The translations under genes and the position numbers were made by a program. The notes below the pieces were generated by a model. It was not told the DNA's origin. It searched no databases and worked only from the letters and a program-made list of their open reading frames with translations. Below are positions 1 to 64,000 of a stretch of 64,000 nucleotides of DNA, in pieces (within the stretch, counting starts at the first letter, position 1; each line of letters begins with the position of its first letter). The stretch is from Oribacterium sp. NK2B42 (GTDB lineage Bacteria > Bacillota > Clostridia > Lachnospirales > Lachnospiraceae), in assembly GCF_000424445.1 (NCBI RefSeq), contig NZ_KE384190.1:3597-67596 (forward strand). The letters run 5' to 3'.

Positions 1-119
1 TGTCAAAATGCATGCATTTTGAAGATTCTACGGCGATATAATAGTGCATTTTAGCCAATTTCATCCTTAGTATATCATACATCCTAGAACCATTCTAAAA
101 TCAAGTAAGAGGTTTGCAA
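1..119. other. Left edge, downstream of cas2; no repeat seen
   Basis: In type V-A loci the CRISPR array usually follows cas2. The 119 bases visible here, AT-rich, contain no recognisable Cas12a repeat stem (TCTAC-N-GTAGA type) in either orientation and no repeated unit. This could be leader sequence with the array beyond the window, or the array may be missing. Confidence 0.4.
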
Positions 120-395
120 TTAAGTTATCATAACCAAATCATGCTCCTCATTAATAGCATACCCAAATCTTATGGTTTTGCAACTACTTGACATCATAAA
201 AATTATAACACTATCTTCTTGTGAGAAACGTTTTTCATATTCATTGATTATTTCTGCCACAATATTATTAAGTATTTTTTCACTATTATCAATTTCAAAA
301 ACTGAAAATTGTATTCTGTGTCCATACTTACCTAAATATTTAGAAAATTTGGTACGCAATTTATCATTTGATATGTCATAGCTGATTATAATCAT
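120..395 (-). CDS. cas2: Cas2, CRISPR adaptation protein
   Basis: A 91-residue protein of normal Cas2 length. Cas2 dimers bridge two Cas1 dimers in the complex that captures and integrates new spacers. The N-terminus MIIISYDIS is the first beta strand with the conserved Asp of the ferredoxin-like fold (YDIS). The middle RIQFSVFEI matches the family strand 2 (QxSVFE), and the C-terminal strand IRFGYAINEE is typical of type V Cas2. It starts 10 bases after the cas1 stop and is the last gene of the cas operon. Because the cas1 partner is deleted internally, this protein probably has no working complex in this strain unless Cas1 is supplied from elsewhere. Confidence 0.9.
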   Translation of the reverse strand: MIIISYDISNDKLRTKFSKYLGKYGHRIQFSVFEIDNSEKILNNIVAEIINEYEKRFSQEDSVIIFMMSSSCKTIRFGYAINEEHDLVMIT

Positions 396-405
396 ACACT
401 TACTC

Positions 406-922
406 CTATGGAAGAGAAATAGACTTAGATTTCATATCAAATATCGGGAACTCACTAGCATTTTTTCCTTTCATAAAAGCTCTGTAATAACCCCGTAGAT
501 AAAGAAATATAGAATCTTTATTTTCAAGCAGATCTTCTAAAAAAATCATGGAATATAAATTTGCTTTTTTATATTCCAACTGCCATTGATGACCTATCAA
601 TGTAAAATCTTCTTTATTAAACTGTCCTAAATTTATCCCCTTTCTGACTCTCCAATCAATTATTGGTCTAAATGGTTCCATAAGGTCACACACTAATGAT
701 TTTCTCATATAAAAATCTGTATGTAAAACGCCTCTATATACATCGAAATCGTAAACACTTAGTATACAATCTATAAAATTAAACAATATTGTATATCCTA
801 TATCCAAAAGACTATTAATATAATCAAACTATCAAATTGTCATTTCTATAAGAAAGCTTATCTCCTCTAGCAGGCATAAAAACTATAATTTGTTTTTTTG
901 AGAAATCATTAATATCCAACAT
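406..922 (-). pseudogene. cas1: cas1, internally deleted and frameshifted
   Basis: Two pieces of Cas1 lie head to tail where one gene of roughly 330 codons is expected. The N-terminal piece starts at 922 with a ribosome site (AGAGGAAT) and reads MLDINDFSKKQIIVF, then GDKLSYRNDNLIV and a TGA at 824-826. This is the beginning of Cas1, where the normal protein continues with its first beta-strand domain. The rest resumes in another frame near 813 with LLDIGYTILFNFIDC and runs 130 codons through the helical C-terminal region (MEPFRPIIDWRV, the segment with the conserved Pro-Phe-Arg) to the stop at 406. About half the protein, including the catalytic Glu and His region, is gone. Order and spacing (cas4 upstream, cas2 downstream) are normal, so this is decay in place. 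The C-terminal piece alone could be mis-annotated as a 133-residue gene. Confidence 0.88.
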
Positions 923-939
923 AGACTATTCCTCTGAAC

Positions 940-1500
940 TTACTTTATAAGCGTTCTATCACATGCTGGTTCATATATGCAATGAAGGCACTTAGCTTCA
1001 TTAGTCTGAATAAATTCATGTATAGAAAAATGTTTAATTTCATCTATTACTTTTTCAAACTTGAATAGCATATCCGTGTTCGCATAAGGCAACGGTATAT
1101 CATATTTTTTGTGATCATCTATACTATATATTTCTATTTTCTTAACATCATATCCCATCTCTACTAGAGAAAAATACTGTGCATATACTTGAAATACATA
1201 TCCATCATAAATATTTTTAACTTTTTTCTTCCTTTCTCTGAGCGTTTTTTTAGCGATATCAAAAATATCTATTTTCCCAATAAGATTATATTTCTCACAA
1301 TATACATCAATTCCCATAAGTATATCTTTACGTGTAGTGTATGTACTTTCATCTACACTTTTGTGTGCCGCGTTTCCATTTATTTGATCAGTATTTTGAT
1401 ATATCATCCTATCCATATCTTTATACATTTTGTGAAAATAAATGGAAACTGGGCAAAATATAAAATCATTTAATTCAGTAATTAATATAGCATCATCCAT
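940..1500 (-). CDS. cas4: Cas4 exonuclease, PAM selection in adaptation
   Basis: A 186-residue Cas4 of the short type V form. Cas4 is an Fe-S PD-(D/E)XK nuclease that trims prespacers and selects those with a correct PAM together with Cas1-Cas2. Four cysteines that would bind the cluster are present: C16 in FIFCPVS and C171, C174, C180 in CLHCIYEPAC. Nuclease motifs are visible as IGKIDIFD (motif II Asp) and RERKKK (E-x-K), followed by the QxxxY-type segment FQVYAQYF. It begins 15 bases after the cas12a stop and ends 17 bases before the cas1 start, so it is co-transcribed. It looks intact while its partner cas1 is not, which suggests the cas1 loss is recent. Confidence 0.92.
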   Translation of the reverse strand: MDDAILITELNDFIFCPVSIYFHKMYKDMDRMIYQNTDQINGNAAHKSVDESTYTTRKDILMGIDVYCEKYNLIGKIDIFDIAKKTLRERKKKVKNIYDGYVFQVYAQYFSLVEMGYDVKKIEIYSIDDHKKYDIPLPYANTDMLFKFEKVIDEIKHFSIHEFIQTNEAKCLHCIYEPACDRTLIK

Positions 1501-1515
1501 ATGTCATGTATCAGC

Positions 1516-4500
1516 TCATAATAGGTTGCACTGAGCATATTCCAACCATTCAGAATTTGACATTGCCAAATTAATTTTTGTTCCTGATTTAGTTTCTCTA
1601 ATTTGTTTAATTACCCAAAGACCCTTTCTGGCAATATTGTATGCACCATTTGCATCCGCATCTCTTGGAAAAGTATCGTCACTAAATTCTGAACAGAAAA
1701 ATTCTTCACGATAATTTTTAACAGGTGAAATAATATAGTCTCTTTTACCATCTGATGAACTATTTCTCATCTGTAATGTAAGCTGAAATAGCTTGATCAA
1801 ATTTTTATAAAAATCAGCACTATCAATTTGAAGAATTTGGTCTTTTAAATCATCTTCATCAATGTAATTTTGTAAGTACTTGTCAAATAGACTTCTATAC
1901 TCATCTGTCAATATAACTGTTTTGTCATCAAATGAATTATTCTTATCAGAATTCCTGTATTTCACAATACGTTCTCCGTTTGTACATGCAATCCACTTAC
2001 TTTTACAACCGCTTGCCCTCTCTGTAAAAGATTTATAATCAAATCCAAATTCAAAATAATTATCCATTTGATTGTATCTAATAAAATCAAACTTTGAAAA
2101 AAAATCACGTGCTTTATCAACACTTTCATATTTAATATAGAATAAATTGGCAAATCCCGTAGTAGGATCAATTTTACTTGTAAGATAAGCAGGTACGTAA
2201 TATATTATACCTGTTTGTTTACCAAGTTCTTTAAAGCTTTTAAACGCTGATGTTAATTGCAGAGCATTTAAGGCTCCTCCTGGCTTTTGAGGCGATTCCT
2301 GTTTCCTGCTTTTATCCAATACTAAATAATTCATCTTATCAATGAGCATCTTTTCAAATTTTTGATAAACCTGTTTTTCAACTTTCTGACGTCCTCTTTT
2401 GAAACCGAAATTTAAATCTTCAAGACAAATAATTGCATCATACTTTAGAACCAATTTGGCAATGATGTTAACCACCTGACTCAGATATCCCTCTTTCAAT
2501 TCTTTTATGTTTTCTATGGTATTCCAATCTTTACGCGCCTTATCTCTGCTTCCCTCCTTCTCATCTAATAACTGATGGTAATCGGTTTCGATGTCATATT
2601 CCTTATCAACTATTGTATTTAGCGATATCTGCTCTATTATCTTTCCGCATGGATCAACAACGACCACATAGAGCAAGTTACGTTCACCTCTGTCAATGCC
2701 AATAACATTTACATCTTTATCTGCACGTATTGCATTATTAACTAATTCATTGAACTTTCCTGACTCGTTAGTTCCAAAATTTACTGTTATAGGTAAGTGC
2801 AGCATAAATTTGTCCTTGCAGTATCTTCGATCTTTAACAATGTCATAATCAAAGGTACTGGTTTTTTTACAATTTGATCGTTTCTGATTTTTATTTTTTA
2901 TATTTTGCCCGGATTTATGAATAATCTGTTCATCTGATTCTATTGATGCAGGACGATAAAATACTTCAGCTTCTCCATTTAACTTATATACAACATTATC
3001 CAGATTTCTTTGATCAAACAGCATCTTAAAATAAAGAGTATGCAAGTTCAGCTTTCCCTTACTATATGGTGAGAAATCCTTATTATAAATCTGAAACAAA
3101 TATAACTCGTTATTGTCAACTAAGTCTTTTATGTAACAAGCATCTATATCTGTAAAGGAAAGCTTATATCCCTGTTTTTCAACTTCACGGTAGAAATCAC
3201 TTATATCATTATAAGAATTCGTATCTGAAAAGTTAAATCCAAATGTTGACCAATCAGTGTTCTTGTTAATAGATGATTTGAAAAAATCTATCAGATTTCG
3301 GCAATCATCTATAGAAAATGAATCTCCTTTTTTATGTGTGCCTTTTCTATATTTTGAGAGAAGCTCCTCTGAAGGCGCATAGTAAGCTATATTTTTAGTT
3401 GCAAAAAACACCTTAGGCAACATCTTATTTGGTCCTGGCAAAAGTTTATAATCTACTTTTTTATATATATCATTGCTAATTGCCTTTGGCGGATTTACAA
3501 ATGCTTTATTGGATGATGTATTCATAATTCCCAAATAATATCTGTTATCCTTGATTAACAGTATTCCCAAATTTGCTTCTTCTTTGTTCTTATCCCATCC
3601 GTCCAAGAACGTTGGCCTATTAAAATTTAATTTGATTTTTTCTGTTGAAAACGGCTTCTTTGTCAGATAATTTCTAGTCAAGTTATAAATATGATCAACT
3701 TGCCGGAGTATACCTGCTAAAGCTTCCTGTTCAGAATATACATTCAGATTCTTTTTAATTTCCTGACCACTACCGTTAATAAGCATAACATCATGTTCAA
3801 AATCTTTAATGGAATCTAACATATTCTTAATAGCCTGTACTGCATTAGTGTTTTTAGATAGTTTTTTACTACGATCATGTTTGGATAGGACTATATCTGA
3901 AAAAACATTGTTTGATGTATATATTTTTTCAATATCATCAACAAGCCTTCTTATATACTTTTCAAGTATGGTAGTATCTCTACATAATGCTGCGATCTTA
4001 CTTAGTGAATAGCTCTTATTCTTCTTTAAGTCCTTCTGGCGCTTTTCAAAATATTTATCATCCTTCGTTTTCTTTACATTTTCAGGAGCAGAATCATACT
4101 CGTGATTTATCAAATCGTCTATTGTGCTCCAATTATCAAATAAAATGTTAGACATAGTTGTTTTTGAAACATCATTTTTTATAAAAACCTCCTTTCCATC
4201 TGACTTTCGGAGGGTATCAAAAAAAGATTCGACCTTATCAGAGTTCAGGTAATCTATTAAGTATGAAACATAATTATGTACACTTGTTATGAGTACTTCA
4301 TCATCAGTGTATTCTTCAATAAATTCTTCCTCTCTTTCTGTTAATAATTGTTTATATAATTCCTTCATTTTTGGCAGTTTTTTGAAGCTGCCTGCTCCAT
4401 GCATTTTTTGATTATACAAATTTATAGCAGAATTCAATTGACCGATCATATGATTGTATGTGTCTATACCATACTGTGTTAATGTATGATTAAATGTATC

Positions 4501-5133
4501 AACCTCAAACAATTCATCCTGCTCCACTATACTCATGTCGCCTGATATAACGCCTGCATTCCGTACAGTCCTATATGCTTTAATATTATCGAAAAATTTC
4601 GGCAGATTTTCATTTATCAAACGATATGCAACTGTAGATGACTTGTCTTCAGCAGAATATAAGTTACTCCTCACTTTGTTATAACTTGTAAAATATGTAT
4701 AAAAATTGTCAAAGCTTTCAATTAAAATCCTGTCTTCTTCGGTAGATGCAGCCTTTAGTAAACCCAAAAAATCTTTATTGCCAACTTTACTATAGTCAGT
4801 ATGTCCTTTTAGCTGTTCAACTATTTCTTTACGCAATTTATCTTGGATTTTCAAAAAAGCGTCAATATCTCTTTCATCATTCTGCTTATTAAAATAAATA
4901 TCTGCAGCATCTTCTAAAACAGATAATTTAAAATTATCCAAAGCCTCATTGATTATTTTCTTGTGATACATATCCATGAGTTTTTTCACATGCTCATAGT
5001 CACTTTTTCTTTTGATATCAGCTTCAAGAATTCGGTTCTTTTTTATATTATCTAATGTCTTACCAATTGGAACGAGTTCATTTCTTATAGTTTTACTTAA
5101 TGCATACTGTTTTGTTAATCCATCATAATACAT
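1516..5133 (-). CDS. cas12a: Cas12a (Cpf1) RNA-guided DNA nuclease
   Basis: Type V-A effector of about 1205 residues that processes its own crRNA and cuts DNA with one RuvC site. I place the start at 5133 (MYYDGLTKQ): the family start aligns there and GAGGG lies 7 bases before this ATG, whereas the in-frame ATG at 5184 adds 17 unusual residues. Numbering from 5133, the RuvC residues are D814 (GIDRGER), E905 (CLEDLNFG) and D1160 (DADANGAYN). The Nuc-domain Arg is R1123 (TLQMRNS). The crRNA-processing trio H739, K748, K767 is kept (IIHKSG, KNKN, IVKDRRY). The PAM-reading loop LLPGPNKMLPKVFF is present. The C-terminus EWLEYAQ is typical. From memory the closest relatives are Cas12a proteins of Lachnospiraceae such as strain MA2020. 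No frameshift is seen, so interference may still work although adaptation is broken. Confidence 0.97.
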   Translation of the reverse strand: MYYDGLTKQYALSKTIRNELVPIGKTLDNIKKNRILEADIKRKSDYEHVKKLMDMYHKKIINEALDNFKLSVLEDAADIYFNKQNDERDIDAFLKIQDKLRKEIVEQLKGHTDYSKVGNKDFLGLLKAASTEEDRILIESFDNFYTYFTSYNKVRSNLYSAEDKSSTVAYRLINENLPKFFDNIKAYRTVRNAGVISGDMSIVEQDELFEVDTFNHTLTQYGIDTYNHMIGQLNSAINLYNQKMHGAGSFKKLPKMKELYKQLLTEREEEFIEEYTDDEVLITSVHNYVSYLIDYLNSDKVESFFDTLRKSDGKEVFIKNDVSKTTMSNILFDNWSTIDDLINHEYDSAPENVKKTKDDKYFEKRQKDLKKNKSYSLSKIAALCRDTTILEKYIRRLVDDIEKIYTSNNVFSDIVLSKHDRSKKLSKNTNAVQAIKNMLDSIKDFEHDVMLINGSGQEIKKNLNVYSEQEALAGILRQVDHIYNLTRNYLTKKPFSTEKIKLNFNRPTFLDGWDKNKEEANLGILLIKDNRYYLGIMNTSSNKAFVNPPKAISNDIYKKVDYKLLPGPNKMLPKVFFATKNIAYYAPSEELLSKYRKGTHKKGDSFSIDDCRNLIDFFKSSINKNTDWSTFGFNFSDTNSYNDISDFYREVEKQGYKLSFTDIDACYIKDLVDNNELYLFQIYNKDFSPYSKGKLNLHTLYFKMLFDQRNLDNVVYKLNGEAEVFYRPASIESDEQIIHKSGQNIKNKNQKRSNCKKTSTFDYDIVKDRRYCKDKFMLHLPITVNFGTNESGKFNELVNNAIRADKDVNVIGIDRGERNLLYVVVVDPCGKIIEQISLNTIVDKEYDIETDYHQLLDEKEGSRDKARKDWNTIENIKELKEGYLSQVVNIIAKLVLKYDAIICLEDLNFGFKRGRQKVEKQVYQKFEKMLIDKMNYLVLDKSRKQESPQKPGGALNALQLTSAFKSFKELGKQTGIIYYVPAYLTSKIDPTTGFANLFYIKYESVDKARDFFSKFDFIRYNQMDNYFEFGFDYKSFTERASGCKSKWIACTNGERIVKYRNSDKNNSFDDKTVILTDEYRSLFDKYLQNYIDEDDLKDQILQIDSADFYKNLIKLFQLTLQMRNSSSDGKRDYIISPVKNYREEFFCSEFSDDTFPRDADANGAYNIARKGLWVIKQIRETKSGTKINLAMSNSEWLEYAQCNLL

Positions 5134-5253
5134 ATATTTACCCTCACGTTCAAAAAAATCATACTTAAGTATTTCTGTTTCCATCTATATGCTATTATAT
5201 CTCTTCAAAACTGCAAAAAAATGTACATATCTCTAAATTATATTTAGTGTAAA

Positions 5254-5280
5254 GTTCACGGTGACAGGTACCTATGGTCG
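5254..5280 (+). repeat. REP-like element copy A in the cas12a leader
   Basis: The word GTTCACGGTGACAGGTACCT followed by ATGGTCG. Closely related words occur at 13058-13085 and 34109-34136, the last as one arm of a perfect palindrome. It lies 120 bases upstream of the chosen cas12a start, in the likely promoter or leader region. Confidence 0.6.
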
Positions 5281-5288
5281 TTAATACG

Positions 5289-5316
5289 AAGACCAGCCCA
5301 TTAATAGGCTGGTCTT
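5289..5316 (-). terminator. Stem-loop downstream of the 5384-11580 operon
   Basis: A perfect 10-bp stem (AAGACCAGCC / GGCTGGTCTT) with an 8-base loop, 68 bases after the stop of the 515-aa gene and ahead of cas12a. There is no T-run on either strand, so it may be a weak terminator or part of a REP element together with the neighbouring copy A. Confidence 0.45.
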
Positions 5317-5383
5317 GATTATGAAATTATATATGCTGCAAAATTAAACATTTAAAAAATCTGCTGATTCTATTTTCGTTAAA

Positions 5384-6931
5384 TCAAACACTAAAAGGAA
5401 GATGGTTTGAAGTTGCAAAGTCATTGAGTGAAGCGACTATGTTGCCTACTTTATCCGGTACGATCTCTTTTGCAAGGCTCACAGTATTATCGGCCATTTC
5501 CTTAGCTTTGTCAGCCAGCTCATCAACATGGTCGGAACCAAATTCAACCGCTGAAGCATATGCCTCTGAAGCAACCGCACAACCAATCATTCCGCCTACC
5601 ATACCAACACCAAAGCCAACTGCAGTTCCTGCAACTGGTACTACTGATCCAACAGCTGCACCTGCCAGAGCAGCGCCGGCTATGCCTCCACCCACTTGAG
5701 CTGCATTTTCACCTAAATCATAGGCAAGTTCATTTCCAGTTATTTGACCGGTTGCATAATCAATAACAGAGTCATAAGACTGAACTCCAAAAGATATTAC
5801 AGCTGCAGGTACTCCGGATTTTCCAAGAGACTTAATAAGCTGATGACTGGACGCCGACATGGTCTGGGAAACAGCTGTACTTACAAATGCTGTCCCATAG
5901 GCAACACCTCCGGCAACTCCGGTATCCTTTGCTACATCAATAAAGGCTTCCTGTGGCGTGATTTCACCATCCATAACCTTCGCGACATTATCAACCGTAG
6001 ACACTGCCGCTGTTATTGTTACTGCTATTGCCGCACTATCCATTCCGGCCTTATGGCTTTCTACAAAGGTGTCTTGTACGAAAAGTTTAGTTGTATATCT
6101 TTCTGGATGTTTAACAGCGTAAATTGCCTCATCAGAACTAACAGTGCTCTTTTCAACCATTTGATCGATCTTTTTATAACGCTCAATCTGATTTTCTAAT
6201 TTCTGAGCTGCCTCTACGTTGCCATTGTCGCGTACACGTTGCAGCTGTTCTTCGAGATTACTAATCTTCTTCGGAATAAGAGTTTTCACATCATCATAAT
6301 AATCTTTAGGAATCTCCATCTTATCGACTTTACCATCATTAAAATATTTGTCGTATTTTTTTGATGCAAGCTTGGAAAGGCATTCAGAGGCATCCTTTCC
6401 AACGAATTTTACCTGAATTCTCTCTATGCTCCCATTTCTGTCAATTCGGATTTTGTCAACATATGGATCATTCTTTTTATACTCATACGGATCGTACTTT
6501 TTATACTCATCCGGTAGGTCATCTGTACGAAAAGTTTTTACTCCCGTATCATTTTTTTCGGCAATAAGATTTTCTTTTGTTGTACTTATAACCTCAGCTG
6601 CATAACCAGCATGTTGTCTTATATTCTGGTTCTCATAATCTTTGTTTATTTTATATTCACTTATTTCCTTTAAACCTAATGATTTTTTTCCTTTATCAAG
6701 AGTTGTTCCATTATACATTTCTTTTGTCGAGGACATTACAGCTGTCATATCTGGGACATCAGTTCCAAGCCAGTTAGAAATATTCTTATCAATACTATCA
6801 GGAATATTCATGAATGCATCATATTTGGAACTAATACTGCTCTCAAAACCACTATGGAGAGCTGACATTTTACCGCCTAAATCAAATTTTCCTGTATCTA
6901 GGCCGCTTGATTCAAATGTATCGAAAGTCAT
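5384..6931 (-). CDS. Glycine-zipper protein with nuclease-like segment
   Basis: A 515-residue protein, third gene of the operon with the HerA-type ATPase; its ATG is 12 bases after that stop and the ATPase TGA falls in its ribosome site (GAGGTG). I do not recognise a named family. Residues about 105-190 (HAGYAAEV, then YVDKIRIDRNGS and IQVKF) have the E...D...Q-x-K spacing (E113, D159, Q173, K175) of PD-(D/E)XK-like nucleases. Residues 225-260 are a charged coiled coil. Residues about 295-450 are rich in Gly and Ala, with GGGIAGAALAGAAVGS and VGMVGGMIG, a glycine-zipper pattern seen in pore-forming or membrane-inserting proteins. There is no signal peptide. A nuclease or pore-type effector is an inference. 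It could also be a structural or toxin-delivery protein. Confidence 0.6.
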   Translation of the reverse strand: MTFDTFESSGLDTGKFDLGGKMSALHSGFESSISSKYDAFMNIPDSIDKNISNWLGTDVPDMTAVMSSTKEMYNGTTLDKGKKSLGLKEISEYKINKDYENQNIRQHAGYAAEVISTTKENLIAEKNDTGVKTFRTDDLPDEYKKYDPYEYKKNDPYVDKIRIDRNGSIERIQVKFVGKDASECLSKLASKKYDKYFNDGKVDKMEIPKDYYDDVKTLIPKKISNLEEQLQRVRDNGNVEAAQKLENQIERYKKIDQMVEKSTVSSDEAIYAVKHPERYTTKLFVQDTFVESHKAGMDSAAIAVTITAAVSTVDNVAKVMDGEITPQEAFIDVAKDTGVAGGVAYGTAFVSTAVSQTMSASSHQLIKSLGKSGVPAAVISFGVQSYDSVIDYATGQITGNELAYDLGENAAQVGGGIAGAALAGAAVGSVVPVAGTAVGFGVGMVGGMIGCAVASEAYASAVEFGSDHVDELADKAKEMADNTVSLAKEIVPDKVGNIVASLNDFATSNHLPFSV

Positions 6932-6943
6932 GATAAGTGCACC

Positions 6944-9900
6944 TCATTCCTTTGATGTTAACACAAAGCAGATGTTCTTGATTTCTTCAGAAGAACACTG
7001 CTTCAGTCTGTTTTCAACAAATACCTGTAATTCCTTAGGGGTATTAAAATTCATAAAGTCCTTATTATCTATGCCTATTACTTCCTGGACCAGTTCCTGC
7101 AGTTTAGGGAGATCTGCAGTTTTCCAATTTAGAAGTCCATTGAAGAGTGTGTAGTCATCTATTAATGTGGAGATTACCTTTTTTGCTCCGCGTGATATTT
7201 CGAGTACTTTCAAAGAGTCTTTTAAGGATTGTTCATCTATCCTTCCCTTACCAATCCATGGTTGCATAAGCATCCTTAAGATCAATATTCTTGCGGAACT
7301 TACAGTTCGAATAACTGTCCTTCTATCCGGCACATAAGGCCGTTCTGTGACAGCTGCTTTATCAATCATGGTCAAAACCGGAGCGACCCAGTCATTTTGA
7401 TAAACAACAGCTACACCACTTGGTAGTTTTGCTATTTCATTCACTTGATCCACGGTGAGACCTATCGAACGTCCGATAGCATCCCTGTCATTTGCTTCCG
7501 GAGTACGGAGAACGATCTTTGTATTAGTGTTCTTTATTGCCGCAATATCAACAGAAGATGGTGACTGATCAACTATAATAAATCCCTCACCATATGTTCG
7601 GATTTCTGCAATGGTCTGAGTGAGCATCTCAACGGATTTTCCCACTAACCCGGATTCTCCGCCACCTTTAGTGTTTTTGAGCAGATTATGAGCTTCTTCA
7701 AGAACAGTGACATGCTTTAATCCATTATTATTCTCTGTCTTTTGATCAACTCGGTACTCATTCAGGATATAAACCATAAGCCCCATAATGAGAGCTTTCG
7801 TCTCTGTAGACTTGACCCTGCTTATATCAATAATGCAGTTTTCATCGAAAAGCTTTTTATATGGTGTTTGTTCTGTCGTAAATATGAACTTATTGAGCCC
7901 GACGGTCAATGATTTAACACGGGTTATCAGTGCTCCACGATAATTTGATTTTATATCAGAAGCATAATCGGAGCTTTCTATCAATTTGTTTAGTTGATCG
8001 ATAAGAATTTCAAAATCGGGGTATTCAGGTTCTGCTCCATCAAAGGTAGAAGAACCAAGATCCCAGCCCACCTCCTCATAGGATTGTAAGATGGCGTCCT
8101 TAAAAAAAGCCGGCATAGCGTCATACATTGGCCAGCAGACACTGAAGATTTCAACCAATCCGTCCACATGCTCCAGAACATGTATAGATTTAGGAAACCT
8201 GAAAGGATTGATATTAATAAGTTCTGCTACTCGTGGATTTGTAGAATATACATTAGTATCCGGCCAGTTTCCGAAAACATCCTTATACTCGCCTTTCGCC
8301 GGCTCAACAACAAGAAACGGAATTCTGTCCTGATGAAGCTCAGCCAGCATCTGATAAACGGTATTACTCTTACCTGATCCTGTTGATCCGGTAATAAATG
8401 TATGCATGTTCAGGCTCTTATTATCGAGTTCTACAATTTTGTTTGTAATCTTTCCAAGATCAAACACTCTGCCAAGTGTCATTCTGTCCTCCGGACGTGA
8501 CACAGTGTTCTTTGAAAACAGGTGGTAGGCAGTAACTTCTTTGCCGAATTCAGCATGCTCAATGACCGGAAGTCCGGATACAGTGGCCCTGGGTAGCTCC
8601 ATGTGTATTCCGAGTTCTTTACCGGTAATAGTTGTAGTAGCATTTGTCATTACACCGTATTGGTCATTATTACCGTAATAAAAGAGCGGATGAAGAAAAC
8701 GGGAAAGATATGTGGTCAAATCATGATAATTACCAACTGTTCTCGGATTATTGCTTCTCCACGAATTTATTGATGAGACTTCTCTTCCGGAGTTCTCACC
8801 ATTCATAAGAGAACGATAATTGCTGGCAGCAATCTCAGCCGCTGACATGTCATCAGAAAGAAAATATGCAGCAACATTCCACATGCCATAACTGTCAAAT
8901 TCCCTCGTACGTTTCAAAGAATCATCCAGCATTTGAAGCATATCAGTTACTACTTTGTTTTCTGTTGTAGTTGATGTTGAAGTACTGAGGGATTCACTCT
9001 GCTGTTCAGTGGGAGCCAAAGTATTGATGAAACCGCTCAGCTGTCCTGCAATCTGACCACCAACCATTGCGCCACCGGTCATTCCGATTGAAGGACTTAT
9101 TGCTCCTCCTGCAATGGCACCTCCGATTACACCGCCCAATGAAGTAAGTACTCCTCCCAAAAGTGCTGCTCGTTGCTTTCCATTCATCTCGGCAAATGAC
9201 TTGCTTTTGGACGTAGTATTGGATGTACTCTCAGATAATTGTACTTTTTGAAGAGGAGAGAGCTTTGTATATAGATCCTGATATTCCTTCCGCAGCATCT
9301 GGATCATCTGTGAAGGTTGGTTTTCTGCCACAATAAGACCTATGAATTGGCGTCCATGCATCGCCAGAGCCAGCTTTTCTATCCCCTGAACAAACTGTTC
9401 ATTAGTTTGTTCTGTTGAAGACTTACTGTTTCCGACAATGCTAACTGATGTAACGTTCTGTTGCTTTATGATCTTTTCAGACAGAGCAGCAATATGCTGT
9501 CTGTCCTTTCCTAAGATCTTCATTCCGGGGAAGTGACCAATGAATGTATTCTTCAGGGTGTCACCAAGGGTAACGGTTGAACGCTTCTGCAATTCATCCT
9601 TTTCCATATTTCGGACACCGATGTAAAAATCTGTCTTTTGACCGTCGGAATCCATGATTATGAATGCGGTAGCATTATATGTCGAAAGAGTATTAAATAC
9701 AGTCGTGAACTTATCCGTAACAGGTTCACCTTTTTTATATACCATCTCGGTAACATGAAAAAGGCGGATATTCTGGATTAAATCCTCTTCCAACGGCAGA
9801 AGTTCACCGACAGGAACTATTTGCATTTCTGTCAATCTGGATAGATACTTTTTCCGGATACCATCCTCTATGATTGCAAGACGGTTCTCCATAGTCATAT

Positions 9901-9946
9901 CCTGTGTGACTATTTCAGCGGACAGTTGCTCTTGTAATTCATTCAT
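6944..9946 (-). CDS. HerA/DUF87-type ATPase with glycine-zipper insert
   Basis: A 1000-residue P-loop ATPase. Walker A is ITGSTGSGKSNT (residues 518-529), followed by VVEPAKGEYKDVFG, a hallmark of HerA-type ATPases. Walker B is VTVLEEAH (746-753), and later FIIVDQSPSS and KIVLRTPEANDRDAIGR supply the sensor and arginine-finger region. HerA proteins form hexamers that pump DNA, usually with NurA, and several phage-defence systems pair HerA with another effector. The long N-terminal half is unusual. It has an alpha/beta region (about 1-240), then a Gly/Ala stretch at 260-306 (LGGVLTSLGGVIGGAIAGG), flanked by Ser/Thr-rich linkers. The last 120 residues are helical. It starts 2 bases after the upstream 543-aa gene, so translation is coupled. 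The ATPase call is firm; the role in defence is inferred. Confidence 0.85.
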   Translation of the reverse strand: MNELQEQLSAEIVTQDMTMENRLAIIEDGIRKKYLSRLTEMQIVPVGELLPLEEDLIQNIRLFHVTEMVYKKGEPVTDKFTTVFNTLSTYNATAFIIMDSDGQKTDFYIGVRNMEKDELQKRSTVTLGDTLKNTFIGHFPGMKILGKDRQHIAALSEKIIKQQNVTSVSIVGNSKSSTEQTNEQFVQGIEKLALAMHGRQFIGLIVAENQPSQMIQMLRKEYQDLYTKLSPLQKVQLSESTSNTTSKSKSFAEMNGKQRAALLGGVLTSLGGVIGGAIAGGAISPSIGMTGGAMVGGQIAGQLSGFINTLAPTEQQSESLSTSTSTTTENKVVTDMLQMLDDSLKRTREFDSYGMWNVAAYFLSDDMSAAEIAASNYRSLMNGENSGREVSSINSWRSNNPRTVGNYHDLTTYLSRFLHPLFYYGNNDQYGVMTNATTTITGKELGIHMELPRATVSGLPVIEHAEFGKEVTAYHLFSKNTVSRPEDRMTLGRVFDLGKITNKIVELDNKSLNMHTFITGSTGSGKSNTVYQMLAELHQDRIPFLVVEPAKGEYKDVFGNWPDTNVYSTNPRVAELININPFRFPKSIHVLEHVDGLVEIFSVCWPMYDAMPAFFKDAILQSYEEVGWDLGSSTFDGAEPEYPDFEILIDQLNKLIESSDYASDIKSNYRGALITRVKSLTVGLNKFIFTTEQTPYKKLFDENCIIDISRVKSTETKALIMGLMVYILNEYRVDQKTENNNGLKHVTVLEEAHNLLKNTKGGGESGLVGKSVEMLTQTIAEIRTYGEGFIIVDQSPSSVDIAAIKNTNTKIVLRTPEANDRDAIGRSIGLTVDQVNEIAKLPSGVAVVYQNDWVAPVLTMIDKAAVTERPYVPDRRTVIRTVSSARILILRMLMQPWIGKGRIDEQSLKDSLKVLEISRGAKKVISTLIDDYTLFNGLLNWKTADLPKLQELVQEVIGIDNKDFMNFNTPKELQVFVENRLKQCSSEEIKNICFVLTSKE

Positions 9947-9948
9947 AA

Positions 9949-11580
9949 TCAGGACCTCTCTATATCTCGGAGCTTATCACAGAAAGCGGTATGCCAGTCG
10001 TTATCTGCCTGTAGTAATTTCTCATCTTCCGTAAGTTGTGATGACACAAGTTCCTTTTCCTCAGTTACTTCCTGAATAAGAATAGCTATATGCTTCATGT
10101 AACAATCGGACAATTCAGAGAAATACTTTTGTAAGTTGTAATAGGCTTCATTAATCATGTCATCCGCTACCGGTCCAACAACATTTGCGGCATGTGAACG
10201 CCAGTTTTCATAGTAGTATATTGTTTCCAGAACCGGTTCTTGAATTGATGCCTCGGAAGTTTTAAATAATTTTCCGAAAAAATCATCTTTTGGTATGACA
10301 TATTGTTCTTCTTTTATATCCATTAATTCGTCGGCTATTCGATGTATCGAGTGTTCAGATAGTTCAGAAGCTACTATCTCTTTAACGTTAAAATCTTCTT
10401 TATATTGAGCACCCTTGTACCATTCATCGCAAAGAGTCATGAGTGTGGCACATTGAATAAAATAGAATTGATTTACAGCATGCTTGAAATCATCAAAAAA
10501 CCTAAAAACTTCTGATTCAAATTCATAAGCTAATGATCTGGCCTCTGCCACATCTGTGATTTTGGTTTTTTTAATTTTCCATTGATTTATATTGTCAATC
10601 AAATATGATTTGGCTCTTATAAGATCTAATGGAAGATCAAGATTCTCTCTATTGTAAAAATGGTCATTGGATATTTTTAAATTGGTCAGAATATTATCCA
10701 ACTCTTTAATCTTTTCATGGATATCCCGGTTGGTTATTTCACTCTGTCTGTTTTCTTCTTTAAGAATGGCTCCTAACTCATCAGCCTGTTTTTGGAACAC
10801 ATTAATTGAATCATAAATATATTCTGATTCGGGAAAAAGTTCAAAATATCTAAAGATAAGAGGGTCATCAACAGATGTTACTACCTGTGGTTTTTTCACA
10901 CCCAGATCTCGTATTTCTCTTTCAGCTTTTTCTCCAAGAGCAGGACTTATCATGAAGAAAAGCTGATCCTGTGTAATATCATCTCTCTTCAAAAGCTCTA
11001 ACAGATTGTATTGCAATGTACTAGCTGTTTTGCGATCAATATAAAAGAGAACCGGGGTGCTATGAAGATCAGTTTTACGTAATTCATCTACCGATTCAAC
11101 ATTCTCCACGGATATGTCAATATCCGCAAATATCCTGTCAGGATTTACTGATCCCCCTATTACAACAAATGAATATGCACTATCAAATAATTCTTTGTTG
11201 TGGTCTCTGAATGAATGTAAATCAAACTTTCTGTTAGGGGTATCGTCAAGCCACTTCAATAATTCATCTATCGAATGTGATTTTTCTTGTCTGCTGTCGA
11301 GACTGCCCTTGTGGAAAAGCTGTACAAGGTCTTTTCCGACTCCGGCTTGTAAGAAAGATTTTTTTAACTCTTCATAGTCCATTTCTGTACCGGTAAAGTC
11401 CAGCTCAAAATTATATCCGTTCATTTCATCGTAGAATATGGAAGGAATCTTATTTACCCAGGTTTGAAGTTTTTCTTTTTGATATTTCTCTACAAGACTG
11501 TTTATTCTTGGGGGATTTCCATTGAATCGAACCTCTGTATCAAGAAGATATGGATTATAAATCAATTCAGCTTTTATCAT
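9949..11580 (-). CDS. Unknown helical protein, first gene of HerA operon
   Basis: 543 residues, preceded by a ribosome site (AGGAAAGGGA), and followed after 2 bases by the HerA-type ATPase. I recognise no family. The N-terminal third (residues 1-200) is mixed alpha/beta, with the strand-like start AELIYNPYLLDTEVRFNG and later FDSAYSFVVIGGSVNPDR and STPVLFYIDRKTA, which resembles a nucleotide-binding or Rossmann-like fold without a P-loop. Residues about 260-540 are long amphipathic helices with many Glu and Lys, consistent with coiled coil. No membrane segment or signal peptide is seen. By position it may be the partner or sensor of the ATPase. I am confident it is a real gene and not confident of any function. 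Confidence 0.75.
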   Translation of the reverse strand: MIKAELIYNPYLLDTEVRFNGNPPRINSLVEKYQKEKLQTWVNKIPSIFYDEMNGYNFELDFTGTEMDYEELKKSFLQAGVGKDLVQLFHKGSLDSRQEKSHSIDELLKWLDDTPNRKFDLHSFRDHNKELFDSAYSFVVIGGSVNPDRIFADIDISVENVESVDELRKTDLHSTPVLFYIDRKTASTLQYNLLELLKRDDITQDQLFFMISPALGEKAEREIRDLGVKKPQVVTSVDDPLIFRYFELFPESEYIYDSINVFQKQADELGAILKEENRQSEITNRDIHEKIKELDNILTNLKISNDHFYNRENLDLPLDLIRAKSYLIDNINQWKIKKTKITDVAEARSLAYEFESEVFRFFDDFKHAVNQFYFIQCATLMTLCDEWYKGAQYKEDFNVKEIVASELSEHSIHRIADELMDIKEEQYVIPKDDFFGKLFKTSEASIQEPVLETIYYYENWRSHAANVVGPVADDMINEAYYNLQKYFSELSDCYMKHIAILIQEVTEEKELVSSQLTEDEKLLQADNDWHTAFCDKLRDIERS

Positions 11581-11744
11581 GAAATAGTCCCTTTCCTAAT
11601 GGATTCTTAAATCTTAAATACTATATTTCAATTGTATACATACTCTAAATGAGATATCGACTCAAACATACTAATCATCAGTTTACATAGATTTAAAAAC
11701 CAATGATTTATTACGCAGTTGGAGTAAAATTTCTCCACCGGAAT

Positions 11745-12992
11745 TCACCCATCTTTCCTCACAACCTTCTTATACCTCTCCACCGGCAGCACCAGCTCAC
11801 TCTCGTACTTATCTGCAACCGCCACAACCTTAACCGGTGTCTCACCGTCATATCCATTGACTATGACTGTATCTCCAACCTTAACGGTCTTGTCATCGCA
11901 TAGATAATCAAAGCATCGTGCCTTTCCTTCAAACACTACGGACACAACATGATATACTTCTCCACTCTCCTCCGCTTTCTTCTTCGCCAGTGCAGTGAAG
12001 ATAAAGTATTCCGTACTTATCTCTCCTACCAAATCGTCATATAGGTAAAACCTTGTCTTCTTCTCACTCCAGTCATACTCTACGCTGTCAAAGACAATCT
12101 CCGACTCCCCATTAAAGACCTCATACATGGTTTCCGGAGTCGTCTTGATCCTTATACTCTTTCTAAGCTCACAGTAATCCGCCCGTGGCACTGTGATGAG
12201 CATCTGCGGCGCAGCATCTTCATCTCTTCTCTTAAGCGGCGTAGCATCCAGCGCCAAAACCCCATCATTGAGTTCCTTTATAGTAAGTCTGCATCTTCTG
12301 TGCTTTATAAGTGTCCACTTGGTCCAGCCGGGAGAAAAGAACTTTACAGTCCGTCCTTTATCGACAAACTCCTTCCGGGTCTCTTCCAGAGCCTTCTGGA
12401 TTCCGGTAAAGACCACAGTATCCCCGTAATAGTTACTGTCAATCCTCTTCCTGATGGCGTAGTCTGCCTGCAGGTAGTAATAGTAAGCGGTCTCAGCATT
12501 AGCCTCAGCTCCGATGCCGTCTCTGTAGACATTACCCTTACGGAGGGCTGCATCGGCAAATTTACAGTCGTCACCCTTCATGAAGCGCTTGAGGTTCTGC
12601 TTGTAAACCTTCCAGTACAGATGATTTGCGGAATACTCGTCCTTGACCACTCCGTAGCCGTAAGCCAACATATCGGCAAGCTTGTAGGTGCTTTCAAAAT
12701 ATGAGTAGGCATGACCCACGCTGAAATACATGAAGGCCTTGTCGTACTCCGGCACGCCGCCGTTGCACCTACCGTAATAGTAGATGTAACCGAGGGTATT
12801 GGCGGCCGAAGCATCACCGGTCATCTGATAATATTCCTCGAAGGCATCCCTCGCCTTAAGCCAGTCATTAGGGTAGATCTTCGTTCCGCAATAATAGCAG
12901 TAGCCTCTCCGCTGTATTGAGCCGGGATCCTTCTTCACATCACACCAGTAATCGAGGCATTCCTTGAATAGCTTTTGAGTGGCCTCGGACAT
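11745..12992 (-). CDS. Sel1-like repeat protein
   Basis: 415 residues. After a short N-terminal segment with a Cys pair (YCYYCGTKIY), residues about 45-180 carry Sel1-like TPR repeats: AANTLGYIYYYGRCNGG, KAFMYFSVGHAYSY, YKLADMLAYGYGVVKDE and KGNVYRDGIGAEAN. These alpha-alpha solenoids bind other proteins. The C-terminal half (about 210-415) is beta-rich without a motif I know. The ATG at 12992 comes only 11 bases after the T-run of an upstream terminator hairpin and no good ribosome site is visible, so the start is uncertain or translation is weak. No obvious operon partner. Confidence 0.75.
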   Translation of the reverse strand: MSEATQKLFKECLDYWCDVKKDPGSIQRRGYCYYCGTKIYPNDWLKARDAFEEYYQMTGDASAANTLGYIYYYGRCNGGVPEYDKAFMYFSVGHAYSYFESTYKLADMLAYGYGVVKDEYSANHLYWKVYKQNLKRFMKGDDCKFADAALRKGNVYRDGIGAEANAETAYYYYLQADYAIRKRIDSNYYGDTVVFTGIQKALEETRKEFVDKGRTVKFFSPGWTKWTLIKHRRCRLTIKELNDGVLALDATPLKRRDEDAAPQMLITVPRADYCELRKSIRIKTTPETMYEVFNGESEIVFDSVEYDWSEKKTRFYLYDDLVGEISTEYFIFTALAKKKAEESGEVYHVVSVVFEGKARCFDYLCDDKTVKVGDTVIVNGYDGETPVKVVAVADKYESELVLPVERYKKVVRKDG

Positions 12993-13002
12993 TTAATAAT
13001 CA

Positions 13003-13045
13003 CAAAAAAATACCGTCAGAACCGGAGAAATTCCGGCTCTGACGG
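13003..13045 (-). terminator. Rho-independent terminator after the GNAT gene
   Basis: Stem CCGTCAGA-CCGGA with loop GAAA and matching arm TCCGG-CTCTGACGG (13013-13045), followed on the minus strand by seven T (13004-13010). It ends the transcript coming from the symporter/ligase/macro/GNAT genes. Confidence 0.85.
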
Positions 13046-13057
13046 CTAAAGTTAAAC

Positions 13058-13085
13058 GTTCACGTTGATAGGCACCTATGGTCTT
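13058..13085 (+). repeat. REP-like element copy B
   Basis: GTTCACGTTGATAGGCACCT followed by ATGGTCTTG, related to copies at 5254 and 34109. It sits between the GNAT stop and its terminator. Confidence 0.6.
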
Positions 13086-13140
13086 GTAATATGGTTGGCC
13101 ATCGCCTTATTTGTCATATTAATTTTTCCCTGGAACCCGG

Positions 13141-13674
13141 TTACAGAATCCACTTATCTGTCGGAGTCAGACCGCCGAAGCCCCAGTCTTCATCGGAATT
13201 TTTTACTACCAGAGTAAAGCCGAGTTTTTCGAGAACACGGGCTGATCTGTTGTTTTCCGGAAGGGTGCTTGCCTGGATTATCTCGATGTTTGTTTGCGTC
13301 TCCAGATAGTCTATCATCGCTTTAACTGCCCTGGTACCGATTCCCCTGCTCCAATACTTCTCGGACAGTCTGAAACCGATACTTACCTTATGAATCCTGT
13401 CTGAAAATCCATAGAATTCTGCAATCCCTGCGAACTTATCGTCGACATATATTCCAAGTATCAGGGAGCTTTCCAGGCATTCATCATACAGATGATCTAT
13501 AACATAAGTTACATCATCATATTTTTTCTCAAATAAAAACGTAGGTTCATATTCATACACAGCTGAAGATGAGACAAAGTCTTTGAGATCTTCGGCATCT
13601 TTCTGTGTTATCCTGTCAAGTACTATCCCGTCATTCTCGATTCTGGGAATTATCGGAAAAAGGTTTTTGATCAA
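13141..13674 (-). CDS. GNAT N-acetyltransferase, RimJ/RimL type
   Basis: A 177-residue acetyltransferase that would transfer acetyl from acetyl-CoA to an amine of a protein terminus or small molecule. The acetyl-CoA loop is seen in SRGIGTRAVKAMIDYL, and the late motif ENNRSARVLEKLGF is the usual RimJ/RimL ending. The start codon is TTG at 13674, with AAGGGGG 9 bases ahead. It follows the macrodomain gene by 14 bases and is probably the last gene of a five-gene transcript, closed by the terminator at 13003-13045. Substrate cannot be told from sequence. Confidence 0.85.
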   Translation of the reverse strand: MIKNLFPIIPRIENDGIVLDRITQKDAEDLKDFVSSSAVYEYEPTFLFEKKYDDVTYVIDHLYDECLESSLILGIYVDDKFAGIAEFYGFSDRIHKVSIGFRLSEKYWSRGIGTRAVKAMIDYLETQTNIEIIQASTLPENNRSARVLEKLGFTLVVKNSDEDWGFGGLTPTDKWIL

Positions 13675-13688
13675 TTCACTGGTCCCCC

Positions 13689-14225
13689 TTAAACCATGGC
13701 TGTAATTTCAGCTTCATAGGTTTTAAAGGTCTGCTCGTCGAAGAGAATCCAGGTGATGCTTTCCAATGCTCCTGCATTTTCATCCACAAAATTTTTTGCT
13801 GTATTTATCGCAGTTTCAGATGCCAGATCCAAAGGAAAATGATAGACACCGGTACCAAGAGAAGGAAGCCCGATGTTTTTTGCTTTATTTTCGGCAGCTA
13901 ATGTTAATATGCTTTTATAGCAGGAAGAAAGGAGTTTAACTTCATCATGCATACCGTCCTGCCATTTGGGTGCTGCAGTGTGAATGATAAAATCAGCATT
14001 GGCATTATAAGCACCGGTTATCCTGGCTTCACCGGTTTTACAACCCCCCAGTTTTTTGACTTCCTGAAGAAGTTCCGGTCCGGCAATGGAATGGATGGCT
14101 TTACAAACACCGCTATCCAGATACAGGCTCTCGTCAGCGCCTATAACCAATACATCCAAACCATCTGTTTTTGTTATATCACCCTGTACAGCACAGATTT
14201 TGGTACCTTTATATTCTTTTTCCAT
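13689..14225 (-). CDS. Macrodomain ADP-ribose hydrolase-like protein
   Basis: About 178 residues from the ATG at 14225, which has GAGGAGG just before it; an in-frame ATG at 14276 lacks such a site. Macrodomains bind ADP-ribose and many remove it from proteins, nucleic acids or O-acetyl-ADP-ribose. Here ICAVQGDITK is the first strand with the adenine-binding Asp, VLVIGADESLYLDSGVCKAI matches the usual N-A-A-N-x-x-L-x-x-G-G-V region in an altered form (ADESLYLDSG), and IGLPSLGTGVYHFPLD is the conserved phosphate loop. The missing NAN motif means catalysis is uncertain. It lies between the ligase and the GNAT, in the same direction. Confidence 0.82.
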   Translation of the reverse strand: MEKEYKGTKICAVQGDITKTDGLDVLVIGADESLYLDSGVCKAIHSIAGPELLQEVKKLGGCKTGEARITGAYNANADFIIHTAAPKWQDGMHDEVKLLSSCYKSILTLAAENKAKNIGLPSLGTGVYHFPLDLASETAINTAKNFVDENAGALESITWILFDEQTFKTYEAEITAMV

Positions 14226-14317
14226 TATATCCTCCTCGGCTATAAACGCATGTTTCTCGCCGTTTGTCTCTGACATACAAAATTGCAGTGCTGACCTGCC
14301 CAGTCATTTTAGCGCTT

Positions 14318-16201
14318 TCAGACTTCTGCAGCTTTCTGAGCGTCTTTCTTCAAAGTAACAGCATCTACTTTTCCGTTGGCAAGAGTGGGCAGCTTGTCGT
14401 ATATCATAAATCTTCTTGGAATCTGGTAATCGGGCAAACGGTTCTTTAAGAATGCAACAAGTTCTGCTTCATTGTATTCAGGCTGTTCCTGAGTGTTTTT
14501 CTTGAGGCTGATGCATGCCACGGCAACTTCCCCGTCCTTTTCATCGGCTATACCTACTACTTTGACATCAGAAACAGGTGCATATTCCGCAATCACACTA
14601 CCTACAGCATTTGGTTCTATGGTTTTTCCGTTACAGTGGATCAGCTCTTTCATTCTGCCTGAGATATGAAGATATCCATCAGAATCGAAGAATCCGAAGT
14701 CACCGGTCCGTATGCGTCCTTTGTCATCCAGAGCCTGTGATTCAGCCGGCAATTTATAGTAGGCTGTCATTGCGCTGTCACCATGGACAACGATCTCACC
14801 GCGGTTATTTGCTCCTGGATGGAGAGGCATGCCTGTATGAAAATCCAGGATCTCGACTTTAACTCCATCAGCAACTTTTCCTACACTGCGGCAGATATGT
14901 TCAACACTGTCTCCGTAAAGAGTCGCAGTTATGGGTGACAGTTCGCTCATGCCGTAGGAAGAGATAAAATGATTTCCGGGCATTTTTTCCATAAGCATAC
15001 GCATCTGTGTTTCCGTTGCCGGAGCACCTGTAAGAATAGAGCATCGAAGGCTTGCTAATTTGTCTTCCGAAAATGAAGGATCATTTACCATTGATATGAT
15101 GGTTCCCGGTATCGCATTCATGATGGTACACTTTTGCTTTTCTATAAAAGAAAGAAGTGTTCCGGTTTCGAAATTTTCAGGGATATGAATGCTGGCTCCT
15201 GAATAAAGAGCAGCCAGGAAACCCCGGATCAAACCTGTTGTGTGGAAAAGGGGAACATTCATGCATATCCTGTCATTCTCGGACAAATGCATGAATTCAA
15301 CATTACATTTTGCCGAATGAAGTATTCCTGCCGAAGACAAAAGTACAGCCTTTGGTTTACCGGTAGAACCTGAAGTGAACAGCATACAGCAGTTATCTTC
15401 TGCCTCCTGTTTACCTTTGAATTGATCCTGAAGAGGTTCAAACTCTGCGTCACGTAAGCTGAAGTCTACATTTTTACCTATCTCAAGTACCTGATGTATT
15501 TTGGAGTCATTAGCCATGACTGCTTTTTTGAATTCATCTATGGTTCCGGCGTTCTGTACATCACCTATAAGAAGATGGGTGATATCACCGATGCCGGAAA
15601 GCTGGATAAGGTCATCGATGGTATATTGAAAATTGAGGGGCATAGCTATGGCGCCCAGCATCTGTGCTGCGAGGAACGAGATCACCCAGTTAACACTGTT
15701 GCCACTGTATATGCCTATATGAGTTCCCTTGTGTACTCCGTTTCTAAATAAATCTGCCGCAAGTATATGGGTGTAATGATTTATGTCCTCATAGGTATAT
15801 ATCCGGTGGTCTGTAACTACAAATGGTTTCTGAGGAGCGGTACTGACTTTAAGCAGGAACAAGTCTTTAACCGAAAGGGTTTCCGGAGATTCTTCCAAAG
15901 AACCTTCCTGAATATTTACCATTTTGTCAAAACCGGTCTCTATGAATATTTCAAGAACATCCTCATTACATCCCACAATGGTAAGATCACTTCCGTCCTT
16001 CATATGTTTTTTCAGACGAAGTATTTCCCTTAGTCCAAAGGATGAAATATATGAGACTTTAGAAAAGTCCAATACTACCTTTTCTGTATCTTTCGGTATG
16101 CGGTCAATGACCTGGGACAGGTCGCCTACTGTTGTCGAGCTTAGTTTTCCTGTTATATACAGATATATAGTTCCTGAATCATATCTTGTCGTAATATCCA
16201 T
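14318..16201 (-). CDS. STAS domain fused to an acyl-CoA synthetase
   Basis: 627 residues. Residues 1-100 form a STAS/anti-anti-sigma domain: GTIYLYITGKLSS, VVLDFSKVSYISSFGLREIL, where the two Ser in ISS mark the site phosphorylated in SpoIIAA-like proteins. Residues about 120-620 are an AMP-forming adenylation enzyme with CMLFTSGSTGKPKAV (P-loop), SSYGMSELSP, RTGDFGFFDSDGYLHISGR and the C-terminal catalytic Lys in NGKVD. Such ligases activate carboxylic acids as acyl-adenylates and pass them to CoA. The gene begins 36 bases after a symporter whose N-terminus resembles an anti-sigma kinase, so STAS and kinase halves of a partner switch occur in adjacent proteins. The fusion itself is clear; the regulation of the ligase by phosphorylation is an inference. 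Confidence 0.88.
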   Translation of the reverse strand: MDITTRYDSGTIYLYITGKLSSTTVGDLSQVIDRIPKDTEKVVLDFSKVSYISSFGLREILRLKKHMKDGSDLTIVGCNEDVLEIFIETGFDKMVNIQEGSLEESPETLSVKDLFLLKVSTAPQKPFVVTDHRIYTYEDINHYTHILAADLFRNGVHKGTHIGIYSGNSVNWVISFLAAQMLGAIAMPLNFQYTIDDLIQLSGIGDITHLLIGDVQNAGTIDEFKKAVMANDSKIHQVLEIGKNVDFSLRDAEFEPLQDQFKGKQEAEDNCCMLFTSGSTGKPKAVLLSSAGILHSAKCNVEFMHLSENDRICMNVPLFHTTGLIRGFLAALYSGASIHIPENFETGTLLSFIEKQKCTIMNAIPGTIISMVNDPSFSEDKLASLRCSILTGAPATETQMRMLMEKMPGNHFISSYGMSELSPITATLYGDSVEHICRSVGKVADGVKVEILDFHTGMPLHPGANNRGEIVVHGDSAMTAYYKLPAESQALDDKGRIRTGDFGFFDSDGYLHISGRMKELIHCNGKTIEPNAVGSVIAEYAPVSDVKVVGIADEKDGEVAVACISLKKNTQEQPEYNEAELVAFLKNRLPDYQIPRRFMIYDKLPTLANGKVDAVTLKKDAQKAAEV

Positions 16202-16237
16202 TTTGAAACCTTCCTTTTGTGTGAGTGCGGTATGTTG

Positions 16238-17956
16238 TTAATGGGCCATTGAAAGCTGTTTATCATGCTCATTCCTGCTTGATTTTTTGTCATTATACTT
16301 CTCCATGTCCAAAGCATCTTCCTGTTTTGCAACAATTGTGCTTACGGCCACATCTCCGAGACAGTTGGACATGGTCCTGAACATACCTACGAGAGAATCG
16401 ATTCCCATAACAAGTCCTATGGCCTCAAGAGGAACTCCCATCTGCTCAAGAAGAACAGAAAGGCAGATCAGTCCTGCGCCTGCAACACCCGGAGCACCCA
16501 TTGATAAAACTATAATGGAGATACTCATAGAAAAAAGAGTTGCGCCTGTAACAGGGATTCCATAGGTTTTTGCCAGGGCAAGTGCAAAAACTCCGAGATA
16601 TATACAGGTTCCGTCCATATTAAGTGTTGCACCCAATGGGATAGAAAGGCTATAGATCTTCTTTGATATTCCAAGGTTTTCACAGGCATCCATATTAACA
16701 GGAATTGAAGCATTGCTGGATGCCATGGAAAATACCTGAAGCATCGTGGGTACATATTTCTGTACAAAATGAAGTGGATTTACCCTTCCTATAACAAGTA
16801 TAAGAAGACAGTATATCGTCATCATGCATACCAGTCCAAACAGGAAGGTTCCAAGCATTCCAAGAACAGAAATTATAGTTTTAACACCTGTTGTGATCAT
16901 CATGGATGTGATTGAACAAAATACCGCAAAAGGCATGAATCCGATGATGATAGTCGTTATCTTTAAGAAGAGGTCGTTACCTGCTTCAAAAAGATCCTTG
17001 ACCATATCAGAATATTTCCCGATCATACCTGTTGCTATACCACAGACCACAGCAAGGAAAATGAGCTGAAGCATATTGGATTCAAGGAATGGCTTTACAA
17101 AGTTTGAAGGTACAATGCCTACAACTACATCCTTTATGGACACATCCATTGATTTTGAAGTAATGGAACTAACATCCACAATTCCCAATGCATTCATAGG
17201 ATTTCCCGGCTGGAACAGATAAAAGACTGAAAAACCAACTGCAACTGCGATCAAAGTTGTGAAGAGATACATGAGTATGATACGTCCTCCGACTCTCCCC
17301 AGCTCTGAAAGGTCAGAAAAACGTACTATGCAGGAGACGATGGAGAAAAACACCACGGGGGCTACCACTGCTTTTAGTGCATTCATATACATGGTCTTGA
17401 CCGGCACCAGAAGGTAGGTGTTCAGAAGGGAATTAAAGCCTTCCATATTGACAGACGACAGAAGCATTCCCACAAGAATCGCAAGAAACATAGCTCCGAC
17501 AGTATGATACAAAAAAGATCTTTTAGAGCGTACTGCAACTAATTTTACAAAGTTGCATCCTCCTGTATGTTTATATTTTACTTCTTCCGCAAACGAGTAA
17601 GCAATGATACCGTGAAGGCGCTGCATCATATCCTCTTCCGTAGAACCTTCAGGATCGTAACCACTCCATGAAAAATCCGACTCGGCCGGTGCAAATCTGA
17701 ATTCCTGACCGTTGCATCGTATTTCCATAGTAACTGTCTCAAGAAACATTCTGATGGAAAGTGTTATTTTAGCATCCTGATCCGCATGAGCAGCCATCTC
17801 TGACAATGTTTCTTCCGCAACCAGCTCAGCCTTGTTTATATCTGCGGGTTTTAACCCGCAACCATTTAACATTTCTCTGATTGCATCCATGCCTTCTGCT
17901 ATAGCTTCAGGGGTCGTATCTATAACAGTTTTTTTCAAAACATACCAAGGGTTCAT
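16238..17956 (-). CDS. Dicarboxylate/amino-acid:cation symporter with HATPase-like N-terminus
   Basis: About 572 residues. Residues about 145-550 are a DAACS (SDF) transporter with eight membrane helices and its signature re-entrant loops: SMASSNASIPVNMD and IPLGATLNMDGTCIYLGV (the NMDGT motif that binds substrate and sodium). The first 130 residues are soluble and resemble GHKL/RsbW-type kinases: NKAELVAEETLSEMAAHAD looks like the N-box, but the usual Asn is Glu, and KYKHTGGCNFVKLV resembles the G2 region. The start is taken as the ATG at 17956, preceded by AGGAGG, although an in-frame TTG at 17995 exists. It is the first gene of the run leading to the STAS-ligase. The likely role is uptake of a carboxylic acid that the ligase then activates, with the fused domain sensing or switching. 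Confidence 0.85.
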   Translation of the reverse strand: MNPWYVLKKTVIDTTPEAIAEGMDAIREMLNGCGLKPADINKAELVAEETLSEMAAHADQDAKITLSIRMFLETVTMEIRCNGQEFRFAPAESDFSWSGYDPEGSTEEDMMQRLHGIIAYSFAEEVKYKHTGGCNFVKLVAVRSKRSFLYHTVGAMFLAILVGMLLSSVNMEGFNSLLNTYLLVPVKTMYMNALKAVVAPVVFFSIVSCIVRFSDLSELGRVGGRIILMYLFTTLIAVAVGFSVFYLFQPGNPMNALGIVDVSSITSKSMDVSIKDVVVGIVPSNFVKPFLESNMLQLIFLAVVCGIATGMIGKYSDMVKDLFEAGNDLFLKITTIIIGFMPFAVFCSITSMMITTGVKTIISVLGMLGTFLFGLVCMMTIYCLLILVIGRVNPLHFVQKYVPTMLQVFSMASSNASIPVNMDACENLGISKKIYSLSIPLGATLNMDGTCIYLGVFALALAKTYGIPVTGATLFSMSISIIVLSMGAPGVAGAGLICLSVLLEQMGVPLEAIGLVMGIDSLVGMFRTMSNCLGDVAVSTIVAKQEDALDMEKYNDKKSSRNEHDKQLSMAH

Positions 17957-18136
17957 AATAGTTCCAATTACCTCCTGCTTTACTGATAAACACAATGTTT
18001 TAAAGCACTTAATATTGACGAAATAATCGCTTAATTTTACGATTGTAAGCGGTTACAGTTATGAGGATAACATATATATTTTGGCATTTCAATACATAAT
18101 TATTTGCTATTAACCATTACTTTCTATTTGTCGTAG

Positions 18137-18229
18137 CAGTTCAGTAAGTGGACCGGGGGGACGGGGTTTGTGGTCCATTTTTCTAAAATGGACCACAAAC
18201 CCCGTCCCCCCGGTCCACTTACTGAACTG
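18137..18229. repeat. Perfect 45-bp inverted repeat (RAYT/REP-like)
   Basis: Both arms (18137-18181 and 18185-18229) are identical in reverse complement, with a 3-base loop TCT. The core words are GGACCGGGGGGACGGGG and TGGTCCATTTT, of the type scattered by REP-associated tyrosine transposases. A second degenerate copy is at 23991-24058. No transposase is in the window. Confidence 0.85.
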
Positions 18230-18623
18230 TTACTCTTTGTCATTTTTTTACTGAACAGTGTTCCTAAAAATGACAGATAAATCTGTGTAGGAACCATAAT
18301 AAAAGGAATGTGGTGCTTTACATATGCATTCCTGTTATTCTTTGTAAGAGTTTCAAACCAAAATGCGACCGGTATAACAGTCATCCGCGGGGATCTCAAA
18401 CTATTCTGTTGTTGTAATTATTGTTTAGCTGTAACTTCTATTGGCACAAAAAAATATTGGAGGAGTTCTTGGCGTATTAGTATTTTTGGGTGAAAAATCT
18501 AAAACTTTTTTCAAAAAATATTGTGAGTACTGTCATTCCGACTACGTATTACAACTATAAAGCAGCACATAATGTGTCAGATACTTATTATTTGATGTAG
18601 TAGTCATCACTTAAGATATTGTC
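18230..18623. other. Intergenic, no gene recognised
   Basis: About 390 bases between the palindrome and the methyltransferase remnant. A 61-codon open frame on the plus strand (18308-18493) has no ribosome site or familiar sequence. I see nothing else I can support. Confidence 0.4.
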
Positions 18624-18852
18624 TCAACAATTACATTCTGATATATCTGTTTCTGTTACCTTGTCACATATGAGCTTTAGTGTCTTAGCTGAAAGCCCTG
18701 TTCCACAGCCTACATCAAGACCGTTTTTAAGTATATAATCCTTAGGAAGACTGCAATCTTTTTAGATGCTCTACTACTGACTTATGAAGCCAGGGTCGCT
18801 TGGCATAGCCTTGCGCTATCTTCTTTGAGTCAAATGCCTTATTATCCATCAT
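18624..18852 (-). pseudogene. Remnant of a SAM-dependent methyltransferase
   Basis: The start reads MMDNKAFDSKKIAQGYAKRP and continues to SVVEHLKR. A frame change near 18760 then leads to DCSLPKDYILKNGLDVGCGT and GLSAKTLKLICDKVT, which is motif I (DVGCGTG) of class I methyltransferases, before a TGA at 18624. Only the first third of such an enzyme remains, split in two frames. Its start nearly touches the stop of the 302-aa gene on the same strand. Confidence 0.75.
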
Positions 18853-18855
18853 GAA

Positions 18856-19764
18856 TTATAACAAGTATTCCTTTATTTTCTTTTCTATCTGCTTAATGTC
18901 CAGCGGTATTTCATTGGATTCCATAGAAATAACTAACTCTTTTCCCACTTCAATTCCCATCTTATCAAACTGATTAATCTTTAACAATGCATGCCTGGCG
19001 TAATCTCCATCCGTTATTAGCCCAAAATGCTCCCAATAGATTGTTTTTCTTGTTCGCATATTCAGTAATGCAAAATCAGGATATAAGCATTTACCATTGG
19101 GAAGAACTATTTGGGACTCATAGACATAAGGAATGTCGAACTTTTCAAACATATCCGCCAATATCTTTTCTGATTTTGATCTGACAAGCTCACCCCTTGC
19201 AGTCAGATATTTCCCCTCCTCAGGAAAAGTATTAGTACCTCCAACGTGAAGTGCTCTCCACTCTGTAATATATGCTTCATCAGAAGGAATCAGTGGCGTT
19301 ACCAGCGCTTTTCTGGCTTCACTCAAGTCATCATAAACCCTTGCAATAGAACCAATATCATATATTTTTGTAAACCTTTCAATACGGTATCGCATTGTCA
19401 GCAGATTATCCAATAGTGCATTGTAATAGTCTCTTTGAACTATACGCTTTACCTTATCAATATCCTTTTCTTTAACATATTCCAGCTTTCCATCAGTTTT
19501 CTGTAAATAGTATTGATATCCATTCTTTCTTTTTGAACTTCTGACCGGTCTGTCGTCACTTATTTTGATAGCATTTAGATATTTCCTTGTTGCGGTTATA
19601 AGCTGATCAAGCCATTTGATCTGCTGTCTTAATTCTTTTGAATAATCTTGTATTGTCTTTTTCCTCCCGTTGCCTTTATTATGGTTCTTATTTATTTTTA
19701 TCCTTTCCTTAATAACACTCCAATTTACTTGTGATCGTGCCAGTAGTGTCTTTTGGGGCATCAA
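18856..19764 (-). CDS. Putative PD-(D/E)XK endonuclease
   Basis: 302 residues. The first 100 are basic and helical (IKINKNHNKGNGRKK, LRQQIKWLDQLIT), likely to bind nucleic acid. Residues about 195-260 hold a nuclease-like core: ARGELVRSKSEKILADMF, DIPYVYESQIVLPNGKCLYP, then PDFALLN and TIYWEHFG. This fits E...PD...E-x-x with Glu in RSKSE and YWEH as catalytic candidates. The same module forms the C-terminus of the helicase at 47434-50379 (RGELVRSKSEVIIANAL, PDFKVV, WYWEHCG). The start is uncertain: the ATG at 19761 has only a weak ribosome site. The upstream DNA is full of AACACT/AGTGT words. The nuclease assignment rests on motif reading, not on a known family name. Confidence 0.65.
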   Translation of the reverse strand: MMPQKTLLARSQVNWSVIKERIKINKNHNKGNGRKKTIQDYSKELRQQIKWLDQLITATRKYLNAIKISDDRPVRSSKRKNGYQYYLQKTDGKLEYVKEKDIDKVKRIVQRDYYNALLDNLLTMRYRIERFTKIYDIGSIARVYDDLSEARKALVTPLIPSDEAYITEWRALHVGGTNTFPEEGKYLTARGELVRSKSEKILADMFEKFDIPYVYESQIVLPNGKCLYPDFALLNMRTRKTIYWEHFGLITDGDYARHALLKINQFDKMGIEVGKELVISMESNEIPLDIKQIEKKIKEYLL

Positions 19765-19960
19765 ATAGCATCTTTCAACACTCGAATATTTCTCTAATAC
19801 ACGTACGAGTGTCTAAAAACACTTTTTCTACATATTTTTCAGCCAATTTAACACTCTATTCCACTCTATATTCTTCTACAAGTGTCAAGAACACCCAAAG
19901 AAAGCCCAAAGCATCTCAAAAACAACACTCCCAGTTTCATGACTGCATTTACCGAGTGTC
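19744..19960. promoter_or_regulatory. Cluster of AACACT/AGTGTY words upstream of nuclease gene
   Basis: Four AGTGTC and four AACACT words fall within about 215 bases in both orientations, directly before and over the start of the 302-aa gene. They may be binding sites of a regulator or of the protein itself. No clear -10/-35 pair was identified. Confidence 0.35.
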
Positions 19961-20072
19961 ATAGCATAATGGAATCTGTGTGACCAGATAAAAAATGCCA
20001 CAAATAAGAAAAACTTAGAAATTAGAAACCTAAAAGACTATAACTCAAAAGAATCAAAAAAGCAAGAAAGAG

Positions 20073-20223
20073 CCCGGAAGCTGTAGTTTCAGTCCGGAAG
20101 CTGTAGTTTCAGAAAGAGCCCGGAAGCTGTAGTTTCAGCCCGGAAGCTATAGTTTCAGTAAACAGCCCGGAAACTGTAGTTTCAGAAAGAGCCCGGAAGC
20201 TGCAGTTTCATGCAGCTTCCGGG
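20073..20223. repeat. 20-bp tandem/near-tandem repeat, six copies
   Basis: Units CCCGGAAGCTGTAGTTTCAG start at 20073, 20093, 20119, 20139, 20166 and 20192, with one or two changes each and spacers of 0, 6, 0, 7 and 6 bases. The last unit pairs with an inverted TGCAGCTTCCGGG (20211-20223). Function unknown. Confidence 0.85.
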
Positions 20224-20293
20224 GCATAACATTCACTCAATATATCCGGAAATGCTATTCCAGCTCGATAATTTCAAAGTGGCACCATATGTA

Positions 20294-20443
20294 TTATGTG
20301 CAATAGTGGTGGAATGTGCTGCTGAATTCACGTTCCTGGTCCCTCTGTTTATCAAGCCAGGCCTGCATACCCTGGATTGTCTCCTCAAAACGACTCCGTT
20401 CACCGGCTGCCTTACCTGAATTGTAAAACAGATGGAAGTTCAT
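20294..20443 (-). pseudogene. Short transposase-like fragment
   Basis: A 49-codon frame starting MNFHLFYNSGKAAGERSRFE and containing MQAWLDKQRDQEREF, ending at TAA (20294). The style (helical linker with GERSRFEE) resembles the middle of DDE transposases of the IS4/IS1634 kind, but this is recalled, not checked. Its ATG overlaps the stop of the HD-GYP gene. It is too short to be functional. Confidence 0.4.
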
Positions 20444-22146
20444 CCCTGTGCATTTATTTCAGTATAATATGCTTCAAGCTGAGCCTTGCAGCCTAAAAAC
20501 GGAGCCTTCATATTGGGATCAAACTGGGTGCCCATGCCTTCGCACATGATCTGTGCAGCTTTTTCAAAACTGAAAGGTTCCTTATAAGCTCTCTTACTTA
20601 CCAGCGCATCATACACATCAACCACTGCCATGACCCTGGCTTCAATTGGAGTCATGGACCCCACAAGTCCTTCCGGATAACCACGTCCGTCCCATCTCTC
20701 ATGGTGGTATCTGGCTACATTATAGGCAACCTTAACGAAATGTTCTTCTTCCACACCATCCAGCAGTATCATAACCATCTCACCGCTTTTGGTGGAATGC
20801 ATCTTCATGATCTCATACTCTTCATCCGTCAGCTTTCCCGGTTTATTGAGTATGCTGTTTTCTACGATTATTTTGCCCAGATCATGCATCGGCGCAGCTC
20901 TCATGATATCATCGGCAAAGGCATCATCAATATCCATAAGTCCCTGTCTGCGAATTTCACCAACCAGGATATTTATGGTGTCACTGGTTCTTTTTACATG
21001 ACCACCGGTATTGTTGTCACGGTTTTCAACCATATTTGCCATACCGGCAACTACCTTATTCTGGATGCTCCTTATGTTCCTTGTAGCCTCCTGAACCTGC
21101 CTGTTAAGAGACTCATTGTAGGAATTCACAAGGTCCAGGGCCTTCTGTTCTTCCGTAGCATCCCTTAGCTCATAAACATATCCTCTTTTTGGTTCATTAG
21201 CCCGGATGGTAAAGGTATGGATTTCTGCTATACAGGTTATATCCCCCGTTTGAAATTTTCTGGATGCAAAGCCTTCTTTTTCAAAGGCATACATCATGGG
21301 ATACATTAACCTTGTAAACTCGCTTCCATCCATCAGGGGTTCGTCAACTACCTGCTCCCTTAACTCAGGCAGAAAATCATAGGCTCTGTCATTGCAGCTT
21401 AAAAAACGCATTTGCGTGTCAACAGCGACCAATCCCCTGACAGCCTGGTCATTCTGATATTCTGTCGTAAGCGCAGTAAGATCATGTGACTGGGATCTCT
21501 CGAAATTGTACACCAGAAACACATCTGTGATGACGTAAACAAAAGGCAGGAGGGAAAACTGGATCAATCCAAGAATATCCGGCAGATATGCCATCAATCC
21601 CACGAAAATTCCCACTGTGTAAATATAAAGAGTTCTTTTTGAATACCTGCCCTTTTTTACATATGCCACGATCACCAATACTGAAAATATAGCAATAAGT
21701 AAAGACAGGTAAACTGTATGGAACAGTAACAATGGTCCGTATGTGACTTTTGTCACATTACCCATATTTGTATGGATTATTGTGATAGTGTCATAATAAT
21801 TACTATTGTGAATACTGGTCCACACTATGAATAAATGTAAAAAAGCTGTTCCATAGGCAAGGAACTTTATTGAAAATCCGGTTTTTATATCCAGGGCCTT
21901 AAGCATTGACAGTATCATGATAGACAAGAGTACCGTGCTGTCAAAATAGCAGATACAAAAACATATCATGGCTGCTTCCTGACTGAGAACCATACTTTTC
22001 AGCCAATAACCCAGATTAACTATAACTATGATGATAAAGGCAGTACTTGTATAGGGATTGATTTTTTCATACCCTCTGCAGGCGATAAGGATCCATATCA
22101 GAACAGACACTAACAGGCAAATTCCATAGGCGTATGTATACATCAC
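20440..22146 (-). CDS. Membrane HD-GYP domain c-di-GMP phosphodiesterase
   Basis: 568 residues. Residues 1-215 form about seven membrane helices of the histidine-kinase-sensor (7TM) kind. Residues about 225-330 form a PAS-like domain (GLVAVDTQMRFLSCNDRAYD) ending in YELRDATEEQ. Then comes a linker helix and an HD-GYP domain at about 355-550: HVKRTSDTINIL, AAPMHDLGKIIV (the HD pair) and ARYHHERWDGRGYPEGL (HHE and GYP). HD-GYP enzymes linearise cyclic di-GMP. Start and upstream stop overlap by 4 bases with the kinase-like gene, so the two are co-translated and probably act in one signal pathway at the membrane. Confidence 0.92.
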   Translation of the reverse strand: MMYTYAYGICLLVSVLIWILIACRGYEKINPYTSTAFIIIVIVNLGYWLKSMVLSQEAAMICFCICYFDSTVLLSIMILSMLKALDIKTGFSIKFLAYGTAFLHLFIVWTSIHNSNYYDTITIIHTNMGNVTKVTYGPLLLFHTVYLSLLIAIFSVLVIVAYVKKGRYSKRTLYIYTVGIFVGLMAYLPDILGLIQFSLLPFVYVITDVFLVYNFERSQSHDLTALTTEYQNDQAVRGLVAVDTQMRFLSCNDRAYDFLPELREQVVDEPLMDGSEFTRLMYPMMYAFEKEGFASRKFQTGDITCIAEIHTFTIRANEPKRGYVYELRDATEEQKALDLVNSYNESLNRQVQEATRNIRSIQNKVVAGMANMVENRDNNTGGHVKRTSDTINILVGEIRRQGLMDIDDAFADDIMRAAPMHDLGKIIVENSILNKPGKLTDEEYEIMKMHSTKSGEMVMILLDGVEEEHFVKVAYNVARYHHERWDGRGYPEGLVGSMTPIEARVMAVVDVYDALVSKRAYKEPFSFEKAAQIMCEGMGTQFDPNMKAPFLGCKAQLEAYYTEINAQG

Positions 22147-23945
22147 TGCCCCCCTACCAACTGGTCTATTTCAAAATATGTATCTCTGCCGCCTTCGGGA
22201 TCCTCTATGACATGAAGTTTCGAACCCATAAATGTGAGTATCCTGTCAACAAGTCCCTGACGGAATTTTCCATTATCTTCACTATTTGTTCCATCATCCC
22301 TGACTGATATCACGAGATGAAGTTTATCCTCAAATTCCTTTGAAAAAACAACCAGCTTTACCTCGTTAGTATCCACTCTGCCCAGAGAATCAAGTATCAA
22401 TGAGTGTATTAAATATCTTATCCGTTCACCGTCACCATACAGATCGTGAAGGACAGGTCGCTGAACACTTACAGTGAAAGTGATCTGACTGCCCTCCAGA
22501 TACTGCTTCACATCCTCTTCAATATTTTTAATCAGTGCATTGAAATCATACTCTTGTGCATTGATATAAAAAGAACCGTCATCGATCTTGAGATATTCCT
22601 CCAGATCCTTCATATGATTTGATACCTTTACGATTCCGCGTTTTGACTTAATTGCATATTCACGTATCCTTTCGTCCTTGATCTCATCAATCATATTCTG
22701 TTCATGACTAAGGCTTTCATTACAATGGTGTATGATATCTGCCGCCAGATCACGGAACAGACCTATCTTTTCCTCCCTGTCTTTTTCAAAATCAGATACC
22801 TTTTTAACTATGCTGTCCTTTTCACGTTTTTCATCATCTACAACCTGAAGTGCAAAAACCGCTCTGTCTACAGGCTGCCCCTCAACGTAATCCATGGCAA
22901 AAAAGTATACACGGGTCCACCCTCTGTACTTACTTAAATATTCAAAAGTGATGTTCTTTCTCCCCTTCATCCTTTCACTGAGGGTTGAGACATCTGTAAA
23001 TTCAAGCACACTGTCTTTAAAGGTTTCTGAGCAATCGTAGTTAAAAAGATACTTAAACTGTTCGTTAGCCCCCAGTTCCGCAGGTCTCTTCAACTCGCTT
23101 TCTCCCTCAGATACCACGGAAACTATTTCATTTTTTACGATATCCACGATGTAGATCGCATCATACATATCAGACATGCTGGATATGCCTGACTTCTTAA
23201 GCTCCAGTTCTTTTTGGGCATCCTCATATATCTTTAAGGACGCCAGATAAATGATCAGATTTACCAGCCAGATCACAAGAAGTGTGACAATGATATAAAA
23301 TACTGTACCGTTGGTTATATCCCTGTGATAATAAAAACTAAGATCGATATTATCAAGATCCAGCCTGTCAAGGTAATAAAAAATCACACCCGTGGTAAGC
23401 TCAGAATGAGGTCCGGCAGGAATTTCATTATCCTTCGACGAAGGAAAATATATCACATAATCACCCTTTGAAAGAGGGATAAGCAGGTCACCGTCATAAA
23501 CATAATCAAGCTCAACTTCTTCCAGCTTGTAATTTCTAAGGTCAAGCTTCTGAACCTTTTCATCCTCGGTCCCAACGGCCTGATGTATCTCAACAGTTCC
23601 GCACCAGGCATTGTTAATGTAACAGTCTCCACGTATGTTTATGCGGAGAGTCCACTGACTCACCAGGTCTTCCGAATGATTATAAAGAACTCCGTCGATT
23701 GTCTGCCCCTTCAGGTCTACTTTTTTCCCATTCAGGTCAAAATCTCTTTTTAACCATTCACTAGTGGAATCACCTCTGCCGTCATATTTAAAATACGTAG
23801 GGGCGTTTGTATCCGGTCCATTTACAACGTATTCCCTGGCGTTAAAACGGCTCACGAATACCATCTGGTAAATAAACAGCAAAACGATCACTATAGGACA
23901 TATTATGATAAAGCCTCTGTAATACTGTTTTAAATTCATCTTCAT
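22143..23945 (-). CDS. Membrane sensor histidine kinase-like protein
   Basis: 600 residues. A membrane helix at 8-30, an extracellular segment to about 210 with beta-rich ligand-like features (WTLRINIRGDCYINNAWCG), a second membrane helix at about 213-235, then a PAS-like region and a coiled helix. The H-box-like segment is DIIHHCNESLSHEQNMIDEI, and the ATPase-like end contains YLIHSLILDSLGR, LVISVRDDGTN and GLVDRILTFMGS. The N-box is degenerate (the usual N-x-x-x-N is missing), so it may be a non-catalytic kinase. It precedes and overlaps the HD-GYP gene and could control its activity. Confidence 0.75.
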   Translation of the reverse strand: MKMNLKQYYRGFIIICPIVIVLLFIYQMVFVSRFNAREYVVNGPDTNAPTYFKYDGRGDSTSEWLKRDFDLNGKKVDLKGQTIDGVLYNHSEDLVSQWTLRINIRGDCYINNAWCGTVEIHQAVGTEDEKVQKLDLRNYKLEEVELDYVYDGDLLIPLSKGDYVIYFPSSKDNEIPAGPHSELTTGVIFYYLDRLDLDNIDLSFYYHRDITNGTVFYIIVTLLVIWLVNLIIYLASLKIYEDAQKELELKKSGISSMSDMYDAIYIVDIVKNEIVSVVSEGESELKRPAELGANEQFKYLFNYDCSETFKDSVLEFTDVSTLSERMKGRKNITFEYLSKYRGWTRVYFFAMDYVEGQPVDRAVFALQVVDDEKREKDSIVKKVSDFEKDREEKIGLFRDLAADIIHHCNESLSHEQNMIDEIKDERIREYAIKSKRGIVKVSNHMKDLEEYLKIDDGSFYINAQEYDFNALIKNIEEDVKQYLEGSQITFTVSVQRPVLHDLYGDGERIRYLIHSLILDSLGRVDTNEVKLVVFSKEFEDKLHLVISVRDDGTNSEDNGKFRQGLVDRILTFMGSKLHVIEDPEGGRDTYFEIDQLVGGQ

Positions 23946-23990
23946 GCATCAACCCTCCTTAAGGCACATGCATCATCGTCTTTTCCATAA

Positions 23991-24058
23991 TCGTAGCAGT
24001 TCAGCCGGTGGATCATGGGGACGGAGTCAATGGTCCATCGGCAGAACTGTTACCTGTC
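23991..24058. repeat. Degenerate copy of the 18137 palindrome
   Basis: Begins TCGTAGCAGTTCAG and contains GGGGACGGAG and TGGTCCAT, ending GAACTGTTAC, like the ends of the 45-bp inverted repeat at 18137-18229 but shorter and imperfect. Confidence 0.65.
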
Positions 24059-24183
24059 ATCATTCTGTGATTTATATCGGCAAAATACCACATATTATAA
24101 AAATCCCCCTCTGCAGAAATGCAATTCGGGATTTTCGTGACACTGAGTGGTTCCGGAAGATCCGACAGGTTTCTCTTTGTTTA

Positions 24184-24675
24184 TCAATACGCTTTATACT
24201 TCTGCGGCGTGTTTCTTCTCACCTGCTTCAGGAGCTCTTCCGTGCCTTCAATAAACATACAGGTTTTGTTACCGTTCCTTATGTAAATGTATGCGTACTT
24301 TTTATCTTCAGGGCCGTTTCCCGAATAGTCCAGAACCTTGGCATTACCGATTTCCGTTTTTGCGGCATCTGAATTCTTCGGTGCAAAGAGGACGAGCTCT
24401 TCACCATTTGTCTCTACGATCTTTCTTCTGCGGGACTTGTTCAGAACTTCGTCAAGTTCCATGTTTCCGCCGAAATAAGTGTATTCGTATTCAACACTTG
24501 AAAAAAGCCAGATGACATAGTCGGCTGCCAGCATCGCAAGAAGCAGGAGCAGTGCAAAGGCATACTGAAGTGCCAGAAACAGTGAAATAACTGTCAGAAC
24601 TGCCGCAATTCCAAGTGCTGCCTTCCAGTATAAAGGGTCATTTCTTTTCACCATGTGCTCTACATATTCGTCCAT
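24184..24675 (-). CDS. Small two-helix membrane protein, unknown function
   Basis: 163 residues. Two adjacent membrane helices occupy about 18-60 (ALGIAAVLTVISLFLALQYA, LLLLLAMLAADYVIWLF). The rest is a soluble beta-rich domain with YEYTYFGGNMELDEVLNKSR and VLFAPKNSDAAK. This resembles a widespread Firmicutes family of unknown function (DUF6106-like, from memory). It stands alone after the terminator of the MATE gene. Confidence 0.65.
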   Translation of the reverse strand: MDEYVEHMVKRNDPLYWKAALGIAAVLTVISLFLALQYAFALLLLLAMLAADYVIWLFSSVEYEYTYFGGNMELDEVLNKSRRRKIVETNGEELVLFAPKNSDAAKTEIGNAKVLDYSGNGPEDKKYAYIYIRNGNKTCMFIEGTEELLKQVRRNTPQKYKAY

Positions 24676-24697
24676 ATAATTCCATTCCTCTCTACAG

Positions 24698-24732
24698 AAA
24701 AAGCTCGAACTGCTTTTGCACAGTTCGAGCTT
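24698..24732 (-). terminator. Terminator after the NRPS/MATE operon
   Basis: A perfect 12-bp stem (AAGCTCGAACTG / CAGTTCGAGCTT) with an 8-base loop, then five T on the minus strand. It lies 33 bases after the MATE stop. Confidence 0.9.
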
Positions 24733-24765
24733 AATTTTACTAGATTTTTGTCAAAATATAAAGTC

Positions 24766-26175
24766 CTACAAGCAAGCTTCCGGATGCTCAGCGGACGACT
24801 TTCGGGATTTCCGGAGCACCCCCCGAAGGAAGGGATAGCGTCCCTTCAGGCCATAGAGCACGACCGCACCGAGCAGGACGGAAAGAATCCAGGAAGCATT
24901 CAGTGAATGCCAGATTCCGTCCATGCCGAAGGCACGGGACAGTATAATGACAGCAGCCGCCGGGAACACGAGCATCTCAAATGCCGTCAACACTCCGGAG
25001 ACCAGCCCGTTGTTCAGCGCTGTGAACAGAGGAGAAATAAACATGGCCACGCCCATGAAGATCAGGGAAAAGCTCCCGATCCGAAATCCTCTGACCGTCA
25101 GGGCCATAATCCCTGCATCCCCGTCCGAGAACAGCGCGGAAACGGGAACGGCCAGGAGTTCTGACACCGCAAAGAAGACAAGGGAAAAAACGAACAGGAT
25201 ACCGGTGCATTTCCGGAAGAGGCTTCGGAGCTCCTCCAGGTTTTTCGCGCCGTAGTGGTAGGCGATCAGGGGTATCACACTTTCGTTGAAACCGACAAAA
25301 ATCAGCGTAAAAATCATCTGCGCGTACATCAGCGATCCGTACGCATCCACCCCGGCCTCTCCGCTCACACGCATCAGTTCAATATTGTACAGGAAACCGG
25401 CCAGGCTTTCCGTCAGGTTTTCGATCATCTCAGAGACCCCGTTGAAGCAGGCGTTCAGAATCGGTTTCCATTTCATGCGCGTCCACCTGAAGCGAATCAG
25501 CATCCCATCCCTCTTCCGTGAGCAGTAATAAGCCAAGGGCAGCAGTCCGCCTGCGATCTGGGAACAAACGGTTCCGACAGCGGCCCCCGTCACTCCCACC
25601 TTCAGTACCAGCATCAGGAAAGCGTCCAGGCCGATGTTTACAGCACCGACAGTCAGCGTATATGCAAAGGCCCGTCCCTCCTCGCCGGAGGTAATCAGAA
25701 ACAGCTGAAACGCGTACTGCAGTGCAAAAAAGGTTGTGCCGCATAGGACAATCCGCCCGTATATCAGGCCCTCTGAAAGCAGGAGCCCATCCGCTCCGCT
25801 CCAGCACAGAAACGGATCGAGCAGGAGCATGCCAAGGGCGGTGGCTGCCAGTCCGGCCAGGACGGTAAACTCCACAAGCACAGAAAAGGTTTCTGAGGCT
25901 TCTTTCTGCTTTTTCTCTCCCAGCAGCTTTCCGATCAGCGCATTTCCGCCCCCTCCCACCATAAAGCCCACTGCCGGAAAAATCAGGACATAGGGCGAAG
26001 TGAGAACAACCGCAGCATAGGAGGTTGAAGTGGTGAAATTCGCGATAAACAGCGCGTCCACGATCATATAGAGGGATGCAATTGTAATTGTCAGGATGGG
26101 AATGACTGAAAACCGGATCAGCCCGCCTGTCGTGTAATGCTTGGATAACTCCGTTTCATTCTCATTTCCGCTCAT
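24766..26175 (-). CDS. MATE family efflux transporter
   Basis: 469 residues with twelve membrane helices in two homologous halves. The first half shows MIVDALFIANFTTS and GFMVGGGGNALIGKLLGEKK, a typical MATE loop, and the second GFNESVIPLIAYHYGAKN. MATE pumps export drugs or natural products using sodium or proton flow. Its ATG overlaps the stop of the second NRPS by 4 bases, so it is the third gene of the NRPS operon and is likely to export the product or give self-protection. G+C content matches the NRPS genes and not the flanks. Confidence 0.93.
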   Translation of the reverse strand: MSGNENETELSKHYTTGGLIRFSVIPILTITIASLYMIVDALFIANFTTSTSYAAVVLTSPYVLIFPAVGFMVGGGGNALIGKLLGEKKQKEASETFSVLVEFTVLAGLAATALGMLLLDPFLCWSGADGLLLSEGLIYGRIVLCGTTFFALQYAFQLFLITSGEEGRAFAYTLTVGAVNIGLDAFLMLVLKVGVTGAAVGTVCSQIAGGLLPLAYYCSRKRDGMLIRFRWTRMKWKPILNACFNGVSEMIENLTESLAGFLYNIELMRVSGEAGVDAYGSLMYAQMIFTLIFVGFNESVIPLIAYHYGAKNLEELRSLFRKCTGILFVFSLVFFAVSELLAVPVSALFSDGDAGIMALTVRGFRIGSFSLIFMGVAMFISPLFTALNNGLVSGVLTAFEMLVFPAAAVIILSRAFGMDGIWHSLNASWILSVLLGAVVLYGLKGRYPFLRGVLRKSRKSSAEHPEACL

Positions 26176-29100
26176 TTCAAAAGACCCCCGAGAAGCATAT
26201 TCTGATTACTGTGCAGCATGCTGCACATGCGATCCACATCCTCCGCGATTTCCTGCTGCGTTCCTTCCCGAACAAACCCGGAAGGCGCTCCCACCAGATA
26301 GGTGATTTCGCCGTCTTCCGCGTAGACCTCATAGGTCATCTGGCGACAGGCCCAGCGGACCGCTGTCTGTTCCTGCAAATTTCCGGAATCGGTTTCCGGG
26401 ATTCCTTCCTCCGCGGATACGTCCTCCTCGTATGCAATCCACTGCTCTTTCACGTCCTTTCCGAACAGCGTGTGGTCGGTGTCCGACGCCTGGTAAATAA
26501 ACAGGTGATCCATCCAGCCGGGATAGCGGGCCTGCATTTCCTTCAGGGGGAACCCCTGCAGGCACAGCCCGTCGAAATACTGCCGTGCCGTTTCCCGGAA
26601 AAAGGCAGCCGCGGAAATACCCGGATCGGCATCCGGGCAGAGAATCACTGGGCGGACGAGAAATCCGAAGGTGTTTTTCAGGCGGTTGTCGAATCTGCCG
26701 TTGGAAGCCAGAAGCAGCGGAACCCTTCTGCCGCCGCTCCGCCCGGCAAGCGACAGGATGGTCAGACCCGCAAAGAAGACCGTCTCGGAAACGTTCAGCT
26801 TTCTGCAAAGCTCATTGCATTCTTCCTCGGACAGCGAAAGGGTTTTCATCCCGTACTCGGAAGGATGAAACGCATTGCAGGGGTCAGTCAGCAGATCAGG
26901 CCAGTCCGCTTTTCCGACCAGCTTTTCATAGTACGCTTTCAGATAGTTTTCGATCCGGCCGCGGTGTACCGACTCCATCACCTGATCGTTTTCCCGGTTT
27001 GCCTGAAAGATGTTTATCTCCTCAGCTTCGATCTCCCTGCCATCCAGCGCGCGCAGGATATCGTCCAGCAGGATGGAAACAGAAGTACCGTCCCCCAGTG
27101 TATGTGAAAAGCAGGCGAGCAGGATCTTCGATTCCTCCGTTTCGCATACGGCAAACCGGAAGCCGGTTTCATCATCCGACAGTAAAGGTTCCGCAGCAAA
27201 CCGGCGGCAGATCTCCGGCATCTCCGCTTCTGCTGCCCGGAGGATGTCCACCGGCATCTCCCGGGCGGCATCCGCCGCGGATTCCGGCGCAAGTATGTAC
27301 AGGCCGTCCTTCCGCTTTTCATAGCGGGCAAAAAGGCCCGGGTGCATCGCCGCTGCCCTGCGCACGGCGTCCTCGACGGCACCGATGTTGACGGTCCGAT
27401 CCATTCGCAGCTGAACAGTCATCCGGTTTTCATCCAGCCCGGAAAACTGCTGCAGGTAGTAATAGACGGCCTGCACATCCGCTGCCCGAGCCTCCCTCAC
27501 CGCTTCATCTGCCTGTCTTTCCGGCATATCCAGGATATATTTTTCCAATCCCAGAACCGTTTTGCAGCGGCTGATATCGGCAATGTTCAGGGATACCCCG
27601 TATTTTTCCCCAACCGCCGCGATGACCAGCATCCAGTCCAGAGAAGAAAGCCCTTCCAGAGTCAGATCCGTATCCGTACCGGGGGAGCGGTCAGACCGGG
27701 TGCTCCGGATGCATTCCAGAATATATTTCTGCATGTCCGTTTCCGGCGCGAGCCCTTCCATTTCATGAATTTCAGGCTTTGGAAGGTTCTTCCGGTCTAT
27801 TTTCCGGTTGGCGGTGAACGGCATCCGATCCAGTCTCATATACCAGTCCGGAACCATATAATGAGCAAGGTGCTCCTTCGCAAAGGACCGGACTGCTTCA
27901 TCCGCATTCCCCGGCGCAACATCCTCCCGCAGGGTATAGTACAGGCACAGATAACGATTTTCAATGGGCGTCACGGCGCACAGGCTGATCACCGGACAAC
28001 CGGACATCACTTCCTCAATCTCGCCCAGCTCGATCCGCAGGCCTTTGATCTTGATCTGGTGATCCGTCCTGCCGTGGAATTCGATCTCGCCGTCCGGATT
28101 CAGACGGGCCAGGTCGCCTGACCGGTAGGCCCGCATTCCGTTAAATTTGATGAAGGGATTCTCCTTCAGCGCCTCCGGGTTCCGGTAGCCGCGCCCGACC
28201 CCCTTGCCGCAGATCAGCAGCTCTCCGGTCTCGCCGGGCGGCAGGACTTCGCCGTCCTTCCCGATGATATAGCAGCACACATTGGCAGCCGGCCTGCCGA
28301 TGGTAATCCCCTCGCCGGAGGTGATCTCCTTCGCAATGCAGCTGATGGTTGTTTCCGTCGGACCATAACCGTTGATGATCACGGCTTCAGGGCTGGCCGC
28401 GCGGATTTCCCCAAACAGCTCTCCCGGAAACGCCTCCGCGCCCAGATCATAGACCCGTATCCTCTCCAGTGCCGGCCGCAAAGCCCGCGCGGCCAGCAGG
28501 GTATTCAGGTAGCTTGGCGTGCAGCACATTGCGTCCACCCCATACTGATCCATCAGACGGCTAAGCAGCAGAGGATTCAGAGTCTCCGCATCAGAAGCCA
28601 TTACAACAGTCAGTCCACCGCACAGACCGGTCAACTCCTCCATCAGGGAAAAATCAAAGGTCAGCGCGGCGTTGGCCAGAAGGACGCTGCCCTTCTCCAT
28701 GATCGTCGTCACTTCGTAGTTCTTCGGCCCCGGCTGCAGGAAGTTAGCAAGATTTCCGTGCTCTATCATGACGCCCTTGGGCCTTCCGGTTGATCCGGAG
28801 GTATAAATACAGTAGGCCAGATCATCAGGCTGTATCTCCGTACCGGGGTTCTCCGCCCGCTCCCAGGTCAGCAGGTTTTCCAGGAAGAGAGGCCTTTTAT
28901 GAAGGTCAATCAACAGGTCCGCCCGGTCAAAAGACAGCTTCCGCGTCGTCACCAGGCAACGGCAGCCCGCGTTCTCAAAAATATAACGGATCCGCTCGTC
29001 CGGATATCCGGGGCTCACCGGCAGGAAAGCCGCTCCCGCCTTCAGGATGCCCAGGTTCACTGCATAATACATGATGTTTCTCGGAAGAAGCAACATGATC

Positions 29101-29321
29101 AGATCCTCCTGGCCGATCCCGCTGTCGATGAGGGCATTGGCCACCCGGTTGGCATATTCGTTCAGATCCGCATAAGTCAAGGCTAGCCGAATCCCGGCTG
29201 CGGCAAAGCGATCCGGATGCTCCCGGACCTGCCGTTCAAACATGCGGACGACGCTCTCGAACGGCGCGTCCCACGCCGTATCGTTCAGTTCATTGTACGC
29301 AGAGATATGGTTCTTTTTCAT
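26172..29321 (-). CDS. NRPS module: adenylation-carrier-condensation (A-T-C)
   Basis: 1049 residues. The adenylation domain (about 20-515) shows YTSGSTGRPKG (173-183), FDFSLMEEL with the amino-group-binding Asp (D223), NGYGPTETT (317-325), YRSGDLARL, GRTDHQIKIKGLRIELGEIE and the catalytic Lys in NRKIDR. The carrier domain is at about 525-595 with the phosphopantetheine Ser in LEGLSSLDW. The last part (about 610-1045) is a condensation-like domain with SHTLGDG, keeping the second, catalytic His and the DG of HHxxxDG but with Ser for the first His. Order A-T-C is unusual, and there is no thioesterase or reductase. It follows the other NRPS by 121 bases and overlaps the MATE gene. An amino acid is activated here; which one cannot be told. 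Confidence 0.92.
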   Translation of the reverse strand: MKKNHISAYNELNDTAWDAPFESVVRMFERQVREHPDRFAAAGIRLALTYADLNEYANRVANALIDSGIGQEDLIMLLLPRNIMYYAVNLGILKAGAAFLPVSPGYPDERIRYIFENAGCRCLVTTRKLSFDRADLLIDLHKRPLFLENLLTWERAENPGTEIQPDDLAYCIYTSGSTGRPKGVMIEHGNLANFLQPGPKNYEVTTIMEKGSVLLANAALTFDFSLMEELTGLCGGLTVVMASDAETLNPLLLSRLMDQYGVDAMCCTPSYLNTLLAARALRPALERIRVYDLGAEAFPGELFGEIRAASPEAVIINGYGPTETTISCIAKEITSGEGITIGRPAANVCCYIIGKDGEVLPPGETGELLICGKGVGRGYRNPEALKENPFIKFNGMRAYRSGDLARLNPDGEIEFHGRTDHQIKIKGLRIELGEIEEVMSGCPVISLCAVTPIENRYLCLYYTLREDVAPGNADEAVRSFAKEHLAHYMVPDWYMRLDRMPFTANRKIDRKNLPKPEIHEMEGLAPETDMQKYILECIRSTRSDRSPGTDTDLTLEGLSSLDWMLVIAAVGEKYGVSLNIADISRCKTVLGLEKYILDMPERQADEAVREARAADVQAVYYYLQQFSGLDENRMTVQLRMDRTVNIGAVEDAVRRAAAMHPGLFARYEKRKDGLYILAPESAADAAREMPVDILRAAEAEMPEICRRFAAEPLLSDDETGFRFAVCETEESKILLACFSHTLGDGTSVSILLDDILRALDGREIEAEEINIFQANRENDQVMESVHRGRIENYLKAYYEKLVGKADWPDLLTDPCNAFHPSEYGMKTLSLSEEECNELCRKLNVSETVFFAGLTILSLAGRSGGRRVPLLLASNGRFDNRLKNTFGFLVRPVILCPDADPGISAAAFFRETARQYFDGLCLQGFPLKEMQARYPGWMDHLFIYQASDTDHTLFGKDVKEQWIAYEEDVSAEEGIPETDSGNLQEQTAVRWACRQMTYEVYAEDGEITYLVGAPSGFVREGTQQEIAEDVDRMCSMLHSNQNMLLGGLLK

Positions 29322-29442
29322 ACACGTTTACCTTTCGTTACCATGACACTCAATGCGGACCAGTCCGTCAATAATTACAGGAGGGCTGAATCCTTATAAA
29401 CAAGGGGTTGCAGATGAAAACGTCCTAGTCGTTCATTTCTGT

Positions 29443-32382
29443 TCAGTCCGCAGCCGGCAGTGCGTTTAAAGACAGAATTTCGGAAAACCGGCAGGCTTCG
29501 CTTCCATCCTTCGCAAGGAAGACGCAGATCCGCTCAAATATCTTTCCGAACCGTTCTACACTTTCCCTGCTATACAACCCGCTGTCGTAGCAAATCACCG
29601 CCTTCAGGCCATTTATGCCTTCATAGAGCTGGATCTCCATAGGTTCAATGGCTGCCCTGTCAGCGATTCCTTCGGAAACATCAACGTCAAGAGCCAGAGG
29701 GATGTCCGTATAATCCAACAGATTTCCCTGATACAGGACGCACAGAAGATCCTCTTTGTCCCTGTTCATAAAAGGAGAAACTCTTCCATGCAGGATCCCC
29801 GCCGCCATCTGGGCGGCCAAATCCGCCGCAGCCCTGCTGATCTTCTCTTCCTTCCGGAAATGAAAAACTGCCGGATAGTCCTTGATGAGCAGTCCCACGG
29901 ATCGCTGCTTGCGCACATCGGACCTTCCGTGGTAATTCCAGGACAGCAGGACGCGATCCGAGCCGTTATACGCCGCGATGGACATGGCTGAGGCCAGCAG
30001 ATAAAATGCCGTAACAGAAAGGTGCATCCGTTTCGCTGCCCCGCGCACTTCCTCTGCGGAAAGCGTCAGCTCCACAGCCACTGTTTTTTCCGCCGATCCT
30101 TTTCCGGTAAAGTCCGGACGCGGAAGCCTGTCATATGCTCCCCTGCACAGATTGTCAAAGTATTCCATATCTTTTTTCTGCGCTGCGGATCCGGAATAAG
30201 CGAGTGACTCCGACAGAATGGAGAAACACGGATCTTCCGCGAGCGTTTTCCCGTGATAGACGGACAGGATATCCTCCACCAGGATCTTAAGAGACCACCC
30301 GTCACAGATAATGTGATGGATCTTCAAAAGAAGCACCAGACGCTTTGACGTGCGGTACAGCTTCCTTCGGAACAGCGGAGAACCATCAAAGGCAAACGGC
30401 TTTTCACGCATGCCTATGACCGCTGCAAGCGCTTTTTCGGTGATTTTTTCCGTTTTGACCGGCGTATTGTTCCTGGGACAATACTGCTGCCGCCAGCCCT
30501 CCGCCGTCTCCCTGATGACGGTAAGGAGTGCAGGATGAGCCGCAAAGGCCCTGAGCAGGGCCTCTTCCAGCTTTGCGTCCTCCATACCGGGATCAAGGCT
30601 TAACGCGACAGACAGGTAATAGGTGGTCTCCTCCGGGCTTACATTCCTCTGCTCCAGGAAATAGGTCTGCTCCTCTGTGAGCGGAAAAAGGCGTTCCGGA
30701 TCCGGAGCGCCGGGATCCGTCCCGAAAAGTGCCTTCTCCCCGACCCTTTCCGCTCTTTCCAGCGCCTCCGCGATATTCCGCACAGTACGCCCGCGGTAGA
30801 TCATGGGGACGGTGAGCCTCGGATCCCCGATTTCAATGATGAGCGAAATGGCAAGAAGGGAATCACCGCCCAGGAGGAAGAAATCATCATCCAGGCCCAC
30901 CCTGCGGTCTCCGGGCTTCAGAACCGAAATAAAACCGGCGCAGATCCGCTCCTGCAGCTCCGTCTCCGGAGCGGCGTACGGCGAAAACAGCAGCGCGTCA
31001 TCCGGTTCCGGAAGGGCCCGCTTGTTTACTTTTCCATTGTCATTGAGCGGCAGAGCATCCAAACGCATATAACAGGAAGGAATCATATACCCCGGCAGAA
31101 GGTCTTTCAGGAGCTCAGCCATCTCCGCTGCGTCCGGCACCGTCTCCGCGGTGTGATACGCGCAGAGATATCTGCTTCCGTTCCTCTCCCATGCCTTGAC
31201 GGTCACAGAGTCTGTTCCAAGCACTTTCCTGACGGCAAATTCCACCTCGGCCGGCTCGATGCGGTTTCCGTTGATCTTGACCATGTCATCCACACGACCC
31301 AGAAGCGTATAGTTCCCACGCCCATCCACGCTCATGTAATCGCCGGACCTGAAATATTCCGTTCCTTCGACCGTGACAAATCCGGTTCTTTCCGTATCAT
31401 GCAGATACCCGCGGAAATAAGGAAGCTGGATACACATCACGCCTTCCTTCGAACTGACCTCTCCGTTTTCGTCCAGAAGGACCAGCTTCGTATACTCATC
31501 CGGAGAGCCAATGGGGGTATTGCTGTAAGCCCTGTCGATGTCAAAAAAGAAGGGCAGGTACGAAAACTCTGTAGGTCCGTAGGCATTCAGCACCGGGAAC
31601 CGGTCGATGTAAAGATCCACCACGACTTCCCCCGAAACATGCAGCACCTTAAGGGAAAGGCCTCCCATGCTTTCCAGAGCCTTTACAAGCGTTGGAGGCA
31701 TGCAGGAGGCAGTGACCTTCTTCTCCCTGAAATAGGCCAGAAGGCCTGCAGGGTCCCGCACAAGCGGAAGCGGGATCAGGTGGAGAGTGCAGCCAGCCTG
31801 CAACACTCCCATCATCAGATAAAGACCGCCGATAAATGTTTCCGGCGCCACATTGGCGTAATCCAGGGGGATCCATCTGGCGATGGCACGGTGCGTGGAT
31901 GACATGATATAGTCGTATACGCCATATTCCTGCTCCACCCCTTTGGGTCTTCCCGTGCTTCCGGAGGTGTAATAGATAAAGGCAAGGTCGTGCGGATCAG
32001 GGTCCGCCCAGAGCTCCTCCGGCAGCGGTTCCTCCTTCATTGCATCGGCAAAGCCCTTCTCGTCCACCACAAGAGCTGCTCCGCTGTCTTTGATGATGTA
32101 GGCGATCCGCTCCGCTCCCATCATGCTTTCCGTACCGACCCAGACTGCCCCGGCCTTCATGACGGCGAGCCGCACTGCCACAAATTCCACGCCCCTGGGA
32201 ACGCAGATAGCGACAACGTTTTCTTTGCCGATGCCGTTTTTCTTCAGCCAGGACGCCACCCGGCCCGACATCACATCCAGCTCCCGATAGCTTGTCCTGC
32301 GCTCTCCGGCGCGATCGACTACAGCCGTGTGCAGCGGATTGGCATTTACACTGTTCAGAAATTTCTCTAAAAAATGAATCAT
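29443..32382 (-). CDS. NRPS module: A-T-C, atypical adenylation pocket
   Basis: 979 residues. The adenylation domain (1-460) has YTSGSTGRPKG (138-148), NAYGPTEFS (266-274), FRSGDYMSVDG, GRVDDMVKINGNRIEPAEVE and K451 in NGKVNK. The carrier Ser is S508 in LLGGDSLL. The condensation domain (about 565-975) has a full HHIICDG (689-695). In the A4 region, where alpha-amino acid enzymes have FDxS, this one reads TFIGG, so the Asp that binds the amino group appears to be Ile184. That suggests an acid without an alpha-amino group as substrate. It is first in the operon, so it may load the starter. Ribosome site AGGAGG is 11 bases ahead. G+C is much higher than in flanking genes. Confidence 0.92.
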   Translation of the reverse strand: MIHFLEKFLNSVNANPLHTAVVDRAGERRTSYRELDVMSGRVASWLKKNGIGKENVVAICVPRGVEFVAVRLAVMKAGAVWVGTESMMGAERIAYIIKDSGAALVVDEKGFADAMKEEPLPEELWADPDPHDLAFIYYTSGSTGRPKGVEQEYGVYDYIMSSTHRAIARWIPLDYANVAPETFIGGLYLMMGVLQAGCTLHLIPLPLVRDPAGLLAYFREKKVTASCMPPTLVKALESMGGLSLKVLHVSGEVVVDLYIDRFPVLNAYGPTEFSYLPFFFDIDRAYSNTPIGSPDEYTKLVLLDENGEVSSKEGVMCIQLPYFRGYLHDTERTGFVTVEGTEYFRSGDYMSVDGRGNYTLLGRVDDMVKINGNRIEPAEVEFAVRKVLGTDSVTVKAWERNGSRYLCAYHTAETVPDAAEMAELLKDLLPGYMIPSCYMRLDALPLNDNGKVNKRALPEPDDALLFSPYAAPETELQERICAGFISVLKPGDRRVGLDDDFFLLGGDSLLAISLIIEIGDPRLTVPMIYRGRTVRNIAEALERAERVGEKALFGTDPGAPDPERLFPLTEEQTYFLEQRNVSPEETTYYLSVALSLDPGMEDAKLEEALLRAFAAHPALLTVIRETAEGWRQQYCPRNNTPVKTEKITEKALAAVIGMREKPFAFDGSPLFRRKLYRTSKRLVLLLKIHHIICDGWSLKILVEDILSVYHGKTLAEDPCFSILSESLAYSGSAAQKKDMEYFDNLCRGAYDRLPRPDFTGKGSAEKTVAVELTLSAEEVRGAAKRMHLSVTAFYLLASAMSIAAYNGSDRVLLSWNYHGRSDVRKQRSVGLLIKDYPAVFHFRKEEKISRAAADLAAQMAAGILHGRVSPFMNRDKEDLLCVLYQGNLLDYTDIPLALDVDVSEGIADRAAIEPMEIQLYEGINGLKAVICYDSGLYSRESVERFGKIFERICVFLAKDGSEACRFSEILSLNALPAAD

Positions 32383-32735
32383 TGGTTGAAATCCTCCTGC
32401 CTCATTCGAATATAATGATGCGGAATCCTAAGCACTTTTCGTGGAAAAGCCGCAACAAAGTTCCTTGATTTATAAGGTCTCCGACATCGAAAAATCCGAT
32501 GAATTTTTGAATAACCAAAATAGACGAGAGGTATTTCCTCGCCTGATGGCAGTTTAGCATAGGTGTGGATATGAGCTCAAGACCGGGTTTGTACGTGTGG
32601 TCATGAAGCCAAGCCCATTATACCCCGTTTTAATCCACGCTGCATAAAAATCGGCTCAAAAAACGAATTAAATATCCGTCTTTTTTAAAGAGTATAGACC
32701 ACTAAACCTCATTGGGTTCACATGAATTCAACTGT
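32383..32735. other. Intergenic upstream of the NRPS operon
   Basis: About 350 bases that should carry the NRPS promoter on the minus strand. A TATATT-like -10 lies near 32415 but no convincing -35 was found. No gene or repeat recognised. Confidence 0.35.
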
Positions 32736-33278
32736 CTATAAAGAACTGTTTTTCTTCTGCTTTCTCCGAATCAAGAATACAATACATGCGCCAATTACTA
32801 CACCGATTGTGTTTAAGATCAAATCATCAACATCCGTATGTCTTCCGAGGCAAAAGAGCTGAGTCATTTCGATAAGTAGAGTAAACCCGGCCCCTGCAAA
32901 TATCGTTTTTCTAACCGTATCAAGTCTGCTAAAACATATCGGCCATACGATCCCAACCGGTATGAACATTGTGATATTTCCAATAATGTTCATCTTCCAA
33001 CCATCATACCGGTCTACAAGAAAATAAAATGGAATGAAACTGATCATATCACGGATATCATCTCCAAAGCCCATCTTTAATGTCGGTATCTTTCCATTCT
33101 CAAGATGGAATCCGAAGTATACAAATCTGCAAATAACAACGATACACACATAAACCAAAAGTTGCCGACATTCACGCTTTACTGAAAATGTCTTCGATTT
33201 TATCGCTATGAAGCATCGAGTGATTATCCATATTATCGTTATAAATAGAAAAAGTTGAAAGTATGTGATCTCAATCAT
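32736..33278 (-). CDS. VanZ-like membrane protein
   Basis: 180 residues with about five membrane helices. The VanZ core is seen in NIIGNITMFIPVGIVWP, LLIEMTQLFCLGRHTDVDDL and LNTIGVVIGA, where the Glu, Arg and two Asp are the conserved polar residues. VanZ proteins are linked with resistance to glycopeptides such as teicoplanin, or are housekeeping membrane proteins of unknown role. It follows the acetyltransferase gene by 33 bases on the same strand, so both may be expressed together. Confidence 0.9.
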   Translation of the reverse strand: MIEITYFQLFLFITIIWIITRCFIAIKSKTFSVKRECRQLLVYVCIVVICRFVYFGFHLENGKIPTLKMGFGDDIRDMISFIPFYFLVDRYDGWKMNIIGNITMFIPVGIVWPICFSRLDTVRKTIFAGAGFTLLIEMTQLFCLGRHTDVDDLILNTIGVVIGACIVFLIRRKQKKNSSL

Positions 33279-33311
33279 TATCTCCGTGATCCTTAAAACT
33301 CCATTAATCGA

Positions 33312-33971
33312 TTATAGCCCGACAAAACATCTGATTTCCTGTTCCAGGAGTCGAAATACGTTTGCGACCAGATACCCATCAGCAATCGCATGATTCAGAC
33401 GAACGGTCACAGGCATGACAAGCCTGCCGTTTTCTTCTCTGTATTTTCCCCAGTTAATGATCGGCGCAAAATATAGATATCCATCAGGAAGTTCAAGATG
33501 AAGTGAATCATAGGAAAGCCAGGATATATAAGATGCATCGAACCAGTTGGGATGATTCGTCGTATCCAGACCGTATTTTCTTGTTTTCTTTGCCTCTTCA
33601 ACATCACGCAATGCAGCAGTATAGAACTTTTCATAGTCCTTATCATATTCCGTATATACAGGCGTACAGGTTTCCGTATCTTCATGAAAAACATACTGCG
33701 TAGGATTGATTACGTCATAGCAGATCAGCTCATCTGTCTGCCAAAGATATCCCATTCTGTAGTCTTCGCGTGAATTCATGACTTTTGAAAGGATAAACAG
33801 GAAATTGATGTAAAACTTCGTCCCTGTGTTCCTGGAGTATGCGGCGAGCTCTGTTACGTCTATTCTCGAAGTTATCGAGGTCGAGCACTTACAGTCTTCA
33901 GTAAAGTGGCGAAATACACCTTTTCGATAATACGTACCTTTATCAATTACTTTATAGTTAATTTGCTTCAT
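33312..33971 (-). CDS. Chloramphenicol acetyltransferase-like protein (CAT)
   Basis: 219 residues, the normal length of a CAT monomer that works as a trimer and acetylates chloramphenicol or a related alcohol with acetyl-CoA. The catalytic motif is NHAIADGYLV (H-x-x-x-D-G) near the C-terminus. Other family marks are YYRKGVFRHFTED at the start, FINFLF-type strand FYINFLFILSKVMN, FRMGY-type DYRMGYL, and the C-terminal half APIINWGKY, which sits where CAT has FAPI. Ribosome site GGGGGTG lies 7 bases ahead. Distant CAT-like proteins in Clostridia do not always give resistance. Confidence 0.9.
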   Translation of the reverse strand: MKQINYKVIDKGTYYRKGVFRHFTEDCKCSTSITSRIDVTELAAYSRNTGTKFYINFLFILSKVMNSREDYRMGYLWQTDELICYDVINPTQYVFHEDTETCTPVYTEYDKDYEKFYTAALRDVEEAKKTRKYGLDTTNHPNWFDASYISWLSYDSLHLELPDGYLYFAPIINWGKYREENGRLVMPVTVRLNHAIADGYLVANVFRLLEQEIRCFVGL

Positions 33972-34033
33972 TCTTACACCCCCGACCTTCTGCTCGTTCA
34001 GAAGAAGTATAACCGTATCTCCACAAACACCGG

Positions 34034-34083
34034 TTTATCGATTGCATATGCAAATAATCATACTATAATCCTTGGTACAATCA
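34034..34083 (+). repeat. 50-bp direct repeat, left copy, with promoter-like core
   Basis: Matches 37722-37771 in 49 of 50 bases. It holds TTGCAT, a 16-base spacer and TATAAT, plus the palindrome TTGCATATGCAA over the -35 box, so it may be an operator-controlled promoter pointing right. The right copy has TACAAT instead of TATAAT. Confidence 0.7.
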
Positions 34084-34131
34084 TAGGTGCCAGTCACTGT
34101 GAACAATTGTTCACAGTGACTGGCACCTATG
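34082..34131. repeat. Perfect 50-base palindrome, REP-like copy C
   Basis: CATAGGTGCCAGTCACTGTG and its exact reverse complement around the centre ACAATTGT. The right arm is the same word family as copies at 5254 and 13058. It interrupts the macrodomain remnant at 34136-34223. Confidence 0.9.
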
Positions 34132-34135
34132 GTTG

Positions 34136-34223
34136 TATCAGAGGGCGTTGTCAGATCCTTGTACCGGACAGAATCGGTTTTGAACTCTTCTACAAGGTAA
34201 TCTAATCGTTCGTTTTGTGTCAT
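34136..34223 (-). pseudogene. N-terminal stub of a macrodomain ADP-ribose hydrolase
   Basis: A good ribosome site (GGAGGAAAT) precedes ATG 34223, and the protein begins MTQNERLDYLVEEFKTDSVR then YKDLTTP. This looks like the start of the long protein-ADP-ribose hydrolases of Firmicutes (family recalled from memory). After 29 codons the frame runs into the palindrome at 34082-34131, so the gene was cut there. Confidence 0.5.
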
Positions 34224-34270
34224 TTGGGATTTCCTCCAGGAATAGTCATATTTATTATACCAATTGAAAC

Positions 34271-34320
34271 GACCTCTGGGGTAATTTGTCCACATCTGTG
34301 GACAAATTACCCCAGAGGTC
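34271..34320. repeat. Perfect 24-bp inverted repeat
   Basis: Arms GACCTCTGGGGTAATTTGTC-CACA and its exact complement, separated by TC. A partial copy (ACCCCAGAGGTC) is at 37432-37443 upstream of the MerR gene. Confidence 0.85.
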
Positions 34321-34321
34321 A

Positions 34322-34350
34322 AAAAGCCCGGGGTCGGACCCCGGGCTTTT
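34322..34350 (-). terminator. Strong terminator after the flavin oxidoreductase
   Basis: A 12-bp stem AAAAGCCCGGGG / CCCCGGGCTTTT with loop TCGGA, followed by T on both sides (TTTTT on the minus strand), so it can work in both directions. Confidence 0.9.
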
Positions 34351-34367
34351 CATATGATGACGGTATA

Positions 34368-36302
34368 TTATAAAGCCAATGCGGCCTCATAACCTTCTCT
34401 GACAGCAACCAGCGCGTTGCCGGCTTTTACAGCACATCCAACAACTTTGACATTGTCACAGTATTTCTTTGCCGCTTCCTCAAGCGGATTGTATGCCTTA
34501 TATCCGAATGCAGATACTACAGTCGAAGCAGGTACACTGTGGAGAGTTCCCTTGGAATCTGTGTATCTTACACTGTCTTCCGTGATCTCTGCGACCTTTG
34601 CACCGGTCAATACTTTGATGCCTGCGTCTCTGATGTACTCCATCAGCTGCATCTTCATCAGCGGGAACATATCGACCAGGATGTCATCACGCATCTCGAT
34701 CAGTGTGATGTCCTGGCAGGACTGGGTCAGGAAGTGCGCTGTCTCTCCGCCAACTTCGCCGCCGCCGCAGACGACGACCGGACCGGGCTTGACATCTTTC
34801 TTACCTAAGAGTACGTCTTCCGCATTCACGACATTGCTGCCGTCCATTCCCTTGATCGGAGGTGTAAGCGGCTTCGCGCCTGTTGCAACAATGACTGCAT
34901 CCGGCTTCTCGTCACGGATCATTTCCTCAGTGACCTCTACTCCCATATTGACCGGAACCTTCAGATCAATGAGACTCTTGCGCAGTGAAGATACGAAAGT
35001 GGAGAGCTCGCCTTTTCCGGGCGGGAATGCGGCGCTGCGGAACTGTCCGCCGAGCCATGATCCTGCTTCGTATACAGTAACATTATGTCCGATCTTCGCT
35101 GCAGTCTCCGCTGCGATGAGGCCGGCAGGACCGCCGCCGATGATCATGACCTTCTTCGGATTTCCGGTCTTTTCCATTGCATTCTCATACTCGCGGCCGA
35201 CACGAGGGTTGACCAGACAGGTCGCACAGGTTCCGGCCAAAAGGCCTGCTTCACAGCCCTGGAGACATCCGATGCAGTAGCGGATGTTCTCGAACTGGCC
35301 TGCTTTCGCCTTGGCGGGGAGATAAGGATCTGCCAGAGATCCGCGGCCCATGCCGATGAAATCTGCTTTGCCCATCTTCAAAATAGTATCAGCCATCTTG
35401 GGGGAGTTGATGCGGTTCGTGACGATGACAGGGCATGATACCAGTTTTCTGACCATTTCCGCAGTATTCATATTAAAGGCGTGCTCCGTGTACATCGGCG
35501 CGATGATCTGGCGAATGACAGGAGAAGCATACATACCGTTGGAAACATGGATTGCGTCAACGCCCAGCTCATCCAGATGGCGGACAAGTTCAAAGGTATC
35601 AGCCTCGGTGCGGCCGCCCAGAAGGTACTCGTTGGCTGAAATTCTGACCTGGACCGGGAAATCCTTGCCGACGTTCTCGCGGATGCAGGCATAGATCTCA
35701 TCCAGGATGCGGGTCCTGTTCTCGAAACATCCGCCATACTCATCTACTCTCTTGTTTGTGAAAGGAGAGAGGAATTCGGAGATCAGGTAGCCGTGCGCAG
35801 CGTGGATCTCAATTCCGTCAAAGCCTGCCTCTTTCACTCTTTTGGCAGTGGATCCGAAGTCCTTCACAATCTGGTGGATCTCCTCTACTGTGATCTCACG
35901 GGGAAGATCCATGCAGAAGGGGTCCTTAATTGCAGAAGGCGCTACCGGCTGTACGTTTCCGTTTACATCATGTTTGGACTGGCGTCCGGGATGATACATC
36001 TGGCAAAAGATTTTGGATTCATATTTGTGGACTGCTTCCGTGAGCTTTTTGTTGCCTTCAATCTGCTCGTCGTTGTAAAGGCCCGGAATGAACTTATAGC
36101 CCTTCGCGTTCACATTTACTGCATAGTCTTCTGTGATGATCATGCCCCAGCCGCCTTTGGCTTTCTCTTCGATATACTTGATATACCGTTCTGTGATCAT
36201 TCCGTCTTCTGTGCACAGGTTCATGACCATTGCGGGCACGATCAGCCTGTTGGGGATTTCGCAGTTACCTATTTTGGCAGGTGTAAAAAGTTCCGTCATC
36301 AT
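34368..36302 (-). CDS. NADH:flavin oxidoreductase / 2,4-dienoyl-CoA reductase type
   Basis: 644 residues. The N-terminal 360 form an old-yellow-enzyme barrel with FMN: FTPAKIGNCEIPNRLIVPAM, IHAAHGYLISEFLSPFTNKR, and GMGRGSLADPYLPAK. Four Cys for a 4Fe-4S cluster are in CIGCLQGC and later CATC. The C-terminal half binds FAD (VMIIGGGPAGLIAAETAA) and NAD(P)H (PVVVCGGGEVGGETAHFL). The order matches FadH and bile-acid BaiCD/BaiH-type enzymes, which reduce C=C bonds next to a carbonyl or thioester. Substrate is unknown. Start is the first of two ATGs behind AAGGAGG. The MerR gene upstream and the 19-bp-spacer promoter at 36351-36381 suggest induction by the substrate. Confidence 0.92.
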   Translation of the reverse strand: MMTELFTPAKIGNCEIPNRLIVPAMVMNLCTEDGMITERYIKYIEEKAKGGWGMIITEDYAVNVNAKGYKFIPGLYNDEQIEGNKKLTEAVHKYESKIFCQMYHPGRQSKHDVNGNVQPVAPSAIKDPFCMDLPREITVEEIHQIVKDFGSTAKRVKEAGFDGIEIHAAHGYLISEFLSPFTNKRVDEYGGCFENRTRILDEIYACIRENVGKDFPVQVRISANEYLLGGRTEADTFELVRHLDELGVDAIHVSNGMYASPVIRQIIAPMYTEHAFNMNTAEMVRKLVSCPVIVTNRINSPKMADTILKMGKADFIGMGRGSLADPYLPAKAKAGQFENIRYCIGCLQGCEAGLLAGTCATCLVNPRVGREYENAMEKTGNPKKVMIIGGGPAGLIAAETAAKIGHNVTVYEAGSWLGGQFRSAAFPPGKGELSTFVSSLRKSLIDLKVPVNMGVEVTEEMIRDEKPDAVIVATGAKPLTPPIKGMDGSNVVNAEDVLLGKKDVKPGPVVVCGGGEVGGETAHFLTQSCQDITLIEMRDDILVDMFPLMKMQLMEYIRDAGIKVLTGAKVAEITEDSVRYTDSKGTLHSVPASTVVSAFGYKAYNPLEEAAKKYCDNVKVVGCAVKAGNALVAVREGYEAALAL

Positions 36303-36350
36303 TTTCGTTTTCCTCCTTGTGTTTTTGGAAAGGTGGTTGTCTATGTGAAA

Positions 36351-36381
36351 ATAATAACGAATGGTACGATTCCAGTGTCAA
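36351..36381 (-). promoter_or_regulatory. MerR-type promoter with 19-bp spacer
   Basis: On the minus strand TTGACA (36376-36381) and TATTAT (36351-36356) stand 19 bases apart, with a dyad GAATCGTACCATTC between them. MerR activators twist promoters whose spacer is 2 bases too long. The MerR gene is just upstream. Confidence 0.75.
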
Positions 36382-36508
36382 TGCCAAAAAAGAGAAGAGA
36401 CTTTAGGTAAATCTGTTGATGCCGATTCTTCCGTACAGCTCGATGATCCCTCTGTTCTCTTCTCTTTTATATAAAAAACGGTACTGTCTAGGGCAAACGG
36501 TGTTCATA

Positions 36509-36533
36509 AAACCTTGGAGGAGTTCCAAGGTTT
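36509..36533 (-). terminator. Hairpin after the MerR gene
   Basis: A 10-bp perfect stem AAACCTTGGA / TCCAAGGTTT with loop GGAGT; a short T-run (TTTTAT) follows on the minus strand. Confidence 0.6.
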
Positions 36534-36555
36534 TTCGTTCTTGCTTTTTTGGTTC

Positions 36556-37386
36556 TTACAAGATTGGAAGATGTATCTTCACGATCCGGCGAAACTCTCC
36601 GTTCTCATACCCTCTTCCCAATATGACGCCTCTGATCTTGGCCCCGTCCGGTACATTAAATCCATGTTCAGCGGCGTATTCCGGCAAAACATGAAAGACC
36701 TCCTGGTTATAGCTGCCGATTTCACCAATGTCAATGTGCGTACACAGGCATAAACCTCCGGAGATCTTTGTAAAATCTTCGGGTATCTCCAGTCCCAAAG
36801 ATCTGACATATTTCTCCTGTATGCCCATTTCCCATTCCACCCGGTCATCTTCGACTTGAAGTCCGCTGTCAATGAAAGGCAAATGCTGATCGTCAAAAAC
36901 AAAAGAACTGCTCTTTTCTGACAAATTTATTCGCTCGTACTCGTCTCCGCGGCCTGTAACAAGATGGCAATAGTATGCAGAAGGGATACTCTCTACCCAG
37001 AAACATCCAATGTTTTTGGTACTCAGCAGCATATTCATCTGCAGCTGTTCCAACCGCTGCGCCAATAGTTCCCGATATTGTATATCCGCCCTGATCCTTT
37101 TGACTTCCTCACCCAGAAATTGTTCCGTGTTAATAGTATATTCGTGATTGCGTATCCCGGAAATTTCACTGATAGGAATCCCCCAGCTTTTATGCTGCAT
37201 TGCTTCCAAAAGCCAGAAAACTTCCATTGAATCGTATCGCCGATAGTTATTCTCTGCTCCTCTGCTCGCCCGGATCGCTCCTTGTTTTTCATAATAGCGA
37301 ATCATATCCCTCGAGATACTTAATAGCGTCGATACTTCCCCAATGGAATATGAATCAACGGCGCTGGTTCTTTTTGACATATTCAT
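36556..37386 (-). CDS. MerR family transcription regulator
   Basis: About 276 residues from the ATG at 37386, which has GAGG 6 bases ahead (an upstream GTG at 37398 is less likely). The winged-helix start is SYSIGEVSTLLSISRDMIRY and YEKQGAIRASR, followed by YRRYDSMEVFWLLEAM. The C-terminal half (about 120-276) is a GyrI-like effector domain that in other members binds small hydrophobic compounds (VESIPSAYYCHLVTG, GGLCLCTHIDIGEIGSYNQE). It probably controls the oxidoreductase 250 bases downstream through the 19-bp-spacer promoter. Confidence 0.88.
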   Translation of the reverse strand: MNMSKRTSAVDSYSIGEVSTLLSISRDMIRYYEKQGAIRASRGAENNYRRYDSMEVFWLLEAMQHKSWGIPISEISGIRNHEYTINTEQFLGEEVKRIRADIQYRELLAQRLEQLQMNMLLSTKNIGCFWVESIPSAYYCHLVTGRGDEYERINLSEKSSSFVFDDQHLPFIDSGLQVEDDRVEWEMGIQEKYVRSLGLEIPEDFTKISGGLCLCTHIDIGEIGSYNQEVFHVLPEYAAEHGFNVPDGAKIRGVILGRGYENGEFRRIVKIHLPIL

Positions 37387-37937
37387 GGTATTCCTCACAC
37401 GGTGAACTACCCACCGCCTACGTAAAAAACTACCCCAGAGGTCGGTCGTCTTACTGCTCCATCAATTCGTACTGGAACATCTCATATTTCAGCTTGCATC
37501 CAACATATATTCCTGCCGTCAGGTAAAAATATGTTGCCCTGAACAGGTATACTCTGTTACCATAAACATGGTTTTATACCACTGGTCTCAGAGTACACGA
37601 CTTTCCAGGGAGGGTGCTCTGGGACCTCTTTCTATTTTTATGAAAGACAGTATACAGAGCAGTTCACGGACAATCAATAGAAGCAGAAAACGGTCAATCT
37701 GAAAGAGCTAAAACACTTCGATTTATCGATTGCATATGCAAATAATCATACTACAATCCTTGGTACAATCACAAACTGATATTGACTTATTGATTTCTGC
37801 ATAAAGTAAGATTGCTGTTCTTCATGCGGCTGCAAAGCAATCCATAATAGAATTATAACAAATCTGCTGTGTATGTTATTCTTCTGATTCTTGCTGAGGC
37901 ACAATCCTGTTCTCTGACGTCAGATCATGGCCCATTA
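37387..37937. other. Intergenic with gene scraps and repeats
   Basis: Holds ACCCCAGAGGTC at 37432-37443 (partial copy of the 34271 repeat). A minus-strand frame ending at 37451 reads TYFYLTAGIYVGCKLKYEMF and QYELMEQ, the tail of a lost gene I cannot name. The right 50-bp repeat is at 37722-37771. Nothing else recognised. Confidence 0.5.
37722..37771 (+). repeat. 50-bp direct repeat, right copy
   Basis: 49 of 50 identical to 34034-34083. The two copies bracket the oxidoreductase/MerR cassette at a distance of 3688 bases. Confidence 0.8.
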
Positions 37938-38540
37938 CTAATCATCACAGGTGATACAAAGGTTTCGGAAGAAACCATCTGTTCCGATGTCTACATAGAG
38001 GCCCACATTTCCTCTGGCAGAAGGGCCGTGTTTCAGGCCTGTGACCTTCAGTACCTCTACCTGGTCTACATAAAAAATCGCATTATCATCCCTGACCACT
38101 GCCTTTATATGGCTCCACTCGTTCAGGGCAATGGTGTCTACGCGATTCTCGTAATCCTTTATCCCAAAATTTCTCAGATAGGAAAATGTATACCCGGGAA
38201 AAGAAAAATACTGGCAGCCATGGATCTTTCTTACAGGATCGCTGCAGTGCTTTCCGTTTGTCGGCCGGATATAGAAGGATTCGAATTCCCGACCATCTTC
38301 TGCTCCCCGGAAGGCAATGCCAATAAAGCCTCTGGCATAGTCCGGCGCGCCGGAAAGAAGTGATCCACATACATCAACTTCAATAACGCCGTTATGGAAG
38401 GACAAGTTTTTCACAGCTGCATAAGTATTGATATCCGGCTCCTCTGTACCGTACTTCCAGACTCTGATGGTCTCAGGGTCCGGGAATTCCATGGCAGTAT
38501 GCGGCATCAGATAAAAAGAAGCCGATTCCATATGTATCAT
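37938..38540 (-). CDS. LamG/DUF1080-like concanavalin-fold protein
   Basis: 200 residues with an all-beta pattern: NGVIEVDVCGSLL, YARGFIGIAFRGAEDGREFE, SFYIRPTNG, NEWSHIKAVVRDDNAIFYVD and GNVGLYVDIGTDGFFRNL. This is the jelly-roll order of the DUF1080/laminin-G-like sugar-binding or glycosidase family. No signal peptide, so it acts in the cytoplasm. It follows the GH1 gene in the same operon (114 bases apart) with GGAGGAAT before its ATG, so it may act on the same glucosides. Confidence 0.75.
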   Translation of the reverse strand: MIHMESASFYLMPHTAMEFPDPETIRVWKYGTEEPDINTYAAVKNLSFHNGVIEVDVCGSLLSGAPDYARGFIGIAFRGAEDGREFESFYIRPTNGKHCSDPVRKIHGCQYFSFPGYTFSYLRNFGIKDYENRVDTIALNEWSHIKAVVRDDNAIFYVDQVEVLKVTGLKHGPSARGNVGLYVDIGTDGFFRNLCITCDD

Positions 38541-38654
38541 TCAGAATTCCTCCGTTCTGTCTGAATCATGCTCTTAGCGGACAGGTACTTTGTCTCCTTG
38601 TCCGCTGAGGGCAGTTTTTAGTTCAGTCCTGTTTTGACGGACAAATCACGGTTC

Positions 38655-41989
<3,335 letters not shown>

Positions 41990-42050
41990 ATATTCCCCAT
42001 ACCTTTCTATTCGCAAGAGATTATCAGAACCGGTTCTCTTTCTGAATAAA

Positions 42051-42081
42051 AGGGTAGACCCTGCAGTAACTACAGAGTCAA
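42051..42081 (-). promoter_or_regulatory. MerR-type promoter and operator of the PTS operon
   Basis: TTGACT (42076-42081) and TACCCT (42051-42056) are 19 bases apart. The spacer holds an inverted repeat, GACTCTGTAG-TTA-CTGCAGGGTC on the minus strand (8 of 10 arm bases pair), at 42057-42079. This is the classic arrangement for a MerR activator, encoded directly upstream. Confidence 0.85.
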
Positions 42082-42092
42082 TGGGTTATTAT

Positions 42093-42134
42093 AAAAAAAT
42101 CGGGGAATATGCCGGTATCCCGGAATATTCCCCG
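42093..42134 (-). terminator. Terminator after the PTS MerR gene
   Basis: Ten-bp stem CGGGGAATAT / ATATTCCCCG with a 14-base loop, followed by seven T on the minus strand. It separates merR from the PTS promoter. Confidence 0.9.
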
Positions 42135-42146
42135 AACGAAAGCTTC

Positions 42147-43037
42147 TCATCCGAAAATCTTTTTCAGTTCTGTTCTTTTCCTATCCTCAGAAAAGGCTAT
42201 GGCACTGTCCTCCCCGGCAATCGGTATCCAGAGCTCCATGTAGCGGACGTTCCTGCCTCCTTCCCTGACAGTAGCAATATAGACGCCCAGGATATCACCG
42301 CACAGAGTGTAATGATGATCTTCCATATACTGCAGGGCATTTTCAACAGCCGACCTGGTGAAATACTCCCGTTCTTCCAGAGTAATAACCGTAAAAAGAG
42401 CTGTGACGGGACGGATATGCTCCATCCTTGGCAAAAGCTGTATTCCCAGCCGATCCGCCCAGTACTTCTTGACTGTCAATCCCCATTCTGCCTCTTCCAG
42501 ATCCTCGGGAAGCATCAGCTCCCCTTTTTTCAGCCGACAGATATGTTCCACGAAAGGATAATTCCTGGTAATTTCCTCAAAACCGCCTTCCGTATCTCTG
42601 GCATTGGTCATCTTAAGGCTCTCTCCGGAGTGAGACCTGGTAAAGAGGGAATAGTTTTCCGGGCGGTTCATGATATAGTATTTTCCCACCAGCTCCAGAG
42701 CATTGCCCAGGACAGACTGGAAGTTCTTCAGTTTCAGGGCCTTGGCCTGATAATAATGTGCCAGATATGCAGCTTCCTTTCTTTTTACATCCAGCTGCTC
42801 TTGAAGATCTGCAAAACTGCTGTCCCGAACCAGGTCCACAGTCTCCCTGGAACTGAACCCGATCTTGCGGAACTTCTTATAGTCAAGTATCAGGTTTATA
42901 TCCCAAACGCTGTAAAAACGGTATCCTGTCTCCGTATTCTTCTCCGGCGAAACAAGTCCTTTCTGTTCCAGAAAACGTATCGTCTCCACAGGAACATCCA
43001 CAATTTTTGAAACTTCTCCGATTCTATATCTCTGCAT
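42147..43037 (-). CDS. MerR family regulator of the beta-glucoside operon
   Basis: About 296 residues; start at the second ATG (MQRYRIGEV), which follows GGAGGTGG, not the ATG at 43067. The DNA-binding domain reads RIGEVSKIVDVPVETIRFLE, KGLVSPEKNTETGYRFYS, with a helix to about residue 75. A coiled linker follows (RKEAAYLAHYYQAKALKLKN). The C-terminal 150 residues look like a GyrI/BmrR-type effector domain. The operator with a 19-bp spacer lies 70-100 bases downstream of its stop, before the PTS gene. It would activate the operon on binding a glucoside or its phosphate. Confidence 0.88.
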   Translation of the reverse strand: MQRYRIGEVSKIVDVPVETIRFLEQKGLVSPEKNTETGYRFYSVWDINLILDYKKFRKIGFSSRETVDLVRDSSFADLQEQLDVKRKEAAYLAHYYQAKALKLKNFQSVLGNALELVGKYYIMNRPENYSLFTRSHSGESLKMTNARDTEGGFEEITRNYPFVEHICRLKKGELMLPEDLEEAEWGLTVKKYWADRLGIQLLPRMEHIRPVTALFTVITLEEREYFTRSAVENALQYMEDHHYTLCGDILGVYIATVREGGRNVRYMELWIPIAGEDSAIAFSEDRKRTELKKIFG

Positions 43038-43067
43038 CTTCTTTCCACCTCCGCAGCTTATGATCAT

Positions 43068-43568
43068 TCATGAGTTTCGCTGAACTGTTGCGTGATGACA
43101 CTTAGTTTCCTGAATATCTTATCTTTTTACTCCTCCATTCGGTAATCTGCTCTATATATCATATCGGCTCCGTTTTTAGGATTGTCTGAACTACTCATTG
43201 TTCAACACCTGAATCTATTTTTCTCAAATGCATGCATCCGCACAATTTATTGTAATATGAAACATATTACATCTCCCTAAAGAAATGGAAGCATCCGTTA
43301 AGATGCTTCCACTGTTGTTAAACCTTCCACTTAAACGGCAGGAACTCTCCGGTTGTTTCATATCAAGGTTCCTCAAAACCTTTATCTACTTATATTTTAC
43401 ACTAAAAGAATAGGGATTCAATAGACAATATTAACAAAGACCTAACTGTTATCCAAAGGTCATTTCCATTAATTCTTGTGCTGCATCTCTGTTTTTTACT
43501 CGAATCAGATTATCATCTTCTTTAACTCGCGATAGCAGATTCATGCTTCCATACCAGACAAGTCATAA
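43068..43568. other. Intergenic, scraps only
   Basis: Contains a 9-bp hairpin GGAAGCATC / GATGCTTCC at 43287-43310 without a T-run, and a 31-codon minus-strand frame (43449-43544, MNLLSRVKEDDNLIRVKN) that may be the tail of a lost gene. No full gene recognised. Confidence 0.4.
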
Positions 43569-43865
43569 TTATATCCCCTCTTCAACTTTATATTTAGCTG
43601 CTTCTAAGCAGTATTCGCTCTTAAGAAACGGATAGTACTTCTCTGCGACCACTAACCTGGAGCCTTTCTGTTTATTACACTTCTTGCATAGCGGAAGTTG
43701 ATTTCTTTCATCATCTGCCCCACCTCTGTAGTTAGGAACGTAATGTTCTATCGTTGTCTTCTCTGGCGAAAGAGTCCTTCCGCAACGAGCACCAACTCCA
43801 TCCGTTTTGCTCAGAAGAATACGTTTAATTTCAGTTTTCTTGTTTTTGCTTCAGGCCCCTCATAC
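43569..43865 (-). pseudogene. HNH endonuclease remnant
   Basis: Minus-strand reading gives YEGPEAKTRK, then after a frame change TEIKRILLSKTDGVGARCGR, TIEHYVPNYRGGADDERNQL and PLCKKCNKQKGSRLV, ending VEEGI at 43569. The H-x-x-P-x-x-x-G-G and C-x-x-C of an HNH nuclease are clear. The first Cys of the other zinc pair is replaced (GARCG), and the start is lost in the frameshift. It is probably a dead gene from a restriction or mobile system. Confidence 0.75.
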
Positions 43866-43990
43866 ATCCCCCAACTTATTATAATTGACCGGTCTTAAGC
43901 ACATACAGTCATAAACCACGAGGATCCACTTGGAATACGATGCAGATATATATATCGTTGCTGATTATTTCTATTTGACAGGTATTACAA

Positions 43991-45673
43991 TTACCTCACC
44001 ATCTCCTCATAAATCTGCGCCACTACACTGCCAATGTTGCTGCTTCCGATGTATCCAAATGGTATATTCTTCTCCCTCACGATAGCAATGAACTTCTTAT
44101 AGCTGATGTGGTTAATGTAATCCGTAAAGAAATAGACCTTCTCCTTACCTTCCAGCATCCTGCTGTTCACGGTTTTATATTCATCCAGGTGGACAATGAG
44201 CCATTCCGGAAACAGCTGCTTAAGCTTGTTCTGCCAGTTCACATGTCCGCCGATGATGACAATCTTCTTATCCGCGATTGCCTTCTCCATATCCGGGAGC
44301 TTATCTTCATCTACCTCAGCATCCTCATGCTCTGAGTTATAGGCATACTCACGAAGCGCGATCAGCTCATCACGTTCAGCCTCATATTTCTTTACAAGCC
44401 CCTCGGTCTCCTCAGAAGAATGCTTGGCGCTCCTGTACATTTCCCGGAGATACTTGTTTTCCTGCTCTTTTTCATTGAGCTTCTTCTGGAGCTCGGCGAT
44501 CTCGGCAAGATAATCCTCCGCCGTCACATCACCCTTACTTACCGGAGCCACATTTGTCACCGGCTTCTTCTCCGGCTTCCTATTCTTGACATTAACAGTC
44601 ATGTTCTCAGGATTAAACAGGGCATCCTCAATGTCTAGCTCATCGATCTCTTCTCCGATCAGATACCCTATATCATAATTCAGGCAGTCTGCCGTATCGG
44701 CCAATGCAGCTGACAGATCATAGATATTGGTGTAGAGCTGCACTTCCTCGAAAGTGAACTCCTTCTTAGGCTTCCAGGTCCTGAGCATTGCCAGAGTCCG
44801 GATCATTTGCATCCTGATACCCATGTCATTTTCAAGACAGATCTTCGGATAAACCTCCACATAACCATGCTGTCTCATGCATAAGCCAACAAAATCTAAA
44901 TTATCAAGATAGTGTTTGATCCTCTTTCTTCGTGGAACATTCTTCTTTGTCAGCTCCGAAATCCATTCATCAACCTGCTCGGTGCATTCATCGAACAGCC
45001 CATCTTCAAACTGCAGAAATTCTGTTTCTTCATCTTCCTCTGTAAGGAATTCATCTCTGTCATTATTAAGGAGCTCATAAATAAAAGAGCAATTCTCATG
45101 AAGCTCAATGCCTAAGAACTGACACATTGCCACTATCCGGCCCATTGCAGAATAAGAACACCCTCCGATGTCATCCTCGGAAAGTGAAAGGATTTCCTGT
45201 GCGTTAATGGTCCTGAAGCGTTTTAGCTGGTTATACTCCTTTTTGTGGTAAACCTTATAGAGGTTCTTGATGAGCTCAATGCAGTATTCATCCCCAAGCT
45301 TTGCGCCGTTATATATAAGCCTCAGTATACTGTTCTGTATCGCATCAAGAGGCTTGTTTGTCCTGAATGACATGTCCCCGTACCAGCCCGCATTCCGGAA
45401 CTCCTCCAGTTTGCTCCGGCAGTTCTTTAGGAAATCCTGTCCTATCAGGGGAAAATCATAGGACATTTCAGGAGTGATAAAACCCATCAGAAATTCAAAG
45501 CCAACACCTGTGGTATCCGGTGCAACCACATTGCCGCTCTGCCGGTTCATCAGGTCCTGTAACATGATGCCTGCTATTTTTCTTTTATGTTTAATGTCTT
45601 CGGGATCGATGTTGTCAATGAAGTCGTCTTTGAACTGATCCTGGAAGAATTTATTGTTGAATGGTGGTTTCAT
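43991..45673 (-). CDS. Coiled-coil protein with C-terminal DUF2325-like domain
   Basis: 560 residues. The first 350 are helical without a family I recognise (FFQDQFKDDFIDNIDPEDI, SEDDIGGCSYSAMGRIVAMC). Residues about 395-455 are coiled coil (EIAELQKKLNEKEQENKY). The last 95 match the DUF2325 style: KIVIIGGHVNWQNKLKQLFP, VYFFTDYINHISYKKFIAIV and IPFGYIGSSNIGSVVAQIYE, a Rossmann-like fold found as a single domain in other Clostridia. It stands alone between an HNH scrap and the AlbA-type gene, so an accessory function is likely. Function unknown. Confidence 0.65.
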   Translation of the reverse strand: MKPPFNNKFFQDQFKDDFIDNIDPEDIKHKRKIAGIMLQDLMNRQSGNVVAPDTTGVGFEFLMGFITPEMSYDFPLIGQDFLKNCRSKLEEFRNAGWYGDMSFRTNKPLDAIQNSILRLIYNGAKLGDEYCIELIKNLYKVYHKKEYNQLKRFRTINAQEILSLSEDDIGGCSYSAMGRIVAMCQFLGIELHENCSFIYELLNNDRDEFLTEEDEETEFLQFEDGLFDECTEQVDEWISELTKKNVPRRKRIKHYLDNLDFVGLCMRQHGYVEVYPKICLENDMGIRMQMIRTLAMLRTWKPKKEFTFEEVQLYTNIYDLSAALADTADCLNYDIGYLIGEEIDELDIEDALFNPENMTVNVKNRKPEKKPVTNVAPVSKGDVTAEDYLAEIAELQKKLNEKEQENKYLREMYRSAKHSSEETEGLVKKYEAERDELIALREYAYNSEHEDAEVDEDKLPDMEKAIADKKIVIIGGHVNWQNKLKQLFPEWLIVHLDEYKTVNSRMLEGKEKVYFFTDYINHISYKKFIAIVREKNIPFGYIGSSNIGSVVAQIYEEMVR

Positions 45674-45769
45674 AGGTTAATGTTTCCTTTATTGTCAATT
45701 ATACTATATCAAAACTTTATATACTTAAAGGTCTCGGCCTTTCGCAAATCTCAAGTATTAAGGCTGATA

Positions 45770-45796
45770 TTTGTGGTCAAATAATTTGACCGCAAA
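45770..45796. promoter_or_regulatory. Near-perfect 27-base dyad
   Basis: TTTGTGGTCAAAT-A-ATTTGACCGCAAA pairs 12 of 13 arm bases. It lies between the 560-aa gene start and the terminator at 45837 and looks like an operator or recombinase site. Confidence 0.5.
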
Positions 45797-45836
45797 TCTG
45801 CTGACAACATAATGACAATATAAAAATGAAAATACA

Positions 45837-45874
45837 AAGCCCAAGAATCCGCTATTTTGCGGTTTCTTGGGCTT
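45837..45874 (-). terminator. Terminator after the RecG-C-like ATPase gene
   Basis: Stem AAGCCCAAGAA-CCGC / GCGG-TTCTTGGGCTT with one mismatched pair and a 6-base loop; T-rich on the minus side. Confidence 0.75.
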
Positions 45875-46044
45875 ATTATATCATTCCATCTCTAGAAAAA
45901 CATCAACATCTAGTAAGATTGATTTTCTTTTATAACTATATATTGTTGTGGTTTTACGTTTATTCCATCGATTTTTTTGCTTTTTATGACTTTTTGCAAC
46001 CAAAGTGCAACCATTAATATCGTTTGTAATAAAAGAATTATATA

Positions 46045-47049
46045 TCAATTTATCGTTTGCGGCAAACGATAAATTCTATTTCTATTTGCACCCTCTGCTA
46101 CTATCATATTACGTTTGGCCATAGACGCAAGAATAACCCTTGTTCGATCAGGTCCAAGACCAATAACAGCAGCAATATCAACTGTTTTAGCCTTATCCAC
46201 CCTGCCTAAATATTCAAGTATTGCATATTCTTTTGCCGTTTTTTGTTTATCATTATCATTTGTATTTATCGTTTGTCGTTTGCTTTTATCGTTTGCTTTT
46301 ATCGTTTGTTTTTCATCGTTTGAAAAGGCACGGTACATATTAACTCTAAGGGCATTTTCCATATCGATAAATTCAACCTCTGGAAGTCCATACTCTTTAG
46401 TCTGTGTTAATATCTTTGGAATACCACTCCCCCATTGTTCGATAAGATTCATATAAACAAAAGCATTCGCGATACCATGATTTCTAACCTTCGAAAAACC
46501 CTCTTTCATCTTCTCAATCGTAACCCCCGGCATCAATCCGCCAGGAGACGAAATTTCAAGTCTATTATCATATATTGCCACCTGCACAAGACTTCCCTGC
46601 AGGTAACTGCAATTAACAACAGCATTGATAATAAGCTCTCGTATACTCTCCGGTGGCAGTTCATAAACATCCTGTCTGTGAATCCCCTTAATCCTTGCTC
46701 CAAGATGAATATTACGAAGAACAAACTGATATGCCTGCTCTACCTGCTCCCAAAGATTACCCTCATACTCTCTTTTATCTACAAAAATCCCACGTGTATT
46801 GCCTTTAAATACAGCACATTGAATCTGAGACATTACGCCATCTAAGCCTCTCAGATAATAATATGCATACGTTGGGCGAATAACTCCGTTTTCTTCCTTA
46901 AGAATTCCCCAAGTTATCAGGTTATTCTTAGTAGGAGTCTTAACCTTTTTAGCATCTTTCTCGCCCATACAATTACGCTGTGCCTCTTTTTTCATGTCCT
47001 CACAGAAGCTTTTAATATCTGCATCTGTTACTTCAATGTCTTTATTCAC
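46045..47049 (-). CDS. RecG-C/AlbA-type putative ATPase regulator, N-terminally short
   Basis: 334 residues. The region 135-235 carries the HATPase_c_4 pattern of the RecG-related regulator family: ESIRELIINAVVNCSYLQGS, NRLEISSPGGLMPGVTIEKM, GIANAFVYMNLIEQWGSGIP. A helix-turn-helix is likely at 285-330 (KTVDIAAVIGLGPDRTRVIL). Full family members are about 450-500 residues with an AlbA_2 domain first; here that domain is missing, so the gene may be a truncated form or a natural short type. The start codon ATG 47049 is poorly supported by a ribosome site. Between 235 and 270 a low-complexity run (KQTIKANDKSKRQTINTNDN) occurs. Confidence 0.7.
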   Translation of the reverse strand: MNKDIEVTDADIKSFCEDMKKEAQRNCMGEKDAKKVKTPTKNNLITWGILKEENGVIRPTYAYYYLRGLDGVMSQIQCAVFKGNTRGIFVDKREYEGNLWEQVEQAYQFVLRNIHLGARIKGIHRQDVYELPPESIRELIINAVVNCSYLQGSLVQVAIYDNRLEISSPGGLMPGVTIEKMKEGFSKVRNHGIANAFVYMNLIEQWGSGIPKILTQTKEYGLPEVEFIDMENALRVNMYRAFSNDEKQTIKANDKSKRQTINTNDNDKQKTAKEYAILEYLGRVDKAKTVDIAAVIGLGPDRTRVILASMAKRNMIVAEGANRNRIYRLPQTIN

Positions 47050-47175
47050 AACATTATCAAACTGTCATATATACTATCACCCTTCAATATTTCAATCTGC
47101 TCAGATATATTATATGGTTCTTTCCCGAATTTCGACTTAGCTTCTGTACTCAATTCCATAAAAAAATATCTATCC

Positions 47176-47433
47176 TTAGTAATCCATTCTTTCCCCGCAC
47201 TTATCACAGAATTTAGTACTTTCAGGAACTTTATGCCCACAGTTACGGCAGTACTTATATCCTTGTACAACGCCTTTTGCGTGCGGGTTAAATTGCTCAT
47301 CCTTTGAGGCTTCGGTATCCTCTTCTACATTGGTACCAGGTTCAATTAACTCCATCAGCTTATTCTATGGTATATCGTTCAACGTGCCATGTAGTACCTG
47401 CCATTCTTCATACGCCCAATCGCCAACACTACC
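47176..47433 (-). pseudogene. Zinc-ribbon remnant in frame after the helicase
   Basis: Directly after the helicase TAA, in the same frame, the DNA reads GSVGDWAYEEWQVLHGTLND then IP, a TAG, NKL and ATG at 47355. This last starts a 59-codon frame that ends with a double Cys-pair ribbon: YKYCRNCGHKVPESTKFCDK and CGERMDY. The lack of a ribosome site and the two stops suggest a broken zinc-ribbon gene, or a tail cut off the helicase. It explains an overlapping 84-codon frame at 47046-47300 that has no such features. Confidence 0.6.
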
Positions 47434-50379
47434 TTAACCAAATATATCGTCTATAATTTCCTCTACCTTCTGTGAATCAAGGGAACCATTCTCATCATAC
47501 GTAACAATGAGATTCCTTCCTTCCTCAATCCCGTTCTTCTTATAAAACGCCTTCTTATCTTCCCATCGTTTCTTATACTTGGGATCATCCATCATACCAC
47601 AGTGCTCCCAGTACCATTCCTCTCCGGTATCATCGTCCACCACTTTGAAATCAGGACGCTTCACCTTACCTTCAAGCATAAGCTCAGGCTCATAAATATA
47701 TTCTAGATTATGATAATGCAGTGCATTTGCAATGATCACTTCTGACTTGGAGCGCACAAGTTCCCCACGAACTGTCTTATGCACAAGCCTGTCTTCATAG
47801 AACTGATCCCCAACTTTTACCACCTGAGGACGCATATCAACATCCCCATCGTGGAACACGTCAGCAAAAAGATCTGTAAACCGTCTAGCAATATCCGAAT
47901 TCTCTTCTGAAGCGTATTTCAGAAGGTGATATGATTCCTGATTGTAAAGGATAATGATTTTTCTAGTCTGCCTTGTCAGTGATGTATAAAGCATTTCCCT
48001 CGATATGATACGGCACGGCTCCGCAAGCACAAGAATAACTGTATCAAACTGGCTACCCTGAGCCTTATGTACTGTTAGCGCATAGGCAAGTTCCAAGCAA
48101 GCTGTTCCATCCTCTTCACTGAAGTCTTTTGCCGTATAAGTGTATGAGAATCCTTTCTGCGACGAAAACTCCACGTGAAGATAATCATTCGCCTTCTTTG
48201 CGGAATATGAGCCACAGGCAATTCCTATCTCCCCGTTTGCCACATAATTCCGGCTGTCATCCTTAGGCCATGCATCCCTGCCATTGTTAATGACATTGAT
48301 GACCTTATCGCCATATATGATATTTTCAGGTCCCAGCGCTTTAGGTATCCTCTTTTTTGTCCCATAGTACTTTGAAACCCGAAGGAGTTTCTCCCTATAT
48401 TTCAGATGGATCAGTCTGTTAATATTCATAACGCCTTGCGGCATATTACGAACTGGTGCGAGTATCTGCCACTTCTCAGCAAACTCAGCACATCCGGTAT
48501 TGAAGAAAATACCATAATCACCCTTAGTACCGCCCAGCGAAAGATCAAAGCCCTCCTGATCATCCACGTTATCCATGCCGATTTCTTTAGCCATAATCTG
48601 TAGGAGCTTTTCTTCAAGTTCTTCCTTTGTGGACCAACGGGAAAATAGTATGTTTCCGCTGTTTCCTTTCTCAATCTCTGATACAACATCACCATCTGGA
48701 GCATCCTCAGCATTTGTGAAGAGTTTTGAAAGCTCTACATCAAGACGCTCTTCATCAGAACTCTGCCTGCGGTTGACAGTGAGCTCACCATAACAATTAC
48801 ATACCCTAGGAAATACTCCGTCCTTCAGGTTCATCCTTAACAGATTCACAAGATCAACAAAAGGACGACCGGCTCCTATAGGCGGCAGCTGATTCGGATC
48901 GCCAACGAAAATAATTCTCTTTGCTGCTTTCAAAGCCTGCATCAGCGCACCGAACATTTCTTCGGTAAGCATAGAAGCTTCATCTATGATGACTGTCTCC
49001 GGCACATCACGGAAATCATAACCGGATAGCTTATATCTCATATCATTCCAGTCAAAACGCTTGCTCCGTACAAGGAACTGAGCTACATTAAGTGCCGTCA
49101 AATCTTTTGCATCGTCTCCCATGCTGTCCAAAAGACGAACTGTAGCCTTACCAGTAGGTGCTAAAAGAAGAACACCGCCCGCCTTTATATCCGGCTGGTT
49201 GCAAAGTACTGAAAGCACCGTTGTTTTTCCTGTTCCGGCATCACCTACCAGTACTCCGATACGTGCTCCGGACAATTCTCCAAGAATAGCTGCTTTCTCA
49301 CGCCTTGCTCTTTCCTCATCGGAACCGGGATCCAGCTTCACTTTCTTTCCTTTGTCAAATTTAGCATCAAGAAGTCCGCGCCAATCCGCATTCACTTCCA
49401 GCTTATTTGCCTTAAGCCGCTTACTGATGCGTTTTTCAATTATTTCATCAAACTCGTTTATGCGAACAAGCTTGTAATATTCCGTTCCATCCTTCATTTC
49501 CCTGCGAATAATTTCTTTATGCAGGAACTTATCGATAGCATTAAGAATATCATTTGTGATCTTGCAAGCCGGATCAAGGATCATATCACGAATCTTATCC
49601 ACCATCTGATCGCATGGAAGTATCGTGTTCCCAGCAAGAGCTTCATTTTCCAATACCGCTACAGCAATTGCACGGGCACGTCTCTGATCATTATCTGAGG
49701 TGAGAGCCGTTGGATCCTCCAGTGGATACTTCTCTAACACAGATGCAACCGGAAATACCGCACAGTCAACCTTCTTCACAGAAACGTACAGCTTATTGAT
49801 CTTAAGCCTTGTCTGCTCATAGACAATGTACGGATTATCAATAATATCCTTATCGCTGCATTCAATACCCTGCTTAATGCGTTCGTTCTCATAAAAAAGG
49901 ACATACGCCTGTTCCAGATTCAATGAAAATCTGCTGAGTAAACGAAATAATGCCTTCCGTTCTTCAGGCATATTCTTCCAGGTCTTTTGTATAATGGGAG
50001 TAATCGCTTTCGCAAGCAGCGGATCCAAATATTCCTTTGGCTTTGCAATCAGCGAATCCAACCGCTCCCAGATATCAACGTAATCCTCCATATCTTCCTG
50101 CATACGCTTTGAGATAAGAATACCCTGCGGTATTTCAAGCGCACAAAGCATAGCACCCAAACCGGGGAAAGCACCTCTATCTTCCCATACAGTAGCCAGC
50201 TGTCGGTTCAACCATTCAAGAACATTGGAATAATCCTCATCAAGGCAGCTGTTGATAATCTCAAATGCCTTTATGCAGGACTGAAGCACGTCTATGACTG
50301 CATCATAGCTCACATGCTCGGATGCATACGAAAATTCACTAAAAGCGTCATTCGGCGCAAATACTGTAATGGATGCCAT
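47434..50379 (-). CDS. RecD/UvrD-C-like helicase with C-terminal nuclease module
   Basis: 981 residues. SF1 helicase motifs: GVLVGDAGTGKTT (Walker A, about 376-388), TVIIDEASMLTEE (motif II), IIFVGDPNQLPPIGAGRPF (motif III) and, at the end, LELAYALTVHKAQGSQFDTV with LYTSLTRQTRK (UvrD-C-like). The last 120 residues hold a nuclease-like module RGELVRSKSEVIIANALHYH, KRPDFKVVDDDTGEEWYW, EHCG, the same as in the 302-aa gene at 18856. Such helicase-nuclease proteins process DNA ends or attack foreign DNA. The ATG at 50379 lies within the end of the upstream frame (70-base overlap). Sequence on both sides of the overlap seems to continue one protein. Confidence 0.82.
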   Translation of the reverse strand: MASITVFAPNDAFSEFSYASEHVSYDAVIDVLQSCIKAFEIINSCLDEDYSNVLEWLNRQLATVWEDRGAFPGLGAMLCALEIPQGILISKRMQEDMEDYVDIWERLDSLIAKPKEYLDPLLAKAITPIIQKTWKNMPEERKALFRLLSRFSLNLEQAYVLFYENERIKQGIECSDKDIIDNPYIVYEQTRLKINKLYVSVKKVDCAVFPVASVLEKYPLEDPTALTSDNDQRRARAIAVAVLENEALAGNTILPCDQMVDKIRDMILDPACKITNDILNAIDKFLHKEIIRREMKDGTEYYKLVRINEFDEIIEKRISKRLKANKLEVNADWRGLLDAKFDKGKKVKLDPGSDEERARREKAAILGELSGARIGVLVGDAGTGKTTVLSVLCNQPDIKAGGVLLLAPTGKATVRLLDSMGDDAKDLTALNVAQFLVRSKRFDWNDMRYKLSGYDFRDVPETVIIDEASMLTEEMFGALMQALKAAKRIIFVGDPNQLPPIGAGRPFVDLVNLLRMNLKDGVFPRVCNCYGELTVNRRQSSDEERLDVELSKLFTNAEDAPDGDVVSEIEKGNSGNILFSRWSTKEELEEKLLQIMAKEIGMDNVDDQEGFDLSLGGTKGDYGIFFNTGCAEFAEKWQILAPVRNMPQGVMNINRLIHLKYREKLLRVSKYYGTKKRIPKALGPENIIYGDKVINVINNGRDAWPKDDSRNYVANGEIGIACGSYSAKKANDYLHVEFSSQKGFSYTYTAKDFSEEDGTACLELAYALTVHKAQGSQFDTVILVLAEPCRIISREMLYTSLTRQTRKIIILYNQESYHLLKYASEENSDIARRFTDLFADVFHDGDVDMRPQVVKVGDQFYEDRLVHKTVRGELVRSKSEVIIANALHYHNLEYIYEPELMLEGKVKRPDFKVVDDDTGEEWYWEHCGMMDDPKYKKRWEDKKAFYKKNGIEEGRNLIVTYDENGSLDSQKVEEIIDDIFG

Positions 50380-51122
50380 ATCAGGTCAGGATGGTCATTG
50401 GCATATTCCATCATCTGCTGATACGGAATCACAAAACCATCTTCATGATCCTCTCGGATAGAATGGCATATCATCGTCTCCCAGATCATCGACCTGAGAC
50501 TACCTTCATTCGTACAATTATGCTGGATCGCCGGAATGATCTTCTTTACGTGACCGATACCAATCACTACGCGCTTGGTATCTTCCACAAAAGGAACCTG
50601 CTTTGCATAGGCAATGCAAAGAGATTCGTCTTCCACCACATCTCCATAAAAATAATCAAATATTGCCTTGTGGTTTTCAGCGTCCTGTACCCACATGGTT
50701 TTGAACTTTAAGACCGGTTCACGTTCCTCCTGATAGTCGATATTATAAATGTCCTTAATACTAGCAATCCAGTCCTTCATAAGCCATGCAAAAGGACGAG
50801 CAGGGAAACTATACGGTGGATATGTCACATCCGTAGGAAGAAAGTGTCCGTGCGTAGCAGGATTGCTTTTCCTATACGGATGTTCTGTTGTCCTTATAAT
50901 CTCCTTTGGAGACATGAAACAGGCACCCTCATCAATACAACTGAGGGTATCGGCATGATCTGCCATACACTGTCCGCATATGGCAGCTTCCGCTTTATCA
51001 TTTCGGTTTTCTGAAATGTTCTTTAGTCGCAGACAGGCGTTGTTGCTTTCGGGATCTGCACATACAGTTCCATCCCATCCATGATCGTGCCAAGTCACCC
51101 TAACAGATATATGCTGCGGCAT
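50310..51122 (-). CDS. N-terminal part of the helicase system, probably split off
   Basis: 270 residues, no named family. It starts MPQHISVRVTWHDHGWDGTV after AGGAGGTAACC and has several Cys (VCADPE, NACLRL, ICGQCMAD), suggesting a metal site, then TEHPYRKSNPATHGHFLPT and a helical part. It ends in MMEYANDHPDLIW, after which the frame runs 22 codons to a stop. In the other frame the helicase continues VFAPNDAFSEFSYASEHVS at the very same place, and no ribosome site precedes its ATG. This pattern points to one long protein of about 1250 residues broken by a frameshift near 50370, or made by programmed frameshifting. Confidence 0.6.
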   Translation of the reverse strand: MPQHISVRVTWHDHGWDGTVCADPESNNACLRLKNISENRNDKAEAAICGQCMADHADTLSCIDEGACFMSPKEIIRTTEHPYRKSNPATHGHFLPTDVTYPPYSFPARPFAWLMKDWIASIKDIYNIDYQEEREPVLKFKTMWVQDAENHKAIFDYFYGDVVEDESLCIAYAKQVPFVEDTKRVVIGIGHVKKIIPAIQHNCTNEGSLRSMIWETMICHSIREDHEDGFVIPYQQMMEYANDHPDLIWHPLQYLRRMTLLVNFRMHPSM

Positions 51123-51147
51123 ATCGGTTACCTCCTACTTGATTGTT

Positions 51148-51250
51148 TTACTTCATTACCTTCTCCATCAGCGATGTGTAGCTATCCGCTACATCGTAAA
51201 CCACATTCTCACCGCTGATATCTTTGAAATGCTCCCTTGCACAAAAAGAA
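51148..51250 (-). pseudogene. C-terminal gene scrap
   Basis: A minus-strand frame with no start reads FCAREHFKDISGENVVYDVA, DSYTSLMEKVMK and stops at 51148. It lies between the methyltransferase and the helicase N-part. A degenerate inverted repeat (GGTACCGTGT ... ACACGGTGCC, 51254-51315) of the REP type separates it from the methyltransferase. I cannot name the source gene. Confidence 0.45.
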
Positions 51251-51322
51251 ATTGGTACCGTGTTCCCTGAAATAATTATTACAACCGTAAATATCTTGAA
51301 AGGGTACACGGTGCCTAGTATT

Positions 51323-51916
51323 CTAAGAATTCGTCTTTTGCAGTATCAGATTTAACCACTTCTCATCCTCTCTTCCGGGTCTCACATCCCCGGTTATCCA
51401 TTGATCCTTGATGACAAGTTCTTTTATGTCTTTGATAAAGCTTGCAAATGTCTCAGTAGTGAAGTCCGTGAAATATCGTCCGTTTCTGTCTCCCTCAAAG
51501 GTTCCATACTTAAATGAAGTATAGATGATTCCATCAGGGACCAATGCTTCCGACATCTTCAGAAATACTTCTTTTAACTCCGATTTGGGAAGATGAAGAA
51601 TTGAAGAACATGCCCAGATGCCGTCGTAAGCAGCGCTTTCATCCAGATCCAGAAACAGCATATGTTTAACTTCTATTCCGGTATACAGGCTTGCTGCCTT
51701 ACACAGTTCCACGGATCCATCAATGGCAGCAACCTCAAAACCTTTCTCGAGAAAGTACTTTGTATCCCTGCCGGAACCGCAACCAAAATCCAGAATCTTC
51801 TTTCCGGATAAAAGTCTTAAAAATCTATCCTGTGTAGCACTGAAATCAACAGATATAGTTCCTTGAATGAAGGCCTCGGCATTATTGTTGTAATAGTTTA
51901 ATGTAGTATCCGTCAT
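51323..51916 (-). CDS. Class I SAM-dependent methyltransferase
   Basis: 197 residues. Motif I is KKILDFGCGSGRDTKYFLEK, followed by VAAIDGSVELC (motif II acidic residue) and DGIWACSSILHLPKSEL (motif IV region). The fold and small size suit a TehB/UbiE-like small-molecule methyltransferase. It lies divergent to the NERD gene; 74 bases separate the two starts and hold both promoters. Substrate unknown. Confidence 0.88.
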   Translation of the reverse strand: MTDTTLNYYNNNAEAFIQGTISVDFSATQDRFLRLLSGKKILDFGCGSGRDTKYFLEKGFEVAAIDGSVELCKAASLYTGIEVKHMLFLDLDESAAYDGIWACSSILHLPKSELKEVFLKMSEALVPDGIIYTSFKYGTFEGDRNGRYFTDFTTETFASFIKDIKELVIKDQWITGDVRPGREDEKWLNLILQKTNS

Positions 51917-51990
51917 TGATTACCTCTATGCTGTATTCATTCGTTTCTATGTTATACTTATATTATATTCAAATTCAGGAGATAATCGAG

Positions 51991-52956
51991 ATGTCTTTGT
52001 TTGCAAGATCAGAAGTAACAATACTTAAAGAGTCTAGTGATGCCAAGGAGTACCTGTCAAAGCTGGAAGAATTTCAGGCTACAATAAAGAAAGGCTCACC
52101 GCTTCATAGGAAAATAGATAAAGAGATTTCTATCGTTAAGGCCGGTATCATAGGCGAGGAAAATATCCTCTTCGAACTTAAAAATAGTGGCATGGATCTT
52201 GTTGTGCTTCATGATATCTGTTTAGTTGACCAGGACGGAAACTCAGCGCAGATCGATTTTCTTGTTATTACTCCTTATGTCAGAGTATTTATCGAGTGCA
52301 AGAACTTGTTCGGCGACATAGAAATTAACAACAAGGGTGAGTTTATCAGAACCATTGAATATGGTAGTAAAAAATACAAGGAAGGCCTTTACAGTCCAAT
52401 CACTCAGAACGAACGCCATTTGCTTGTATTTAAGAATTGTATTACCGAGAATAAAAACATTGTTTTACGTGTTGGCATCGAAAAAATGTTTGATCATTGG
52501 AATAGGTCTTTAGTTGTATTAGCGAATCCAAAGACGCTCTTGAATGATAAATATGCTCCAAAAGATATTAATTCCAAAGTTATAAGGGCAGACCAGCTAA
52601 TCAAAACACTTAAAACATTAACATCATCAGATAAGTCCAGTAAAAAAGAGATGTTGGACGATGGTAACAATATTCTCTCTATGAATCACGAGGAAAGAAA
52701 AGATTACCTTGAAAAGTTCCTGAAGATGAAGGAAGAAATGGAAGCTGAGGCTCAACCTACACCTTCTTCAACCACTCCATCACCCGAGCTTTCTTCTATC
52801 CCAGCATTGCATGAGGAAGAAAAGCTTTGTCCTAGATGCGGTAGTAAGATGATTCTGAGAACAGCCAAGAAAGCCCAATACAAAGGAAATCAGTTTTGGG
52901 GATGCAGCCAGTACCCCAAGTGCAGATATATAGAAAATATTATATTGGACCTATGA
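51991..52956 (+). CDS. NERD nuclease-related protein with topoisomerase zinc finger
   Basis: About 321 residues from ATG 51991, which has AGGAGATA ahead; an in-frame ATG at 51916 is rejected because it lies in the divergent promoter. NERD domain at about 55-170: GIIGEENILFELKNSGMDLV, SAQIDFLVITPYVRVFIECK (D...E-x-K) as in nuclease-related domains. A basic middle is followed by Pro/Ser-rich linker, then a zf-C4_Topoisom at 280-321: LCPRCGSKMIL and FWGCSQYPKCRY. Such proteins may act on DNA repair or foreign DNA. It is the only long plus-strand gene here besides the IS66 tnpA. Confidence 0.85.
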   Translation: MSLFARSEVTILKESSDAKEYLSKLEEFQATIKKGSPLHRKIDKEISIVKAGIIGEENILFELKNSGMDLVVLHDICLVDQDGNSAQIDFLVITPYVRVFIECKNLFGDIEINNKGEFIRTIEYGSKKYKEGLYSPITQNERHLLVFKNCITENKNIVLRVGIEKMFDHWNRSLVVLANPKTLLNDKYAPKDINSKVIRADQLIKTLKTLTSSDKSSKKEMLDDGNNILSMNHEERKDYLEKFLKMKEEMEAEAQPTPSSTTPSPELSSIPALHEEEKLCPRCGSKMILRTAKKAQYKGNQFWGCSQYPKCRYIENIILDL

Positions 52957-52995
52957 ATACAAAACCACGTACAATGAAACCGTGTTTTTTGTATT
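52956..52995. terminator. Bidirectional terminator between two NERD genes
   Basis: Inverted repeat AATACAAAACCACG / CGTGTTTTTTGTATT with an 11-base loop, one unpaired base, T-rich on plus strand and A-rich for the minus direction. It serves the convergent genes at 51991 and 53005. Confidence 0.7.
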
Positions 52996-53004
52996 CTTTG
53001 AATT

Positions 53005-53769
53005 TTATATTTTCTTTGTATAGCGGCATTTAGGATAATTACTACAGCCATAGAAATCACCATATTTGCCATTTCTTTTTACAAGGTCTCCACCACATTT
53101 GGGACATATACCTTCTTGTATGGAATGTTTCTCGTTATTCGTTTTTTCTTGAATACCACTTATATGAGCTTGACAAGTTTCTCCCGAATCAACATTGGCT
53201 ATCGTGATTATTCCAAATATTGAATTCATTTTTTCTTCACTCAAACACATGGTTTCAGAATTAGATCTTATTGTTTTGTTTAGATCCCCCCACTTTACAA
53301 CGAGGGCGTTATTAAATTTGATCTTTAAATTAGCATATCCTGGAAAGGTTACAATTGGTATAATAGGAACTCCAGATATATCATATTCTTTAAGTAATGC
53401 TTCAATAGCTTTTACATGCCCGTAGTTTTGGTGGATTGGATTCATAAACTTATTTTTATGCCCATAAATAGATTGTGTCCATTCTCTTCCGTTCTCAAAG
53501 CCTAAAATCCAGCCTTTATAATTTTTGACTTCAATAACAAATATTCCATAACGAGATACTACTATATGATCGATCTGTGTTGTGCCTTGTCTTGCTCGAA
53601 TCATCACATTATGAAGAACCTTATAGTCTTCATTGTTAAGACCGCAAAGCAAGGTCGATATAGATGCTTCTCCTATGAAACCTTTAATCAAAGGTAACCA
53701 TATATTTTTTGTGAGTCTCAAGCAAATATAAATACCAATAAGTATCCATAACCAGTCATATTGCCTCAT
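53005..53769 (-). CDS. Membrane-anchored NERD protein with zinc finger
   Basis: 254 residues. One N-terminal membrane helix ([16 protein letters not shown]). The NERD core is [40 protein letters not shown] (D...E-x-K) and [12 protein letters not shown]. The C-terminus is a topoisomerase-type zinc finger [30 protein letters not shown]. It resembles the neighbouring NERD protein in architecture but carries the membrane anchor. ATG 53769 has GGGAGG 10 bases ahead. The two are convergent and may be parts of one defence locus. Confidence 0.85.
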
Positions 53770-53884
53770 GACGCAAACCTCCCGTGGTTGATTACTTGAT
53801 TAGTATAACTTAGAAGATTACGTAATACATCAAATAATTAAAAGGGCTCAGTTATCTAAAATACTCGGGGTTAACGTGACAGGT

Positions 53885-53920
53885 AAAAAGCGTGACTATC
53901 TTTTATGATAATCACACTTT
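53885..53920 (-). terminator. Terminator after the HNH membrane gene
   Basis: Stem AAAGTGTGATTATC / GATAGTCACGCTTT on the minus strand with two mismatched pairs and loop ATAAAA, then TT. It lies 21 bases after the stop at 53941. Confidence 0.7.
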
Positions 53921-53940
53921 AATGGTGCATTATTATTTTA

Positions 53941-55590
53941 TTAAGGCAATATCTTAGCACTTTTACTTCTATTGCACTTCCAGCATAATGTTTGAAGATT
54001 GTTTTCTTCTGTTACACCACCTTTAGCTACAGGTATAATATGGTCTATTTCAAGCAATAGATTAGGTTCTTTATAAGTAGAGTTGCCACAGAACTTACAA
54101 GTAAAGTCATCTCTTTCTTTAATGTACTGACGCAGCTTACTAGTCATTAAAGCTCGTTGTTCCTTAGCAAAGGATGCCATCGAAAGTTTACTTTGAAGGA
54201 TATTTATCAGCTCTATGATAGTTTCTTCCGTCATAGGAACGGTAAAATTACGTTGAGCCATACCACCATTTGAAGTGTAATTAAACTTGTATTCTACAGT
54301 TAAGGCACTCTCACTGATGTTAGCAAAACCAAGTCTTGAATAAAAACCATCTTCATCATTCTCCATTATATAAGATGGAACATTTGTAATATATTGTTGG
54401 TAATCCTTCTTATAATTATCGATGATTTGCTTCGCATCTTTCAAAGTTTCAAGTTCTTCAACAAGAAGCTGAAGCTTCTGAATCTGTTCCGGATATTGAT
54501 CCTTATTAGGATAAAAATATTTGATAATGTATTCTATAGGGCTATTTTCCGCACTTGCAAAAACCTGAGCAGATACTTCTGCAGTAAAAGGAGTTATGCT
54601 CTTTTTATAGGGCCTGATGTAATCATATTCATCATCAATTACGGTTTCATTTCGTGTGACTCTTGATCCGAAAAGTTTGGAAATAGACTGCGCTTTCTCA
54701 TTAATATACTCATTAAATTCTTTCTGTGATTCCATCAATGAATTGCAGGTTGTTTTGATGCCCGCAAATTCAGAAGAATCATAGTAATCAAGAATTCTCT
54801 GATTTCTTTCTGTAATGGCATCAACTTTTTGCTTGATATTAGAAATGAAATTTCCTATGACAGTCCATTCGTCGCTATCAATATCCTTAATCTTTTTAAT
54901 ACTATTAACCGTTCTGTCAAACAAAGAGGCTATATTCTTATCAAGTTCAGCTTGATCTTCTTTGATTACTAGCTTATCTTTATAACTATTTGCTGTGTCT
55001 ACGATTTCATTTACTAAGGCATAATACTCATGATGTTTTTTATCAAGCTGTTCTTTATTCTTACTCTTAATCATCTGATTATATTCACTCTTACTCATTA
55101 TAGGTGCAGGATCTTCAATAAGAGCATTTACATGAAACTGAGTATACTTGATGGTTTTATTGTTATAACTTCTTCCAGTAGGAGAACTATAGCTAATAAC
55201 AACATCAAATGTGTCCAAGTGTTTTAAGTTTTCCTTGATTTCTGCTTCAACCTTAGAATACATTGGCCATGCGCTGAACTCATTTTCTTTAAGAAATGAT
55301 TCAAGTAGTGTTTTATATTGTCTTTTCTTAGCCAAAGTATTAGATACATATTCAAGTCTTTGCCTATTTTCTTTGAAGTACTGAACAAATGTATAATTAT
55401 CAACAGCCTTGGCGCTCTTACAATATACATAATCATCAGGTGTTAAATATTCTAAATAGGGCAATCCTAAATGATTAAGAATACTTACTTTTGCTTTCTT
55501 GTATTGTTTTTTCTGTATTTCTTCATTAATAGCTTTTGTTATAATTGCAACTAGAATTATCACTAAAACGAATATGATAATAAATTCCAT
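53941..55590 (-). CDS. Membrane-anchored HNH endonuclease, long coiled coil
   Basis: About 549 residues from ATG 55590 (EFIIIFVLVIILVAIITKAI); the ATG at 55641 lacks support while AAGGA stands 9 bases before the chosen one. A membrane helix at the very N-terminus, a long helical and coiled-coil body (about 60-470), and a C-terminal HNH domain at about 485-549: DDFTCKFCGNSTYKE, LLEIDHIIPVAKGGVTEENN, LQTLCWKCNRSKSA. All four zinc Cys and the D-H pair are present. HNH with a membrane anchor and coiled body is unusual and suggests cutting of incoming DNA at the membrane. No partner gene is coupled; the NERD genes are neighbours. Confidence 0.82.
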   Translation of the reverse strand: MEFIIIFVLVIILVAIITKAINEEIQKKQYKKAKVSILNHLGLPYLEYLTPDDYVYCKSAKAVDNYTFVQYFKENRQRLEYVSNTLAKKRQYKTLLESFLKENEFSAWPMYSKVEAEIKENLKHLDTFDVVISYSSPTGRSYNNKTIKYTQFHVNALIEDPAPIMSKSEYNQMIKSKNKEQLDKKHHEYYALVNEIVDTANSYKDKLVIKEDQAELDKNIASLFDRTVNSIKKIKDIDSDEWTVIGNFISNIKQKVDAITERNQRILDYYDSSEFAGIKTTCNSLMESQKEFNEYINEKAQSISKLFGSRVTRNETVIDDEYDYIRPYKKSITPFTAEVSAQVFASAENSPIEYIIKYFYPNKDQYPEQIQKLQLLVEELETLKDAKQIIDNYKKDYQQYITNVPSYIMENDEDGFYSRLGFANISESALTVEYKFNYTSNGGMAQRNFTVPMTEETIIELINILQSKLSMASFAKEQRALMTSKLRQYIKERDDFTCKFCGNSTYKEPNLLLEIDHIIPVAKGGVTEENNLQTLCWKCNRSKSAKILP

Positions 55591-55740
55591 ATATATAATC
55601 CTTCTTAGAATCTTAAACGTATGATTGCAGTTTGAAATCAATAAATATATTAAATTAATGTTACCATATATTTATCTGTCCACTCTTATATCGGCTTAAT
55701 ATTGAATAATATAATTCTACCGGAGTGACCGAAAAAACTG

Positions 55741-55826
55741 GCAAGCAGTGACATCCTGTACAGAATGTCTCCGTTGCTTGTTGAGGGGTAGCCCCCAATC
55801 CCCCTGATCTGCTCGTTGACGAGCAG
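55741..55826. other. oriT-like region of a mobilisable element, no relaxase near
   Basis: Hairpin GCAAGCAGTGACAT...ATGTCTCCGTTGCTTG (55741-55780) followed by TTGAGGGGTAGCCCCCAATC (55781-55800) and a second hairpin CTGCTCGT-TG-ACGAGCAG (55809-55826). This combination precedes relaxase genes in conjugative elements of Clostridia (recalled). No relaxase is within the window. Confidence 0.5.
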
Positions 55827-55909
55827 GGCTAATCACATTGTTTTCTTTTGTTGTCTCTACATCAGTTCGTGGATTTTTTCAAAACCATTTGCAGCTTGTT
55901 CTCAGATTT

Positions 55910-56107
55910 TCACTCATTCCATACTGAACCATTCAATAGCTTTTGATTTTTGACCACCAGGTTCTCTCCAATCTTTTCGAACCCTTCACGGATGACTTGC
56001 ACCGTATGATTGCCATTCACTATAGATTCAGACACTCTGATCCTGAATGGAAACATTCCCTTTGCTTCCTCGTTAAAAATTTCAGATTCAAATAATACTC
56101 GTTCCAT
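55910..56107 (-). CDS. Small conserved-looking protein, unknown
   Basis: 65 residues with ribosome site AGGTGAAGC before ATG 56107. Sequence MERVLFESEIFNEEAKGMFP and SESIVNGNHTVQVIREGFEK is acidic and soluble, no motif. It follows by 37 bases the small broken gene at 56144-56389 and precedes the oriT-like region, so it is likely a leftover of a mobile element. Confidence 0.5.
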   Translation of the reverse strand: MERVLFESEIFNEEAKGMFPFRIRVSESIVNGNHTVQVIREGFEKIGENLVVKNQKLLNGSVWNE

Positions 56108-56143
56108 GCTTCACCTCACATTTAAGATCTATTGACATTTAGT

Positions 56144-56389
56144 TCATGATTGATTCATACCTTTTATACAGAAGATTCCGTCCCGTATAAAATCTTTTGC
56201 ATCTGTATCAAACCCCTGCTTGTAAAGATACTCCTCCTGGTCAAGTACTTCTCTCTATTTTTCACGGAATGCTTCTACATTAATGCCACAGCTTTCTGCA
56301 ATCTCATAATCATCGTAGCCGGCAGCATATTTGATTCTCACATCTATGTTTTTAACCATAATTGTTTTCTTCTTAAGAGTCCTAAACAT
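56144..56389 (-). pseudogene. Small helix-turn-helix-like gene with in-frame stop
   Basis: GGGAGGATTTA precedes ATG 56389. The protein reads MVKNIDVRIKYAAGYDDYEI, AESCGINVEAFREK, then TAG at 56255, and continues in the same frame REVLDQEEYLYKQGFDTDAK to a TGA at 56144. A TGG to TAG change would explain the break. The first part alone (44 residues) resembles a small DNA-binding helix protein. It could still be read as a short peptide. Confidence 0.6.
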
Positions 56390-56575
56390 TAAATCCTCCC
56401 AATAATCATTAGCTTAAAGATTTATATATAAAAATATTGTTATAGAAATAGAATGCATCCGCCATTGTATTGGTCACGGATGCAGCTATGTGTTTAAAAA
56501 GAAATCATTTTTGGTGTTGATTCTTTTTAAGTTATACATACAGTAACATATGGGCATAGCAAAAAAATGTGCATT
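56390..56575. other. Intergenic, AT-rich
   Basis: No gene or clear repeat seen apart from an imperfect GCATCCG/CGGATGC pair around 56454-56484. Confidence 0.35.
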
Positions 56576-56620
56576 AAAAAAGGAGGGCAGATAGCCATAT
56601 TTAATAGCTAACTGCCCTCT
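56576..56620 (-). terminator. Terminator with T-run
   Basis: Stem GAGGGCAG(T/A)TAGC on both sides (56583-56619), followed on the minus strand by six T. It ends the scrap at 56626-56752. Confidence 0.8.
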
Positions 56621-56625
56621 TACGG

Positions 56626-56752
56626 TTATAGTTGAACCTCTTTTTTCTTCTCTTTATCTTTTTGCTTTTCTTCAATCTCCAGGAATCTGTCGATGTCCTG
56701 TTTTGCGATCTGGTACACATAGGAATACCTCCTTCGAATCGGATACAATAGA
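56626..56752 (-). pseudogene. C-terminal scrap of a lost gene
   Basis: A minus-strand frame without a start reads RRRYSYVYQIAKQDIDRFLE and IEEKQKDKEKKKEVQL to TAA 56626, then the terminator. An alternative start ATG in another frame gives no sensible protein. The origin of the fragment is unknown. Confidence 0.45.
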
Positions 56753-56791
56753 ATCTATTATTGTTATCGGTTTATCGTTATACCAGCACAC

Positions 56792-56828
56792 AAAAAAAGC
56801 AGCAGACCATTTATCGGATCTACTGCTT
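56792..56828 (-). terminator. Terminator after the Rpn-type gene
   Basis: Stem AAGCAGTAGA / TCTGCTGCTT on the minus strand with one mismatch, followed by seven T, 25 bases after the stop at 56854. Confidence 0.85.
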
Positions 56829-56853
56829 CATGTGCATATTACGATATTAACTT

Positions 56854-57720
56854 TTACTTCTGAAGCTGTTTGGAAATAATAACTCTATCGCTGTCTGAAA
56901 TGCCTAGATTACTAAAAGCTTGGTCTAACGTAACTGATGTGTTTTGCATCAGAGTCTTAACGCTCTCTGCCAAAGTCTTAATTCTACTTGTTTCAGCACT
57001 CTTTTTAGATTCAGCCTCAGCATACTGCTCCGCATATTTCTTTACTGATTCACACACAATATCACGTCCTTTCTCTGTCTCCTTGAAATGATGAACTCCC
57101 GCAGCCAATTCCTTGTAATGCATGTCCTTTGAAGACTTCGCATGAAAATCTTTAATTAGCTTGCCTATCGCATCATTTCCTTTGTACGTTCCATTCACAT
57201 AAATAATATGTGATCCATCGTTCAATGGCTCTCCTGTTTCTAACACTGTTCTGTCAGCTCTATATATCGGATAGCCTTTGCGGAATTTATCATGTTTGTA
57301 GATAAATATTACATATGAGTCCTTAAGGATTTTAAATTTATCGCCTTCCTTTAGCATCCTTGAATCAATCATGGCACTGTGGAATCTAGCACGCCTAACA
57401 TGTGCACCTTCTGAGTCACCCTGTACTTCGATGTCAATTTCCTCGCCATCAACATCGATAGCATGAACATCAAGAGTGATATCTCTGCCACCTACCAACG
57501 GATTCTTAAATTCCTCTTGCCCTTTAACACTGATAACCTCAATGGCACGATTAAAAATAATTCTGAGTACAAGTTGAGTTGCAGGAATATTTTTATCAAA
57601 TACTAATGACATTAAGTCATCATCAAAAAGCGTAAGGTCATCAACAATCTGATTTACTAATTCTTCGTTCTGCCGTTCAATCTGATTATTGTCGCTCTCA
57701 ATTATTTCGTCTTTTTCCAT
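56854..57720 (-). CDS. Rpn family recombination-promoting nuclease (PDDEXK)
   Basis: 288 residues. The start region DLMSLVFDKNIPATQLVLRI is typical, then the PD-(D/E)XK core GGRDITLDVHAIDVDGEEID, IEVQGDSEGAHVRRARFHSA (D...E-x-Q), followed by YVIFIYKHD and GYPIYRADRTV. The C-terminal 90 residues are helical with an Ala/Lys-rich stretch. Rpn proteins promote RecA-independent recombination and are spread as mobile-like genes in Firmicutes. It stands next to the IS66 end but is not part of it. Confidence 0.88.
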   Translation of the reverse strand: MEKDEIIESDNNQIERQNEELVNQIVDDLTLFDDDLMSLVFDKNIPATQLVLRIIFNRAIEVISVKGQEEFKNPLVGGRDITLDVHAIDVDGEEIDIEVQGDSEGAHVRRARFHSAMIDSRMLKEGDKFKILKDSYVIFIYKHDKFRKGYPIYRADRTVLETGEPLNDGSHIIYVNGTYKGNDAIGKLIKDFHAKSSKDMHYKELAAGVHHFKETEKGRDIVCESVKKYAEQYAEAESKKSAETSRIKTLAESVKTLMQNTSVTLDQAFSNLGISDSDRVIISKQLQK

Positions 57721-57808
57721 ACCTACTCCGTCAAGTTAATAATAACACTCTACCACAAGCCATACAATTATCAAAGAGCTGATTTAATGCAATCTTTATA
57801 TGTGCAAA

Positions 57809-58451
57809 GTAAGCGCCAAGTGATAGGGCGGATTCCATCCGCCGCCTTATAGTGAAATAATAGAGGGACATGATGAGTACTATAGTCTCATGTCTTTCTA
57901 AGGTATTCACAGTAGTAGATCATTTTACTACACTGCCGATTCATAGAAGTAGACTATTTTACTCTACTAACGAAGGAGGAATAGTAACACAACTATGAAT
58001 ACAAGAGCCAAAAAGCGCACTGCCGAGGAGTGGCGCCAGATCATCCTCGAAGCACGTAACAGTGGAATGAGTGATTTTGAGTACTGTCGCATAAACACAA
58101 TTCCACCAAGTACATTTTACAGAGCAATCAAGCGATTGCGTAAACTTTCCTGCGACATCCCTTCCGGAGTAGTAACACGTGACGGGACACAACAGGAAGT
58201 TGTACCAATAAATATCTCTGATCTGCCAATAACAAGACCTGATCAGATGAAACCGGTCTCAGGAGTTGTCTGCGACAGTATATCAGGTCACCTTGAGATA
58301 ACAATGCGGATCACTATAGGAGGCAGTACCCTCGAATTATCAAACAATGCAGATCCAACGCTCATTGGTTCAGTATTGAGGATGCTGAACAGCTCATGCT
58401 AGGCGATATTTCCAGCGCAAACAAGATATATCTTGTTACAGGCTACACAGA
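57809..58451 (+). mobile_element. IS66 family element, left part
   Basis: The left end begins GTAAGCGCCAAG (57809), the usual IS66 terminal repeat. tnpA follows whole, tnpB starts in overlap and is cut after 19 codons by RIT element 1. The rest of tnpB is at 61922-62058, cut again by RIT element 2. The tnpC transposase and right end must lie beyond the window. Confidence 0.85.
57995..58402 (+). CDS. tnpA: IS66 accessory protein TnpA
   Basis: 135 residues. The first 60 are a helix-turn-helix: KKRTAEEWRQIILEARNSGM, FEYCRINTIPPSTFYRAIKR. The rest is typical of IS66 TnpA: SGHLEITMRITIGGSTLELS, DPTLIGSVLRML. TnpA is needed, with TnpB and TnpC, for IS66 transposition, probably through DNA binding at the ends. 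ATG 57995 has GGAGGAATAG ahead. It looks intact but the element cannot move, because tnpB is interrupted. Confidence 0.9.
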   Translation: MNTRAKKRTAEEWRQIILEARNSGMSDFEYCRINTIPPSTFYRAIKRLRKLSCDIPSGVVTRDGTQQEVVPINISDLPITRPDQMKPVSGVVCDSISGHLEITMRITIGGSTLELSNNADPTLIGSVLRMLNSSC

Positions 58452-58452
58452 T
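58396..58452 (+). pseudogene. tnpB: IS66 tnpB, 5' fragment
   Basis: Starts in overlap with the tnpA stop and reads MLGDISSANKIYLVTGYTD, the conserved start of TnpB, up to the insertion of RIT element 1. The open frame continues only into element DNA (YPRRIIIREN) and stops. Confidence 0.88.
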
Positions 58453-58532
58453 TATCCGAGAAGAATTATTATTCGAGAAAATTTTAGTAAAGTCAGTTTC
58501 TACCAGTGTTTTCATTAATTCTTCTCGGATAA
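58452..58532. repeat. Left end of RIT 1, inverted copy pair
   Basis: TTATCCGAGAAGAATT (58452-58467) and its exact complement (58517-58532) enclose 49 bases. The inner copy lies 5 bases beyond the ritC stop. RIT element 2 has the same plan at 62059-62151. Confidence 0.8.
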
Positions 58533-58537
58533 TCATT

Positions 58538-59560
58538 CTACTTCCTCTTCAAGAAATCCGGAACATCTTTTTTAGAATCCTTTATTTCAACTTTGTTTCC
58601 GAACCAAGTATCATTCCACTCTTTTAGTTTCTTGTCGACTAAATCTTGTGACATCTCAGCATAAATCTGTGTGGTCTGAACCGATACATGACCTAATATG
58701 TTCTTGATTGTTACTATATCTACTCCGGCTTCCAATAAATGACATGCAGTACTATGCCGCATGGAATGAGGAGGATAACTGTCTTTTAAGAACATAGTCG
58801 GATATTTTTCTTTTGCAATAGTCACATACTTTTTATATATTCCCTCAACGCAAGATATGGTCATCTTTTCGTGTGTTTGACTTGAGAAAACATGTCTTTC
58901 AGGATAACCTCCGATGTGTCTGTGTCTGATATATTTTTGGATTGTTTCTGCCAAAGCCAATGAAATGCCTACTTGTCTGGATTTTGATCCTTTGCCAATC
59001 AACGTAACAGATGCGTTCTTATCATTTATATGGAGCCCATTCACGGTAAAATCACAGACCTCCTGAGCTCTGGCACCTGTTGCATACATAAATGATAGAA
59101 GAACTTTATCTCTCAACCCAGTTTCATATGTTTCATCTGGAAGTGCCAAAAGTGCTTTTATTTCATCTCTTGAGAAAACTGCTCGTATTTTCTTGTCACT
59201 GCGCTTTAGCGGAATCTTTATGACAGCACTTCTGAATACCGAAGCTGCATCAAAATCTCTATTCTGCGCATACTCAGAGAATGCAGAAAGAGCGGATAGA
59301 CGTTGGTTTCTGGTGACAGCCTTACAATTTCTTTCTTTTTCAAGCCAGTTAAAGAATTCTAGCAGAGTATCATAATTCAAATCGGAAAATCTTAAATCAT
59401 CAGCTTTGATCCCTTTTATATCTCGCATAAAACCGAGCAGCAACATAAAACTTTGCTTGTAAGATTCTATCGTGTTAGGACTAAGTCCTCGGCTGTGTGG
59501 CAAGTATATCTCAAAATAATCTTCCAGTAGTGAAATAAATTCAATCTTGCGCCTACTCAT
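58538..59560 (-). CDS. ritC: Tyrosine recombinase RitC of RIT element 1
   Basis: 340 residues. An N-terminal SAM-like DNA-binding domain (about 1-115; LSPNTIESYKQSFMLLLGFM) is followed by the catalytic domain. The active residues are Arg in ATGARAQEVCDF, His-x-x-Arg in HSMRHSTACHLLEAG, His in LGHVSVQTTQ, and the nucleophile Tyr in IYAEMSQ. The start overlaps ritB by 8 bases. Such recombinases cut and join DNA through a Tyr link. The last gene of the operon, ending next to the left terminal repeat. Confidence 0.93.
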   Translation of the reverse strand: MSRRKIEFISLLEDYFEIYLPHSRGLSPNTIESYKQSFMLLLGFMRDIKGIKADDLRFSDLNYDTLLEFFNWLEKERNCKAVTRNQRLSALSAFSEYAQNRDFDAASVFRSAVIKIPLKRSDKKIRAVFSRDEIKALLALPDETYETGLRDKVLLSFMYATGARAQEVCDFTVNGLHINDKNASVTLIGKGSKSRQVGISLALAETIQKYIRHRHIGGYPERHVFSSQTHEKMTISCVEGIYKKYVTIAKEKYPTMFLKDSYPPHSMRHSTACHLLEAGVDIVTIKNILGHVSVQTTQIYAEMSQDLVDKKLKEWNDTWFGNKVEIKDSKKDVPDFLKRK

Positions 59561-60560
59561 AGATGGTTACCTCCGGGAACAATTCTCCAGAATAATCATC
59601 AAACTTTGTAAGCGCATCCTCAAAATAATTACCGCTGTATTTCAAGTACTTTTCAGTTTCATAAAGACTATCATGGCCTAAATATGTTGATAAATATGGA
59701 ACAGATTCGCTAGCTTTTATACCATGACGTTCGTTTTTGTCAAATGATCTTACAACAAACGTATGGCGGAAACAGTGAAGACAAACACCGCGTCCATTTT
59801 TTAAAGGTTTTCCGGTGTTTATTCCGGCCAACCTAATAATACTCCTATAATAGTTTCCAACGTTATCAGTCGAAATATGACTATGCATGTCTTCTGCAGG
59901 AAAAAGATATGCATCAGAATCATTAAGTATTCCCATACCTATGCAATAGCGATAAAGAATCTCAGCCAACTCTTTCCCAAAGGGAACCAGACGTTGTTTG
60001 TATTTTTTTGTAACCTTCAGAATAATAAGGTTCCTGTCAAAATCCAAATCTCCAACTTTAATGTTTACCGCTTCTCCGACACGTAGTCCGCAGCAATACA
60101 GCAGGCGCAGGAGCATCGGCATCTCTTTTTCCACATATTTGTTCTTTCTAAACTTGTAGACAACCATTGAATCAGCAAATGCAAAGATTTTTTCTACATC
60201 CTCGTCAGAATAGAGATAAGGAACATATGTGTCATGCGTCACAAGATTTCTTGGAATGAAGCACTTATAACCTGAGTTAACCAGAAAGATTAGTAACTGT
60301 CTGACATAGTGAACATGCTGGCCGGCAGTATTCAACGAAATACCTTTTCTAACTTCCTTAATCCAGGATTCGATTACCGTTTCTGGTATTTCTTTAACAA
60401 TATGTTTGATCCTACACAGATATTCATCAAATAAAATCATTGTTCTTCGATAATGTCTATATGCCTCTGGACCGAGTTCCGACTTTCTTATAGAAAGGTG
60501 GAGCTTTAGTTCATCACAAAAAACAGAATTGAACTCTGTCATCTCATCACACCTCCCCAT
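59553..60560 (-). CDS. ritB: Tyrosine recombinase RitB of RIT element 1
   Basis: 335 residues. Catalytic Arg in CCGLRVGEAVNI, Lys in the beta-hairpin VTKKYKQRLVPFG, H-x-x-R in HCFRHTFVVRSF, His in YLGHDSLYETEK and Tyr in KYLKYSG. It overlaps ritA by 14 bases and ritC by 8 bases, so the three proteins are made together. All catalytic residues are present. Confidence 0.93.
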   Translation of the reverse strand: MGRCDEMTEFNSVFCDELKLHLSIRKSELGPEAYRHYRRTMILFDEYLCRIKHIVKEIPETVIESWIKEVRKGISLNTAGQHVHYVRQLLIFLVNSGYKCFIPRNLVTHDTYVPYLYSDEDVEKIFAFADSMVVYKFRKNKYVEKEMPMLLRLLYCCGLRVGEAVNIKVGDLDFDRNLIILKVTKKYKQRLVPFGKELAEILYRYCIGMGILNDSDAYLFPAEDMHSHISTDNVGNYYRSIIRLAGINTGKPLKNGRGVCLHCFRHTFVVRSFDKNERHGIKASESVPYLSTYLGHDSLYETEKYLKYSGNYFEDALTKFDDYSGELFPEVTIYE

Positions 60561-61761
60561 TTAGAAATGCGAAAAACTTTCCGGTAGGTAGTGGTGGCAT
60601 CAGACTATATCTTCTGAGACGCTCTATGTCTACTCGGGCATAATGCTTAATAGCACTTTTAGAGCTGTGCCCTAGTACTTTTCTTACAGTCTCATAGCTT
60701 ATCCCATCATTAACCATAGAACTTGCCAAAGAAGATCTTAAGGCATGAGGACCTTTTTTGCGTTTTCCAGTATCAACATTAGCCAGCATGATGTATTTTT
60801 TCAATGCTGCTCTGATGGATGAAGTCGTTATCGGGTTATGCGGAGAATAAACACTTATAAATATGAAATCTGATTTTACTGATGGTCTGGCGGATAAATA
60901 ATCATCAATTGCTGACTTAACATCTCTGATTAACGGAATATGCAGCATGTGTCTTGTCTTTTCCTGGAGGATATCTATGCTGGATCTATTCTCAACATCC
61001 TTTATCTTTAACTTTACAATATCCCCTGAGCGCATTCCCATTCTTGAGGCAAGGAGGATCATTGCATAATCCCGTTTTCCTAGAAGTGTGCTCGTATCTA
61101 TGATTTCTTCTATCCTTCGTATTTCTTCAATAGAATAAACACTTGGAATTACATATGGTTTCCTATAGTGAGGAACTAGTGTTGAATAGTCTGAATTCAC
61201 ACCTTCATAATCATTAAGATATCTTAGGAACAACCTGATCTCACCCCAGAGACCTTGATAAGTTATCTTTATACAGGCTTGGCTTATAGATGCTGGCGAA
61301 AGGTCTGAGAGAGTTTTACAGTCTAGTTTTACCAGCTCATCCAAAAACCATGACACCGCATATCTTTTGAAAATGATGGTGCCCTTTGCATAGCCTTTAT
61401 TGGTAATCCTTGAACAATATCTATCCACTATTTCACCAAAATCATCCGTTAAACAAAAATGTTTACAGCGATCAGTGTGCAAATTTATCCAAGTATTGTT
61501 TAAGATATCGTTCAAACGGTACACTACAGTCCTAAGATTACTATAGTACTGGTTTTTACCATGTTTAGAATAATAATCGTTTAAAAATGCATCCCCTCCT
61601 TTCGCACTATAATAATTGTAGCCGTTTCCTTTTAGCCATTTGAAGATGCTGTTACACTGATACCTATAGCCGGTAACAGTAATAGGTGTACACCCTTGTT
61701 CGCTAAGTCTTTCAAGAAGTGTTGCCCTAAGTTCCTCAAATGAATAGCTCTGCACTTGCAT
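60547..61761 (-). CDS. ritA: Tyrosine recombinase RitA of RIT element 1
   Basis: 404 residues, the largest of the trio. An extended N-terminal part (1-190) precedes the catalytic domain: Arg in SRMGMRSGDIVKL, H-x-x-R in HALRSSLASSMV, His in LGHSSKSAIKH and Tyr in HYARVDI. AAGGAGG stands 10 bases before ATG 61761, and an inverted repeat lies just before it. First gene of the operon. Confidence 0.93.
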   Translation of the reverse strand: MQVQSYSFEELRATLLERLSEQGCTPITVTGYRYQCNSIFKWLKGNGYNYYSAKGGDAFLNDYYSKHGKNQYYSNLRTVVYRLNDILNNTWINLHTDRCKHFCLTDDFGEIVDRYCSRITNKGYAKGTIIFKRYAVSWFLDELVKLDCKTLSDLSPASISQACIKITYQGLWGEIRLFLRYLNDYEGVNSDYSTLVPHYRKPYVIPSVYSIEEIRRIEEIIDTSTLLGKRDYAMILLASRMGMRSGDIVKLKIKDVENRSSIDILQEKTRHMLHIPLIRDVKSAIDDYLSARPSVKSDFIFISVYSPHNPITTSSIRAALKKYIMLANVDTGKRKKGPHALRSSLASSMVNDGISYETVRKVLGHSSKSAIKHYARVDIERLRRYSLMPPLPTGKFFAFLNGEV

Positions 61762-61775
61762 TACAGCAATACCTC

Positions 61776-61799
61776 CTTATTGTAGTTTGATACAATAAG
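61776..61799. promoter_or_regulatory. Inverted repeat next to the ritA ribosome site
   Basis: CTTATTGTA-GTTTGA-TACAATAAG, 9-bp perfect arms, overlaps the AAGGAGG of ritA on the minus strand. It could hide the ribosome site in a hairpin or bind a recombinase to shut the operon. Confidence 0.55.
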
Positions 61800-61868
61800 A
61801 ATAAATGAGCTATCGTTATTCGAGAAGAATCATAAAAGATTCGTAAATCAGCAAATAAAACTAAAATC

Positions 61869-61928
61869 TTCTCGAATAATAATTCTTCTCGGATAATCTG
61901 TGTTATTCCAGTTCTCAAATAACACAGA
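61869..61928. repeat. Right end of RIT 1 and junction dyad
   Basis: Terminal repeat (61869-61896), then TCTGTGTTAT-TCCAGTTCTCAA-ATAACACAGA (61897-61928), a 10-bp inverted pair around 12 bases. This looks like a tyrosine recombinase core site. The left end lacks the extra 18 bases (61904-61921). Confidence 0.75.
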
Positions 61929-62058
61929 CATGAGAAAGAGCATAGATGGACTAATGGCCATAGTCCGCGATGCTTATAACCTTGATCCTTACAGTAATGC
62001 TGTATTCTTGTTCTGTGGCAGACGAGCGGATCGCATAAAGGCCTTACACTACGAAAAG
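61922..62058 (+). pseudogene. tnpB: IS66 tnpB, central fragment
   Basis: Reads TDMRKSIDGLMAIVRDAYNL, DPYSNAVFLFCGRRADRIKA and LHYEK, the core of TnpB, which continues directly from the 5' fragment. At 62059 RIT element 2 begins, so the end of tnpB is out of the window. Confidence 0.9.
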
Positions 62059-62157
62059 TTATCCGCACACTTTTGTTATCCGAAGATATCTGAATAAAAA
62101 CCAGGTAGTTCAAGGATTTTAGGATATTTTAAATAAAAAATGTGCGGATAACAATAC

Positions 62158-63210
62158 TCATCTTAACCCACATTGGCGTGCCAGTTCATCTTCATCATCC
62201 GGCCATTCTTGTTCAACATCTGTTTTTGTGATCACCAAAGAGTCACCCATATTCATGACATCCCGCTTTTGTTCAAGTGATGGGAATGCATAATGATCTT
62301 TTGTTGTCTGAATGTTTGCATGTCCCATTGCCACAGCTATGGCTTCTATTTGAACGCCATCTCGATACAATCCTGTACCTCGAGTGCGCCGAAACATATG
62401 AGGGTATATTGTAGACGGCAAATCTGGATGATTTTCCCTGATTGCATCGCCATATTTCTTGAGTATCCTTTCGACATTACGCTCTGACATACGATGTCTT
62501 TCTCCATGCGAGGTTGTATATATGAATGGAATCCCTTCATTTACTGCACTGCGGCATTCTTGGTCATGAAACTCGGTTAAATATTGCCTGATTAGAGGTA
62601 TTGTCTTTTCAGAAATTGGAACTATTCGTTCCTTGTTACCTTTACCATGAACAAGCAGATGCGGAGTCTCTACTTTGATCTGTACATCTCCTAGATTTAG
62701 ATTAATTAATTCATCAGCTCTGATCATAGTGTCAAATAACACTGACATGATCATTGTATCTCTGGTTCCTGTTTTTGTATTTGGCGGAGCATCCAAAAGA
62801 GCGGCTATGGTTTCCTTGTTCTCAATGATAGGACGAATCACCTTCGGCACTCTCAGAAACGGAACTTCAGATACACTTATCTGTATCTGCTGTATTGAAA
62901 TGTCTTTTGCAGCTGCATATCGTAAATACGTCTTTATGACTGCAAGTCGATTGTTAATGGTGCTTGGTTTTCGTTTCTTTTTATCAAGCAACCAGTTACG
63001 ATACTCAAGTATAAAGTCAAATGTGCAGTCCAAAAAAGTAAACTCTCTTATTGAGATACCGCACTCATCAGTTACATATCTTCGAAAAACAGTAAGCCCA
63101 TCCTTGTACGTTTTGATAGTTTTCTCACTGTCGTGACCCTGAGGCAGATACACATGAAGGAAATCCATGGTCATTGAGAAAAACAAATTCTTACCAAGTG
63201 TTCTCTTCAT
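62158..63210 (-). CDS. ritC: Tyrosine recombinase RitC of RIT element 2
   Basis: 350 residues. Catalytic Arg in TMIRADELINLN, Lys in GKGNKERIVPI, H-x-x-R in HMFRRTRGTGLYRDG, His in MGHANIQTTKDH and Tyr in HYAFPSLEQ. The N-terminal domain is seen in HDSEKTIKTYKDGLTVFRRY. It overlaps the upstream ritB gene by 4 bases. It has the same length and place as element 1 RitC but only distant sequence similarity by eye. Confidence 0.93.
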   Translation of the reverse strand: MKRTLGKNLFFSMTMDFLHVYLPQGHDSEKTIKTYKDGLTVFRRYVTDECGISIREFTFLDCTFDFILEYRNWLLDKKKRKPSTINNRLAVIKTYLRYAAAKDISIQQIQISVSEVPFLRVPKVIRPIIENKETIAALLDAPPNTKTGTRDTMIMSVLFDTMIRADELINLNLGDVQIKVETPHLLVHGKGNKERIVPISEKTIPLIRQYLTEFHDQECRSAVNEGIPFIYTTSHGERHRMSERNVERILKKYGDAIRENHPDLPSTIYPHMFRRTRGTGLYRDGVQIEAIAVAMGHANIQTTKDHYAFPSLEQKRDVMNMGDSLVITKTDVEQEWPDDEDELARQCGLR

Positions 63211-64000
63211 CTTACTCTCACCTCCGGGATTACTTTGGAGGCGACTGTATCATTCTTATGAATTATTCTGAAGGCCTCCTTGACCTGATGGTAGTAGTAG
63301 AATGTCTCATTGACAGACGTATGGCCAAGCTGTCTGCTGAGATATGGCATCATAACACTGAGATCAACGCCTTCTTCCATCCACTGGTTCATGCGGATTA
63401 CTACATATGTATGACGGAGAGAATGGATTGTAGGAGTTTTTTCGCAAGTTTCAGCATACTTTGTTTTCTTCCAAAACTTATTGAAACGATCACCTATTCC
63501 ACCAGAGATATGCTTGGAAGCATCTAATGCCGGAAATAGCCAAACCGTATTCAGATCCGGTATGTTTAAAAGATAGGTAATGTACTTCTTCAGAAGTTCT
63601 ACCATATCCTCCGAGATATAAATCAGCCTGTCTTTATGTCCCTTTGCACCACGAATAATAATGATACTATTGTCATAGTCGATATCTTCTCTTTTTATGT
63701 TGAGTGCTTCATTTCTTCTAAGCCCCGTGGTCAGGATCAGTCTGAACAGGATTTTGTATTCATTCGATAACCGAATAACATGAGGCCAATTCTTTTGCGG
63801 AAAATAACTATCTATAACCGAAAACAATTCAGTTATTTCGTTGGCAGAAAGTATGTGTATAATCGGATGGTCTTTAACGTATCTCTCATCAGGTATGTAT
63901 GCAGCATGCCCAATACCGTTCATAAATATCGAAAGCTGTCGTAACACACTTATACGGGCACTTCTACTGGTTCTTCCTTCAGTTGTTCTTCTTTGCATCC
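63207..64000 (-). CDS. ritB: Tyrosine recombinase RitB of RIT element 2, cut by window edge
   Basis: At least 263 residues; the start lies beyond the right edge, since about 75 residues of the N-terminal domain are missing compared with RitB of element 1. Catalytic Arg in TGLRRNEALNIK, Lys in GAKGHKDRLIYIS, H-x-x-R in HSLRHTYVVIRM, His in LGHTSVNET and Tyr in FYYYHQV. An ATG at 63998 is only an internal Met. Confidence 0.9.
   Translation of the reverse strand, partial: MQRRTTEGRTSRSARISVLRQLSIFMNGIGHAAYIPDERYVKDHPIIHILSANEITELFSVIDSYFPQKNWPHVIRLSNEYKILFRLILTTGLRRNEALNIKREDIDYDNSIIIIRGAKGHKDRLIYISEDMVELLKKYITYLLNIPDLNTVWLFPALDASKHISGGIGDRFNKFWKKTKYAETCEKTPTIHSLRHTYVVIRMNQWMEEGVDLSVMMPYLSRQLGHTSVNETFYYYHQVKEAFRIIHKNDTVASKVIPEVRVR

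What the first reader, a model, noticed from the sequence alone, without database searches (positions are those of the whole stretch)
57809..64000. One IS66 tnpB gene hit twice by different RIT elements
Seen: tnpB is cut after Y-T-D at 58452 and after L-H-Y-E-K at 62058, and removing both inserts restores its frame. Element 1 is complete (3445 bp, three overlapping tyrosine recombinases). Element 2 shows two further genes and the same end design. Both ends begin TTATCCG. Known: RIT elements are poorly studied and their targets are little known. Inferred: IS66 tnpB may be a preferred landing site, or element 2 was drawn to element 1.
Basis: partly seen in the sequence, partly recalled or inferred. 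Interest (0 to 1): 0.75.

Follow-up and report, generated by a model that had tools for sequence, protein, structure and literature searches.

The report
Jumping genes that invade jumping genes
Two small mobile elements, each carrying three recombinase genes, sit inside one gene of a third mobile element, and close relatives of the first sit at the same codon of that gene in other bacteria, which suggests that families of these poorly understood elements specialise in invading other jumping genes at fixed spots.

Summary
Confirmed and extended. One IS66 copy (18-bp end repeats, 8-bp duplication TGTGCAAA at both ends) carries two RIT elements in tnpB. Element 1 is complete. Element 2's third gene lies past the window on the same contig; its right end, the rest of tnpB and an intact tnpC lie on contig C62. 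Relatives of element 1 (RitC at least 72% identical) sit at the same tnpB codon (Gly-Tyr-Thr-Asp) in 17 of 17 readable cases (of 20). Insertions are independent: two elements with 97% identical RitC sit in TnpB proteins 51% identical. A sister clade sits in tnpC. Five of six readable element-2 relatives sit at other tnpB or tnpC codons. Integrated elements share one layout: target, 6-bp core, gene body, inverted core, 20-bp spacer, core, target. Inverted core and core covary; body and spacer occur in both orientations. Other RIT clades use other targets. Published RITs include single IS66 and radC cases; the passages I read give no target rule or core layout, and the main RIT paper (Ricker 2013) is not held. 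Movement itself is inferred.

The parts
57801..57808 (.). left copy of the IS66 8-bp target duplication TGTGCAAA (right copy on contig C62 just past L014:7512)
57809..57826 (+). IS66 left terminal inverted repeat (18 of 18 match the right end)
57995..58402 (+). IS66 tnpA
   Evidence: NCBIfam IS66_ISAeme5_TnpA 2.6e-7, 31 bits over a cut-off of 28
58396..58451 (+). tnpB, 5' piece (start codon placed by eye; ends G-Y-T-D)
58446..58451 (+). E1 core cA, CACAGA
58452..61896 (-). E1 body, 3445 bp, inverted-repeat ends TTATCCGAGAAG...
58538..59560 (-). E1 ritC, tyrosine recombinase 340 aa
   Evidence: PF00589 2.6e-31
59553..60560 (-). E1 ritB, tyrosine recombinase 335 aa
   Evidence: PF00589 2e-18
60547..61761 (-). 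E1 ritA, tyrosine recombinase 404 aa
   Evidence: PF00589 2.3e-28
61897..61902 (-). E1 inverted core cB', TCTGTG (reverse complement of CACAGA)
61903..61922 (.). E1 20-bp palindrome-like spacer TTATTCCAGTTCTCAAATAA
61923..61928 (+). E1 core cC, CACAGA
61929..62058 (+). tnpB, middle piece (D-M-R-K ... L-H-Y-E-K)
   Evidence: Pfam TnpB_IS66 7.8e-18 on the frame 61900-62097
62053..62058 (+). E2 core cA, GAAAAG
62059..64000 (-). E2 body, left part; continues to L001:9795 (contig end); right end on contig C62, L014:9571, then cB' 9570-9565, spacer 9564-9545, cC 9544-9539
62158..63210 (-). E2 ritC, tyrosine recombinase 350 aa
   Evidence: PF00589 2e-27
63207..64000 (-). E2 ritB, 340 aa, runs on to L001:7826; E2 ritA (552 aa) is L001:7775-9433

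Best explanation
E1 and E2 are two RIT (recombinase-in-trio) transposons from different clades. E1's clade is site-specific for one codon stretch of IS66 tnpB, and E2's relatives for other codon stretches of IS66 genes, so two IS66 specialists have landed side by side in the only IS66 copy with a complete tnpC found in this genome. Shown: a fixed target codon for E1's clade and for its sister clade; independent insertions in E1's clade; an integrated layout target|core cA|body|inverted core cB'|20-bp spacer|core cC|target; covariation of cB' with the core; body and spacer both found in either orientation. Inferred: the three recombinases cut with a 6-bp stagger at cA and cC, close the unit into a circle whose joint is cB'-spacer-core, and insert by exchange at a matching core in IS66; the target's own 6 bp stay on one side and the donor's are left on the other as a footprint, as described for Tn554 and SE elements; exchange between the inverted cores flips body or spacer and makes the cores alike.
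For: E1 clade: 17 of 17 readable elements (20 distinct; 3 unreadable) lie at the same tnpB codon: 13 by tblastn of the flank starting at the Thr, L046 by tblastn, L065 by a weak match (0.001) and its sequence, L054 and L055 by short flanks read by eye. RitC 97% alike while host TnpB is 51% alike (L051/L048); TnpB less alike than RitC in 35 of 36 pairs; Spearman 0.02. Sister clade: 11 of 11 parsed members in tnpC. E2 relatives of at least 37% identity: 5 of 6 readable ones in tnpB or tnpC. Target is a clade trait: 10 target classes need 11 changes on a RitC tree of 54 chosen rows, shuffled mean 33.4, none of 200 as low. Cores: cB equals cA or cC in 10 of 14 (E1 clade, permuted mean 2.5) and 10 of 12 (55-71% identity band, 1.6). 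Joint covariation score 0.529 against 0.170 shuffled and 0.081-0.161 slid. All four body/spacer orientations occur at one repeated target context in several genomes (L097, L103, L102, L098/L118).
Against: No movement was observed; circles and empty sites are inferred. Cores do not always match: cA and cC differ in 11 of 46 elements, and cB matches neither in 12 of 46. Many RITs sit elsewhere: beside 3' hairpins, in an AlbA/HATPase gene, an IS481-like transposase and others; the most distant readable E2 relative, L169 (38%), has no IS66 match. The tree groups for the tnpB and tnpC targets have support 94/89 and 92/86, below the tool's star. The target bases beside the core show no evident likeness to the element's arms (by eye), so how the site is recognised is unexplained. 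E2's own codon (E-K|D-G-F) is seen once only. The main RIT paper (Ricker 2013) is not held and could contain part of this.
Confidence: 0.82

Rival explanations
1. Hitch-hiking: a RIT entered an IS66 once and the IS66::RIT unit then spread as one, so the shared codon reflects common descent and not targeting.
For: The host IS66 copy has intact ends and a target duplication. Near-identical transposon::RIT composites are reported for Acidithiobacillus (PMC3414803, passage).
Against: RitC and host TnpB divergence are uncorrelated; L051 and L048 share 97% RitC but 51% TnpB; 35 of 36 pairs have TnpB less alike than RitC. Cores vary mostly at codon wobble bases of different tnpB genes.
Confidence: 0.05
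2. Single-strand route: the moving form is one strand whose joint folds into a hairpin in which core and inverted core pair to make a double-stranded site, as in integron attC sites (recalled); covariation then reflects base pairing.
For: The inferred circle joints of E1 and E2 fold as hairpins, z -14.6 and -16.4. Core and spacer pairs covary. SE elements are hypothesised to circularise one strand (PMC10214605, passages).
Against: A double-stranded palindrome with exchange between identical inverted cores predicts the same covariation, and the opposite orientations of body and spacer suggest that such inversions occur.
Confidence: 0.3
3. Element 2 was attracted to element 1 (insertion next to, or into, a resident RIT).
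For: They lie 130 bp apart and share TTATCCG ends.
Against: E2 has its own core GAAAAG at its own tnpB codons; five of six readable relatives occupy IS66 genes, with no second RitC-like place in those loci.
Confidence: 0.05
4. Chance double hit in a dispensable gene, with no target preference.
For: An insertion sequence is likely to be a neutral place to insert (general knowledge).
Against: 17 of 17 readable E1-clade elements at one codon, whereas one IS66 copy is under 0.1% of a genome of this size.
Confidence: 0.01

Closest known systems
RIT elements (archetype ritA1B1C1 of Cupriavidus metallidurans CH34)
   Same: Three overlapping tyrosine recombinase genes, about 3.5 kb, inverted-repeat ends with a palindrome; the archetype is reported to inactivate an IS66 gene, and RITs sit in radC in two species (PMC2864759 passage; PMC3414803 passages).
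   Different: No fixed target codon, 6-bp core, inverted core or spacer is described in the passages seen; PMC3414803 says repeat searches gave no convincing result beyond a 28-9 bp inverted repeat and a palindrome.
Tn554, strand-biased circularising elements (SE) and GInts
   Same: Several tyrosine recombinases and site-specific targets; SE and Tn554 carry a 6-bp footprint from donor to target (PMC10214605 passages); GInts are thought to use 6-7 nt staggered cuts (PMC5385486 passages).
   Different: Other gene sets (an extra small or non-catalytic protein); no 20-bp spacer with an inverted core in the passages seen.
Integron attC sites (recalled, no call)
   Same: Two inverted core sites that can fold into a hairpin.
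   Different: Different genes; folding of RIT joints in cells is untested.
IS66 family insertion sequences
   Same: The host element: tnpA, tnpB, tnpC, 18-bp ends, 8-bp duplication.
   Different: It is the host, with tnpB cut into three pieces.

Membership tests
RIT element | three adjacent, overlapping tyrosine recombinase genes | tested here: met
   E1: three PF00589 proteins, gene overlaps 8 and 14 bp; E2: three PF00589 proteins with overlapping frames
RIT element | length about 3.5 kb and long inverted-repeat ends | tested here: met
   E1 body 3445 bp; 44-nt inverted repeat, 98%. E2's full length is not known because of the assembly gap
[quoted passage not shown]
   order and lengths fit (404/335/340 and 552/340/350 aa); no structure or subgroup profile was run; subgroup features from PMC8138268 passage
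RIT element | demonstrated mobility | not testable with these tools
   only inferred, from independent insertions
Tn554/SE/GInt | catalytic tyrosine recombinases plus a TnpC/Srap/Tfp-type partner | tested here: not met
   E1's body is taken up by three tyrosine recombinase genes (58538-61761 of 58452-61896); no further gene of that kind
Tn554/SE/GInt | 6-bp core/footprint at the ends | tested here: met
   6-bp cores at both junctions, sometimes differing between the two sides
IS66 | tnpA-tnpB-tnpC between inverted repeats with 8-bp duplication | tested here: met
   tnpB interrupted twice

The most novel reading that the evidence does not exclude
RIT transposons are codon-anchored parasites of other mobile genes: each clade evolves a recombinase set that reads one conserved, often active-site, codon stretch. 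The integrated unit is a two-cassette array (gene body plus a 20-bp mini-cassette) whose 6-bp cores keep a readable memory of earlier host genes, and which moves through a folded single-stranded joint.
Probability: 0.3. Interest if true: 0.87.

Novelty: new member of a known kind. Interest (0 to 1): 0.7.

Why it matters
RIT targets and movement are an open question: a table in a 2023 paper lists both as not tested (PMC10214605, passage). This work gives an exact predicted target (a short tnpB stretch), an exact predicted joint, and a 6-bp core rule that can be mutated. It also suggests a general ecology: transposons that specialise in other transposons' conserved codons and so interrupt them, with the cores recording past hosts.

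Tried and rejected
Viral contigs: one scan with the RitC alignment gave 21 stretches that matched a pattern, none a relative. Hitch-hiking of one IS66::RIT unit: rejected. Target arms as recombinase arm sites: the flanks beside the core show codon conservation but, by eye, no likeness to the TTATCCG arms. Solo 20-bp scars: an exact E1-type spacer pattern matched once in this genome, at E1 itself (the pattern does not cover E2's spacer). In the 28-4 genome there are 9 spacers: 8 lie at RIT ends, the ninth at a short gene-less relative. Unparsed loci: 49 of 101 inputs were not parsed and were inspected by eye; many are contigs that end at the element; L080, L105, L112, L117 and L119-L124 gave no IS66 site that I could see. 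In one search the TnpB reference file held two wrong rows (a wrong frame and a RitA protein) and one empty row; only hits starting at the Thr of G-x-T-D in the two sound rows were used. Early notes placed E1's ends one base off; one search has the right ones.
Full report
What is there. The window ends 2,198 bases before the end of contig C19. An IS66 element starts at 57809 and carries tnpA (57995-58402), a tnpB in three pieces and, on contig C62, an intact tnpC with the DDE_Tnp_IS66 domain (1.1e-72). The first 18 bases of the two IS66 ends are identical in inverted order, and the same 8 bases, TGTGCAAA, flank both ends. That ties C19 and C62 together as one IS66 copy. A search of the genome for tnpB found one other piece over the family cut-off, the one on C62; a search for the tnpC domain found one full match and one short piece over the cut-off.

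The two insertions. E1's body runs from 58452 to 61896 (3445 bp) with three overlapping genes, all tyrosine recombinases. E2 begins at 62059; its three recombinase genes lie at 62158-63210, 63207 to L001:7826, and L001:7775-9433. Its right end is on C62 at L014:9571. At the edge of C62, inside E2, a 68-aa frame matches the C-terminal end of the IS110 transposase model (4.2e-7, 29 bits, a fragment below the 140-bit cut-off), so an IS110 copy probably sits inside E2 and breaks the assembly.

Layout. The right end of each insertion has more than the inverted repeat. In target orientation it reads: target, 6-bp core cA, body, reverse complement of a core (cB'), a 20-bp spacer, core cC, target. E1: CACAGA, TCTGTG, TTATTCCAGTTCTCAAATAA, CACAGA. 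E2: GAAAAG, CTTTTC, TTATCTGAATATTCGGATAA, GAAAAG. A script that asked only for inverted-repeat ends and a spacer of that general form, not for equal cores, parsed 52 of 101 inputs (window, 20 + 80 loci). Dropping six repeats (five same contigs, one near-identical element in a second MAG) left 46 with all three cores. In these cA equals cC in 35, cA equals cB in 29, cB equals cC in 32, and all are equal in 27. Shuffled within identity bands, cB matches cA or cC in 10 of 14 (expected 2.5) for the E1 clade, 10 of 12 (1.6) for the 55-71% band and 14 of 20 (6.7) for the rest; none of 20,000 shuffles reached these values. The 14 include two contigs that end at or near the element (L056, L057); the 12 are the eleven sister-clade members plus L077, which has another target; the 20 include near-copies from one genome. 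On 38 distinct joints (37 from the script plus E2) 14 pairs, six of them core pairs, had a covariation score of 0.529 against 0.170 in shuffles and at most 0.161 when slid; these rows are related, so the number is not a probability. A similar layout is visible in two proteobacterial plasmid RITs, L161 and L164 (read by eye).

Targets of E1's clade. The RitC of E1 was searched in 397 genomes of the family (33 with a match at 1e-40), and an alignment of six RitC proteins was used in a pattern-based scan of 84,980 species genomes (116 relatives, best 80 kept). Twenty distinct elements, the window's included, have RitC at least 72% like E1's. Seventeen have a readable target flank and all seventeen lie in IS66 tnpB with the core on the same codons: third base of Tyr, Thr, and two bases of Asp (YACNGA in most; L057 and one core of L061 have A first, and one core of L061 differs altogether). 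Thirteen were matched by tblastn starting at that Thr; L046 by tblastn; L065 by a weak match and its sequence (its ritC is truncated); L054 and L055 by short left flanks read by eye. The other three, L053, L056 and L060, are contigs that end at or inside the element. The insertions are independent: L051 (strain NC2004) and L048 (Butyrivibrio sp. INlla14) have RitC 97% and TnpB 51% identical; in 35 of 36 pairs TnpB is the less alike. In all 13 tblastn-matched cases the spacer is on the tnpB 3' side, while the rit genes run one way in 9 and the other way in 4.

Other clades. A sister clade in Desulfosporosinus, Sporomusa, Pelosinus, Propionispira, Anaerobacillus, Gracilibacillus, Clostridium, a Sphaerochaeta and unnamed Bacillota sits in tnpC at the codons of a Gly-Cys-Trp-Ala-His-type motif (core often GGCNCA): 11 of 11 parsed members, of which L071, L093 and L116 are matched only weakly or not in place on one side, and L073 and L115. 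In the same identity band L064 has tnpC on one side only, L063 is a contig end (its core fits), L080 and L105 could not be parsed, and L076 and L077 have another target. RitC relatives of E2 were searched in 397 family and 392 order genomes (27 genomes at 1e-40 and 7 at 1e-60). Eleven with at least 37% identity were examined. Six were readable. Five lie in IS66: L139 and L167 in tnpB at Thr-Gly|(Tyr/Arg)-Thr-Asp, and L138, L143 and L165 in tnpC near the Asp-Asn...Glu-Arg motif (L138 on one side only, motif read by eye). The sixth, L169, has ends and matching cores (read by eye) but no IS66 match. L140, L141, L142 and L166 are contig ends, though the cores of L141 and L166 fit the tnpB site; for L168 no ends were found. 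Loci with about 30% identity (L144-L153) mostly have other or unreadable targets. Ten plasmid RITs were fetched, chosen by me from the 70 listed hits of two searches (645 and 358 records), one because of its IS66 annotation; five (L155-L159) have tnpC pieces directly beside the trio, L160 has one further off, four have none.

Tree. On a RitC tree of 54 labelled rows the tnpB (15 rows, 94/89), tnpC (12 rows, 92/86) and 3'-hairpin (10 rows, 100/100) targets each need one change, none of 500 shuffles as low; all classes together need 11 changes against a shuffled mean of 33.4. L058 dropped out because its extracted protein was short; near-copies in the hairpin group inflate that clustering. RITs outside these clades sit in an AlbA/HATPase gene (L033; Pfam), an IS481-like transposase (L147), a DUF4314 gene (L023/L082) and sites I could not name; the labels Rpn-like (L028, L039) and group-II-intron-like (L144) are by eye only, and Pfam found nothing for L028 and L039.

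How it works. Where cA and cC differ (11 of 46), cB equals cC in five (L048, L049, L071, L088, L108), cB equals cA in two (L045, L090), and all three differ in four. Equal or near-equal outer cores, with the donor's 6 bp sometimes left on one side, fit the rule described for Tn554 and SE elements (PMC10214605, passages). The inverted core and spacer turn the circle joint into two inverted core sites. Both intervals between inverted cores, body and spacer, are found in both orientations; at one repeated target context, in several genomes, all four combinations occur (L097, L103, L102, L098/L118). Whether the joint acts as double-stranded DNA or as a folded single strand is open; the two joints fold very well, but any long palindrome would.

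What is known. The passages read say that the archetype RIT of Cupriavidus metallidurans CH34 inactivates an IS66 gene and that RITs sit in radC in two species (PMC2864759), that Acidithiobacillus RITs sit in a transposase gene, and that repeat searches gave nothing convincing beyond an inverted repeat and a palindrome (PMC3414803). Target specificity and movement are listed as not tested (PMC10214605). Word searches on RIT, or on tyrosine recombinase with IS66, listed no paper whose title or abstract start describes this rule (listings only, the six papers not opened). Ricker et al. 2013 and Van Houdt et al. 2009, the papers that define RITs, are not held and could contain part of this.

Verdict. 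E1 and E2 are RIT members by gene content. What is new, as far as could be checked, is the target rule and the core-spacer-core layout, which make RIT movement directly testable.

Noticed in passing
L001:9440-9795 and L014:9816-10022: An IS110-type transposase fragment at the C62 edge, between E2's ritA and its right end; both contigs stop there, so an IS110 copy probably sits inside E2.
   Followed up: partly
L173 (genome of Lachnospiraceae bacterium 28-4): An element of a few hundred bp with RIT ends, spacer and cores and no RitC match: looks like a non-autonomous mini-RIT.
   Followed up: partly
L165, L167, L073: RITs flanked on both sides by the same half of an IS66 gene in opposite orientation, as if two interrupted IS66 copies had recombined through the element; L064 has tnpC on one side only.
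   Followed up: no
L028, L039, L033, L037, L161: RITs of other clades seem to sit at conserved motifs too (an Rpn-like E-A-Q-S, a HATPase-like V-N-A-x-x-H, a D-E-A-Q box); read by eye, only L033 supported by Pfam.
   Followed up: partly
L091, L096, L097, L100, L109 and kin: A multi-copy RIT clade sits beside hairpins that look like transcription terminators (stem ...GGG then CGCA) rather than in genes (by eye).
   Followed up: no
G000:C1:152047-152601 (L154): A partial E2-like ritC whose frame has a stop inside, with no IS66 match in the 8.6 kb around it.
   Followed up: partly
L001:7775-9433: E2's RitA is 552 aa against 404 aa in E1, a long first recombinase.
   Followed up: no
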